From Ptychodera flava (lineage: Eukaryota > Hemichordata > Enteropneusta > Ptychoderidae): 64,000 nt of DNA. Position numbers and translations under genes: made by a program. This document shows, piece by piece, positions 1 to 64,000 of the stretch. The notes beneath the pieces were generated by a model. It was not told where the DNA came from. It saw nothing but the letters and a program-made list of their open reading frames with translations, and searched no databases. Numbering within the stretch: position 1 is the first letter of the stretch; each line of letters begins with the position of its first letter. The stretch lies in the NCBI RefSeq assembly GCF_041260155.1, contig NC_091930.1, positions 37,317,263 to 37,381,262 of the forward strand. Direction: 5' to 3'.

Positions 1-2308
1 GAAAATAATATTTAAAAGGCAATGGTAAGTGGAGTAGTAATGAGTGTTATGAGCCTTTACACGGGGTGATAGAATGTAAAGAAGGGGTGCACATCCGAGA
101 ATTGTACTTCAGTGCTGGCCGAGAGAACGTATCAGCAGTGCTTACTTTCCAAGGCTTGTGAACGTCTTGGCAAGTGTACACACTGATCACACAGCTAACT
201 TTTACAGTGCATTTCTATTCTATTCTACAGCTGAGACATTTAAAAACGCGACGTAAAACCGTTAAGCCCTGCGGCTTCTCAACCAGTGAAGCATGTGCAC
301 GTGGGACCTAGGTCCGTTGATTTAGTAGAAGCGAGGCCGAAATAGAAATTGTATTGACACAAGACATTATGTCGCAACTACCGTTACTGCCTGACAATCA
401 CAATAACTTGTAATCAACGTTATTTTTTAACGACAACCTTTTCTATGAAGGTTAGGCTGGTCTACTTTTAGAAAGTCACTTCAGGCACGCCCCTTGCCGT
501 TCAGTCTTCCTGTAGGCTGAGTGACGCGATGGACATTTTGCGCTTCAGCGGACTATTTCCCGCTTCAATCATCGACACCGACTTTGACGCAACAGAATTA
601 GTGGGACATGAGGAGGTTGACAGACAGGCAGCCAGAGGAGACGGCAAGAATCTTCCAATGGTTCATAAAAGTGTAGAACATGTCTATACGTTGCGATAAA
701 TTATATATCTGAGTTTCTATACTATATTTTCCTGAAATGACGTACTGATAAAAAGCATTAAAATATGCGTATTTGGATTCTTTTTGGTCTTCAAGTACCT
801 ACTTTTACATCGTCATTGAAAACGTCACGCGCAAACAGGGAGAGCAGTGAAAGTTGACCCCTATTGCGCAGGCCCAAAAATCTCATTAACATTCAGCGAG
901 ATATAAAGGAGCAGAGCCAAGTAAAACCTCGTTTTTAAAACACATCGCATACGTTGCAGCATAACCGAGACTCGAACACTGTTCAGCGAGCAAATCCGTA
1001 AGCTCACACCCTGCAACAATACCTTTGGGATGTCGATCTCATAAATATCCTGGAACAACACTGTTCGCCAGCAGCCGCAAGGTAGGGAAAATTTATACTT
1101 GAATTTGAACACGACACCTCTTCTTCCCTTTCCTCCCAAGATGCGAAGACTTCAGGGTGCGCCTGATTATTTCAGGCGACATTTCACATACGGTAAACAC
1201 GCTTCCTGCGATATGACAGATTGAAAATTGCTTTTTAGAATTACTAAATAGTTTTTTCTCCATCGCAATTCTGAAATAAAAATATTAAATCGTTCTAAAT
1301 TGAAGTTGTAATCCATAATATTGCAAAACTGCAACGGAAGACTATGCGAATGTTGATCAATTAACTATTCAGTGTCGAATTTGCATTTATTGCAGTGTGC
1401 GATCTTTGATCATGTTGAGAGCAGGTGGGCAAGCCTATCGCGATGCTTTGACTCATAGCTCGCAAATACATTCAATTTACTGAAATTGCATTTTAGTCTG
1501 TCGCGGCTGTAAACACAAGAATTTTGCTCATGGGTACTTTTAGCTGATGCATTTTTCACATTAGTATACATAGATTTCAAGAAACTGAGGCGAACCTGCT
1601 GAGGGCGAACGCAATGAATTCGAAATTCACGCACAGCGTTAATTTGCTTTAACGTTGTAGGCCTTAATAGGTCGTGTCTGTGGCATTCGCCACAATACAC
1701 AGGTTCAATCCTTATCATGTAATTGAGCATGTGTTTGACATTTCATCTCTTAAGTAAAAACATTTTACTTGCCAATTCTCCGCTTATCGTGTTTCTTGGA
1801 ACTAAGAAACATTGCCTTATTATACAGCCTATCCGTTTATTGCTTGCCCACCCCACCTTATTGTATTTGAGTAAAAAACATCAGGTAACGTTACAAATAG
1901 ATACTATCATAGTGTTCACTTTAGTAGAGAAGCCATAAGTGTCCTTTCAGGGTTTTTTCGGTATTGTCCTCAAAAAGCATCGTCGTCGACGACGTCAATT
2001 TCATGGTCATTCGATTAAAGATTATCTGACAGAGATGATTATGTCTGTCGTGTTCTATTACGTTCCAGGCAAGTATAATAACATGGAGTTCGATGCGTTT
2101 TCTCTGAGTTCAGCGACAAATTGCGTTTTCCCGGATGTCGGCCCTGGGAGAAAAATGTACTCGCTATCAGATATGCTGCAATTATAGACCAACGAATACT
2201 ACTCTAATGACAATAAGACTGGGTTTTTTGTCGACGCTGTCTTCCGAGCCTGGGTCTCTCTGAAAAAACATCATTAGTCTAGTCCACCAAATGGACTACA
2301 CTTTTCAG
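1..2308. other. stretch without a recognised gene
   Basis: AT-rich DNA with only short open frames that match no family I know. No long repeat or hairpin stood out. Confidence 0.4.
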
Positions 2309-2500
2309 GACCCATCCGACAGCGTACGCGTCACTTTCATGGATAGCCGACGGGAATCACCGTACATCATCACGCGCAGTGACTTACTGCAGATCAGAGG
2401 TGCCACCCGATGGGTTACCATGCAGGGAGCCACGGACGCCGATTCCGATGCTTTCTCCCCGAGCGATTGCATAGATACCGCTCTCATCTGCTTTTCCTGA
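2309..2500 (+). CDS. possible 3'-terminal coding exon of an unrecognised gene
   Basis: A pyrimidine-rich acceptor (cttttcag, AG at 2307-2308) opens directly into a 63-codon reading frame ending in TGA. Third positions are G/C-rich, unlike the AT-rich surroundings and like the GPCR gene in this window. The encoded tail begins DPSDSVRVTF and ends CIDTALICFS. I recognise no domain. The upstream exons, if they exist, were not identified; a stretch at about 1950-2187 with an Arg-rich start could be another exon, but nothing ties the two together. The opposite strand is also open here, so strand and reality are both uncertain. Confidence 0.3.
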   Translation, partial: DPSDSVRVTFMDSRRESPYIITRSDLLQIRGATRWVTMQGATDADSDAFSPSDCIDTALICFS

Positions 2501-2887
2501 TATAATGACAGTATGCGAGGGAGTTATAAGCTTTCTTTGGCGCTAACAATTATTCAGTTGTTCCAATACAGGCGGCACTCGCGCTGGAAATGGAATTAGA
2601 GATTTTTAATCACACTAGAGTAAGAAAAGAACACAATCAAATTCGAAGCAGTTGTAGTGGAATAAATTTACTGCGATGAGTTCTTTCAATTTAATAAATT
2701 GAAAAATTTAGGTTTGACGAATCGGAAAATGGAAACATAATTATCCATTGTTGATGTTATTTGCCGGGACTACAGACAATGTGCATGAACTGATGTGTCC
2801 AGGAGGGCGTCCTAGTACTGTGACGGCAGATAAAAGCAATTATTTTGCTAATGCACGAGCGCTTTTTTCTGAATGCGTCGTATTCAC

Positions 2888-2889
<2 letters not shown>

Positions 2890-2961
<72 letters not shown>

Positions 2962-2995
2962 CAGAGACAGACAGAGGCAGAGACAGAGACTTCGC
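2890..2995. repeat. (GA)n microsatellite passing into (CAGAGA)n
   Basis: About 50 bases of pure GA dinucleotide followed by a degenerate hexanucleotide GACAGA run. Apparent Arg/Glu or Ser/Leu open frames across it are low-complexity artefacts. Confidence 0.95.
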
Positions 2996-3119
2996 TGCCT
3001 TGATGCGTTGTTTTCAAAATGCATAATATGTTATTGCCGGAGATTATGTACACTAGGAAAGTTCAAAACAGAATGTCATTCAGTGTATTTGAACATGTGC
3101 TCTAAAATTAATGTTTTAT

Positions 3120-3325
3120 TACAATGCGCCTCGAAAGGGAAAAAACTTACAATTCTGCTCAAACATTCCTTATGGCCACCATTCTCTTTCAAAATCAAGA
3201 ATAAAACTCTGTGGGGGGGGGGTCACCGTACAAATTTTGATACAAGAGGAATAAATCAGAAAAGAATTGTAAAAATTTTGAGAATCAGAATGTTTGTCCC
3301 CGCTGCGAATCCTAACTTATTTACA
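3120..3325 (+). repeat. dispersed repeat family R1, internally deleted copy
   Basis: Shares blocks with copies at 34450-34790 and 43755-44105 in the same orientation: a 'ctcaaac.ttcctta' block, 'attctctttcaaaatcaagaata', a 'ggtcaccgt.caa.ttt' block, 'agatcagaaaagaa' and a 'tgtccccg' block near the end. The middle third of the family sequence is missing. It contains a run of G at 3211-3220. Confidence 0.7.
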
Positions 3326-3330
3326 GTTCA

Positions 3331-6300
3331 GACACGAAATGGTAAAACGTCGCTGTAAAAAGGTAATATTAAATGGCAGATATTCATTATTTATCAAGAG
3401 AAAAATCTTTAGACGACGATTTCCAATGTACGCAAGATTGTTTCAAAAGATTAGAACAACGCAGCATTACTTGGTCGTTAAGACGGTGTCTGTATGTCTA
3501 TATTTATGCGTGTTGGTTTAGTCACTTTTTCATTTGCTTTGACGGTCAAAACGTGGAGATCATTGTGGATACGCGTTTTGTTTGCAGCATAATTATTTTT
3601 ACCCACATGACCGAGTCGTTTTTCGACAAAATTGCCCGAAGTTGTTCCTAAAATATATGGCACCTGTCAGAAAGCATAAATTGACTATTTTATGTTTTAT
3701 TCTCTGAACAATACTACATGGCAATCATTATGAATATAAATCTGAATTCTACTGGAATGGGGACGAATAGAACGTACTTGCGTTATTAATTAATAATTGT
3801 GTAGCATTTACATTACAATGGTTAAGCAATATTTCAGCATGGCGTCGGCAAACATTGTTGTCGCGTAACGGCAAAGTACACAATACGATACGATCTCCAT
3901 AAACCCGACGCGGTGGTTGATCGTTCTGGACAAAATAAGCAGTCACCAAGAACACTGGCCAAGATTGCAGCATCGTCTGCTTAATTTTCTAAATGATTGT
4001 ATTATTTTGGTTTGAAATTGTGATTCACCTCACTATACGAATTTATTTATTTTGTAGTAAATTAAATGAAAAGTGACCGCATGGGTCGCGCATGGTCATT
4101 TTGCATTTCATTTACTACAACATTTTATTCATTTATGCAAAGTGTATTAATCAGCATTGTTTGAATATGCAAATCATCTCGTAATGAGTCATTATTGGTG
4201 GAGAATATTCATTAGTTTAAAAGTTAGCGTGGTGCAGATTCCAGATCGTTGTTGTTTGGACATGTCGCAGTCTACTTGAGATTTGTGACGTTTAAGCTCC
4301 AAAAGCGGTAACTATTGATGTGTCTTTCAATAGTTTTGTTCTGTAAATACAGTTCTACTCCAACAGTCACGGCTAATCGACAACTTTCTTCTTAAACTTG
4401 TCAACCGCACAATGTTAGTATTGATAGCTGAATTCTAGTCATCACTAGAATGCCTTGTCACCAATAACACTGCAAGCTCTGCACAATACATAGTGTTTTG
4501 ACATTATTTAGGCAGACAAATAAATACGTAAACTTGCCTTAAAACAAACAACATGAAAATATTTTCAAAGGCTAGGTGCTTTTTAAGTAAACACGTATTT
4601 CGAAAAGATTTTTAAAAACATTTCATACCAATTTTTACTAAGTGTCTTCTCTTTCGTAAAAAAAACCCCAAAGCTTAGGGTTGTCGCACAATTCATTGAA
4701 TTAAAGAGGCAATTAAATAATGCGGGTTAGCTCTTAGGGAAATGTAAAAAATTGATTTTCATTAAAAATGAGCTGAACGCAATCTGTAGCTGGTTTCAAA
4801 ATTGACCGAGAGAGTCTTTTAATCCATGGCCGGGACTTTAAGCTACATCACTGAATTGACTTTATATGTCGCAAGACGACCTATTCGTTAACAGCATGAC
4901 AGTCATTACCACGGTGTCACCAACTCAATTTTTAAACAATGTGCAGCAAAAAAAGCCAACCTAATTAAGTGAGCGAAAGTTCAATCATAAGGATAACTTC
5001 TGGAGAGTGTTTCGAGTGACGTGGCGACGGTTGTCTATAAACTCGTTCCAGCATGTGATAAAAAATCATAAAAGTCTCAACTCTCGTAAAATCCCGGACA
5101 AACACGTGATAACATGTGACCCCTGATATTTTAGCATTTCACAGCACACCCTTTCTGTGTGTTCCCTAAGCTATCGATCAAAAAATCTAAAGATCCGACA
5201 GTAGTGAAATTGGCGTATCAAAACTTCGTGTATCAGAACTGGGGTCTTGCTGACCTTTATTTCTAGTCCATATCTCTGACAAATGACACGCATGCCCTTA
5301 TTTTCTCCTTCTTGTGAACAAATCATGTATAAATACCGAATTACTAATCATAATTCTCATATTTCTCTAATGCTGGTATACGGATTTTTTCCCCACAAAA
5401 GTGTTTTTAAGTAGAATTGTAATTATGCTGATGCCTGGTACGATTACGACAACGCTAATATCTCCACAAACTCATGTATCTGCAGCTTTCGTTGTATATT
5501 GCATTCCTTAGTGTTTTTGAGATATCGTTTCTTTGTCTCCTACAAAATCATGTGATAATTACCCATGTTCACTTTGTCACACTTGTATATATGTAACATC
5601 AATAATTACTGTTGACAACTTTGTTATAACCTGGACTAGAATTCATATATCAACATTGCATCATAACAATATGATTTGTTGGTAAGATAATTACCTTGTA
5701 TTTGTACATATTTGGGGGGAGACAATTGACGTTTTTTATAACACAAATAATGCAAATAATATCATCAACTACTACAGCTATTGTCATTCAATTTCCTCTA
5801 CCTTTGGTTTACTCTCTCCAAAATATAAACACATCACGTGATTTGAAAGAAGAGAAAATTCATGCAAATGTTCGGTACTATAAAATGTGACAATATACTT
5901 GAAATCGTTTCACTTTTCCAAAAAAGTGAAAACACTCTATAATTTGTTTCATTGATTTTTTTCTCATACCTTGTTGTAAAATAGTCTGTGCATTCGTCCC
6001 GCCCTGCCGTGGTTTTCGAGTCACGTGGTGGCCAGGATGGCTGTGTTGGGTAGTACAAGAGGGCGGCAATATAATGGTGGAATCGATATCAAAATGAAGC
6101 ATATTGCATACCTCAGGGAAATTCTAAGTCCGTGTGTCTGAAATGATGCCTTTGACGATTCAAAAAGGTCTGACACAATTTAAGTTGAGTGACCTTACAT
6201 TTCGAATACAATCACGTCGAGAGGCTGTAAAATCTCTTTTGTTGGTTTTGGTTATTGATGGGTCCAAATGATGTGTTTTATGCGAGCAATAAGATCGGAG

Positions 6301-8980
6301 ATGCATAAAACTACACTCGCAAACGGTCGATTTCATGATGGAAACATTTTGAGCGCAATAAAATTTTTACGACTTAATCGAGGGATATTGCATGTGTATT
6401 CACCGCGCCGACTTTTTGCCTGAACTTTGACATTCTTTTAAGAATATCACTGCCTAATCACCGGTAAAAAGATCCTTCTTTGCCAGGGTGCGGAGCAGAA
6501 GATTTACATACATCATCTTGCAAGCGTCAGAATTTACTTTTAAAACAGTAAATTTTGCCGATCGTGAGTCAATAAGAGGTCACTCGAATGTCAACATAAA
6601 TTGTGCGTGTGGGCACAGCAAAGTGCGGCACAATAGTCTGCTACGCTGATCGTGGTATTTTCGCGGCGTTATGACGTAATAAAAGCTCTTTGGAAGATTA
6701 ACTTATCTAGACGAGCACACCCACCGTCTCCTCATTGCTCTAATGTCCCGACTGGTTGACTCCCGCCCTTTGCTCAGGTCATCAGCATTTGCAGTTTAAG
6801 GAATTGTATCTCAGATAGTTTGAGCCAAGAAAAGCTGAAACAAAATTTAAGTTAAAAAAACTTTTCGAATAAAAGAAGCGAGTTGCAATTGTACCAGCAA
6901 CCTAGTTCCAATTTGGACTAAGGACGATATCAACCCGCTAGAATCAGCTACGATGATTCCAATTCATGCATGAGCTGCGTCTCAAATCAAGTCATTTAAA
7001 AGACAGCTCTGCTGTTTTCGAAAGCCCAAGATACAAAACGACGGCCTGTCATGCATGACGGTAAAGTAATGGGTTTTTAATAACTGACTGCTATTTGATC
7101 AGATGCGATTCTTAGAGTGAAAGGGGTGATATAAATTTTACTTTTGAATTGAAACTGAAGCTGCATCCGTTGCTGTTTTTATGTCATCAATTTTATCGTT
7201 ATGCATTTTTTTACGTGAATGATAAAATAACTTGTAATAATGTCATCCCCTGTGACGTCGTTAGAGGTGTGAAAAGAGCTACTTGTACCATATTGTGATG
7301 TACACCATGGCTACCCTATAGCCTTTTTATATAGCGAGTGCGATGCCATTGCGTGCGATACCGATTTGTGAGCTTTATAGCGTGGTGTATTTTCCACATA
7401 ACCATTTCCCCTCAGTGCTTTCATCTTGACTCCAACAGATAGTCATTGCAATAGAAAATACGTGACACCGACTTCAAAGTTTCCGCTTGCCATACTGCTA
7501 GGGTTACCCTCGTGCCGCGTCTGACGTAAATCGCTAGGCAACGAAAGGTTCTCTTGTGTTATTACAAATCCTATGTATGAGAATTTCCCATGATGCCCTG
7601 AAGCAACAAAGGGAGCGCATGTACTCACCGGTCTCTGCAACGATGGCTCCCCGTAGGGCAGTATGTTTTATTCCATTTGCTGCGGATTTCTCGATTCATC
7701 TTTTCAAAGGTTTATGTCCTTGAACCCTGGGGACAGACGTTTGACGTGCTATTTTATTATCAGAATGTGCGATTGTTTCATAAAAATGGAATTGGTAACC
7801 TTAAACGTGTTGCCGAGAAGTAGTTCATTCACTTATGTCAACTAAAGTGTTTAAGAAATATATTCGGTCTTGAAATTTGATTTGGTGAAGTGCGCCTTTT
7901 TGCTCTTCTATTATCTAATTCGTATACATTTTCCCTAGATCCGAAACGCCCTCTAGCATGCAGATACGGCTGACGTCTTTGACGGACCAGTAATTCTTGC
8001 TGTTGTAATACGAGTAACTAAATATCTTCGCTCGTAAAATTGACTAACCCCCCCTAAAAAAGCACACGACGCGACCAAGATAGCGAGGCAAATTTAAGAC
8101 AGACAGATGATAAAACTCTATTAAGGGTAATTGCTGCCAAACTTATCAAGACTTATGAAAGCTGGGGCAGTCCCCTGTAGCACGCAGATGCATGGCGCCC
8201 ATTTCTTCTTCATTGTGACAATGAGATGACAAATTTCCAAGTGTGCAGACGCTGATATTTACTTAATTGAATGATCGGAAACCCATTACTTGTCGTCGAG
8301 CGTAGATTGATCACAGCCGAGCACCGTCAAGGCTGGCGTGTGATTGAGTTAAATAAGGGTTGAGGCTTCATCCGCATTAACCGAAACCAAATTATTTGCA
8401 CTTCGACGAATCCTTTCGCGGTAGGCGGAAATAGACTCAGGAGCGATGTATTCGTGATATCGGGCCGTGACCTTGACAACTAGAATGGTTTCTGTGTCGT
8501 AGTTTGAATGCCTAAAGTAGGTCTTCAAAATAGTCACCGCATCGATAACGATTTCCATTCATTTGAAGTTAGACAATTATTCAATGTTCTTTGCGTAATT
8601 GATGATTCGGGGTCGCTCTTCTAAAATATTTGTCAGTCACAAGACAGAACACGGATCCTAGCCAAAAGAGATGAATAAAATACAAAAAAAACCCCCAATT
8701 TGTATCAATTTTTTGAAAATGTGCGGGGAATTTTTCAATATATGCAGGACCAGATTTAAGGACTTAATTTTGCTTGTTTTGGGAGCAAGTGCATAAAGAT
8801 GAAAGAAAAAGGAAAAGGTACATGAAAATTGGAAAACATACAAACAAACAAACAAAAAACATATATCAGGCAGCTCGTGAAAAACCATACAATACATTGT
8901 GAATGCACTGAATGTATTTAAACAAGAATTCCTATTTCGCTTGAAAACATGGTCGTCATAATTTCTATTTAGTTAGTTAC
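3331..8980. other. long stretch without a recognised gene
   Basis: AT-rich, with only short open frames of no recognisable family. No large palindrome or array found. A weak similarity between about 6236-6390 and 16396-16560 (shared 'ttttggttattga' and 'tttacgacttaatcg') hints at another old dispersed repeat. Confidence 0.4.
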
Positions 8981-8984
8981 AGAG

Positions 8985-9160
8985 TTTTACAATACGGCAG
9001 AGAGAAAACAAGTTTGTGATGGGAAATCTGACACATTAATGTACGAAGCACCACATATCTAACAGGATGTGATAATATACTATTCAGTAAGTCATGTAAG
9101 GTCTCACATTGCCACTTTGCACAATTTATCTTCACTTGGTTATTTTTTGTTTTGTTTTAG
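8985..9160 (+). other. 5' leader/intron end of the GPCR gene, duplicated elsewhere
   Basis: Ends in the T-rich acceptor at 9159-9160. The segment around 9003-9085, with 'atctaacaggatgtgataatatac', has a close relative at about 28525-28620 that is not followed by a receptor reading frame. Confidence 0.55.
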
Positions 9161-9169
9161 AAGAACAAT

Positions 9170-10411
9170 ATGGAGACCAACTCAACAGAGCTGCCCTCAG
9201 ATTTGGATTGGGTCGGACTATTCAATGAAACTTCGGACGAATGGACCATACCGGGTCACTGGTACGTACACAAGTCAATCATCTACACATTGTACGGTTT
9301 GTGTATATTCCTGATCGTCACGGGTAACCTCATGGTCATAATCGCTGTCCTGATGGAACCAAAGTTGCGGCGGGCGCCCACCAACATCCTGATAGCATCT
9401 TTGGCCGTGTCCGACCTCTTGGTCGGTTCATACTACATACCTTCGGTGATCATGTGGGACGAAGCTCTGCATCTGATGCTGAATCCGACGATTTGTAACA
9501 TCGATGGTTTTATCCAGCTAACCAGCACCGGGGCCAGCGTTTTCAGTCTCATTGCCATCGCTTCCGATCGATTCCGAGCCATAGTGACGCCACTCAAGCC
9601 GAAGATCAACCGTTGCCAAGCCTGTATCATGGCGGCCATTGCCTGGGCATGCGCGATGAGTTACGCATCCTACATGCCGATCACGCGGGGATACCTAATG
9701 TACACTGAGACCTCCGGGAACGAAACCTACGTGACACCGTATTGCATCTTTCTTCCTCACGTTTCGTTCAAATTGGTCAGAACATTGGATTTTTTCGTCT
9801 TATTTGTGGTTCCGTTTTTGATTCTAAGTTGTTTATATGCCCCTATGGTTTATAAGCTCTGGTTTGACAAGCAACCTGCCAGTTCAACGGGATATAAGAA
9901 GAAAAACGCAGTGAAGACCCTATCAATGGTTGTGATACTATTCTTCACGATGTGGTTGCCGCACTACACCCTGTACCTCTACGTCCAATACGGGGACTTC
10001 AAGAACACTCGAGCGAATCTCCGGGCGGTGGCGCTGTTCGCCATCTGTCTAAACTTCTCAAACAGTTGGGTCAACCCGATTATATACGCGTGTTTCAACG
10101 AGAACTTCCGGTGCGCGTTCAAGAACACTTTACTCTGCAAAATCTGGCGGATATCCCGCAGGGTGTACCCGATATCCGACCCCGAGTCCGAGCAGGGCGA
10201 TAAGAATTGCGCCCTCAATGACCAACAGCCTGTCTCCTCCAGGAATACCATGCTGACGACGGCCAACACGACGTGTGGGCAGAGTATCGTGTCAACTATA
10301 CCGGCTGCGTCAGGGGCGGTTATTCCTCACCCTTCACCGACCATTGTTCCACAGAAACAACATTTACTGTCACCGAATACGTACATTCTGCGAGAAGATA
10401 GCTCCACCTAA
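9170..10411 (+). CDS. class A peptide G-protein-coupled receptor, NPFF/SIFamide/QRFP-receptor-like
   Basis: A 413-residue seven-helix receptor, expected in the plasma membrane and to signal through heterotrimeric G proteins on binding a peptide. Visible landmarks: N-glycosylation sites at N4 and N19; TM1 about 37-61 with the GN motif at N53; TM2 about 72-92 with LAVSD; Cys109 and Cys192, the usual ECL1-ECL2 disulphide; TM3 ending SDRFRAIV at 132-139; TM4 about 151-171; TM5 about 205-229 with FVVP; TM6 about 249-272 with FFTMWLP instead of the usual CWLP; TM7 with NSWVNPIIY at 298-306; then an 'NENFR' helix-8 segment and a Ser/Thr-rich tail. 'DRF' followed by 'PLKPK' is typical of NPFF-type receptors, so I favour that group, but the ligand is unknown. 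The whole coding region is in one exon; the ATG lies 9 bases after an acceptor (ttgttttag, AG 9159-9160), so a non-coding upstream exon is likely. Confidence 0.9.
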   Translation: METNSTELPSDLDWVGLFNETSDEWTIPGHWYVHKSIIYTLYGLCIFLIVTGNLMVIIAVLMEPKLRRAPTNILIASLAVSDLLVGSYYIPSVIMWDEALHLMLNPTICNIDGFIQLTSTGASVFSLIAIASDRFRAIVTPLKPKINRCQACIMAAIAWACAMSYASYMPITRGYLMYTETSGNETYVTPYCIFLPHVSFKLVRTLDFFVLFVVPFLILSCLYAPMVYKLWFDKQPASSTGYKKKNAVKTLSMVVILFFTMWLPHYTLYLYVQYGDFKNTRANLRAVALFAICLNFSNSWVNPIIYACFNENFRCAFKNTLLCKIWRISRRVYPISDPESEQGDKNCALNDQQPVSSRNTMLTTANTTCGQSIVSTIPAASGAVIPHPSPTIVPQKQHLLSPNTYILREDSST

Positions 10412-11610
10412 GTTTTTTTGTCGAAAGGGGAAAAAAGAGATGATGCTTTTAATTAAATGGTCGATAAAGGCGCTTTTTCCTCCGATTTGTTAGCTTGCTG
10501 TTATATAAACGAAACGACAAAAACTGGTACAAACATATGGAAAAAATTGTGATACTGAATTTGACTTTGATAAACTTTCTCTGGTACTGAATTTGACTTG
10601 ATAAACTTTCTCTGGAAACGCCGGTTTTGTATATGAAACTCATAATAAGTATGATGGAACTATTTGGGAATAACTGGAGCCCTATACAAGGGGGAAGAAT
10701 TGTGAGCAAATTTCGACTATCTCAATCATATCAAGCGTTTTCTATTTACTTGGAAATAATTACCATGTGCCAAGTTATTACTTTCTGTCCTCTTAAGAAA
10801 TTTTTCTCTCGTCAATTTTCCAGAAGTAGTTCCTATCGATCATTTATTCCTTGACCTTCTTAACTGTCCCCCGAGGCGTGTTGACAAAATGGTCCTGGAA
10901 GTCTGGTTTCTCACGTCCATTTTAATGTAAAAGGCATTGACAATTTCCACTCAGCATTGCTAGATATGTTCCTGTGGTGAAACACAATGAAAGTTTCAGA
11001 TTCGACAAATGGCGATATTCTAATGCTGCAGTTTGAAGACGGTCTTGTCGATATACTCTTTCCTTTCAATTGATGACTGCCTATGTCTGACTCATTGCAT
11101 ATCTGCACAACTCGGGTGAGAGTTTCTTAATCTTCATATCTCAAAACGATAAAAAGCCACATCCGGGAATTTTCTCTCTTTCACTTTAATAGCGGTCGTC
11201 TCCTAGATCACTCATAACAGACTAGTCGATATGTCATGATTTAAGAACAATGAGACAGTTCTTACACTTTTGTAAATTATAAAAAAAAATCAAAATTATC
11301 TTCAACCTGTAAAGATCTTCATTCTTTCTGAACTTGATATACTTATTTGCTACTTAAAAAGATCAATCAAGAACATGTCTGCTTGAAAAGTAACAAGACT
11401 GATAAGGGTTTATAATTGCTATATTGTTAAATGCTGATTCAAGATTTACTATTCCTCGGTCAAAACTGAACAAAAAAATTTACTCCAGTCTTACATCTTA
11501 TCCTGCCTTGTACACTAACAACATATTTCGCATAAAGCTTAAAGTGAAATATAAAGAATTGAAACAACACGCATTTTGTCTTCCATGTCTTCATATCTTC
11601 ACAAAGGCAG
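10412..11610. other. GPCR 3' flank and intergenic DNA
   Basis: AT-rich sequence after the receptor stop. A short imperfect direct repeat ('ctgaatttgacttgataaactttctctgg') occurs at about 10556-10615. No gene recognised and no clear canonical polyadenylation signal close to the stop. Confidence 0.4.
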
Positions 11611-11612
11611 AG

Positions 11613-12350
11613 TATGTATGTATGTATGTATGTATGTATGTATGTATGTATGTATGTATGTATGTATGTATGTATGTATGTATGTATGTATGTATGTATG
11701 TATGTATGTATGTATGTATGTATGTATGTATGTATGTATGTATGTATGTATGTATGTATGTATGTATGTATGTATGTATGTATGTATGTATGTATGTATG
11801 TATGTATGTATGTTGTATGTATGTATGTATGTATGTATGTATGTATGTATGTATGTATGTATGTATGTATGTATGTATGTATGTATGTATGTATGTATGT
11901 ATGTATGTATGTATGTATGTATGTATGTATGTATGTATGTATGTATGTATGTATGTATGTATGTATGTATGTATGTATGTATGTATGTATGTATGTATGT
12001 ATGTATGTATGTATGTATGTATGATGTATGTATGTATGTATGTATGTATGTATGTATGTATGTATGTATGTATGTATGTATGTATGTATGTATGTATGTA
12101 TGTATGTATGTATGTATGTATGTATGTATGTATGTATGTATGTATGTACGTACGTACGTACGTACGTACGTACGTACGTACGTACGTACGTATGTATGTA
12201 TGATGTGTGTATGTATGTATGCATGCATGCATGCATGCATGCATGTTTGTACGTGTGTATGGATGGATGGATGGATGGATGGATGGATGGGTGGATGGGT
12301 GGATGGTAAGGTGGGGTGATGGGTGGATGGATGGATGGATGGATTGATGT
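11613..12350. repeat. giant compound tetranucleotide array (TATG)n-(TACG)n-(CATG)n-(GGAT)n
   Basis: About 535 bases of almost perfect TATG (roughly 130 copies, with phase slips near 11813 and 12022), followed by TACG (about 12146-12191), CATG (about 12220-12244) and GGAT/GGGT (about 12259-12350). Because four is not a multiple of three, all frames are open and give meaningless Met-Tyr-Val-Cys or Ile-His-Thr-Tyr proteins. Confidence 0.98.
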
Positions 12351-12418
12351 GAATGGAAGGATGGGTTTCACATGCATATTCACGCGCATATATGTATATC
12401 TATTGGAATTTCATTAAC

Positions 12419-12535
12419 CTCTGTCTGTCTGTCTACCTGTCTGTCTCTGTCTCTGTCTGTCTGTCTGTCAGTCTGTCTGTCTCTGTCTGTCTGTCTATCT
12501 CTCTGTCTATCTCTCTCTCTTTCGCTCTCTCACTC
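12419..12535. repeat. (TCTG)n/(TC)n microsatellite
   Basis: Interrupted TCTG tetramers passing into TC dinucleotides. Confidence 0.9.
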
Positions 12536-12539
12536 CTTA

Positions 12540-15500
12540 ATCAAAAGTTTAAAATACTCTGAATATTATTGTTATACATATAATAACGAGACAATGCTGC
12601 TCTCATTTGACATGATATACATAATATCCGCCTCGCTAACGTCTCTTTCAGACTTAGCACAACTGCAGCAACACTTTAGGATATTTTGATGCCCTCTGAA
12701 GCCGGATTCTATATTAGACAGAAGGGATCTCATAATTGCATAACGGCAATTTCTTCCTAAAATTCAGTGACAAAACATGTACATTTGTCAAAACAACTTG
12801 TTATTGTCACTGTTTGACATACCACCGATGACGTCACGAGCTGTGCCAAAATACTCTGGTAATTACCGCGAAAACAGGTGGCTGTTGCTTCATTGCTCTT
12901 TTGACAGGACATTGCGAATTGTGAAAATTTCGATCAATTCGTTGAAACTGCCTCACGGCAGGAAATTGCCCCTGAAAGTACATATTGATCAGGTGAACCT
13001 TGGGCTAATGTGTTTTCAACGTCGTAGGAAGATTTGAAGAAATCTACGTGCAACACCTAGAGGGATAGTAAACACAATTATAGCGTTAGATTTCTATACA
13101 TCTCTTTATTTGTGTTAGCGAGGGAGCATTTTGGAACAGCACTGTGAAAGCTGAGTCCGCATAGACTTCTCACCGTTCGATAAATTTTCTTCGATTTTTT
13201 TTACATTCCGTGCCGAAGTTTTTAGATGACTGACATCTTCAATTCATGCATAGCCCGTTTGAAAAGGGCATTCGTTGGTTAACCTCTTGACTGAACGTGA
13301 ACTTAAGTCAAAGTTTAAAATATTTACTCACTTTTACTCTGCGAAGAAATTCCCCTGTCTCGTTAATTATCATAAGCGTATGTTGCTCGCATTTCTTTCC
13401 ATTTCATGACGGTAGAAAGACGCTGCTTAAAATGTATGAATCGTATATGTGAGTCAAATGGCGCTACTTTCTGTGTTATCACTATGGGTGATAAATTTTC
13501 GATTTTTCAGATCAATGATGAGGCTTATTTCTCAGAGTCCGCCTGCGAAGATGGTACACAGGCGACGGAGTGTCAGGATTTGAGACTCAGGAAGCCTTTA
13601 CTCCGGGTGCATTCTGACTTATCCAGATGACTCATGGAATACTCGTATGGAGTCAGAAAACAAGGCGTTTTGGCGTTGCTTGCATTTCAAGGCAGCTCCT
13701 GAAATGCAGTTAACCAAAATTGTCTTCAAACTTTTTAAACGAGTGTTGTGTCACTGGTAGTAGATTTAAGCAAACATTTTCGTATTTATATATCACTTGC
13801 GGAACATGATATAGTACAGTTTTCAATACTTGTATGGAAGACAGTCCAGAGGATTGTTAGTATGTCATTTGCCGTTGAAACAGAAAATTTTGTTTGTCTA
13901 CAACAAGGTATTGGAAAACCGACATTGTCATTTGATATACCGCAATTATCGATGCTAACGGGGATTCTGTTCTTGTGATTTCTCGAAGGTCTTGCAATGC
14001 GATGAGCATGATGTCTCCGGGAAAACATCGTTATATCATCGGTGTGCAACGAGACTAGTCTAAGTAATCACAGCCTTGTTAAAATCGCCTCTGCGTGGGC
14101 GGCATGAGGCTTGGGGAGGTATGCAGATGACTCATTGGAATGACCTAGCTACTACTATGACGATGACAACCACGAGCGGGAATATGCACTTTATGCGCGG
14201 ACGAAGAAGTATAATAGCTCTTCAGTTTTTTCGCGGAGAAAGATCTGACATGCGTGGGAGGTACTTGTATAGAACAGATAGCATTGTTCGTATCCCCTTC
14301 AACTCATTAGTGTCACTTCGTCTATATGAATCGGGATGTGAAGAAATGCATCATAGAAGAAGTCGTTTATTCTCAAAACAAAAACAGAGTTAACAATTCA
14401 ATTTCTACTTAGATTACAAAGCAAGCTTTAATTTTCTGTATGAAAATCGTGAATCGTTAGATTCGAGTGACCCGATTATCGCCCAATCAATATTTCATAT
14501 AGAGGGCGCTTCATCAACATTACTTCGATGGCCCATAATAAATATCGTAGACAATTACGTCCATTAAAGTCATATACGTTTACTTTAATTGTTGCATCTT
14601 GAGTGACACACACCTATTCTAATTCGATTCGACCTCAACAGTCCTGGATAGTGGCCAATGAACCAGGTACAAAGCGACAAAACCATCATCGAATCCATCC
14701 TCATTCTCAGAACAGATATAACCGTGAAACTATAATGTCGTTTTAAGTTATTATAATATACACAAAAACACTTCCATAATAGGCTTTTTGATGCATGTAT
14801 TTGTGCTCTATTGCATCTGTACTGACAAAAGAAGTATCAAAGATTTTGGTTTTTTACATAATATGTGAGAGAAGCACGTTCTCATTATGTCTCCTTATGC
14901 TGTAAATATCAATTAAGTAATTTCTGACTTTCGAATAATCTAAAGATTTAAGAGAAATGGATTTTAACACTGTTCAGAAATGGAACATTTACAAGTCTTT
15001 TACTGTCATCGACGATCGAATGCATTATTAGAGGGAATAAAACGTGAGAGCCAACATTATAAAATGCGTTCATGCATTAGTCAGCGGAGCTGCCTTGTCG
15101 ATAGTGTTGCTTGGCAAAGTCATGTTATCCTTTCGTGTCCTGGTCTTTCTTTCTCAGAGTGCATAACGTTTGCTAAAAGTGCAATTTTCGCAATACTCTG
15201 ATGGAAAAGGGGGCTTTGTGCAGTTTGATTAATTTAGAGGGAGTCACAAAAGAATTTAAAATGGTGTTAATGCCCCAAGGTAAAGCTGAAAAGATGGCAA
15301 AGGCGGCAATTGTCGGTATTATAAAGAAAAAAATGACTTTTTTTTCAATATCCTTCTTTCTGACATGCATCGTCAGAGCGAAATCATGAAGTCGCCACGT
15401 TCTGTATCACAGACATTAGATTAATAAATCATACACAAAGCCAGACAGTCGGATATAATTCGTGACTCGTTACAAGTATCACGGTGGCGACGGGTGACCA

Positions 15501-17050
15501 TAAAACCCGTATCAGATAGTAATTAGAAAACACAAAATCTAATTAAGCCCTCGTAGAATGGTTTTCACACAGATGATCATCTGACGCTGTTCTTATATGT
15601 CCTCTTATATGATTTATTTTTTTAAAGGAATTCTAAAATTACCAAAGGGGATAGGCTTTCTGGAGACTTTCCTCAACGCAGAAAGTTTATAGGCAGTATT
15701 TTTTTTCGGTGATCATGAGTTTCCCAGTCTACTCGTCAGGAGACTGCAAAAGACGTTCTGCCTAAGCCTCCTTGTAAATGAATGGGCTGAGTTTCCACAA
15801 CTTGTTAATCACCATTCTTTAGAATTTTAAGAATTATTGATACGATGCTGTAATATCTTTTCTATAAAGATATGTAGAGATATTGGCGGCAGTGTTAGCG
15901 ATACAAGATTATTCCATATCCTACATGTATGTCCCTAAATTTCATCGTAACCTCTGACATATCGTAGCTTGATCTTTACTTTCATAAAATTCATACGGTC
16001 ATGACTTTTACAACTAGTCTCTGCTGAAGTACAGAAAATGTTTTATGTCGCGCATTTTTCCGAAATTCTTTTGGGCAATAACTGGTCATAATTTGTGTGG
16101 AATGTGGGACCGATGACCTGTAAAATAAGACTGGACTCGTGTAGTACTTAAAAGGTGACAGTAAATGTAATGTATTGTCAAACATTCCTTTCATGTCCCA
16201 ACGGTTGTTTTTTAATACCTTCCGATCTACCTTTTCTCGTAGCCGTTTGGTTCTGAGCCGTTGACCTTGTCCTGAAAAAGTCACATTCTTATGATTGAGC
16301 TTTGGATGGTGGTAATGCAGAGGCAAGACTTGACGGCTCATAAAATAGCATCGAATATTACATTTTGAATGCAGTTACATCGCCCAGTCGTAAAACATCT
16401 TGATTTGTTTTGGTTATTGAGAACATTTTTTATGAGTTACAGTATTTTATGTGGCCAATCAAGTCGTACGCCCATGATGCTCACAGATCACGTTAGAATA
16501 TGGTTCATTTCTTGAGAGGCATTTGAGTACTGTAAAAGTTTTACGACTTAATCGTGAGTCGTCCTGCGAATAATTATTGCAGGGGAGTTCTTTATAAATC
16601 TTGGTATTCTTGAACATTATTTTTAATTTTCCGGTCGAAATTACTCCCTGGGCATGCAATCGTGCAGTTTACAGGTTTCATTGTTGTACTGCAGCCATTT
16701 CGTTATGCTGATCTTATCATCACTAGTAATAGTAACGTTAATGTAATCAAGAGGTAAACTAAAGTTTAAAAGGGGCAAACTAAATAATTAACCTTTTTAA
16801 ACTTTTATTTTGTCTTGAAAGTTCATTATGAATATGATTGGTTGAGTTACAATATAGTCAGTTGACCTGCAGATTTCATATAATTGAAAAGGGGTATCAC
16901 ATTTGATTTATCTTTTATAATTTGTCACTTTAATTGCAGCCCGCGTCACACCATGTGAATTCTCTTGTTTTACTTCTCACCTTCCAAAATTTGGACAGTT
17001 CGGGGAATGAAAAAGTAAGACGAGAAACATAGCCGGTACATTTTATTGAA
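12540..17050. other. stretch without a recognised gene
   Basis: Short open frames only (for example 13406-13630 and 14076-14393), none resembling a known family or flanked by convincing splice sites. Confidence 0.4.
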
Positions 17051-17343
17051 GGGACAAAGTCGCCCATTTTTCATGAATTTTGTTTGATACGAGATACTAC
17101 TTATATTGTTTGACATGTTGAAAGATATACATTCGACCCCAGTTTTACATACGATACATGAAAATATCGCAAAAATGAATTAATGACCATTATTCATTTT
17201 CGCCATGTTTTCCTTTAATTTGTCTACAACCGGGTCGAATATATGCAAGGTCACCCATTCATTCAGTATCTTTCAACATGTCAAACAATATAAGTAGTAT
17301 CTCGTATCAAATCAAATTCATGAAAAATGGGCGACTTTGTCCC
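17051..17343. repeat. palindromic MITE-like element
   Basis: The two halves are inverted copies. The left starts 'gggacaaagtcgcccattt' and the right ends with its reverse complement. The arms are about 90-115 bases, with a central non-paired portion of roughly 90 bases. No reading frame inside. Confidence 0.8.
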
Positions 17344-18404
17344 TGTAAGTCTATTACTGGAGGTAAAAGAAATAAACTTCACAATGCAATGTATTTGTAG
17401 TGTGAGGGTTACTTGTATCTCAGGGAGCAAGGCAGTTATGGGAAGACGCTGATCAAGGTGATAGGGTGAAATATTTGCATAATTGCATAACAATAAGCAT
17501 CTCACAACATGCTTTTGTATCAGCCGCATCAAATCTACTGGCAAATCTCATTCCCATGGTTTGCGCAGAAAAAAAGTTTTGATTGTAAAATATTTTGTTT
17601 CAGCGAAGACAGATTGCTTTCTTCTTGAACAAGCCGACTTCAGCCTAAGTATGAGAGGTTATAAATTGTGATTTTCGCGTTGAAAGGATCACAAATCACA
17701 ATTACCTAGCAAGGAACGATTGCTATCAAATCTACAAGTACCACTCAACATTGGAATAACCAGATTTATATAGCGTATTCCTCCTAACTAGATAGCGACA
17801 ACGTGATAACAATTTTACCGCGTCAAGACATTGTTATTTACTCCAAGAAATGAAATCCATCACTTGCCAACATGATGAGATTATTTGCAAGATAAGCGAT
17901 TTCGGTTGTACATCATCTAAACTGAATGTGTAAAATTGATTTACTGTTAAGTTAAGGCCTAACCTACAAATTCTAATATACATGGTTTCGGAATTTTCTT
18001 CAACGAAATGAATATCTGCCAGTGGTAAATGAACTTTTCGCAAATAATTTTGTAACATTATGATAAAGCGAAACTACAGCAACACAATAAGATAATTACA
18101 TTAAGTCAAAGGAGAAAGAGGTGGGACATAGTGGACAGAAAATAATACCGCGTATAAGCATAAATCGACAATTGTGTACTTTAGAGACACTGCAGAACAA
18201 GAAAGCCTGCAACTCAGAACGTCAAAAATGTCATATTCCGCAGATTTAATTTTTCATCCTTGGAAAATATTATAAAGAGTGCAATCGGATTTTTGTTTAC
18301 ATTTCCCCCAGATGCACAGTTCTTATTATTCTTACTGTTGTTCAAATAAATAGTTAATAACAGAGCCTCTGATACGTGTTAAGTGATGAGTGATTGTGCT
18401 ATGT

Positions 18405-18494
18405 TCTATAGAGGGCGAGCTACTCAGCTGAAGTTTCGTAAATACTTCTATGTGTTGAAAAATTGCAAATATACCATAGCGCCCTCTATCGATA
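18405..18494. repeat. small inverted repeat with TATAGAGGGCG ends
   Basis: About 90 bases bounded by 'ctatagagggcga' and 'gcgccctctatcg'. The same AGAGGGCG end motif recurs at 14505 and at 43043/43359, suggesting a family of very short non-autonomous elements. Weak evidence. Confidence 0.3.
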
Positions 18495-19302
18495 GGCATT
18501 ACTTTTTGCTGTGGCAGCGAGTTAAATGCATGCTTAGTTATCTACGGTATACACAGAATCTGCAAGATAGGAAGAAAATCCGATCATCTTATTAATGTAT
18601 TATCACTTACATCGCTTGCAAATAATTGTACAATATCTCAATCATTCTTAAAAGTTGTTCACGTCTCTTTCTTACAAGGAATTCATAAATTATTGCGGTC
18701 CACCAGACATTGCCTCTTCAGAGCACTCACCTTTGAATACAAAGCTACATAAAAGTCATGTACACACTATGGATGGACGATGCTGAATTTTAAATGAAGA
18801 AGATGAGCCACGAGTCGAAGGAGTGCACCCATTGCCTTGCAGTGTTGACGTTTTATTCTTAAAGTAAAGTTGCATCAACCTGCAGCAAAGCAACGGACGA
18901 TGCTTGGACCTCAGCTGCGAGGAAGATTACGATTCAACGCTGTCCTGAAGGGTCTTTTGTATTTATTGATCAAAAAGGCGTCCTAAGAATTATTATGGAA
19001 GACGAGCTCATTCTTATTGAGGAGTTTAACTAATTAATTTCGGATGTAGGTCAAAGTTTTCCGAGTCTTGGAAAAGTAGCGATTACGAAGATAGTCAGAG
19101 CATAGAGTCCCGTACCATGTAACATGCACTGCATACACCCTTTACGATGGAATGCCTTGTGACCTGCGCATTGTGTGTCGATCTATACAATACATTTGAT
19201 AATTATTCTTACCATATTACCTCAAGCCATGTTCCTGTGTAACGCTACGGGAATAATAAAATCTCACACCCCAAAGGACCTTAGATCAGATTTCTCACAC
19301 GA

Positions 19303-19360
19303 GTTGGGGATATTTTGTCTCACACAAGCCTGCGGCTCTTGTGAGACAAAAATCCCCAAC
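19303..19360. repeat. short hairpin
   Basis: Inverted arms 'gttggggatattttgtctcac' (one base shorter on the other side) face each other across a few bases. A terminator-like or MITE-derived palindrome; no function visible. Confidence 0.6.
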
Positions 19361-19977
19361 GAAATATCCCACACTCCCAGTGGCCAGGAATGTGAGAATC
19401 GAACGTCTCCTCCTTTCTGGTCGTACGAGCAACAGTGAAGTTAGCGAAATCGGGTGATATTCCTTCCGAGTGATATCATATTAAAATCTAGTGTTGACTA
19501 AGCATTTTATCGACGATGTCTGCGTTTTTGAAAGATTTGAAAGTGAACTGACATAATTAGATCGAGAGCGATCATGCGACGGATCTAAGCCTAGCCGTTA
19601 CCCGTCGCCAAGCTTCAAGTACACGGTCAGTTCATCGCGAAATCCTCATAAAATTAAAGGCACAATATTTCTTTCAATCGAACTTTTCACTAATGATCTC
19701 ATCTCCCTGCCTGTGCAATGACATTTTTGATAAGGTACACCACGCCGTTCTTCTTACACCTCGGTTTCCGCCTCATTCTTTGTTGGTATACGTACAATAC
19801 AAGTTCTACAGGTAAACAAATGACGTCATGTATATCAAAACCCGACGGAAACAGGCCATCGCTTTTCAAAAATGGCTATAAATGTTTGACATTGCATGAA
19901 TTTCTATCTTCAACTCTTTACACCATATTTTTAATTACGTATTTATCATTCCAAAAGTTATCTGATAAAACCTTTAC

Positions 19978-20092
19978 GGCCGGGCCTGATACGGTTTTTG
20001 CGAACCTCGGTCGTACGGCGTACGGGCCCTCGCACGCTCGGACCCTTCCGCCGTACAACCTTTGTCCGCAAAACCGTATCAGGGCCGTAGAG
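19978..20092. repeat. GC-rich hairpin element
   Basis: Arms around 'ggcctgatacggttttt' and its reverse complement enclose a GC-rich centre with 'cgtacggcg'. Much more GC-rich than the flanks, consistent with a small non-autonomous insertion. Confidence 0.6.
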
Positions 20093-21259
20093 ATTATATT
20101 GTCACCATAGCTTTTGGGCTTACCTTTCATTCATTCTCGATGAATAGATGTTCACATATGACTAATATCTAAATATATATCTTTCAGACATCGAAATAGG
20201 GCTTATTACATAGCGAGGACAAACCTATAAACCACATTTAATTACTTATTGTTCGAGAGGGTAGTTTCTTTGTAAGTATCGCTTTTATGTTTTGCGCATA
20301 AAGTGAAACTTTGCAATAAAATTCACCTAGTACTGTGAATCTTAGAATATTGTCCAAAAACAGACACTTATGACATTCATTTTAAGTTTGAATGCGCCAC
20401 CTGAAAATATATTAGAACTCTCATTTTGTTTTATTCTCCTCCAGTGGAAGCATTTTGAACCCCGTGAAGCACATCACATTTTCGAAAACTTGTTTCAATG
20501 AAAATCCAAAATTCAGTTAAACCAAAAAGAGTTATTTAAGTCATAATGTGATGCGGTCATACTGGATGTCAAATGTCGATGAACTTTGGTAATTTGTTTT
20601 TCCGATACACAGGATTGGGATGCGTATCCAACCTTTAAAATAGAGTTTGTAATGTTGAAATGTATTTTTCATCATTTAATGTGTGATTTCAAAGACTTAT
20701 AGCAATAGCTTTTTGTGTCAATTAATCGAGCAGTAATCAGTGTCATTCTCAGAGGCGCTGAACAGTCTCTGTACATCGTATGCTACACTGCCCTTACATG
20801 CTAACACTCATCAATCGACTTACCCCGGGTTTTTCTACTATCATGCTGCCCCCATCCTCTCCACGATTTGAAAATACTGATGTAAGCTTTCATTCAGCGG
20901 TATTATCATGATATATCGATTGGTCGATAAAGACGTTAATATCTAAATATTTCGATCCGTATAAATAAAGCAGAATACATAAGCTATACCCTTCGGCTGA
21001 TTTATTTCAAAATACCGATGTCATATTTTCGTTAATAAACCAGGTACATTCTCCATTCATATTTCATGGGCATGTTGAGCTACAAATTAAACTGGCTAAC
21101 ACAATACAATTGTATCAAACACCTATCACCCGGTCATGAGAGCTACAGCGCCCGTTTATTAACCCGAGGTGATGTGCGTTCCCAGAAAGACATCGCTATA
21201 GGCGAGCGGCAGACACACCCATTTTTCACACTTAATGTACCCACCTTACATACGCCACA

Positions 21260-22555
21260 TCATACATCATTTGAAAGCTTATTATCTCTACTTCAAGAAA
21301 ATTGACGATGTGGAGCTGCCAAGTAGGGCCATAACCCCCTAATTTGCATAATTCACATGGGTACCCAATTTGCATAAATGTGATATAGAATTAGGGAATT
21401 CATTGTTCACTACTCTAAACATACTTTTAAACTATCGAGTGATATATCAAATGAAAGGTATTTGCATGTAGAATACAAAATTGATATCCAAAAAGATATT
21501 TAAAATGGTTTTACTGAAATATTTTCATATTAATACTGAAAAAAATATTTAACCCTTTTGAATAACAATATCTTAAAAATTTGAACACATACAGCCACAT
21601 CATATAGCCACATTATACATCATTTGAAAGCTTACTATCTCTACTTGAAGAAAATAGACAACATTTAGTTGGCAAGTACGGCCGTACCCCTAATTTGCAT
21701 AAGTCCCACGGGTACCCAATTTGCATAAATGCGATTAGTATTAGATATTTATTATTCACTACTCGAAAAATACTTTTAAACTATCGAGTGATATATCAAA
21801 TGAAAGGTATTTGCATGTAGAATACTAAAAAGACATCAAAAAATATATTTAAATTCATTTTACTGAAATATTGTCATATTTATATTGAAAAAATATTTTC
21901 CCCTTTTCAATAACAATATTTAAAAAAAATTAATACAAAAAGCCAAATCTTACAGCATCATCATACGTTATTTAAAAGCTTACTATCTCTACGTCAAGAA
22001 AATTGACAATGTGGAGCTGTCAAGTACGGACGTGGCCCTTAATTTGCATAATTTACATGGGTACCCTATTTGCATAAATGCGATATAAAATTAGAAATTT
22101 ATTAACTACTATAAACATACTTTAAACTATCGAGTGATATATCAAATGAAAGGTATTTGCACGGAGAATACAAAATGGATATCCAAAGAGATATTAAAAT
22201 TATTTTACTAAAATTGTTTCGTACTAATGTAGAACAATATACTTTCCCCTTTTTAATAACGATATTATAATAATTTTAACACATAGAACCGCATCACACA
22301 ACCACATCAAACGTTATTTGAAAGCCTATTATCTCTGCCTCATGAAAAAAGACGATATGCAGCTGACAAATAGGGCTGTAATGATTTAATTTGCATAATG
22401 CAAACGGGTACCTAATTTTCATGAATACAATATAAAATTACAAAAATCAATTGTAAAGTACTCTAAACTTACTTTTCAACTATCAAGTGATATATCAAAT
22501 GATAGGTATTTGCATGTAGAATAGAATCATGAACTCCAAACGTGTATTCAAATAT
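21260..22555 (+). repeat. tandem ~350-bp sub-repeats, left arm
   Basis: Each unit includes a 'tttgaaagctta.tatctcta' block, an 'aatttgcataa' block, 'gggtaccc' and 'gagtgatatatcaaatgaaa'. Units are diverged by point changes and small indels, so the array is not young. Confidence 0.85.
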
Positions 22556-22766
22556 TCTTATTGAATATTTTCAATTAAATCGTTTACGTTTTGACTAGTT
22601 TATAATATTCAAAATATTGTGTACTAATAACGAATAATGCTAAAGTTTTGGGGATAAATATCTGAATTTGTTTTGCAATTGATTTTTTGTTTATTAAGGA
22701 TACAAAAACTGGAACATTTTCCTGTCTAATTCCCATATAGCTGAACAACAAGAATACATAAAACCA

Positions 22767-22963
22767 ATTGGAACTATTTTGGGATAATTGGGTCTTCATA
22801 TTTTGCAAATTTTCTAAAGCGTGTTTTGTGCTCTATAGTTGAGTGTTGAAATATAACAAGTTACTCTAAAAACATTACAAGTAAAAAATTAAGCAGATGA
22901 GCTTAAATTTGCAAATTAAACCGACATTACTTCACCATCCAATTATCCCAAATTAGTTCCAAT
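22767..22963. repeat. MITE family R2, copy 1
   Basis: Terminal inverted repeats 'attggaactattttgggata' and 'tatcccaaattagttccaat' enclose about 150 bases. A related copy in the same orientation lies at 62981-63175. Both share 'aagcagatgagctta' and 'cttcaccatcca'. Confidence 0.75.
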
Positions 22964-23459
22964 CTTGTTATAAATAGCTGTGTGTTGAATGACCCTTTTG
23001 TATTATTGATGTCATTTTGGTTTCAATTTCTCTAGAAATCTTGTTTGATGGAGACATCATTGGTTACTACATCTGTGTTACATCTGTATTTTCAGTTCAG
23101 TTATGTGGAATGTGTAGACGGAAGGCACCATATTTCATTTATCGTATTTATTGTCATATAATGAAGGAAAAGCAACTCAACACACCGTTCATATCTTCGT
23201 TGTTTGCATTTTGTGTATGATATTGTGTATATTGTCAGTGTATATTATGTTTTATATAAAGTGTTAATTAGCCATGGCGATTATTCTAGTTAAGAGTAAA
23301 ACACTAGCACCACTTACAAGTTGGTACGTTATGCTAAAAATACAAGTGAACAAAATGACGCCCACGAGGAAAGTTCGTCGGCCGCTCAATTATAAGTGGA
23401 TGATGCAGTCCAACCTTTCACAGATCAAAATTCATTGACTATTTTCTCAAATAAATCGT

Positions 23460-24215
23460 GAAGAAATAAACAACATACATCAAAGATACGACTGATTTTA
23501 CACGGAAAATTGAGACAATAAAAGTTCCGGCCAATGCGACATTGGTAACACCAGACATCGTTTCAATGTACACTAATACAACGCACAATGAAGCAATGGA
23601 ATCAGTCGACAGAGCATTAAATCAGGAAAGATCATCAAATGATTGCATAATCAAACAACCAACAACAAAATACATGATAGCTATGCTGAAAATAATCTTG
23701 AAAAACAACACTTTCAAGTCAACAGTGAATTTTACCGTCATGTATTTGGGTGCGGTACGAGATCTCCAGTTTTACCAGAAATTCCCGACATTACATTTCA
23801 CAAGACAAAATGAGAATAATTCAGCAACACACTGAACAAATATCGCTCTGACTGAGATTCAGAAACGATGTATGATTCTCATTGGAACTCAACACGAGCT
23901 TAATGAATCCATATCAAACATGAACAAATGCACCATACTTTCAAATTTTCGAAAGCTCTTCTCCAGAAATATCGTTAGACCTCATTATCTATAAAGGTCA
24001 TCGGTGGAACAAAGAGAACATTCTCGACTGCAAAATACACACAAAACCAACAGATACATTGCTGTTCATGAAACCAAACGGCAACATTCAAGGGCCTTGT
24101 TAAACGCGAAACATTACGATACATTAGAACAATCATGCAACAACAAGGCAATAGAGAATACAAGATATTTTCGAGATAAAAGTAATGAAATGCGACCAAA
24201 CGATTCTAAATCTTG
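23460..24215 (+). pseudogene. decayed Penelope-like reverse transcriptase fragment
   Basis: Translated in pieces, this stretch gives a motif-A-like block 'TPDIVSMYTNTTHNEAMES', followed by 'MLKIILKNNTF' and further on 'HTKPTDT'. These correspond in order to the 'LYTSIPH', 'LVL..N.F' and 'Y.KPTD' blocks of Penelope-like reverse transcriptases, as in the better-preserved element at 58-60 kb. Stops and frame changes interrupt it and the catalytic YxDD block is not visible. It lies in the centre of the foldback element. Confidence 0.55.
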
Positions 24216-24864
24216 TTAAATTATTACCAACTTTGGACAATCGGATAAAATTAAATTTTCATTAAATTAATTTCAAATTTCCTTGGAATCGTAAATAGTA
24301 AAAGGGAACCAAAACATTTTCAGGTCCCCTATATGCTGATCAAAATCTCCAAGTACCCCTCTACAATCTCCCAAAATTTTCGATTCCAACCCGAATTCCT
24401 CTGCCTCTCACCGTTATTTGTGAGAGTAGCCTAATCACATACATAAGAAACGGTAATATATGCGTTACGATGATGCCAAACTTCACAAAACCTACAACAG
24501 TCCGATCTCCGATTCAAATGAGTTACACAAATACAGCCTGAACGAACAGTAGACATCCTAGCTTCCGTACTTGAACAAACTTAACTTTCAGTGGAACACT
24601 CGATTGGTAACACCTACAATCATTCAATCAGTGCACGTTTCACCAAAGAAAAGGACTGATGAAGACAACTCAGTACCCTCGAAAGGTAGCATCAAAGGAT
24701 ATCGCAGTGTAACATTAGTCATGCTACCCCATAGGGCAGAACACGTAGATTAGGGTTGCGTCTCGCCATGGCAAATCAACACTATAGATAAAACGGCCAA
24801 ACATAAGATAATATACACTTACAATATACACATGTACCGTACACAAAATTCAAACAACTAAGAT

Positions 24865-25059
24865 ATGAACGATTTGCGGAGCTGCTTTCTCTTATTACAT
24901 GTCACCAATTGTGTCTGCTGTCGAATAAATCTTCCCTGCACAGACCTTTGTTCCTGCCAAGGCAGCGATAACTGTGGCAACCCTTTTACTCATGACAATG
25001 CTGGTGAAGAAGAGGATGATGAATTCCTACAATTACTAGATTTACTGGAAATGACATGA
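24865..25059 (+). pseudogene. fragment with a CXC/Tesmin-like cysteine-rich tail
   Basis: A 64-residue open frame with 'CRINLPCTDLCSCQGSDNC' followed by an acidic tail. The C-x-C-rich spacing resembles the second half of a CXC (Tesmin/TSO1-like) zinc-binding motif, which I associate with uncharacterised proteins of mobile elements in marine invertebrates. The start of the protein is not identifiable, so it is probably a remnant of the foldback element's original cargo. Confidence 0.4.
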
Positions 25060-25214
25060 ATGATTTGGATCATAAATCATGCCATTACTTTGACTGCAGC
25101 TTACTCTGACAAATTGTTTCAGCTACAAAGCTACATTTCAACAACTACAATAGTGTCTTTCGTGTGGATCTTTTTGTTGCATTGATACTTATTTAATTTT
25201 TTTAAATACCATTA

Positions 25215-26230
25215 TTAAAAAGAGGAAATATTTATTTCGACAGAAATATGAAAATATTTCCGTAAATTAATTTAAATATCACTTTTGATATAAAATTGTG
25301 TTTTACATGCAAATACCATCACCACAGACCATATATCACGCGATAGTGTAAAAGTTTGTTTAGAATGAATTTTCTAATTTCATATCTCAATTCATATCTC
25401 AATTTCTGCAAATTGCTTACCAGTGTAATTTATGACATAAAGGGGTACGGCCTTCCTTGATAGCACCACATTGTCAATTTTCTTCAAGTAGAGTAATAAG
25501 CTTTCAAATGACGTATGATGTGGCTGTATGATAGGACTGTATGTGTTAAAATTTTTAAAATATTGTTATTCTAAAGGGGAAAATATTTTTTCCATATAAA
25601 TATGAAAATATTTCAGTGAAATCAATTTCAATATCTCTTTGAATATTCATTTTGTATTCTACATGTAACTACCTTTCATTTGATATATCACTCGACAGTT
25701 TAAACGTATGTTTAGAAAAGTTAACTATAAATTTATAATACTATATCGCATTAATGCAAATTGGGTATGCGTGTTTATTATGCAAATTAGGGGGTTATGG
25801 CCCGATTTGGTAGCTCCAAATTGTCAATTTTCGTGAAGTAGAGATAATAAGCTTTCAAATGACGTATGGTGTGGCTGTGTGTTGTTGCTGCATGTGTTCA
25901 AATTTTTAAAATATTGTTATTCAATACGGGAAAATATTGTTTTCCATATAAACATGAACATATTTCAGTATAATCAATTTCAATATCTCTTTGAATATCA
26001 ATTTTTATTCTACATGGAAAGACCTTTCATTTGATATATCACTCGATAGTTTAAACGTATCGTTAGAGAAGTTAACAATAAATTTCAATATTATATCGCA
26101 TTTATGCAAATTGGGTACCCTTGTTAATTATGCAAATTAGGAGGTTATGGCCCTACTTGGCAGCTCCACATCGTCAATTTTCTTAAAGTAGAGATAATAA
26201 GCTTTCAAATGACGTATGATGTGGCCGTAT
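25215..26230 (-). repeat. tandem ~350-bp sub-repeats, right arm (inverted)
   Basis: Three inverted copies of the left-arm unit. The outermost copy is closest to the first left-arm unit, as expected for a foldback arm pair. Confidence 0.85.
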
Positions 26231-26533
26231 GTAAGGTGGGTACATTAAACTCCTAAAATAAGGCCCTTTTTGTGGATTCGCCGCTCGCCTACTATTCCCG
26301 AGGCTGTAGGCCGAGGGTTATGGCCGTACGTGTCTGGTAACGACGAACGAAGACCAGGTTATAGGTGTTTTACACGCTATTAATCAATTATGAATAGTAA
26401 TTCGTATGTAATGAAATTATGTAATGTGAACCGCTAAGCAAATACATTCTACACCGACATCTGGAAATTTAAACTAAAAAATCGAATGGGGTGTTTTTGT
26501 TCATTGCGCCAAGTTGAAATCTAGCGTACATGT

Positions 26534-27547
26534 TTAACTTCCTTTGACGTTGAGATAAGTTGTTGCTATCGCGACGAAGGCGGAACTGAGTGTTATCAAC
26601 ACAGCCCCGATGGTGTCGTAGATATTGACTGTGTAATTGAAGACGGCGTAGTCGGCGAGATAAGCGACGAATATCTGCACATTCACCAGCAAAACAACAG
26701 TTGTTGGTGGTTCCAATTGTAGGCTTCGAAAGCGACATGAGAAGTTCAGAACAAAGGTCACTATAAGGCCGATAATCAACCCGTAGGTCACACTTGATAG
26801 CTTCCAGAGGAAACAATTCAAGGTGAAAGTTAGTAAACCGCTAATTATTGCCCCGATAGAATTCTCGTACAAGTTGATTATTAATACGGGAACGGCGTCT
26901 CCTAAGGCAGACCCAAGTATATAGGTTATCGAAAGGCAAAAACCACAGCCAACACTTAGTAAATAACCCAGCCAGGAGTTTTTGTCGCCGACGGTGATGT
27001 CATTTCCATCGCCGAATATGACACGAGGCTGGGAAGTCAGCAGAATTCCAGTCAGACAGAGAACCGTACTCACGAAGTGTATTTTTGTGAACGGTTCCTT
27101 TAGGAAGATTCTGGCCAATATGGAAATGACGATTGGCATGACACCGCGATAGATGGCCGTGACGTTGCCGACGGGTATCATGGACAGAGCAAACACTTGA
27201 CATATATCTTGCAAGGTATAGCAGACGCCCACCGACACCAGCAAAATTCGTTGACTCCACGTATCAACCGCGATCGATTTGACTCCGTAAAGGCAAAGAA
27301 TGAGCGGAGTTACCAATACAAGACCTCCTGTGTACATAACGAATAGAATCTGGAAGGACGACATGCCAGTTGTCGTTAAGAACGCTGAAATTGAGTTGTT
27401 GAACGCGTTAAAAATTCCCGCCATTAAGGCAAGACAAATTCCCTTTGCTGAACTGCAAATTTGGCAACCGAGGGATTTTGCATCATCTTTAGCGTGGTTG
27501 CTGTTGGTTCGCTTTTCCTTCAAGAGACGGTCTTCCTCTCTATCCAT
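26534..27547 (-). CDS. EamA-type drug/metabolite transporter, SLC35G1-like
   Basis: A 337-residue multipass membrane protein whose coding region is uninterrupted. I chose the ATG giving MDREEDRLL, because the frame upstream has only a GTG. The N-terminus is polar and cytosol-like (about 1-35), followed by about ten hydrophobic helices in two EamA halves. Conserved EamA features include 'GVCYTLQDICQVFALSMIP' and 'VTAIYRGVMPIVISILARI' with 'LKEPFTKIH' after it in the first half, and 'LEPPTTVVLLVNVQIFVAY' in the second. The substrate is unknown. Its 3' end lies about 160 bases from the edge of the foldback element, with no TTTATT (reverse polyadenylation signal) seen in between. A truncated duplicate lies upstream at 29.6-30.2 kb. 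Confidence 0.88.
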   Translation of the reverse strand: MDREEDRLLKEKRTNSNHAKDDAKSLGCQICSSAKGICLALMAGIFNAFNNSISAFLTTTGMSSFQILFVMYTGGLVLVTPLILCLYGVKSIAVDTWSQRILLVSVGVCYTLQDICQVFALSMIPVGNVTAIYRGVMPIVISILARIFLKEPFTKIHFVSTVLCLTGILLTSQPRVIFGDGNDITVGDKNSWLGYLLSVGCGFCLSITYILGSALGDAVPVLIINLYENSIGAIISGLLTFTLNCFLWKLSSVTYGLIIGLIVTFVLNFSCRFRSLQLEPPTTVVLLVNVQIFVAYLADYAVFNYTVNIYDTIGAVLITLSSAFVAIATTYLNVKGS

Positions 27548-27659
27548 GGTAAAAGTGTAATCACTGTTGCAGTGACGTTCACTAGATTTAGATTTGGCTT
27601 TACTCCGACAGAAAACCTCCCCTTCACTTGTCGCTCTAATTCGTTGTCTTCCTAACACA

Positions 27660-28432
27660 GAAATGTTGCCAATGTATCATCGTTATTTTTAACGCTGATC
27701 AATAGTCCTCACACTACAACTTCGTGGTAGTCATCCACGATTTACACAATAACCAGCGTCTGTCACTCAAGGCGTAAACCAGTCATCTTACCGAAAATTG
27801 AACGTGAATCCCAAAGCAACAAAATCTGCTGACCTAGTCAACTAGACTAGCAGAAAGCGTTCTCCAGTCAGTCCAGTCCTGCTCACCGGCATATTCGCAT
27901 CGGCATGACGAAGAAAGTATTTTTATAAGTGTGCCAGACAACATTCGTCATTTACTATTTTAGAGACACTGAACAAACAAAACATGACTCATTCTGAACA
28001 TTTTGTGATTAGCTTCTGGTATTTTTGGATTTTACTCTATTTATATCATGAACAGGGTGACGATCCACTATAATTAATATCAATAACAAAGAGAATTGCG
28101 CTCCTTTCTACAGAATAAAACAATGGAGGTCGATCTTTGTGCACAATTTGAATTTTTCGTTTCTGTAGTACCATGCTGTACATACGCCTATCTGATAATA
28201 GATATGTTTTCGGTTTAGGAAACATAATGTTTGTTGTCATTTATATTTTTCGGTTAAGACTAGGTATAATGAAATCCATTTGTATTAATTGAATATAATC
28301 ACTTTTATGTTGTTGACCTGAACATACATGGGAAAATAAAACTTTGGATCCAAATGTATGTTTTACTAATAATTGTTATCAGACACTTGATAGGTATCAC
28401 AGGGCGATATGAGTACCGTAATTAATTAGGAG
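27660..28432 (-). promoter_or_regulatory. upstream region of the transporter gene, part of a duplicated block
   Basis: Sequence upstream of the transporter ATG is recognisably related to 30255-31012 upstream of the pseudogene ('cctaacat/ca', 'gacctag', 'agaaagcgtt', 'tcagacaa.att.cgtca', 'ttatcagacactt'). Both copies therefore came from a genomic duplication rather than from a processed transcript. Confidence 0.6.
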
Positions 28433-29550
28433 CCGGAATTGGTTTATTTTGTGATATATTGCTTATTAATTAATTAATTTATTTATTTATTTATTATTTA
28501 TTTATTTATTTATTTACCTTCACAGAGAAAACAGGAGTTCGCAATGGGATATCAGATACATCAATGCGCAAAGCATCACAGATCTAACAGGATGTGATAA
28601 TATACTTTTCGATCAGTGATATATGATTTGTTGGTACCCTGGCTTCTGCATATGTGGCACTATTATAATATTAAGCTTTGTAGCGAAATCCTGATTGAAC
28701 TGAATGGAATTGAAATATTGTCTGTCTGTTTGTCTTATCATCGGTGTTACTCTATAAAAAAGATGCTCCATGACTGCTGTGTTGTGATTTTCTTCTGTTA
28801 GTACATTGGATGCAGGCCGACAAAAGATATCTTAAGAGTCTTTACAAGTTTCTGTGATTGATTTAGAATGAGAGGTGAACATATCGGGCAGCATTTATGT
28901 ATTTGTCACAAGGATGTTTGCATATGCGAGGTGACGGAGGGGAGATGCAGTTGAAGCAGCTTGAATGGTCACATATTTTAATACTTGAATTTACAAAGAC
29001 ATTTTTCCCACGTTTCACAATTTTCTGTTCTGTCAAATGTAAGCAGAGTTGATGTGTACAGCATAATAGCAAATGAGGTACGAGATGATAGAGAATAACT
29101 CGCTTACGTATGAAACTTTGGTACAGTCATTAATTGAATTTTCTGAAGTACATATAAAGGGGGAAAAGACCGTAGAGGGAGAAGGGCATCGAATTTGAAT
29201 ACACGTCAATGCTTCACCTTTCGATACTTGTTTCACATCTACCATCAGCCCATTCCTTATTTACGCTTCACAAGAAAATGGTTATTTGAATATCTGATGA
29301 TTCGCCATAGTGTTTCATGTCACTGGAAGCCTAGATAAAGTTATTAATTTTACTAGTAGAGAGGGACGATGACCAAGCGTGTCCTTCTGATACAGAGATT
29401 AAGGCAGTCGAAAAAGCATCCTAGTGATCGAAATATTTTATGACGATTCTGTTAACTCATGTAACATTTACAAGTAAAACTGATTTGATATGTCTCCATG
29501 AGAGCAGTGAGTTTGTTCCCAACAAGAAGTCAGTTATGTGGTACATTATC
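28433..29550. other. intergenic DNA between the two transporter copies
   Basis: Contains an ATTT-rich microsatellite (about 28470-28516) and the GPCR-leader-like block (28525-28620). No recognised gene. Confidence 0.45.
28525..28620 (+). repeat. duplicate of the GPCR 5' leader segment
   Basis: Matches about 9003-9085, including 'atctaacaggatgtgataatatac'. The following DNA does not encode a receptor. Confidence 0.6.
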
Positions 29551-29591
29551 TACTGGTCTTTAATAAAGGAACAGCATTTTCTTAGGCAGAC

Positions 29592-30173
29592 CTAACCGTA
29601 GGTTATCGGAAGGTAAAAGCCACAGCCAATACTCGTGAGCAAATAACCAGGCCTGGAATTCTTTGCGCTGAAGTAGATGTCATTTCCATTGAAATCTCTT
29701 GAAATCAGCAGAATTCCTGTTAGACAGAGAACAGTATTCACGAAGTGTATTTTGGTGAAATGTTCCATTAGGAAGATCATGGCCAATATTGGAGTGATGA
29801 TTGGCATGACACCGCGACAGATGGCCGTAACGTTGCCGACGGGTATCATGGACAGAGCAAACACTTGACATATATCTTGCAAGGTATAGCAGACGCCCAT
29901 CGACACCAGCAAAATTCGTTGACTCCACGTATCAACCGCGATCAATTTGACTCCGTAAGGCATATGAACGTTACCAAAACAAGACCACATTTGTGTGCAT
30001 AATAAACATGATCGCTAAGAGTCTCTTAACGCATTAAAAAATCTCGCCATTAAGGCAAGACAGACTCCATTCGTTGATCTGCAAATTTGGCAACCGATCG
30101 ATTTTGCATCATCTATAGCGTGTTCGTTGTTAGTTTGCCTTCCGTTCAGAAGATCGTCTTCCTCTTTATCCAT
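29592..30173 (-). pseudogene. truncated SLC35G/EamA-type transporter pseudogene
   Basis: A decayed duplicate of the transporter at 26534-27547. The start (MDKEEDDLL) and the first about 50 residues are kept, then a stop follows 'ARFFNALRDS' and about 30 codons covering the first helices are deleted. Similarity resumes around 'LIAVDTWSQRILLVSMGVCY' and continues to 'SIGCGFYLPITY', where the copy is truncated. The second EamA half is missing. Non-coding similarity upstream shows it is a segmental duplicate, not a retrocopy. Confidence 0.85.
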
Positions 30174-31594
30174 GGTAAAAGTGTAATCGCTGTTGCTGTG
30201 ACGTTCACTAGATTTGTAATTGGACTTTACTCCGACGATAGGCCTTCCCACCACTTGTCTCTCTAATCCATTGTCTTCCTAACATATGCATAGAGGCGTC
30301 TCTACATGTACTGTCGTTATTTTAAACGTTGAATAGAAGTCTTCGTCAGGTATTCACTTGCACGAAGTCGACAACTTTGTGGTCTTCATGGAAGATTCAC
30401 ACGGTAACCGGCGTCCATCAGTTACGGCCTTCGTAGTCCGCTTAACGACAGGGAGGAACGTTAACGTGTCGCGCAAAAGAATAAAATACGCCGACCTAGA
30501 AAGCGTTTGTCCGTCATTTCTTTGCTGCACGCCAGCATTCAGATGGGGATGACCAAGTAAATAGTTTGTTGTATCAGACAATATAATTCGTCAATTGCGA
30601 TTTTGGAGACCTTGAAATAACCAAAAGTGTACACATTACTCATACTTTACCCATTTATACGGGAAAACGATGACGATTAACTAAAACTAAAATTAATATA
30701 ACATTGTATTCGAAAAGTTTTCAAGGCGATCCTTTCTAAAGAATACTACAGTATAGGTTAATTGTAGCCCACAAGAGGAGTTTTTCGTTTATGCGGTACT
30801 ATATACTAATTGTAATGAATATATTTTATTTAAGACTGAAATGAAATTCAGATCCTAAACGGTACAATCTATTGGCTTTAAAATACCCATCTTTTTATTT
30901 TGTCGACCTGATCATGTACAGTGAATTAAACTTTGACTCAAAAGATATTTTAAGTGTTATCAGACACTTTGCTAGGTATGACAAGACATAATATAAGTGC
31001 CAAATTTAATTACACTCTACGAGTTCTCGATATCTCTCAGACAAGAGTTTATCAAGTAAATCGAAGTTTTTTTATTCGTAGTTTTCGTCAGGTGTAAGGT
31101 ATTTAACGTTTTAAAATTTATACCACACTTAATATCACTCTTAACAACGATAAATACCGGAGACCTTTCATCGGGGATTGAAATTAATATATTTGCAATT
31201 TTCCCAAAGTTGTTTAAACTACTGCGTGTATACGCGGAAGCCAATTACAGAATCACATGAAATCATACCTCAGTGCGATCAAATTATATTGCGCACATGC
31301 CACGTTACCCCAGGGCCAACAATTAATGCACATATATATCAACTATCTTTTTTTTTCAAATATCAAATATTGAAAATATGAAAAGAGTGTTGCAGTTTGA
31401 AGAAGCTAATGATTGACCGTTGACATATAAAAACAAACTGTTTATTTCAAGAAATATTTTCAACTCGGGTGTTTGATGGCGTATCCCAGGATGCGTAGAA
31501 TCGATGCATCAAAAATGCACACTTTTTACACCTCAGTTATTGGAAAATGGGCGGCAGCTGGTGCTTGCCTCATAACTGAATTTTATTCGTTGCC

Positions 31595-31602
31595 TATATA
31601 AA
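31595..31602 (+). promoter_or_regulatory. TATA box of peptide gene P1
   Basis: TATATAAA about 70 bases before a consensus donor (cactttcgag|gtgagt, GT at 31671). This defines a likely non-coding exon 1 of about 31625-31670. Confidence 0.65.
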
Positions 31603-31624
31603 CACAAGACATTGAATTGATAGC

Positions 31625-31670
31625 TTGATATCATTGAGCTGATATTGAAGAATTGCCGAGCACTTTCGAG
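31625..31670 (+). other. predicted non-coding exon 1 of gene P1
   Basis: The start is inferred from the TATA distance; the end is set by the donor gtgagt. The exon 2 acceptor is tctcttacag (AG 32629-32630). Confidence 0.5.
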
Positions 31671-32184
31671 GTGAGTGGTTTTGTGTTGAAAAGTTTGAGT
31701 TTTTCAAGTGTGACTTTGGTAGTTAAAAACAGGTGATGGGCTACATACCAACCATTAACCATTAACAAGAAAAATTACGTGACATGTTTGTGAGAAAAAA
31801 ATCATCTTAGATTCGCCATTTGATGAGTTCGGTTTTTGCTATGACACAGTCGTTTGAAAATCAGGGGCCTCACAGACACAGATCGATTTGTGACTACGCA
31901 AGCAGTACACTAGTATGTCAGTCTTTATTTTTTTCTAAATATCAGTTTGAAACCCACTGCTATCGCGATCAATTCTTTTCTTCAATTGAGATTTGCCTAT
32001 CTTCATTGCCCTTACCAATACATTTATATACACCTGACTAGTAAAGACGGAAGTGCTACGTTGTACTAGTATCCATCCTGGAGTCATAAGCTTCAACGTT
32101 GTTTCAATAACGAAAATGTCATCATGGCTTCTTGTCAACAAAGTTACAGTGTGATAAATATCGGTAGACATGTCTATTCTAAAG

Positions 32185-32560
32185 GTAGGATGCGCCTCGG
32201 AGGTAAATCGATATTCGGGCTCCCAAATTTGTTCAATGACTTTCTAGTCCACCACTTGTTTGGGTCATTTTAAAGGTCTTTGTGTGGGCAGAGAAAACTA
32301 TTTCACTGTCTTAGTTTTTCGAAAATAGCAGATTATTCAATAGAGGTAGCACAGGAATGATGCCCACTTTGAATTTCAAATATCGGTAATTGTTAGGTAA
32401 TTATTTTCTATAGTATAAACCTTGGCATGGTGACCCCTTGATTGTTATTCTTGATTTGGCAAGTGAATGGTAGTATGTTTCATCTGGAAAGTTTGAGCAA
32501 AATGTTAAGTCTTTCACTTTCGATGAGCATACTACCTACATTGTTGTATCAACTTTTATA
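32185..32560 (-). repeat. dispersed repeat family R1, copy
   Basis: Reverse-orientation copy of the family seen at 34450 and 43755 ('gatgcgcctcgg', 'cttagtttttcgaaa', 'aatatcggtaa', 'catggtgacccc', 'aaagtttgagcaaa', 'taagtctttcac'). It lies within the first intron of P1. Confidence 0.75.
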
Positions 32561-32670
32561 CGGTCCGTTTATATTCAGCAATCGCGTTGTACATACTTAT
32601 CTACATAATGTGCAACGTGTTCTCTTACAGATACTGTCTCTCTCTTTCCAAAGAAAAGTCTGTGAGAAAG

Positions 32671-32895
32671 ATGAAACACCGTGCGATATCCTTTGTGGCT
32701 CTTTGCCTTGTTCTGTGTGCGCTGTATGAATCATCAGTTTCTGAAGAAATTCAACAACAACGTGAAATCGATCGACCAGCTGCAGTGAGTAAATAATAAC
32801 GTACATATGATTAATTAATTAATTATATGATTAATTGTAAGATTGCATCTATTTTGGGATAATATTTATCTGCCACAAAACCATGTATGTACGCA

Positions 32896-32931
<36 letters not shown>

Positions 32932-32932
32932 C

Positions 32933-32987
<55 letters not shown>

Positions 32988-33167
32988 AGTCCGTCCGTCC
33001 GTATGTATGTATGTATGTATGTATGTATGTATGTATGTATGTATGTATGTATGTATGTATGTATGTATGTATGTATGTATGTATGTATGTATGTATGTAT
33101 GTATGTATGTATGTATCTATGTATCTATGTATCTATGTATCTATGTATCTATCTATATGTATCTATG

Positions 33168-33201
<34 letters not shown>

Positions 33202-33438
33202 TGTATCTATGTATCTATGTTGTACATGTATGTGTACATGTATGTGTACATGTATATGTACATTTATGTATACGTGTGCAATGTATATTGACTTACTTAG
33301 TTCGTTACTTACTTTCTTACTTACTTACTTTTTGTTTCCTCTTAACAGTGTTTGCTCCACCCAGCGATACCATTCTGCGGTAAGAGGAACTCGGACACTA
33401 ATGAATTAGCGATGCAAGAGTCAGGGGATGAAAACTAA
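32671..33438 (+). CDS. peptide precursor P1: cyclic amidated peptide CLLHPAIPFC
   Basis: Two coding exons, 32671-32784 and 33349-33438, joined in phase 0 (donor gtgagt at 32785; acceptor cttaacag, AG 33347-33348). The 67-residue precursor has a basic start (MKHR), a hydrophobic signal core to about residue 22, cleavage probably near SVS|EE, and a short Gln/Glu spacer. The second exon then opens directly with CLLHPAIPFCGKR. Known processing rules predict cleavage at Lys-Arg, Gly used as the amide donor and a disulphide across an eight-residue ring. An acidic tail of 16 residues follows. The paralogue P2 has the same exon break and the motif C-[LF]-[LI]-H-P-x-x-P-F-C-G-K-R. The intron carries a TCTG/TATG array. 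A polyadenylation signal AATAAA lies at 33711-33716. I do not recognise the family; function is inferred only as secreted neuropeptide or hormone. Confidence 0.8.
32898..33225. repeat. (TCTG)n-(TATG)n array in the P1 intron
   Basis: TCTG tetramers (about 32898-32995) switch to TATG (33001-33115) and then TATC/TATG mixtures. The long open frames across it are artefacts and are not in frame with the following coding exon. Confidence 0.95.
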
Positions 33439-33765
33439 CATGCATAAATCTACCGATCTGAGTGAAATGGAGTAACAGATTTGACATCTGGAGCGGAGAG
33501 ACCTCTCAAGCATTTGTCATGACGTTGGAACGCTGTGTAGATTTGTACAACTACAAATATATGATTTGTGAGCTGAAAATCAAAGATATAAATAGATTTA
33601 GTTACATTTAATGTATTCAGTATATTATACATTATGTTTGCAGTTATTCACTTGCTACCATTAAATCCCAGTAATCAGCTTCCTTGTCACCCGCTATTTT
33701 TTCCTTATGTAATAAACATTATGCGTTGTTGTAACTGGCAAGTCAGGTAACAGTGACTACGCTGA

Positions 33766-33882
<117 letters not shown>

Positions 33883-34343
33883 AGGGAAGGAGACATACAG
33901 ACATAGAGACAGAGATTCTGATGATAAACTCCTGTGTACCGGAAATTCCCGGATCTGCCGAACATACCGGTAGAACGAAACGGGTGAAGACTAAAAAAGG
34001 ACGTACGTCAAACGCAGCTGACGAATTATTGAATACGATTTTGAGACGACGGTTTTGATTTACACCAACTCCTCAACAAGAGTGCATCAGGGACTTTGTC
34101 ATGTCAGGTCCACCAACCTCTACTACATAAGTTAACATTCTGTAGTAAATAAGAATAAAGCAAAGCAGATGGTGTACACTCGTTTTATAGTACACAGATT
34201 AGTTAAAAATGCTGGCCGTATATCAGCTTTTCCTTTGCATACATTGGTCAACTTTATAAACTTTCAAAGGCAAAACGAAGGACCGTAGACTGTGAAGGAC
34301 AACGAGGGAGCAGATGGGAGAACTTGAATTGCGTGCTGCGGCC

Positions 34344-34435
34344 TTAACCCTTTCACCACCATGGTTTGTCCAAAATCCATTGTTTTCTATGGTAAGTTGG
34401 ACCTGTATACAGGGAACTGGGGGTGAAAGGGTTAA
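34344..34435. repeat. 92-bp TTAA-flanked MITE
   Basis: Begins TTAACCCTTTCACC and ends GGTGAAAGGGTTAA, giving terminal inverted repeats inside TTAA duplications as left by piggyBac-like transposases. Confidence 0.8.
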
Positions 34436-34449
34436 GATAGTGAGCTCCT

Positions 34450-34790
34450 CGAAAGTGGAAGACAAACTTTTGCACAAAGTTTCCTTCAGGAATCTTTAAA
34501 CCGTTCCTTCTCAAAGTCAAGAATAAATATCAGGGGTCACCGTGCAACTTTTGTTACTAGAAATAGATTACCCAAGATTTACCGATATTTGAACTTCAAC
34601 ATGGCCCCATGCCTGTGTTAACTCTATGGAGAAAAATTAAATTTCCGATTTTCGGAAAACTAAGCCGGTGAAAGTTTTTCTTTCACCAAGAGCTTTAAAA
34701 TGAACCCCCACAAGTGGTAGATCAGAAAAGAACTGTTAAAGTTTGAGAGTCCGAATATCTGTCCCCGAGGCGCGATCTACCTCAAGGTAA
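34450..34790 (+). repeat. dispersed repeat family R1, near-complete copy
   Basis: Matches 43755-44105 over most of its length, including 'aagtggtagatcagaaaaga' and 'gagtccgaatatctgtcccc'. It ends in a 'gaggcgcg' block. Confidence 0.8.
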
Positions 34791-35494
34791 ACAATTAAAA
34801 AAGGAAGAAAAAATAAATGAATATGTTCCAAAAATGCGGTGATTGAGAAAAAAAGGGCAGTACTATACCGACATTGTCGACTGTTGATGAGACAAGCTAA
34901 CGAGACCGCGATAAAATATTAAATCCCTTAAAATTATGTACGTGTGTATATGTATGTCTGTGATGTGGAGTACCTCTCAAAATTAACCATCATACTGTTA
35001 TTTTAATCATACTTCATAATAGTGACAAACACTCTTCGCTGTATCGTACGGAAAGGTTGTAAGTTATGGAATCTCATTACACGTGAATTTCTAGTAGACG
35101 GGGTCAAAAAGCAGCGTGTTTTGTCAAATGTATTAGTCCAGGTTATCGCCAGGTTTGGGCTTACACTATGCGACACCAAAGCTAATGTTTTACTTTAGAG
35201 ACAAAATGCATAGAAGAATGGTCAGTTATAAGTCACTGTCATGACTTTTGTAGCCACTGTATTCTCAACTGTTACTCGGGTTCTGAAAGCACGTGTGGCT
35301 ATATCAAAAGGAGACGGGACGGGCGATAATAAAACGCCATCTTCACGAGCAGTGCACATACGCCCTTCTTGTTGATATGTTCAGGTTTTATGGTGTCTGT
35401 ATCCAGGGTGCTTTCACTGTAATTTCGAAATTCGTTTATGAAAGTTGAACATTTTAATTAAAACAAAGGCGGGAATGTGACCAGAACTATGCAA

Positions 35495-35557
35495 CAGCTG
35501 TTAACACCATAAACGCAACTTTATTAAAAAACAAGACACTTTCAGACGATATATAAA
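35495..35557 (+). promoter_or_regulatory. core promoter of peptide gene P2
   Basis: TATATAAA at 35550-35557. Upstream, CAGCTG (35495-35500) and TTTATT (35520-35525) are spaced like the P1 promoter (CAGCTG 31555-31560, TTTATT 31582-31587), with intermediate matches around 'CATAA'. Confidence 0.55.
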
Positions 35558-35579
35558 TGACAGGCTGGCGTACACCACG

Positions 35580-35619
35580 CTGCAGCTAACACAGTGAAGA
35601 AGACATCGATTGATTGCAG
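35580..35619 (+). other. predicted non-coding exon 1 of gene P2
   Basis: Ends at a strong donor (tgattgcag|gtatgt, GT at 35620). The next exon probably begins at 35843 after 'aactggcag'. Confidence 0.45.
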
Positions 35620-35873
35620 GTATGTTGATTTGCCATACGTTTTTTCTCCTGTAGTGTGAAGCTCTGGAGTCATCTCAAATTGAAGCATTTCTAAAGGAGA
35701 CCCGATACACTGTCCGTTGATGGCCCGACTGGCGTTGCAGTTCAGATCAAATGGACTTGTCAAGATTCAATCCTCTTGTCCGACTTTCACTCTCGCATTT
35801 CCTGATATGTGGTTTTTCTTCCATACAAACAACAACTGGCAGTTTGTAATCAAGACAGTGGGTTGCAACAACT

Positions 35874-37325
35874 ATGGAGGTCAAGTTAGTTCTCTGCCTA
35901 ACCCTTTGCTGCCTGGTGTCGTGTTCACTGTTCACCATTGCAGAGTCACGAGAAAGGCCGTATGGAGCCAACAAGCCAGCAGGGGTAGGTTGACAGATCA
36001 CTTCAAATTTTGAAACTCTCTGAGTCTTTGTACATACGAGTTTCTCTATCAATAGGCACTACAATTCGTGCATATTCGTTTTGTTAGCAAACCTCAATAC
36101 GTACGTAAAGAATTACCGACGGCTAAAGGCAATCTTTTCTGCTAAATAGCCACGGGTTTATTGCAAATATTCGTGTTGTCATGGACATCTTGATATCATG
36201 AAAATTCATTTTGTAAGGGCTGAAACATTTAAAATGTGATTGTAATGTTTGCGGGCAAGTAGTAAAGACAGAAAGACAGAGACAGCTAGCTATCTGAAGA
36301 TAACTTGAGTGTGCCTTGGGAACAGTATTTCGGGAACTCAGAGTTTTTACAATGTATTTCTGATCAGCGGCTTGTGTCAATGCAAGTTGAAGTGCCTTGA
36401 GAAAACGAAGTTGTACCACTTTGTTTTTGTAAACATAGAAAATTTTTATTTGTTTTCATTAACTAAACATAGGGCACAGCGGCCATTCCAAAATCGGGAA
36501 ATTTTAGAAACATTTTTTTCTCAAATACCAAACTTGGCAGGATGGCACTAACATTTGTATCTTGATCACGATGAAAACGGTGTACATGCACGCGTGGTCG
36601 GTAGGTTCTAACCGGCCTGCTACATAAAATATATGTGGTGAAGACTTATTAGCGTATCATTTGCAGACGTACTAACATCTTGATCAGGGTCTTAAGCAAC
36701 CAGCTGTCTTGCCTTCATGAGATGATCCATACAGAACAGATGCATGGCATTGTAGGCTGCGTTCACAAATAATGGGGGGGGGGAGGTCGCTATTGAATCT
36801 TGATTTTTTTTTTCAGATCTCCCTCCCGACTGGCACAGTTTCATTGGACAAAATGCTTGATATACGTTCAGTATATTTACGTATATTGACATATATTGAA
36901 CACAATATTGATTGCATACGTATCGTATATCCTAAAGTTTGTATATGGAACATTCCAATACGTTGATATGCGTAGCGTATATCTATGTAGATCATGTGTA
37001 TACGTAATGCAGATTTTTGCACACCAAGTGTACACCTGTAGTTTTGCATTTTGTCCCCAGTGTTTGTAATGTAGAATTTCCCCGAGGACAGATTAAGTAA
37101 GGGTTCGAAACCTCTTTCGAGCTATGTATTGCCTCACCAGAACTCAGTAAAAGTGACGCATATAGTAAAGGTGACGAGTAACTGTTTCTTATTATTCTAT
37201 TTCTGTCGTCTGATCAGTGCTTCATCCATCCCTTGGCCCCCTTCTGTGGCAAGAGAGGATCATGGGATACCTTGGATACGGACAGTGACGACACGGCGGC
37301 CGCCATTACTCGAGATGGAAAGTGA
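35874..37325 (+). CDS. peptide precursor P2: cyclic amidated peptide CFIHPLAPFC
   Basis: Paralogue of P1, 2.4 kb downstream on the same strand. The two coding exons, 35874-35984 and 37218-37325, join in phase 0 (donor gtaggt at 35985; acceptor tgatcag, AG 37216-37217). The precursor has 72 residues: signal peptide MEVKLVLCLTLCCLVSCSLF plus TIA, a basic spacer with RERPYGANKPAG, then CFIHPLAPFCGKR at the very start of the last exon, and an acidic 22-residue tail. As in P1, Gly-Lys-Arg predicts dibasic cleavage and C-terminal amidation, and the two Cys predict a ring of eight residues between them. AATAAA lies at 37504-37509. The signal peptide and tail have diverged strongly from P1 while the ten-residue core is kept, as expected for a peptide hormone. 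Receptor and function are unknown. Confidence 0.8.
36846..37056. repeat. MITE-like element in the P2 intron
   Basis: Terminal inverted repeats 'ggacaaaatgc' and 'gcattttgtcc' enclose about 190 bases rich in 'gtatat'/'atatac'. It lies 160 bases before the coding exon of P2. Confidence 0.5.
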
Positions 37326-38444
37326 CTGATGCTAGCGCTGTCGCTTAAACGTGGACCAACCAGGTGGCGGGATAATCGGAATCTTCACTAAACCGACTGT
37401 GTTTTATTGAGAAAATGCAAATCAGACGTAAATTCCGTTTCCATTTCACTATACTCGTTATACATAACGCTGGCACGTAGCAAAAGATACCACGCGCACG
37501 TCAAATAAATAATTTTACGACTATGAACTTGCTATGACTGTAAGGTGTCTTTATTGTGCACGGATACTAGAGGGCAGCCGCAGTTTCTCACCATTTTACG
37601 TTTCAGTATAATACCGGAAGTCCGGTCACTGTTTCAGTTGTTTGTCTGTTCTGATGGTAATCGAGACTGAAGGTGCTTTTTACAACCACGTTAGTATTTT
37701 TCGGGTATTTAGAAACATAAAGAACTTTTCAATTGATCCAAAATTGATGTAAATAATGTCCGGCCTACAAGCAAATAAGAAGGTAAAGATCATTCAGAAA
37801 GGCCAGCCAAAGGCGAACGAAAGAAATATTATTTTAGTTTTATTATCTAATTCGGTAAGTCAGTGAGCGTTTGAAAGAAAACTCAAAATCTACCGATGAT
37901 TTAACATTATACGCTACTTGTAGATGCAAAAGTCTCTTATCTGTATCTCAAAAAAGTCACAGTACTGAATTAATGTCGACCGATTTTAAGTTTATTTACG
38001 GTTCCTCTAAGTTCCTTCCGTCATGGCAGGTCGATTGCAAAATTGTGCTCATCAAAATGTTGGACATGACCAGATTTTGCCCTTGCACTAATAACACTTA
38101 TTGAATAAAATACACGAATTTTAATGTACCTTTCTTCGAACACAGCATTTCCTTAAAGTAGTTTAACCAAACATTTCTAACCATCGTCAGAACGAATGTT
38201 AAATATAATCGCACGAAGGCAAAACACTGACCTCTTCCGTCAGTATTGTAAAGTCGTTCGTTTTCATGCTTGCAAGGTCTTTCCAGGCTAAAAAGACCGG
38301 ATACAGTTTTACTAAACAGTCATTAAAGTATTATTGCTTGTCGACTTTAAGGTCATTTTTAGAGTTTTACAACGATGAATTATCTACAATAGAAATACCC
38401 CGAAATGGAAAATTGCAGAGGTCACATTCATCTCTCTGTGTTTG

Positions 38445-38670
<226 letters not shown>

Positions 38671-39878
38671 AGATTCCGTAATAGAATGCACTAAGATGGT
38701 TTAATCTCACTATCTCTTTGCACCAAGTTTTGGCTCTCCGCCATTGCAAGATCGCAAGGTCAAGGAAAATTCTATTGGCAGTCACTGACTCTTGCATAAA
38801 AATTAGACTCTCATGCTCTTTAGTTATTATTGTAATAGTGTGTTAAACTTAAAGTATTCCAGCCGGAAGAGACATTGGGCAAAGTTTGTTAATAAACCAG
38901 GATGTGAGCAAAGTGTAAACTTTTTCCTGTACAAATCCTTTATCATAGCTGTGTTTTGGAATATTTACCACCGATAGACGTAAATACTATTTATTCTCCC
39001 CTTGCAAACGTGAACACACGATCGATCAATATTAACGTTTGGTAAAGGTTAGCTGTTTTTCTCTCATCCATGACATGAGGAATTATCTCGAAAATCTTCC
39101 AACAATATTGCGATTCTGTGAGTTCGAAGCTGTACGTCATACTGCCCTAAAGGGTCAGCATCGTACCTCGTATTCCCCTGACTACGAGCGCCAAAGATAT
39201 GAGCTATAAATCTAAATCTAACAACTGTCCATTTTAAGTAAGGTAAACTGAGTAGCATGCCCAAGGCTTTCATGCTTCATGTTTGAGGGCGCTCTCGACA
39301 GGCGAATCATTGGGTACGAGAAGTAATATCAAAAACAATATAATTTGAAAACATAGCACGACAGTTATGGTGTATCTACGTCGTCTCATTTTCTTCCTTG
39401 GTGCCTGGATACAGAACGCATACTCCTTGAGTGTCTACTTGAAATAATTTCTAATACTTTACTGTGTGTTGAATTTCATATTCCATTTGTTCAGGTATTT
39501 CTAACACAGTTTAATGGGTATCGTCTCAGCTAGCATTTCCATCATCCCATAAACCCAGTCGTTATCTAATCAATATGATCGCTGTCGCTTCGTATTCTAG
39601 TCTCCATTAAATGCTATTAAGCTCAATATGAGCGAAGAATGATTCGATTCATATTCACCCCAAAGTCTCGTTCACCGCGTTCCTTTTCCTTTTTCTGCCT
39701 GTGATGTCTGTCTTTCTAGTGCATTCTTGGAACTGTCTGTACGTGACATGTAAAACCTCTCAGAGATATTTTTATTCGTCTATGACCGAACTTCTTCAGT
39801 TTTGATCTGCCTTGCACTGTACTTGAGCCCTTCTATCTGTACATAAATTATTTGCCAGTGTCTATTGGCATTTCAGTA

Positions 39879-39879
<1 letters not shown>

Positions 39880-39916
<37 letters not shown>

Positions 39917-39926
39917 CCTCTCTCTC
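39880..39926. repeat. (TCTG)n microsatellite
   Basis: About ten TCTG copies. Confidence 0.9.
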
Positions 39927-41483
39927 ATATTGAACAAGCTATATTCTAAATTCTAATAACACTTTCTGCGTAATGTTACCATTATGATGATAGGGGTGCA
40001 ACTTATGCAGGATCACTCATACAGAATCTAGTTATCCTTCTGTCATGACTTCTGTCTTGTAGAAAGGTAGCTCCATTTAATTACACATCCAGTCCATTAT
40101 AGCTGTTTTCAGCTGACAAGATGACATATGTCACGACAAGGAAATGTTTAATTTCCACTCATACTTGATGACTGTTCAGATGACAGAAACTGAAGCCTAA
40201 TTAAGGATTTGAATGCAAGCACTAAACCGTCAGAGGAAATAATTGAATGTGACCGGTAACTGGATAGTTTTCACCGTCGCATGAAAAGAACAGCTAATTG
40301 CCTCGTTAATTCGTGTCTGTGGGGTATAATGGATTTCCATTGCATGAGGACAAGCCTGGGTGGGGAAAGTGTGTGCGGGATATTATGTTTCAAGTGTCGA
40401 TTCGAATTAAAATTGCTGCACTTTGGAGTTTGGTAGATGTGCGTGAGCTCCATGTTTCTCGTTTAGTCGTTGTATTGGTAGCATTGCATAAGCGCTTTAA
40501 CGCTATACTGGACGTTATAAAATTGTAGCCTGCAGTCAGAATGCTGTGTTTTTATTTGTACCGTTAAAATATACCAGTTTTAACTTTACTTACCAATATA
40601 CAATGGTTGCATATCTAGTCAATCTTGATCTCCCAACACGTGAAACTGCGTTGCGGGGGAGGGGACTATATCGAGCAATTACCCAACACAACACATTCTG
40701 ATAGAAATTAAAAAGACATAATGAGAACAAAGTAAACAGGATGCAAAAGCGCGCAATCTGAACAATGTACACAGCCTAGGCCAGACTTGTAAGTATCGAT
40801 CTGAAAGACAGCATCTCAAATACAGCCTGAGAGTGTACACACGTTTAGACTGACCCGCAAAGGAAATGGTGAATATAATTGACCCGAATATTCGCAATAA
40901 ACTGACTTGCGTGAAGGTGCATCGGGGCATTCTCCACCATTGCAATTTGACGTGTTACCAAAAGCTGATCTGCCACACGGGGCCATTTACATAAAAAGCC
41001 TAAATATTTGCGGTGTTTTGCGACAGGGGTTGAGGTTTTGACTTCAAAATTGATTGATATCTTCATAACAGCGTTGTCATGGAAAGGAAGCAGTCGTGAA
41101 ACTCTAATACTGATAAAGTGCGTCGAATCTTCAATCAAGGAGTGACGTGGAGATTGGATTTTTCCATTGTTCCTCACTCGTGTTGCTCCCCCGTCACCCA
41201 GCAATATTTCATAGGATCTCCAACAATTCTTTCAAAACTTTACACAAATACACAGGATTCATTTATCAGAACTACGCAGTTTCAAAACACACTATGCTGA
41301 CATGTCAGGTGCATAGTTTAGCTCTGGTAGATCGGTGGGCAATAGAAACTGGACAAAGTGTGCTCGGGCTGGAAATGCTGACCAGAATTGGAACAGAACA
41401 GAGTATCGAGGCCGACTTTTGGAAATTACGCTTTGTATTAAGGTAGAACCATAGGCGGCCCATACATATTGATAAGCTTATTA

Positions 41484-42000
41484 TTGAGTTTTTCTCAGTT
41501 TTCTCTGTCACTGTCAGCCCCTCTCCTTTTCTTCATGCTCTGACTGATCGTAGTAAATAAAATAAATGACTATATAGCCTAACCTACTGACTCTTTATTC
41601 ATTTTACACTCCATTACAAGGACGTATATCTCTCATACACACATGCTGTAATTGATTAGTCAACACAACTAATTATGCTAATCCGTGGACTTATCAGAGG
41701 TTGGTCAACATCGGAAAGATAGTGATGTTAATGAATTAGTAACCATTCCTATCTTTCGCGATGTTGACCAACCCGTAAAATACCTGATAAGTCCACGGAT
41801 TAGCATAATTAGTTGTGTTGACTAATTAATTACAGCATGTGTGTATGAGAGATATACGTCCTTGTAATGGAGTGTAAAATAAATAAAGAGTCACAGAGGC
41901 TAGGTTATGTTATATAAACCATTTATTTTATTTATTCCGATCATTCAGAGCATGAAGAAAGAAGAGAAAATGATAGAGAAAACACTGAAAAACTCAGTAG
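41484..42000. repeat. large palindromic element with ~240-base arms
   Basis: The left arm (about 41484-41735) and right arm (about 41750-42000) are inverted copies. The inner ~150 bases of each arm are nearly identical apart from small indels ('ggacgtatatctctcataca', 'gctaatccgtggacttatca', 'gttggtcaacatcg'), and similarity declines outwards ('cttcatgctctga.tgatc'). The unpaired centre is only about 20 bases. A foldback or solo-MITE palindrome with no coding content. Confidence 0.9.
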
Positions 42001-42004
42001 TACT

Positions 42005-42470
42005 TATTGGGTCGCCTGTGGTAGAACACGCCACGGAGACAGATATTCGGACTCTCAAACTTTTACAATTCTTTTCTGATCTACCACTCGTGGGGGTTCA
42101 TATTAAAGCTCTTGGTGTATTTATTAATAAATATTTATTGACAAAAGGAAAAACAAGAGTGTTTCCTCTTGTCTTTCCTTTTGTCAAGAAATATTTGTAA
42201 AAGATAAGGTCTCGGTGTAAGAAAATTTTTTACTGGCTTAGTTTTTCGAAATTCGAAATTTATTTTGCTCCATAGAGTTAGCAAAGGGATGGCAAGCCAT
42301 TTCGAATTTTAAATATCGGTAAATCTTGAGTAATTTGTTTCTCTAGTACCAATATTTGCACGGTGACCCCCGATTTTCATTATTGATTTTGAAAGAGAAT
42401 GGTTGAAAGATTACTTAAGGAAAGTTTGAGCAAAGTTTAAGTCTTTCACGTTCGAGGTGCCTGTCACCTT
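42005..42470 (-). repeat. dispersed repeat family R1, reverse copy abutting the palindrome
   Basis: Reverse-orientation counterpart of the copy at 43755-44105, carrying a nested hairpin insertion at 42128-42197. Confidence 0.8.
42128..42197. repeat. 70-bp hairpin inserted in an R1 copy
   Basis: Two ~30-base inverted arms ('ttgacaaaaggaaa.acaaga' and its complement) meet almost without a loop. The insertion is absent from the other R1 copies. Confidence 0.8.
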
Positions 42471-43042
42471 ACATTTATCAAACGTCCAGTCAATATTTGG
42501 TACCACTCTTCTTGTTCCCTGTAGAATTCAAATTTAAAGCCACACATTATTTTTGATAATTTTACTTTTAAACAATAATAAGATTGTGAGAATGTACTAA
42601 TTTAGGTGTGTGCATATGCTTATTAACTACCCGCTGCGACTGTATATGTAATTTTGACATAAGATAAAGATTATACTGCCATCATTAAATATGTGGCAAT
42701 TCATATACAAGGCTCCTTGTTTGAGATAAAAATAACCGTTCACATTTGAATTTAATTGTAAAATGTTTCACAAAGGAATGGTTTCCCAATGCAGTAAAAG
42801 CCCATATATCTTTTAATAGGGTAGAATTTAGAGAAAACCAGGAGGGAATGGGAAGATATTTTGAGGTTAACAAATCTCAAGAGTTACAGCGAGTGGGGTT
42901 TGAAAACACTAGTAACTTATATCTCTTGGCTATTTCCGTTAAACAACAGCGCAAATTAACCAATACGGGAACAGTATAGATGTCATAAAGGTACACGGTG
43001 TGAAGTAAGTTTTACAATATTGTTCGATTACAACAATCGGCG

Positions 43043-43359
43043 GTAGAGGGCGTTGTCGTGTCTAATAAAGAGTTATTACCGTGGGCGTAATGAAGATCGT
43101 CAAACAAGTGACGCCAATATTTTATTGATCGTTTATTTGACGCCAACTGTATAAACAGTTTTTAATGTTTTGAAATGTTATTTCGATGAACGTGGAAATA
43201 ATTGGATCTATAAATCAAATTTTAATTGCTTTCCTATCTTGACGTCGCCTGCAAAGTATATTTTATTATCAAATGCTCAAGAGTTGGCACGGGCAAGGCG
43301 ACACATTAACCCTACAGGCCATTCTCCACAGGACCGCTCACACAGTTGGCGCCCTCTAC
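43043..43359. repeat. possible MITE with GTAGAGGGCG ends
   Basis: Ten-base terminal inverted repeats GTAGAGGGCG and CGCCCTCTAC, about 317 bases apart. Nothing inside is recognised and no target duplication was established. Confidence 0.3.
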
Positions 43360-43754
43360 GGTAAAACTGGCTTCAAACTTAAAACATTTGGAACATTTCA
43401 TCACACACAAGCAGGAAAGATAATCCTATCATACCTTTAGTGGGATCAAATCTTCTACGCATTCCAATTTTATGTATTCTGCAAAATAGTTAAGAAACCA
43501 AGCTACGTCTAGGGACCGCTCTGTCTATCACTCATAAATATATTATCTGGTTTTTGTCTTAACTTTAATGAAATACTTTATGTAAAATTTACGTCAAATA
43601 ACAAAGTGATTCTTTCAAATAACTATTTATTACATAGATTCACTATCCTAATCATTCTTGCAGATACTAGTTTAATACCAAAGTGGGAATATTAATTATG
43701 ATGTCGACAGCTTTATTTCTCTGCAATATTTTTAGTCTTCTTTACACGGTATCT

Positions 43755-44105
43755 TCAGGTGGTATGCACCTCGAAAGTGAGTCTTAGACTTCAACTTTTG
43801 CTCAAACTTTCCTTAAGGACTCTTTCAACCATTCTCTTTCAAAATCAAGAATAAAAATCAGGGATCACCGTGCAAATTTTGGTGCTAGAGAAACAAATAG
43901 CCCATGATTTACCGATATTGAAAATTCAAAATGGCCGCCCTCCCTATGTCAACTCTATGGGGAAAAATACAAGTTTCGAATTTCAAACACTATGCCAGTG
44001 AAACGTTTTCTTACGAAATGAACCTCCACAAGTGGTAGATCAGAAAAGAATTGTACAAGTTTGAGAGTCCGAATATCTGTCCCCGAGGCGCGTTCTACTT
44101 TGTTT
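43755..44105 (+). repeat. dispersed repeat family R1, near-complete copy
   Basis: About 350 bases from 'ctcgaaagtgagtct' to 'gaggcgcgttctact'. Together with the reverse copy at 42005-42470 it forms an inverted pair around 1.3 kb of unique DNA. No coding potential; a SINE or MITE are both possible. Confidence 0.8.
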
Positions 44106-44109
44106 TCTG

Positions 44110-46240
44110 TTGGAAAACTATTACACCCGTACTCTGTACAATTTCATTTATATAACCCTCCCTGGCGTAAATGGAAAAGGTCAATTGGAATGCATTGCGT
44201 TTTGGTCTGAGGTGACAGAGTAGCTATTTTTTTCAAATTATTTCGGTTATTTTTGTTTCTTGTGAGTAATGTTCATGCTGCTCTGCTCACTGAAACATGC
44301 TGTACTGTCACCGTCATAGTTCTACCCGGCCCTCCTTTTAGATATACAATAAACACTTCGATGGTGCATGTGTCATGATGATAAAAACCAGGAATTACGC
44401 CGTCATCAAGTTTACATGTTAACCGAACTTATTAGAAAAGAAAGCAAATTTGTCCCTTTAAGTTCAAACAGACAACATTTTTTTTGCAAATTAATGTTGA
44501 AATGGTGTCATTGACCAGTTAATAATATATGAAGATACTCATGTCACTTTGCCTTTTACTCCCTCGGCGATATCAGGCGTTAATGTTTCCCAGGGCTTCT
44601 TGTTTTGTATATTAGCCTAGATTATTTGGATATTGGACGTGCGTCAACAACACGTGTAAAAAGAAAGTACCAAAACCGCAAAATATTACATGATAAAAGA
44701 CCGAGACTTACAAAAAAAGGGGAAACTCTTATCTACGATACTGGTCTCTGCTAGCTGAATTCTGAAATATCACTTACTCGTCCAGTAGTATACAACTTTT
44801 GATTCATGTAGTATAAGAATGTGGTTATGAAGTGATTTTAAGTGTTTTCTCACTGCGAGTCCGTCTGCTTGCAAAGCAAAGCCCGGGCAAACTGCAACTT
44901 GTGAGAAAGTGGGGGGTTCGTATAATGCTGCCGTTTATCAAACTGCTTAAGTCTGTTTTGATAATTCACTGCACAGTGTTCGTTGAGACAGAAGTTGTGA
45001 ACTCGAACACAGGGAGACTGACCTCTATACGATGTAAAACTTTTCATAAAAGGTAATATATTGTAAACTTTCAAGAAATCGCCATCGGTGCTTTGATATA
45101 TGCGTCGAAACTTGTAACTTGAAATATTAATTGGTAATTAACAGGAAGGATTATTTATATCGTCGCATCTGTTTTATGTTATGACAGACATACAATCACC
45201 TATGTGTTTTCTTAATGAAATGTTATTTCCTCTTAATTGGTTTTTTATGTCCCCTCTAAGGGTTTGCCGTCGTAAAAAATTTCTTGATCAAATTGTTGTT
45301 TTTGATTTCGGCAAATGGCATCCTTTGTCACACGCTTACTGGGTGGGCGTTCGGTTGGTAATTGGATTTCCATATCATGAAGAACGATACATATTAACTT
45401 CATGCATGTGCCGATTTGTCTTGATTATTCTCGGTCTACTGGCTTCCGATAGATTGTACACATCGCCTTCATCTCAAACGTCTGGTTGTATAAAGACTTT
45501 CGTTTTGTAGTCCCTCAGTGGGTAAACCTCAGAAATTTCCCTGTGTACGAAGTATGTCGATGTAATATTAGAAGCCATCAAAACCGTACCGATAAATCTG
45601 CTGGACTGCAAAATCTCGAAACAAATTGGTTAGATGTAACACAGCAACTACGACAGTAAAATTGAAATTTCGTCTAGTTTATACAATGGTATACATATCA
45701 TGGCTTGCATGGAGATGCTGAAAAATTCACATAGTAGTCTTGCAACGAGAAATGGCGGCGTCTCGCAAATCTCAACATGTAAACAAAATTTATGCGTGTT
45801 TCTAATAAAATGTTTGTCTGTGAATCAGGAGCAAGAACGTTCCCCCTCCATATGAGGGGTCGTTTATATCTGGGGTGAAAAAATGAAAAAAAAAAACATA
45901 ACTATTTTGCCGTTTTAAACGACTGCATCATGATGGAGTTATGTCCAACAGTAGCTGTTTTGAAAAGTTATGTATGGATTATGCTGGAAACTCATATTTC
46001 CTTTGTTTATTTTCCGACAAACTGTAAGAAGAGAGAATAACAACAACATCGAATATTGTACACGACATGTCGTGTTTGCAAATCTGATTTGGCTATATTT
46101 GAACGTTACAGCAATCGTATCTTCCCAGGCATATTTTCGGTCACAGGTATTCGTTGCCCTTCCGCTGATACTCAATATGTTTAGTGATCGTCATCCGGTA
46201 AATCAATTACATGTGAAATAAATAATACACGAAATGGCCA
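44110..46240. other. stretch without a recognised gene
   Basis: Only short open frames. The 109-codon frame at 45181-45510 has AT-rich codons and no recognisable family or splice context. Confidence 0.4.
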
Positions 46241-46246
46241 AAATCT

Positions 46247-46450
46247 AATTAAAATCCACTAATAGGTTTTTAATAACCGCTGTGACTTAAAACTGAAGAA
46301 ACAGTAATTAAAAATTCAACACCAAGTCTTGTTAAGTAAGTCTAATAATTACATGTCAAGACTAGTCCCGCGGCACTTAATTATATCTTAATTAGGATTT
46401 TATTCAACAAAGTACCAAGGTCACATCCGGGTAGACGTTTCCTATATAAA
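46247..46450 (+). promoter_or_regulatory. promoter of peptide gene A: TAATTA cluster and TATA box
   Basis: Several TAATTA/TTAATTA-type sites (about 46247, 46304, 46343, 46378-46396) lie upstream of TATATAAA at 46443-46450. The paralogous gene B has a similar cluster upstream of its TATA box. Such sites are typical homeodomain binding sequences; use in this gene is inference. Confidence 0.5.
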
Positions 46451-46474
46451 CTTGTGATGTTGTGCTTGCAATAC

Positions 46475-46529
46475 CAGTAATCAGGTTATCCTAGCACAAT
46501 CTGCTTCTACGTGAGACTCTCTCTTTCAG
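46475..46529 (+). other. predicted non-coding exon 1 of gene A
   Basis: The start is inferred from the TATA box. The end is a consensus donor (ctctttcag|gtaaga, GT at 46530). The next exon begins at 47672 after 'ggttcacacag'. Confidence 0.55.
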
Positions 46530-47248
46530 GTAAGAGGATTTTCTTTATGACTTGTTCTTGACAGCGGTGAACTGCCAGCATCGAAAAGCGTGGCCGTTTC
46601 GATGTCTGCGACTCTGAGAGTTACTGTATGCTTCTTCAGCATTCACTTGTAGGCGGGCTTTTGGCTGACGAAGTTCCTTCGTGTCCATACATGTGGTTCT
46701 GTAAATGGTCGTACATTCTCAGCAGCCTAAGACGTTTAACTATTTTACCATAAGATATCAGTGTATTGCATTTATTTTCATCTGAATGACTCAGTACCTG
46801 GTAGAAGGAAACAGAGTTGAGAGTATAAAAAAGCATTACAAATAGATTTCTAGCTCTGAAAATGTTATAACTTTTCGTTCGTCTACAATCCGATCCAGCG
46901 TACAACCTGTGAGATAGATTACTGTTCCCCATTTTGCTTTGTTTTGTCAAATCGGTAATGCATTTTTCTCGTACATCTATCATTAGCGAATGGCGACCAT
47001 CTTGAATTTACGATTAAATACCAAAGAACGTTTTGCGTAAGGTACTTCTCGAATCCAATTCGAAATCGTGCTACAGACTTGATTTTTTCTATAATTGTGA
47101 GCAGTACAAAATCAATCGTTATATTTTATTTCCTGTATTCTTACCATCTCACTACAAATATCCATAGCGTCTATGTATCAAACAGTAAGTTTTACCACAT
47201 TGAGATTGTTGGTAATGATAAACAAACCTGAAATCTCAGTTAATCGAG

Positions 47249-47468
47249 TTAATCCTCTGAGTGTAGTAATTTTTCCCACCAAAATTAAGTGCAACATTTT
47301 ACTAATTTTATGAATTTTTCTGTAATTTTTTTTTGATAATTTTAGAGCAAAAGGATATCAAGTTTCATTTGCTGAAGTTTGTTATCAAATTTTTTGTCAA
47401 AATCTGAAAAAATGACTTTGGTTATATTATAAAGGCGAAAAAATTGACTTTGGCGCTTAAAGGGTTCA
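47249..47468 (+). repeat. TTAA-type MITE family R3, copy in intron 1 of gene A
   Basis: About 220 bases, reverse-complement of the copy at 62344-62569. Ends resemble 'ttaatcctctgagtg' and 'gcgcttaaagggtt'. T-rich and non-coding. Confidence 0.75.
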
Positions 47469-47691
47469 AGACATTAAAAATTATCGTATCCAGTTTGTAA
47501 TGGTCTTTTGATTTTCAAAAATGAAAAAACGGCAATACTGATTGACGGTCTAAGCTCCGAGAAAGAAAATTTAGCCGCAATCGGTATTTTTAAGTTTGTC
47601 ATCTACGAGTTGTTCGGTAAGACTGAGTTGGTTCTTCTGTTAACATGCTTTCACTGTTTTGGTTCACACAGCTACAACAACAACTGACACA

Positions 47692-48843
47692 ATGACCTCC
47701 AAGTGTTTCATCCTGGGACTCATCGTCCTCTTTGCAGTCGTCTCAAACTTCCAGACCGAAGCGGCAGATCTGGTGGACATGATCGTCAAGCGAGCTTCCA
47801 ACGGCCGTAAGTCATTCAAACACGTTCTACTCTATTTCGGAATTTTTCGATTCCACCGTTTCCTGTTATTTGCAGACAAACAATTTAATGTTTAATTAAA
47901 TATGGAAAGTTCAGCTTTGCCATTGAAAAAAGGTAGCTTGTCAAATATACTTATTTTCTCAACGCAAAAACATTTTGTAGTTACATGGAAAGAATGTCTG
48001 TTCGAAAATGTAGATAAAAACAGTCAGACTTTTTAATTTCTGTCGGTGCAGCAAATAAATTATGCAATGCTGATAATACCTTGTCCAAAAATGGTAGATG
48101 TTGGTGTGCGTGGTATGTTATGGTAAAGAAATGTAAATTTATTACTCCATCACATCTCCTGAATTGGCCCTAAATTATGTAGTCTGCATTAGAAACAACG
48201 TAACCTTCAGGAATTATACGTACATACGTGACAAGTATGAATAACTCTTCCGTCTGATTATCAAAACAGAACGATTTTGTAAGGGACTCTTTTATAAGCG
48301 AGTCTTGTTACGTCGAGACATTAACATCACATTGCTGTTAACTTAAAGCCTGAAATTAGTGACAATCTAAAGCACTTCACCAATACGCGCTAATCAAAAC
48401 CTTGCATTACTGTAAACGTGTCAAGAAATGTTTGTACTGTACATCTTATTATAGATTATATCTTGTCTGTTTGATCCTATATACCATGATCGGATTTTAT
48501 TGTTCTACAGTCTGCTACAAAGACGATATTGGTATGGTCTGTGACAGATGCGAGAACCCAAGAGTCTGTATGCCTCAGTAAGTAATCAGAGCCTTTTTAA
48601 GGTGCGCGCGACATATTTTACAGTCATTTTTTAGGAATATTGGATATCCTTTTAAGTAATATTGTAAGTATATATCTGCACTGTCAAGTAATATTTCTAG
48701 TATTGCAACAGAAAGACCTTTAAAAGCAACCTGCAACGAGGCATGCATTGCAAATTTTGAAGTCAAAGTTTTGCCTTGTTCACAACCTTGTTCACATATC
48801 GATTTTTTGTTCCCTTTTCCACAGGGGGCCTTTCCAAGGATAG
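47692..48843 (+). CDS. peptide precursor A: four-cysteine amidated secreted peptide
   Basis: Three coding exons, 47692-47806, 48511-48577 and 48825-48843. Donors are gtaagt at 47807 and 48578; acceptors are ttctacag (AG 48509-48510) and ttccacag (AG 48823-48824); intron phases are 1 and 2. The 66-residue precursor has signal peptide MTSKCFILGLIVLFAVVSNF ending near QTEA, a short acidic propeptide (ADLVDMIV), Lys-Arg at 33-34, then a 32-residue peptide opening ASNGLCYKDD with cysteine spacing C-x8-C-x2-C-x5-C and ending CMPQGPFQG. The terminal Gly just before the stop predicts a C-terminal amide. The 3' region holds a TTGATTGGCCAATCAA palindrome (49135-49150) and AATAAA at 49300-49305. Gene B is a paralogue with identical exon phases. 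The family is unknown to me: a neuropeptide or hormone, an antimicrobial peptide or a toxin-like peptide are all possible. Confidence 0.85.
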
Positions 48844-49134
48844 TCTACAGGACCTAGATGGCGCTGTTTCCCTTTCCAGTCTACATGGCGGAAGCTGATT
48901 CGCCCTGCAATGTGTTCTGCACCCCATAGCTTCATCTCGCACCCCTTCACTGCACTCCGAATCAACGGGATTTGAACACCCATACAGCTGTCGGGCCGCT
49001 TCAGAGTTTCCGGAAACAACGACATTACGTCATTCACAACAAACGATTCGAAGATTCATATACATCCTACATTCATGTTAAAACGCCAAAAATTCCGAGC
49101 AAGTTCAGAGTTCACGATCACGACAACGTATAGC

Positions 49135-49150
49135 TTGATTGGCCAATCAA
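49135..49150. promoter_or_regulatory. 16-bp palindrome in the 3' region of gene A, shared with gene B
   Basis: TTGATTGGCCAATCAA occurs here and, identically, at 62093-62108 in the corresponding part of gene B, in otherwise poorly conserved 3' sequence. Confidence 0.5.
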
Positions 49151-49563
49151 ATTAAGATCAGTGTTTTTTTTCCTGCAAGGCGATGTTCCTCATTTGTACA
49201 GAAAGAAGACGTCTTAATATCGATAAGTCCCCGCTAGATATTCTCTTAGATTATGATTCTCTGAACTGTACAGACATAATTCCTGGCACAATTGCACTTA
49301 ATAAACCATATAGCTTCCAATATGCGCAAGCAGACTGTGTCACATGTCACTGTTATGTTTCATCATTTCCCTACTGTGATATGTTTCATGGTTCTACGTT
49401 TCTGATTGATGTGAGCGTCATCATGGCATCGCTCTCTACATTACTTTGATTTTGTCGTGTGCAGAATTAAGGTAGTACAGCTAATTTATTCAGGGCGAAA
49501 AATATTTGACTTGACTTTTTGACTTGAGTTGCCATAAAACTACAGTATGGTCTCTGTCGCTCT

Positions 49564-49627
49564 GAATCTGTCTGTCTGTCTGTCTGTCTGTCTCTGTCTC
49601 TGTCTCTGTCTCTTCTCTCTCTCCCCT

Positions 49628-49718
<91 letters not shown>
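49564..49718. repeat. (TCTG)n/(TC)n microsatellite
   Basis: TCTG tetramers followed by interrupted TC dinucleotides up to 49718. Confidence 0.97.
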
Positions 49719-49720
<2 letters not shown>

Positions 49721-50855
49721 GACTGGATGCGAATAAAGTCAGACATTTTGTTGACTAAAGTATACCTATAAAGTATAAGAGTCTATGAAGTCACCATTAT
49801 CTGCTTGGCGTTATTATGTCACGATGGCGCCTACTACTTCAAAAGAAGCTGACGTAGATATCCGAAAAATGAGTCCTTATACGCAATCAATCAACCTTTA
49901 CATAAATACCTTGACTAACAAAGCACAGTTCACAAGACAGCTGGCCAATGTAACCGACTTTGAGATTAATTTCAGTGTAACAAATTTGCGAGTTTCTTAG
50001 TATAGAAGGCGCTCTTCTGATTGTGTTATTTTGTTTATGATCATGTTAATCAGTGGTATAAAATCTAAACAATCTGGGAGAAACGTTTTGTCCAGTATAC
50101 ATTCTGAATTTTATGTCTATTGTTGACAATATTCTATAAAGTGTCGGCAAAACTGCGGGATATAGATCTTTACTTGAATATTTTCTGAGACTGCATTCGC
50201 CGTAGAGTTATGGAGTTCATCGTCGCCATCATCTGTCAAGTGTACTAGGCTAGGATTTTTGCAACCAGAGCCAGAACTGTTTTTTTTCACAAATTCTCAC
50301 GACTTCAGTAACAGAAGCAGCACACCGTTCTGTACACTTATTTTACCCTATAGTGTTTGTAGAGTCGCCATCTTAGAAAACATACAGACAACGCAGGGTC
50401 AACGGTGGACGCGTACCGTCCAGTTTTAAGTTAAATTCGATGTAATGTGTCGACATGCTTTCATTCGAAGAGCGTTTCTGAGTGTATATAATACGCAGTG
50501 AGCGTAAACAGACACTACAGCTCACCAAACATCATTGTTCATATGTTTGACTTTCAAAATAGTGGATTTATTGAGAGATTTTTGTTTTTGCTATCCTATT
50601 CTTATTTTATGTATGCTCTTCTGACATGAAAATAATGGTGCGCAAAGCTACCCGGGATCCGCGTTAGAAAAATAGTTTGTGATAGCCAGGAAGGTTTACA
50701 GTTTCTGCTAGTCTGGCATTTTCAAAGCATAAAATTACTGTTCGTCCAACTCAGATAAACAGCTCATAAAGATACCCTATAATTTGTTATTACACCTCAC
50801 TCATTCAGCGTGCACTGCCATTGGTTAAACACGACTCACGTGACATGTAAAAGAA

Positions 50856-50917
50856 CGTGATGATGCCATCTGCGAACGTGATGATGCCCTCTGCGAACTT
50901 GATGATGCCCTCTGCAT
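50856..50917. repeat. three tandem copies of a 21-bp unit
   Basis: Copies of 'gtgatgatgccctctgcgaac' with one or two changes, just upstream of the recombinase-like frame. Confidence 0.85.
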
Positions 50918-51035
50918 TTGATATTACATGGATGACGTCATTTTACTTACTGCGCATCCTTTCTGCGCGTAACAAATTGTCGTTCGCTTGTACTTGCTAT
51001 CGTCATGCAGAGCTGTCACCCGGCACAGTTAGACG

Positions 51036-51251
51036 ATGTTTGATGCAAGTAAACAGCAAACGAACGAAAATGGCAACAAGGAATGCAATTATGTGTTCAG
51101 CGACTATGCAAGCAACAAATTTGGATACGCCACCGAGGAGATCGGCAAACTTTCAGCGGCAACCCTAGACTTGGCACTGACAACATTTTACGCTGAGGTC
51201 CGGACTCATGCACAAAGGCGAACTGTACTCGAAGAAGTTTGTTCGGTGTAA
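51036..51251 (+). pseudogene. possible remnant of a Crypton/DUF3504-type tyrosine-recombinase N-terminal domain
   Basis: A 71-codon frame containing 'NGNKECNYVFSDYASNKF' and 'LSAATLDLALTTFYAEVRT'. The pattern (a short helix, about 20 residues, then 'L...L..FYAEVR') resembles the SAM-like core-binding segment found before DUF3504 in KCTD1/ZMYM-type proteins and Crypton-derived genes. The catalytic domain is absent and the frame ends soon after 'RTVLEEVCSV', so it is an isolated fragment. The assignment is from memory of the motif and is uncertain. Confidence 0.4.
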
Positions 51252-53957
51252 TAAAAATAATAACACATGAGAGCTAGGGCAAGATCACGAATTATTGCCT
51301 TGCGCCTGCCCAAGGGATGGTGGTCATGATCGAAATATTGATGATGCCCGAGCCGTAGGCTAACTAACGAGTTATTTGGTCAGGGCAATAAGCCTCCGCG
51401 TTGGTGACTGTTTCTTTGAAATGCTATAAAAAGATAGCGAGGGTAAAATACTGAGGCACACACATGACAAAGGTAAGGCTTGTATAATAAAATAGGTACA
51501 TTTATTGATCACTCCTACGTGAATATTGCGTTTCATACACTGTAGTTGAAACACCGACTATTGTTGTCACGCACTACATATCCCAGCATCCATTGTGAAT
51601 ATCCAAAATTTAAAAATGGCGGCTGTACCAAAACTGTTTTCAAGAAAGCACGCAACCAAAGTGAATCAAAATGAGTTAAAGCAAGACAAGAAAAGCTGCA
51701 ATATGTATAAATACTATAATGATATAATTGCATGAAATTTGTGTTGAGTAATTACGACGTAAAAAATGCATCATCTAGATTATTTGAATTGTGAAAAAAA
51801 TCCAAACGAAATGAAAAAAGGTCTATGTTTTCTTTCATTCCATCTGTAAAGCATGTCCCATGAGGAATGACTCAATGAAGAGCTACTTCAAACTCGTGCC
51901 GCAATTTGAAGTGGCAGTTAAACTAGGTTGCTATTCGCCTCCCACAGCGATTCACTGTCCATGAAACAACAATTCTCGATACCTTAAGTGAGATTTTACC
52001 ACCTAAGTGAGTGATAAAAGTCTCAGGAGGTCGACCATATCTGCAATTTTTGCGGATTCTACATGTATATATGAGTATAATCTACTTTGTTATTGTTGAA
52101 AATCGTATTCAAGTCCGATAAACAATGATCACTACACACATACAAGCTGTGTTGACAAAAAGAATACTCGAAATGTCAGCATGACAAACGGACTAGAGTC
52201 AGACACGGTAGTTGATATACAGAAGCAGAATCATTAAAAACTTGCCACAAGTTACTGCTTATGTCCCTGTAAATAACCGGACGGAAGAATTTAGCCTTTC
52301 TTCCAGTTGTGGGTAAATGTGCGTTGCGCAGGCATCGCAGACGGTATCATGGGACATCGGTAGCCGAAATACGTCAGTAAAATCATGATTGATATGCTAA
52401 ATACTTGGCATTAAATTACAGTATAGGCATTAAATGCAGAAAGTGTAGGGAAAGCACAAAACAGAAGTTCTGAAAAAATAGCAAAAGATACAGCTTATGG
52501 AGCTTTAAGTATTACGCAGACTAGAAATGAGATTTATAAGGTTTTGCTCGTACCTTACTCAGGGACTAACGAGTTAGCCTAATGTCTTTTATATTCAAGA
52601 ATAAGGATCTGACTCTCCAAATTTCCTTCAGTAAATTCAAAGTATCTTAAAAGTACAGATTCTTATAATTCAAATAGAAAATTAATCTTCATTTATAAAT
52701 GTCAGGCCTAAGCCTCTATATGAAGGAGTTACTCCTGGTAAGTTAGCAGAAAGTCAGACCTGAAAGGGTTAAGCTTTAAAGCCTCGGGAAAAATTTCCTC
52801 TTTTTCAGAACGTGTTTGCGGAGTTAAAAATTTATTTTTTTAGCGAATTAATCGGCCATTGTTTAAAAGTGATAATACAGCTATATTGAGGAGTAACCAG
52901 TATTGAGATTTTGAGTGACGGGATGTATGTCCCAAGAAGAAGTCTGGTAAACGAACTGTTTGGCTGAGTAAACGTACTAGAAAACCGGCCAAATGCACTT
53001 TTCCCGTAAGAAGACACTGAGATTAACTAGGCTGCTACCTGTGACGTGTTCTTGAATTTTTGCACATATAAGCTTATAGTCAATGTACAAAAGTTAAATT
53101 CAACAGTCCAAGCAAACGAACATTAATGTTGAGATAAACTTCATTAAACGTATGTGCCCGGGAAATCAACGGTGAAAGCGATGAGGAGTAGCCAGTCTGT
53201 TCGTCCGTTTGTGCCTTTGTTAGGTTTGTGTTTCTTTGCCTGTTCGTTTTTTTCTCCGTTTTGTTTTTCTTTTGAATGAATAAACGTCCTTAAATTGTAG
53301 TATCTAACGCGGCGACCGTGACCGCTGCATTGTGGGTATGGATTTGATAAAATCGACACTGACTAAATGACAAGGCTCAATGCCGATTGATGATGACATT
53401 TCTTTCAACTTCAAGGACAGCACATCCTATACAGAAGCGACTTTCATCGTGATCGATTCCATGACAAACTTCGCCAACTGCGGAAAGTGACCCTCCCTTA
53501 AAGCATCCCTTGGTAATGACACTCTCTCACAACATCCCTTTGTGAGGGACACTCTCTCAAATTTCCCTTTTGCGGGACCAGGCCTAGGTCTAAAAATAAT
53601 TGTGAATGATCAGCGCCACCTCGAGGTCGTAAATTGGCTGCGAGTAATATTAGGTATATTTTCACTGCTGCCACTGTACTCTTCACGATGGCAACGTTCA
53701 TAAGCCTTACCAGCATGAGCGTTCGATCGACTTCAGCAAAAATGTCGCTATCATTATTCTATCAAAATTCTTACCGACAATCCAATGAAGGCAATAAAGT
53801 CAATGGCAGGGCGGTGCCTTTGTCACAGGTAAAACTTAAAATGACAAGCCCTTTGCATTGCCGAGGACATCAAAACGATGATACGTGTATTTGTCAGCAC
53901 TTGATGATGCTCTTGGTAAAGTGCTGCTCAGATTGGTGAGGGGGAACCCTACGATGA

Positions 53958-53959
<2 letters not shown>

Positions 53960-54021
<62 letters not shown>

Positions 54022-54035
54022 AAGAGAGAGAGGGG
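53960..54035. repeat. (GA)n microsatellite
   Basis: GA run with a few AAA interruptions, grading into GATA-like sequence. Confidence 0.95.
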
Positions 54036-54498
54036 GATAGACAGATAGATAGAGAAAAGATAGACGGATACAGAGAGAAACCGACAGTAGGATTGTCCTA
54101 CACAGTTACTGTTATTTACATATGTTCGATAATACCTATTAATAATCTGATATAATACATCAGATATCGATTTTAAAATTCAGAACATTACAACGTTAAC
54201 TTCTCACAAAGAATTGATTGTTATCTACGGTATCAAAATAGCATTTAAAAAATTTGGAAGCGCAACATATTTTAACACTTATTCTTTACTTGGTGATGTT
54301 CAACATAAACTTTCTGCACAAATTAAGACGCATCAATTAAACATACAGAGTAGTGTCGTCAACCGTAATATGTAATTTCTTTCCAGGGCCTCGGTGCTGT
54401 ACAAAAAACCTTAATCAAATTTATAGTTTTCACCTGTATACGATGCATTAAAGGTGATTGAATGCGACACAAATACTTTCTTGAAGTTGTCCGGCGAT

Positions 54499-54684
54499 CG
54501 TTAATTAACTTTCAGTAAATTATGATAACGTAATTAAAGTCAGGAAGTCCTGTTAATTAAGAAAATGACATTCGCCGTTGTACATGACAGATGCCTCGAC
54601 AGGTCGTCCGGATATCGTCTAATTAGGGGTCTTAATTCAAACAACACTAAGGTAAAATCATGTTCGAGTTGTCCCCTATAAAAA
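54499..54684 (+). promoter_or_regulatory. promoter of peptide gene B: TAATTA cluster and TATA box
   Basis: TTAATTAA-type sites at about 54500, 54529, 54552 and 54619 precede TATAAAAA at 54677-54684. The arrangement parallels gene A. Confidence 0.5.
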
Positions 54685-54707
54685 CTCAACCCGATGTTTG
54701 CATTCTC

Positions 54708-54765
54708 AGTAAGCCAGAAATACGCAAACCGTCGAACGTGATCGTCGAACCATTTGTTGTCTACG
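54708..54765 (+). other. predicted non-coding exon 1 of gene B
   Basis: Bounded by the TATA distance and the donor 'ctacg|gtaaga' (GT at 54766). An earlier gtaagc at 54709 is too close to the TATA box. The next exon begins at 55346 after 'ttgcttttcag'. Confidence 0.45.
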
Positions 54766-55372
54766 GTAAGAAAATCTTCCATGTATTTTTGCACAGACTC
54801 TGTATTCTTTATTGTCTTGTTATAGCATAGACCTCAGACATAGAGGGGTATGTGGCTATACACTATGCTAGCTACGATTATAAATTCTATTTGCTCTGCG
54901 ATGTAACTTTTGAATGAAACGTGAGCACAACCTGTATTCTAACAATTGTACATGTGACATAGATCTCCGATATCCCATGGTACTACGTTAGTATCGCCGA
55001 ACATCGCAGCTGTAGAAAATGTCATGTCTTTTATCTGTACTCACTCAGTTTTCAGGCAATATTGATTCTAGGGAATACCTGCGGGCCTTCCTGTTCTTTT
55101 AGAGATGAGGAGAAATCTCTATCAACCACAAGGGTTGAATGCCTGAAAAACAATTTTAAATGCCGAGTCCCTTTCAAGCACCCAGTGCGAACTTAATGCC
55201 TAGACATGACAGAGGTTTTATCAGAACACTGGAGAGGATATCAGAACGGCGAGCTCGACGCCTTCAAGTTACATTCTGATGTAACTTTTTTGATTCATTT
55301 GAAATGCAAAAACAACTTTATGACTTTATTTCCCTTGCTTTTCAGCCTATCAAATCCGAGAACCCAAGCATC

Positions 55373-58300
55373 ATGAACTCGAAATACTTCGTCGTCGGAT
55401 TGCTGGTCATGTTTGCTGTACTTTCAAGTTTCCAAACCGAGGCATACAGGCTGTCGGACGTGGTAGAAAAGAGAGCATCAAATGGACGTATGTTATCTCC
55501 ATTTTCTCCTTAACGTTTAGCTTACTACTGTCTTTGCATGCCCTCCCATGATGTTTCTCTCCATTTGAATCGTCATCGGACACAAGTGGGTTTTTTTGAG
55601 TAACTAATACCGAAAGAAAAAAAAATTGGATTACATGTTTATCACAATCATGAATATTGTTTGATGAGGAAAAAACATATAAAACGGGGCGCGCGATGTG
55701 TTTTTTTTTATTCACCGGGATTACTTTCTGTTCGACGACTGGAACGTCCCGTCTACCAGAAGATACTTCTATTCACTCATATCTGATCTCATACAAGTTG
55801 AAATTTTGATACATAGTGTGCCGTCTTTACGAATAAGAACTTGTCAAGCATTATCTCGCGCTTGGCTGTCCTAACCGCCCGAGCAAGTCAGTCATCGGCA
55901 GGCAGGGACCGTACTTCGCGGTGTACCGTCACTGTAATCAAAGTTTTTTGGACACTTTGAAAACGAATATTTAACTAAATGTTACGACGAAAAACTTGAA
56001 ACAGTCTTTCTCGTCCAAGAGGATGTGGTAGCTTCATAAGTTCTCAAACTGTCGATCAGGATTAGCCGGGAAGAGGCGTTTTGATAGCACACACAGACGA
56101 GCTCATTGCAGGCTATGACCACAGGGCTCATAAGTGCCTGTTTAAGTCAATATACAGCGTTTTTCTTTCTTTTTCAATGTTACAAATAAAGCTGAAGAGC
56201 ACAACATTTGTGTAGCTGTCTTTTGTGTAGCTTGTATTGGCATGTATAGTGCGCCCTCAATGGGGAATGTGATCATATGTAAATACGACCTTTAGTTCCG
56301 TGACCTCTAGCCAATTCCTCTGGCCATGCCTTCTGGCCACGTGTACAGACGTCGCTGTGTCATAGCGAGGGCAGGGCAGGAAGTAGGCATGGCTAGAGCC
56401 GGGCCTAGAGGTCACGGAACTAAAGGTCACATTTACGAGGACGCACTATACATGCCAATACACGCTACACAAAAGACAGCTACACAAGTGTTGTGCTCTT
56501 CAGCTGGATTATTTGTAACATTGAAAAAGAAAGAAAAACGCTGTAATATTGACTTAAATAGGCACTTATGAGGCCCTGTGCTATGACCGTCGCCACCGCA
56601 ATCGCCACTTCCCGGGACCATCCCCGTGCTGTCTTTGTCACTTCTGTCAGCACGTCGATGTTTACGTTGCGCATATTGCAGTGTCAAATGTCCCATACAT
56701 TGATGCTTTCAAAGAGACAGACAGACAAGCACTGCCAGGCAGACATGACAAAAACAGAGAGAGACAGAAAGAGAGCGAGACTTTAAGACACGCAAAGACA
56801 GAAAGCCGGAGAGAGCGAGACAGTAAGACTGACATAGGTAGACAGAAGGAGAGAGAGATACTGACACAGAAAGAAACCGTAACGTAAGAAGTTTGCGCGC
56901 ACTAGACTGCAGTTGTTGTCGGATCGTAGATATTCCTAATATAGAATTTGTGGCATCCGATTCGGATTGGATCGGGACTTATACATCAGTTCTTTGTTTT
57001 AAATACTGGAAAATATGGTCCACTGTATTTAATTAAATTTGGGTTTTCTTTTCTTCAGTCTGTTACAAAGACGACATTGGTATGGTCTGTGACAGATGCG
57101 AGAACCCCAGAGTCTGTATGCCTCAGTAAGTACTTGCCAAATTTTAGAAATGGCAGCGTTGATGTGATGAACAAATTACTATGTAGATCAATTCTCTTGC
57201 TTTCTTTGCTTTAGAAGAGTATTACAATGACTTTCGAGTACAATTTGTTATTTTTCCTTGATGTTGTATGACTTGTATCTATCTGTAACGATAGGTGGAT
57301 AAAAGTAAACAAAGTTGTGTTTTTACAGTAAAAAATTGGCCGACTAGCGGGAAATACAGTACTCGTTAAAATAAAGAGCAAAGTTAAAACAAATACAGTA
57401 AAATACTAACCGACCAGCGGGAGATAAAACACTTGCAAAGCAGAGAATAAAAAGCGCAGACGTTTCGGGTGCAACCCTTCGTCAGTACTAAAAACTCGCT
57501 AGAGAAACGTGAAAACACAAGAAAGAAAAACAGCCAATCAAACAAGGGAACGATCAAACGCGTTAAAATATGCATTCATACCGGCTGGTGCCAGAGTACC
57601 GAGTCTAAAAATAGTGGCCTGTTCGAGTTTATGGCGGGTAGAGTCTGTGGTGGAGATTATAGCCGACACTGCCATGTCGGACCGACCGCGGTGGGGTGGT
57701 GTACAAAAATGCTTGGCCACCGGATATGCGAGCTTGTTGTCGGTCACAGTGCGAAGATGTTCAGCAAAGCGATCGCCTAGGCGACGCTTTGTTTCGCCAA
57801 TATATAGCATGCTGCAGCGTCTGCATTTGATACAATAGATGATATTAGCCGACGTGCATGTGAACACGCCGGAAACATTGACTCTACCACGCGGGCCCTG
57901 AATGAAGTTGGTTGTAAAAGTATGTGGGCAGGTGTTACATACTCGACGGCCACATGATGATGTTCCAGTAGCACAATCGTGATTAGGTAAACTGGAACGC
58001 ACCAGCCGGTCTTTGATGTTCGTGTCACGTCGAAATGCCATGATGGGAGGTACGGAAAAAATATTCTGTGTGTTGGGGGAGTTGGTTAAGATGGAAAACT
58101 CCTCAAAGATGATTTTACGGATTCTATGATTATCATTTGTAATTTTTATAGTCTATTACCACTGCGTCTCGCTTTTTATCTTTCCGTTTTACCTTTCGCT
58201 TTTAACCTTTCATGATTGTGTGTGCTTTATTCGTCTTGTGCTTCAGTGTCCACGTCACTACGGGGTCAGTCTGTTTTCGCTCATCCACTCCCGGTTTTTT

Positions 58301-61300
58301 ACGTCGTGTCTCCGCGCTTCCGAGTTTTGCCCGCGTGTTTTTCGTGACCGCGTCCTGCTTCAACTATGCCGTCTATTAAACAACTTGAAACTCGGTCTTT
58401 ATCATCTGTGAAAACCTTTTTGTCCTCCTTGCATCCTGACGTCAGCTCCCATGGCTTCAGATTGGCCAAATACACATTTGCAAAAACCCGTTTCTGTAGT
58501 CATGTCTCCTTTCTTTCTACATGCAACCGTAACCGTTGCTTGCCCTCTGGTTTCAATATTCACGTACAGCCGTCCATTTTTACACCAGCTGATTCTCATT
58601 ATCGTCAACGTATACAATTCCTGTCTAACAAATTTTCTTGGCAGTATTTTAGAGTTACTCTCAATCACATGCGTCAACGTGTTTCTTTTTTTACAACTTC
58701 TATTTGTCAAACGAAACGCACTCTTTCCTCTCTTGTAGCACCCACCACTTACAGGAATATCATACAATACATACGTAAGGAAAATGAGTCTCTTCACAAG
58801 TTTTTAACATCTCAAAAGTTAAAAAAGATTCAAAACTTGGTTGATAAATTTCCGACAATTACTCGACAAAACACCACGCCGAATTCATCGCAAATCACAC
58901 CTGTTGTCACCATTCCTCCCGACCTGCCCCTTTCAGATTCCGAACGTTCTGTTCTGTCGAAAGGGTTGAAATTCATCCCTCTCCGTAACTCAACCGACGA
59001 ATTCACCTCACGTCACGATGTGCATTCTTTCTTTCGCCGTTTACGCTTGAAGGAATTTTTTCATGAACGTCAATCAGATACGACTGATGACTCAGCAGCT
59101 AATGGTTCCGACAATGGACCCAACCCATATTCTACCAAATTAACATCAAACGCGAGTCCTTTTGGACTCCCCTTCAGGACGTAACCCCACACTTGATCTC
59201 TACATCAACATTTGTCAACACAGAATTAACCGCCTGATCAACAACACCAGTAAATCAAAAACACACAATATCTCTAAAGCTGAATACAAGGCTCTGCGCG
59301 ATTTATCTCGCAACGATAACATAATAATTAAGCCTGCCGATAAGGGAGGGGCTGTGGTAGTATGGCGTAAAGATTTATACATTACTGAGGCACAAAGGCA
59401 ACTTTCTGACACATCTTTCTATAAACATCTTGACACCGACATCACCAATAAACACAATAATATCGTCAAACGTACAATCAGTGATCTAGTTCATGATAAA
59501 CTTCTGCCCGACGATGCAAAATCATTGATCATCTCACATCCACACACGTCCCGTTTTTACTTACTACCCAAAATCCATAAAACCGGTAATCCTGGCCGCC
59601 CCATTGTCTCTGCATGTTCCTGCCCCACCGAACTTATCTCAACATTTCTCGACAATATTTTTGCCGGCATCGTGAATACCCTCCCCACTTTTGTCAAAGA
59701 CACATCTCATGCCGTCAAGATGTTCTCAACAGCTTTAAGTTTACGGGTACCCATAGATATATATTTACACTTGATGTTAAGGCTCTCTATACTTCCATCC
59801 CTCATAAGGATGGTCTCCAGGCACTCGCATATTTTCTTGACCGACGTGACGTTATGGATCCACCTACAAACGTTTTAATTCGCTTAGCTGAATTAGTGCT
59901 AACTTTAAATTGCTTCACCTTTAATAGTGAATTTTACACACAAGTTCGCGGTGTTGTCATGGGTACACGGATGGGACCTTCTTACGCTTGTTATTTCGTT
60001 GGTTACATCGAAAAACAGATAATACAAACATATACCGGTCACATTCCCGAGCTCTTTAAACGGTATATTGATGACTGCTTTGGTGCAGCATCTTGTTCAC
60101 GCACAGAATTAGATAATTTTATTGATTTCGTTTCACATTTTCACCCCGCACTGGAATTTACTTCCACTATTTCAGACATATCAGTTGCATTTCTTGACAT
60201 ATCAGTTTATATCAATGAGGACTCGCTGTCTACCTCCATACATTATAAATCCACAGACTCTCATGCATATGTTCTATACAGCTCAGCTCACCCCCGTCGG
60301 TGCAAGGAATCCATTCCATTTTCACAGTTTCTACGCGCTCGGCGCATTTGCTCTGACCAAAAGGATTTTGAGCAGCAGCTTGACACTATTAGCACTTGGT
60401 TCTCGGCTCGGGGTTATCCCCGCTCTGTAGTGGACAAAGCCAAAGAGCGCGTTGAACCATTAACGCAGGAGGACGCGTTAAAGTCAACTACCCGTTCTCA
60501 AGGCGATCGCATTCCTCTGTATTAACATACCATCCTTTTAATCATAGAATCCGTAAAATCATCTTTGAGGAGTTTTCCATCTTAACCAACTCCCCCAACA
60601 CACAGAATATTTTTTCCGTACCTCCCATCATGGCATTTCGACGTGACACGAACATCAAAGACCGGCTGGTGCGTTCCAGTTTACCTAATCACGATTGTGC
60701 TACTGGAACATCATCATGTGGCCGTCGAGTATGTAACACCTGCCCACATACTTTTACAACCAACTTCATTCAGGGCCCGCGTGGTAGAGTCAATGTTTCC
60801 GGCGTGTTCACATGCACGTCGGCTAATATCATCTATTGTATCAAATGCAGACGCTGCAGCATGCTATATATTGGCGAAACAAAGCGTCGCCTAGGCGATC
60901 GCTTTGCTGAACATCTTCGCACTGTGACCGACAACAAGCTCGCATATCCGGTGGCCAAGCATTTTTGTACACCACCCCACCGCGGTCGGTCCGACATGGC
61001 AGTGTCGCTATAATCTCCACCACAGACTCTACCCGCCATAAACTCGAACAGGCCACTATTTTTAAACTCGGTACTCTGGCACCAGCCGGTATGAATGCAT
61101 ATTTTAACGCGTTTGATCGTTCCCTTGTTTGATTGGCTGTTTTTCTTTCTTGTGTTTTCACGTTTTCTCTAGCGAGTTTTTAGTACTGACGAAGGGTTGC
61201 ACCCGAAACGTCTGCGCTTTTTATTCTCTGCTTTGCAAGTGTTTTATCTCCCGCTGGTCGGTTAGTATTTTACTGTATTTGTTTTAACTTTGCTCTTTAT

Positions 61301-61764
61301 TTTAACGAGTACTGTATTTCCTGCTAGTCGGCCAATTTTTTACTGTACTCCTTCACACTTGCTGCAGTTTTTATCCCTCTTTTGAGGTCATTTGTAATTT
61401 TTATTGTGTTTCTGCAGCTTGTAACACCGCTCGGAAAGTAGGAGGTATCCCGTCTTTCACTATCTAACTTGCAAGAAAATGTGTAGACATAGCGTGGGTT
61501 TCAAAAATGTTATAAGCGATATAGGGTAGAGGAACAAAATAATGTCAGGTAGACTAGGTTACAGGACATGTGTTTGTTTGTTTGTGTATTTGTTTGTTTA
61601 GTTTTCTCTTCGCTGGAAGTGGCTCATTTTATAAGTTGAATCTTAAGCGCTATCATCAGCCTAAGAATAGGAACGGCATTATAGTACTTGCCGTACTAGT
61701 ACATATAACAGAATTCAAATCTGCCCATTTCTATTTTCTTTGTAGGGGTGCGTTCCAAGGGTAG
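55373..61764 (+). CDS. peptide precursor B: four-cysteine amidated secreted peptide
   Basis: Paralogue of gene A with the same exon plan: coding exons 55373-55487, 57059-57125 and 61746-61764, phases 1 and 2 (donors gtatgt at 55488 and gtaagt at 57126; acceptors ttcttcag and tttgtag). The 66-residue precursor has signal peptide MNSKYFVVGLLVMFAVLSSF ending near QTEA, propeptide YRLSDVVE, Lys-Arg at 33-34, then ASNGLCYKDD and the C-x8-C-x2-C-x5-C framework, ending CMPQGAFQG. The middle exon encodes exactly the same residues as in A, with three nucleotide differences, all silent, whereas the signal peptide has diverged and the tail differs by Pro to Ala. Intron 2 carries a palindromic MITE; the last coding intron (4.6 kb) is mostly a Penelope-like element. 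AATAAA lies at 62288-62293. Confidence 0.85.
56120..56580. mobile_element. palindromic hAT-like MITE with target-site duplication
   Basis: Terminal inverted repeats begin 'cacagggctcataagtgcct' on the left, with an almost exact complement on the right. Inverted similarity extends inwards over about 170-190 bases per arm ('gacctttagttccgtgacct'). It is flanked by a direct repeat ctatgac(c) at 56113-56120 and 56581-56588. CAGGG-type ends and a 7-8-base duplication fit the hAT superfamily. It lies in the intron of gene B. Confidence 0.85.
56700..56880. repeat. degenerate GACAGA/GAGA-rich stretch
   Basis: Imperfect purine-rich simple sequence; the frame across it is low-complexity. Confidence 0.6.
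57459..57485 (-). ncRNA. hammerhead ribozyme core, left arm of the Penelope-like element
   Basis: Exact inverted copy of the motif at 61186-61212: CTGACGA, a 4-bp stem II (GGGT/ACCC), then GAAACGTC. Hammerhead motifs are a known feature of Penelope-like elements. Confidence 0.6.
57538..58041 (-). CDS. GIY-YIG endonuclease end of a Penelope-like element, inverted left arm
   Basis: A 167-codon frame on the minus strand starting MAFRRDTNIKDRLVRSSL. It includes a Cys-rich region (CGRRVCNTC) and the GIY-YIG core 'NIIYCIKC' then 'MLYIGETKRRLGDRFAEHL', and runs intact to a stop after 'FNAFDRSLV'. It has lost the reverse transcriptase that normally precedes it, so it is only part of the original ORF. 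Confidence 0.85.
   Translation of the reverse strand: MAFRRDTNIKDRLVRSSLPNHDCATGTSSCGRRVCNTCPHTFTTNFIQGPRGRVNVSGVFTCTSANIIYCIKCRRCSMLYIGETKRRLGDRFAEHLRTVTDNKLAYPVAKHFCTPPHRGRSDMAVSAIISTTDSTRHKLEQATIFRLGTLAPAGMNAYFNAFDRSLV
58366..59184 (+). pseudogene. Penelope-like ORF, N-terminal region
   Basis: A 272-codon frame beginning MPSIKQLETRSLSSV, followed by a basic region preceding the reverse transcriptase. It leaves frame near 59175, where the reading continues one frame over ('NPTLDLYIN'). It is therefore the first segment of one ORF broken by an indel. Confidence 0.75.
59162..59745 (+). pseudogene. Penelope-like reverse transcriptase, fingers region
   Basis: Second segment: contains 'IIKPADKGGAVVVWRKDLY' and 'FYLLPKIHKTGNPGRPIVS', the early RT motifs of Penelope-like enzymes. 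Homology leaves this frame at about 59730-59745, just before motif A. Confidence 0.85.
59728..60525 (+). pseudogene. Penelope-like reverse transcriptase, palm and thumb
   Basis: Third segment: motif A 'FTLDVKALYTSIPHKDG' with its aspartate, 'GVVMGTRMGPSYACYF', the catalytic 'YIDD' in 'FKRYIDDCFG', then 'RRCKESIPFSQFLRARRICS'. The catalytic aspartates are kept. A stop at 60523-60525 ends this frame, while homology goes on one frame over. Confidence 0.9.
60522..61013 (+). pseudogene. Penelope-like GIY-YIG endonuclease, right arm
   Basis: Fourth segment: linker 'LTYHPFNHRIRKIIFEEFS', then MAFRRDTNIK and the GIY-YIG core as in the left arm. One base is missing near 61009 relative to the inverted copy, so the frame stops at 'DMAVSL' about 40 codons short of the left-arm version. 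Confidence 0.88.
61186..61212 (+). ncRNA. hammerhead ribozyme core, right arm of the Penelope-like element
   Basis: CTGACGA (core box 1), GGGT-TGC-ACCC (stem II with a three-base loop), GAAA (box 2) and ACGT-C (a minimal, self-complementary stem III followed by C at the expected cleavage site). Flanking 'agta' and 'tgc' can form a short stem I. This fits the minimal, possibly dimeric hammerheads reported from Penelope-like elements. Activity is inferred. Confidence 0.65.
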
Positions 61765-62092
61765 CTTTCAGGACAATTACGACCGTTAGAACGCTGTTCC
61801 ATTACTGGTCTCTTGATGATGTGATCGAATCCAAGAAAACGTGACTTCAGTAATTTGAAGCTTTAGACACCATCTTTGAGTTGTGCAAGTATTTGATAGT
61901 TTGAGTCACATTTGAAATGTAATTTCCTTATAAATTTTGCTTGAAATTTTCCGCGATGATCAATCAATTATCTGGTTTATACAGCGCCAAACTCCAACAA
62001 GTGATGATGTAACACCCCATGGCACTCTGCAGAGACGACTTTACGACGTACCGAGAACGCCGAAGCAGCACACTGTCGAAAGTCAACAAGTT

Positions 62093-62108
62093 TTGATTGG
62101 CCAATCAA
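62093..62108. promoter_or_regulatory. 16-bp palindrome in the 3' region of gene B
   Basis: TTGATTGGCCAATCAA, identical to 49135-49150 in gene A. Confidence 0.5.
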
Positions 62109-62343
62109 GCACAAAGGCGACAAATTTGTCGTCCTCGAAGGTTGCATGTCTTAATATTAATTACACCCAAGGACATCACGAGGACACCAGACGAATATCT
62201 TGTGGCTGGTACCATCATTTACCCGGGAGTTTGTCAATGTAAAATACATTTTGTGTAAGGGATTTCATTTACGGCACAAGCAAACTTAATAAATTAACCT
62301 AAGCACCACGCATATGATGTCTTGTATTTCAATCGTCGTAAGA

Positions 62344-62569
62344 TTAACCGTTTGAGCGCCAAAGTTAATTTTTGTTGCCTTTATGAAATATATGCCAGTC
62401 AATTTTTTTCCAGATTTTTGCCAAAATTTTGATAAAAAAGTATAGTCAATGAAATGCAATGTCAATTAGGTCGAAAACTATCAAAAACATTTCAGAAAAA
62501 AATTATAAAAACTAGTAAAATGTTGCACTAAAAATTTGGCGGGAAAAATTACAGCACTCAAAGGGTTAA
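62344..62569 (-). repeat. TTAA-type MITE family R3, complete copy
   Basis: Bounded by TTAACCGTTTGAG and CTCAAAGGGTTAA, giving TTAA target duplications and ~9-base terminal inverted repeats. It is the reverse complement of the copy in intron 1 of gene A. Confidence 0.8.
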
Positions 62570-62980
62570 TACGATTTGTACTTTGTCGTTGTCCCCTGGT
62601 ATCGTGCAAGAGAGCGTCTCGAAACTAATGACTCATTAGCGTTAGCCTTGATATGTCGAGGAAGTTTGGGAATGCTCTTTCTCAAGATGAAGCAGACCAA
62701 TTCGAACTCAACCTGTCTTAAATTTTTTATACTCAAGCGGAAAACTATATGGAAAATGGTTTACTCTGAAAAAGAATTGTGTTCTGTGGAGGTGAACACC
62801 CGAACTGCAGCTGATATTTAGAGGCACATGCACTCTGTATTATGACCTTTACGCAAAAAGTTATGTTATTTCCGTTTAAAAAACTGCCACGGGTACCCAT
62901 GATTACAGTGTTATTGATTTATAGACAGGATGATTTTCTTTACACTTTGTATGGAAACGTGTGCAAGAAAACCAAACACG

Positions 62981-63175
62981 ATGGAACTAATTTGGGAAAA
63001 ATGGATCTTGATATTTTTTAAATTTCTCAAACGTGTTAGGTGCCCTACAGCTGAATGTTGCAAGTATATTACCAATTACTCATAAAGACAATTGTATAAC
63101 TTAAACGTAAAGCAGATGAGCTTACATTTGCAGATTTTAAACCGACATCACTTCACCATCCAAATTAGTCCTAAT
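62981..63175. repeat. MITE family R2, copy 2
   Basis: Related along its length to 22767-22963, with terminal 'atggaactaatttggga' and 'ccaaattagtcctaat'. Confidence 0.65.
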
Positions 63176-63339
63176 CAAGTCTTAGCCTTTTTGTGACAAG
63201 ACTGTACGCTATTGATTGTTTCTGGTTTCTGCAGTGGGCGTTGATGTACGAATACAATGATTAAGGGGATCTTTGCAATACTTGTTTTATCTAACGCTGG
63301 CTAATAAACTAAGAACTATCTTCACGGTCTCACGTTTTG

Positions 63340-63590
63340 TAACTAGAAAATTTTACTTTTATCCATAGTGTTAACATAGAGATGGTAGCCATTTTTAATT
63401 TCAAATTTCGGTAAATCTCACGTAATTTGTTTAACTAGTACCGACGATTGCATGGTGACTCACACCCCCCCCCACCCAACTAGATTTCTATTATTGACTT
63501 TTGAAGAAAACTGGTGAAAATTGTCTAAGGTAGGTTTGAGGCAAATAAAGTTTAATAAAGTTTAAGTCTTTCAGTTTGGAGGAGCATGCT
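63340..63590 (-). repeat. dispersed repeat family R1, partial reverse copy
   Basis: Shares 'atttcggtaaatct', 'catggtgac', 'attattga.ttttga' and 'tttaagtctttcag' with the other reverse copies. Interrupted by a C-run at 63466-63474. Confidence 0.65.
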
Positions 63591-64000
63591 AAATTGAAAT
63601 TATTTTTTTTATCTTTTCTCATTTTATTGTCATTATTCATATTTTACAGAGAAAAGGTATCCTTAAACGGAGAAAAACATTACATTAAATTGATTATGCT
63701 AACGTATTCCTCTAGCTGACTAGCATGTGGATTCTTCAATTTTTCTATTTTGTACCGTTGAATAAATTCATTTTTCAAAATAATCTTTACAGGCATTACT
63801 GTGCCTCCAGTTACCCAGTATTTATGGATTGACCATTTAGCAAGTAGAATTAAGAGGTCAACCATGTCGCCTTTATCTCCAGGTCTAGTCTCACCTAAGT
63901 CGCAATTAAAAATAATATCTGCCTTTGATAATATAATATTGTGTCCTGTATAATTACTTGCAATATACGAAACATGTTTCCATAAATTTTGTGCTACATC
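63591..64000. other. window end without a recognised gene
   Basis: AT-rich; one 61-codon minus-strand frame (63680-63865) matches nothing I know. Confidence 0.35.

Follow-up and report, generated by a model that had tools for sequence, protein, structure and literature searches.

Two tandem genes for a predicted cyclic, amidated peptide in the acorn worm Ptychodera flava

In studies of how neuropeptides evolved, hemichordates are placed alongside echinoderms, between the chordates and the protostomes. The ring of vertebrate melanin-concentrating hormone (MCH) holds eight residues, the same size as in the two genes reported here. CCHamide-1, the lophotrochozoan excitatory peptide (EP, GGNG) and elevenin are made from precursors with a layout like that of these genes. 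All elevenins have eight residues between their cysteines, and in Saccoglossus elevenin-like receptors have been predicted but no precursor is known (both in the sections of PMC10175484 consulted). Hemichordates also have receptors of the somatostatin/allatostatin-C type without an identified precursor, and the motifs FWK/IWK or FXP are common to some, but not every, member of that type (PMC8851493, in the part consulted).

Here, we analyzed a stretch of 64,000 nucleotides (the window) from P. flava, an acorn worm and thus a hemichordate. The window contains two tandem peptide genes, and our analysis supports the initial annotation in that each encodes one copy of the peptide with Gly-Lys-Arg after the ring. 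Their coding features are as follows.

Gene 1
32671-33438, + strand: coding span, precursor of 67 residues
32631..32784, + strand: exon with signal peptide and 14-residue arm, ATG at 32671; exon start placed by eye
32671-32784, + strand: coding part of the first coding exon
32785..33348, + strand: intron, GT-AG, phase 0, abutting the first Cys codon; contains a tetranucleotide array
33349-33438, + strand: last coding exon
33349-33378, + strand: ring, CLLHPAIPFC
33379-33387, + strand: GKR, amidation/cleavage signal
33388..33438, + strand: acidic 16-residue C-terminal tail (net charge -5) with stop codon

Gene 2
35874-37325, + strand: coding span, precursor of 72 residues
35874..35984, + strand: first coding exon with signal peptide and 14-residue arm
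35985..37217, + strand: intron, GT-AG, phase 0, abutting the first Cys codon
37218-37325, + strand: last coding exon
37218-37247, + strand: ring, CFIHPLAPFC
37248-37256, + strand: GKR, amidation/cleavage signal
37257..37325, + strand: acidic 22-residue C-terminal tail (net charge -4) with stop codon

When spliced, gene 1 gives a product of 67 aa (MKHR...AACLLHPAIPFCGKR...DEN) and gene 2 one of 72 aa (MEVK...PAGCFIHPLAPFCGKR...DGK). The order of parts is the same in both precursors: a signal peptide, a short arm, the C-x8-C ring, Gly-Lys-Arg and an acidic tail. The first Cys codon is the start of the last exon in 2/2 genes, and a Gly with a dibasic site (GKR) follows the ring in both (2/2). Both N-termini are hydrophobic, with 12-residue hydropathy peaks of 2.9 at residue 6 (gene 1) and 2.8 at residue 5 (gene 2), in keeping with the signal-peptide exon first proposed for each gene. 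The signal-peptide cuts, before EE in gene 1 and before ES in gene 2, were placed by eye.

The junctions 32784/33349 and 35984/37218, read directly from the sequence, are GT-AG and in phase 0, as originally described. Without splicing, the coding frame of gene 1 reaches a stop at 32796 and that of gene 2 at 35993, both within 4 codons of the donor. The frame that encodes the peptide is in turn closed upstream of the Cys by 1 codon in gene 1 and by 12 codons in gene 2. Each precursor can therefore be read only as a spliced product, and we regard both this need for splicing and the gene anatomy as established at the level of the DNA. The coding donors score 4/7 on a simple consensus in both genes, and the acceptors have 15/18 (gene 1) and 13/18 (gene 2) pyrimidines. 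The donors alone do not prove splicing, because 19% of the GTs in the window reach that level.

Candidate signals were located at the ends of both transcription units.

31597..31602, + strand: probable TATA box of gene 1, TATAAA
33711..33716, + strand: probable polyadenylation signal of gene 1, AATAAA
35552..35557, + strand: probable TATA box of gene 2, TATAAA
37504..37509, + strand: probable polyadenylation signal of gene 2, AATAAA

These positions fit the outer limits that had been drawn for the two units. As evidence they are weak, because the examined stretch holds 6 TATAAA and 7 AATAAA in total. A GAG/GTGAGT donor, read by eye, lies about 70 bases past the TATAAA of gene 1, and a donor at 35620 (GCAG/GTATGT), past the TATAAA of gene 2, scores 6/7. 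The first non-coding exons of both genes were placed by eye.

A six-frame scan for C-x8-C-G-[KR]-[KR] returned exactly two matches in the window, which are the two genes. When the window was resampled 200 times with a first-order Markov model, it yielded 0.04 motifs on average and at most 1; two motifs occurred in 0/200. A relaxed six-frame scan (C-x(6-10)-C-G-[KR]) gave no further copies in the window. Its other matches, at 60696 (+) and 57975 (-), were discarded, as they lie inside two copies of a mobile element.

We compared the two precursors position by position from the signal cuts placed by eye. Identity is 11/16 residues in positions 12-27 and only 1/11 in positions 1-11. Among the codons of the 11 identical residues, 3 are the same and 8 differ synonymously only. 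At the DNA level, blastn of the loci (31400-33800 against 35350-37650) found a single match of 35 bases, on the opposite strand, with an E value of 0.2. Because the identical codons mostly differ synonymously while the surrounding DNA scarcely aligns, we conclude from the sequence comparison that the peptide has been under selection; the 8/11 synonymous differences within this 16-codon block thus uphold the initial proposal of a selected core. The duplication is old, since the silent sites diverged and the block did not. The block extends beyond the ring: counted from the same cuts, each arm is 14 residues long and ends in [KR]-P-A-[AG], immediately ahead of the Cys. Signal peptides, spacers and tails had been called not alignable, but this does not wholly hold for the part before the Cys. 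We consider it probable that the pair stems from an old tandem duplication and encodes secreted peptide hormones or neuropeptides of P. flava.

Searches for relatives covered a collection of 5.8 billion proteins that includes those of P. flava, Glandiceps talaboti and Saccoglossus kowalevskii. A profile of both precursors returned 9 candidates, none at E <=10. A query of the two cores with three invented variants, added to widen word sharing and length range, returned 13 candidates against the same collection, again none at E <=10. Neither precursor itself nor any relative was found there, though P. flava proteins are included, and both genes seem to have been missed by public gene prediction. 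The suggested check for conserved copies in related animals, made on predicted proteins including those of Glandiceps and Saccoglossus, likewise found none. No Pfam family matched at E 10 for 2/2 precursors, and the two hits among PDB sequences, at E 1 and 4.7, look unrelated. Our searches of Pfam, PDB sequences and the protein collection thus agree with the earlier statement that neither peptide matches a known neuropeptide family. Scanning the window for tRNAs and Rfam families found nothing.

A reading of the loci as unexpressed remnants or as chance could point to the failure to find either precursor in the protein collection and to the donor scores, which are only moderate. However, two motifs arose in none of the 200 resampled windows, the conserved codons change synonymously only, and both genes are open with the same anatomy. 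We therefore judge this explanation very unlikely.

A literature search on hemichordate and Ptychodera neuropeptides, related families and the peptide letters found no description of this peptide among the papers listed, in article text outside figures, supplements and most subscription journals. Six fragments of the peptides matched one irrelevant paper, on medical student numbers. The consulted parts of PMC10508912, on Saccoglossus neuropeptides, and of PMC6188537, on those of xenacoelomorphs and ambulacrarians, mention no fitting peptide.

The expression of the precursors, their processing, the ring, the amide and the receptor are what we infer from this anatomy. The N-terminus would be freed by signal peptidase, and behind the ring a prohormone convertase would cut at Lys-Arg. 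Once the basic residues had been trimmed, the Gly would be turned into an amide at the second Cys; a bond between the two Cys would close a ring around eight residues. The initial annotation had proposed a mature peptide of ten residues, from Cys to Cys. The precursors do not support this length: no basic site directly precedes the first Cys, and [KR]-P-A-[AG] is conserved too. Because nothing basic directly precedes the first Cys, the peptide should begin farther upstream. A mature peptide of about 24 residues, running from signal-peptide cleavage to the ring in both genes, is likelier, with cuts judged by eye. This product would have a free N-terminal arm and an amidated C-terminal ring, [KR]PA[AG]-C[LF][LI]HPxxPFC-NH2. 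For the predicted amidated peptides closed by a disulphide, we calculated [M+H]+ values of 2774.386 and 2657.286 (24 residues), 1349.686 and 1369.654 (13 residues), and 1110.559 and 1144.543 (10 residues). Its target would be a rhodopsin-class GPCR, given the usual mode of action of such peptides.

The products might instead be secreted peptides of the skin or gut, for defence or in mucus, and not signals; a small ring of this kind would suit either use. Against such a role, an amidation signal with a dibasic site and a single-copy layout are traits of peptide hormones, and, judged from their sequences, the predicted peptides lack a strong positive charge. We think a skin or gut function quite unlikely, and return to the comparison of the two genes with signalling peptides.

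Elevenin is like both genes in its C-x8-C spacing and in a Pro two residues before the second Cys (the conserved P13). Its peptide directly follows the signal peptide, as here, and its intron lies within the peptide-coding sequence, as would be the case here for a mature peptide of 24 residues. These likenesses, with the Saccoglossus receptors described above, would suit derived hemichordate elevenins that lost the CRG tail, gained an amide and are the missing ligands of those receptors. However, D5, F11, R16 and G17, reported to be conserved and needed, are absent from both genes. Where elevenin has D before the ring, F11 within it and CRG after it, the two genes have A/G, A/L and G-K, respectively. 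Elevenins are not amidated, and their consensus C-terminus is CRG, against CGKR in both genes. Ring identities to Aplysia elevenin are 1/8 and 2/8, values reached by 56% and 26% of same-residue permutations, and Pro falls two places before the second Cys in 25% of permutations. In addition, the elevenin intron has been likened to a phase-2 intron (PMC6585902, in the part consulted), whereas the introns here are in phase 0. With the four residues missing, an amidation signal present and a ring similarity no better than that of permutations, we rejected elevenin membership, and an origin as derived elevenins appears unlikely.

The peptides of the somatostatin/allatostatin-C type (echinoderm SS1, SS2) have a disulphide ring, as predicted here. 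They also have a phase-0 intron in the N-terminal part (PMC7536072, in the sections consulted), which is matched here, but the phase is a common one and thus weak evidence. C-[LF]-[LI]-H-P loosely recalls the F-x-P of the allatostatin-C side as given in the consulted part of PMC8851493. The two genes might on these grounds encode the missing hemichordate ligands of the receptors of this type. Yet the same part of that source places such peptides at the C-terminus of their precursor, whereas here the GKR is followed by a further 16 or 22 residues. Neither LLHPAIPF nor FIHPLAPF contains F-x-P or FWK/IWK, and the ring has eight residues against six in allatostatin-C. Membership was rejected on the missing C-terminal place, the missing FWK/IWK/FXP motif and the different ring size; we hold this assignment to be highly improbable.

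CCHamide-1/EP and the echinoderm CCHamide-like or bombesin-type peptides have an aromatic residue and a His inside the ring, as in the two genes. In EP/CCHamide, however, Gly-Gly or Gly-Ala stands between the second Cys and the amide, whereas here the second Cys is itself the last residue before Gly-Lys-Arg; membership in CCHamide/EP was rejected on this point. The vasopressin/oxytocin type was set aside, as a neurophysin would require far longer tails. The stretch [LI]Hxx[IA]PF resembles part of vertebrate ELABELA, and [FL][LI]HP resembles angiotensin; both are too short to weigh. In bombesin-type genes a phase-1 intron interrupts the peptide, and another intron, in phase 0, lies in the C-terminal part (PMC12002301, in the part consulted). 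In the two genes the intron is in phase 0 before the ring, and our reading needs no later coding intron; bombesin-type membership was rejected, as the phase-1 intron in the peptide is not matched.

The MCH type has two Cys, as in these genes. In the sections of PMC4772807 consulted, the ambulacrarian MCH-type ring is two residues longer and C-terminal in the precursor, the first Cys is followed by Met/Ile, and the residue penultimate to the second Cys is basic; none of these features is present here. On this comparison we rejected MCH-type membership, in agreement with the initial annotation, which had noted an equal ring size but no other likeness to melanin-concentrating hormone.

The family looks like one not described before, set apart from CCHamide/EP, elevenin and the other known types by their descriptions. 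We tentatively propose, as a possibility well worth considering, a new family of hemichordate signalling peptides that is not orthologous to the described ones, with C[LF][LI]HPxxPFC-NH2 as the active part, acting through a receptor without a known hemichordate ligand. The candidates to consider first are receptors of the elevenin-like, somatostatin/allatostatin-C-like and bombesin-like kinds. The conserved, predicted cyclic amidated pair offers short, easily made candidate ligands for the elevenin-like and somatostatin/allatostatin-C-type receptors without a known precursor, although the sequence favours neither strongly. It also suggests one way in which such genes may stay hidden: an intron adjoins the first ring codon, and the products have <75 residues. 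The window also holds a receptor gene at 9170-10411. A QRFP-like receptor about 21 kb upstream was considered as a partner and dropped, as nearness alone is no evidence.

Among echinoderm peptides, Arnp25 has four residues between its Cys, against eight here (PMC4772807, in the part consulted). The starfish peptide Arnp24 (same part of PMC4772807) and the crinoid PCNP3a/b and PCNP19 (PMC9793003, in the part consulted) are amidated two-Cys peptides whose family is unassigned, and we liken them to the two genes by description only. According to these same sections, Arnp24 has dibasic sites on both sides, in contrast to the single site after the ring here, whereas PCNP3a/b form a related pair, like the two P. 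flava genes. One of Arnp24, PCNP3a/b and PCNP19 might be a relative of the peptides predicted here.

Outside the coding parts of the two peptide genes, the window holds a receptor gene, transporter-related frames, repeat arrays and a mobile element:

9170-10411, + strand: gene without introns for a rhodopsin-class receptor (Pfam 7tm_1, E 5.5e-39)
11406-12400 and 32880-33230: long tetranucleotide arrays, GTAT and GTCT-like
26534-27673, - strand: intronless EamA-family transporter gene (E 2.8e-22)
29592-30014, - strand: shorter open frame (E 6.6e-10), close to the EamA-family gene and related to it
57324-61347: mobile element in which inverted arms enclose a frame that matches reverse transcriptase

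In the protein collection, the receptor is most similar to a QRFP-like peptide receptor, so named, of P. flava (80% identity), followed by one protein from Glandiceps (68%) and one from Saccoglossus (64%). Another P. flava copy shares 57% identity with it.

The shorter EamA-related frame is apparently a partial copy. Both tetranucleotide arrays give rise to spurious large open frames on both strands, and the second array lies within the intron of gene 1, one of the tandem genes for predicted cyclic amidated peptides.

The reverse-transcriptase match of the mobile element (RVT_1, E 5.4e-7; frame 59590-60525) is flanked by arms at 57324-58132 and 60539-61347 that are 99-100% complementary across three joined pieces. 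A Pfam search of 60456-61013 matched no family; the arm frame looks GIY-YIG/Penelope-like.
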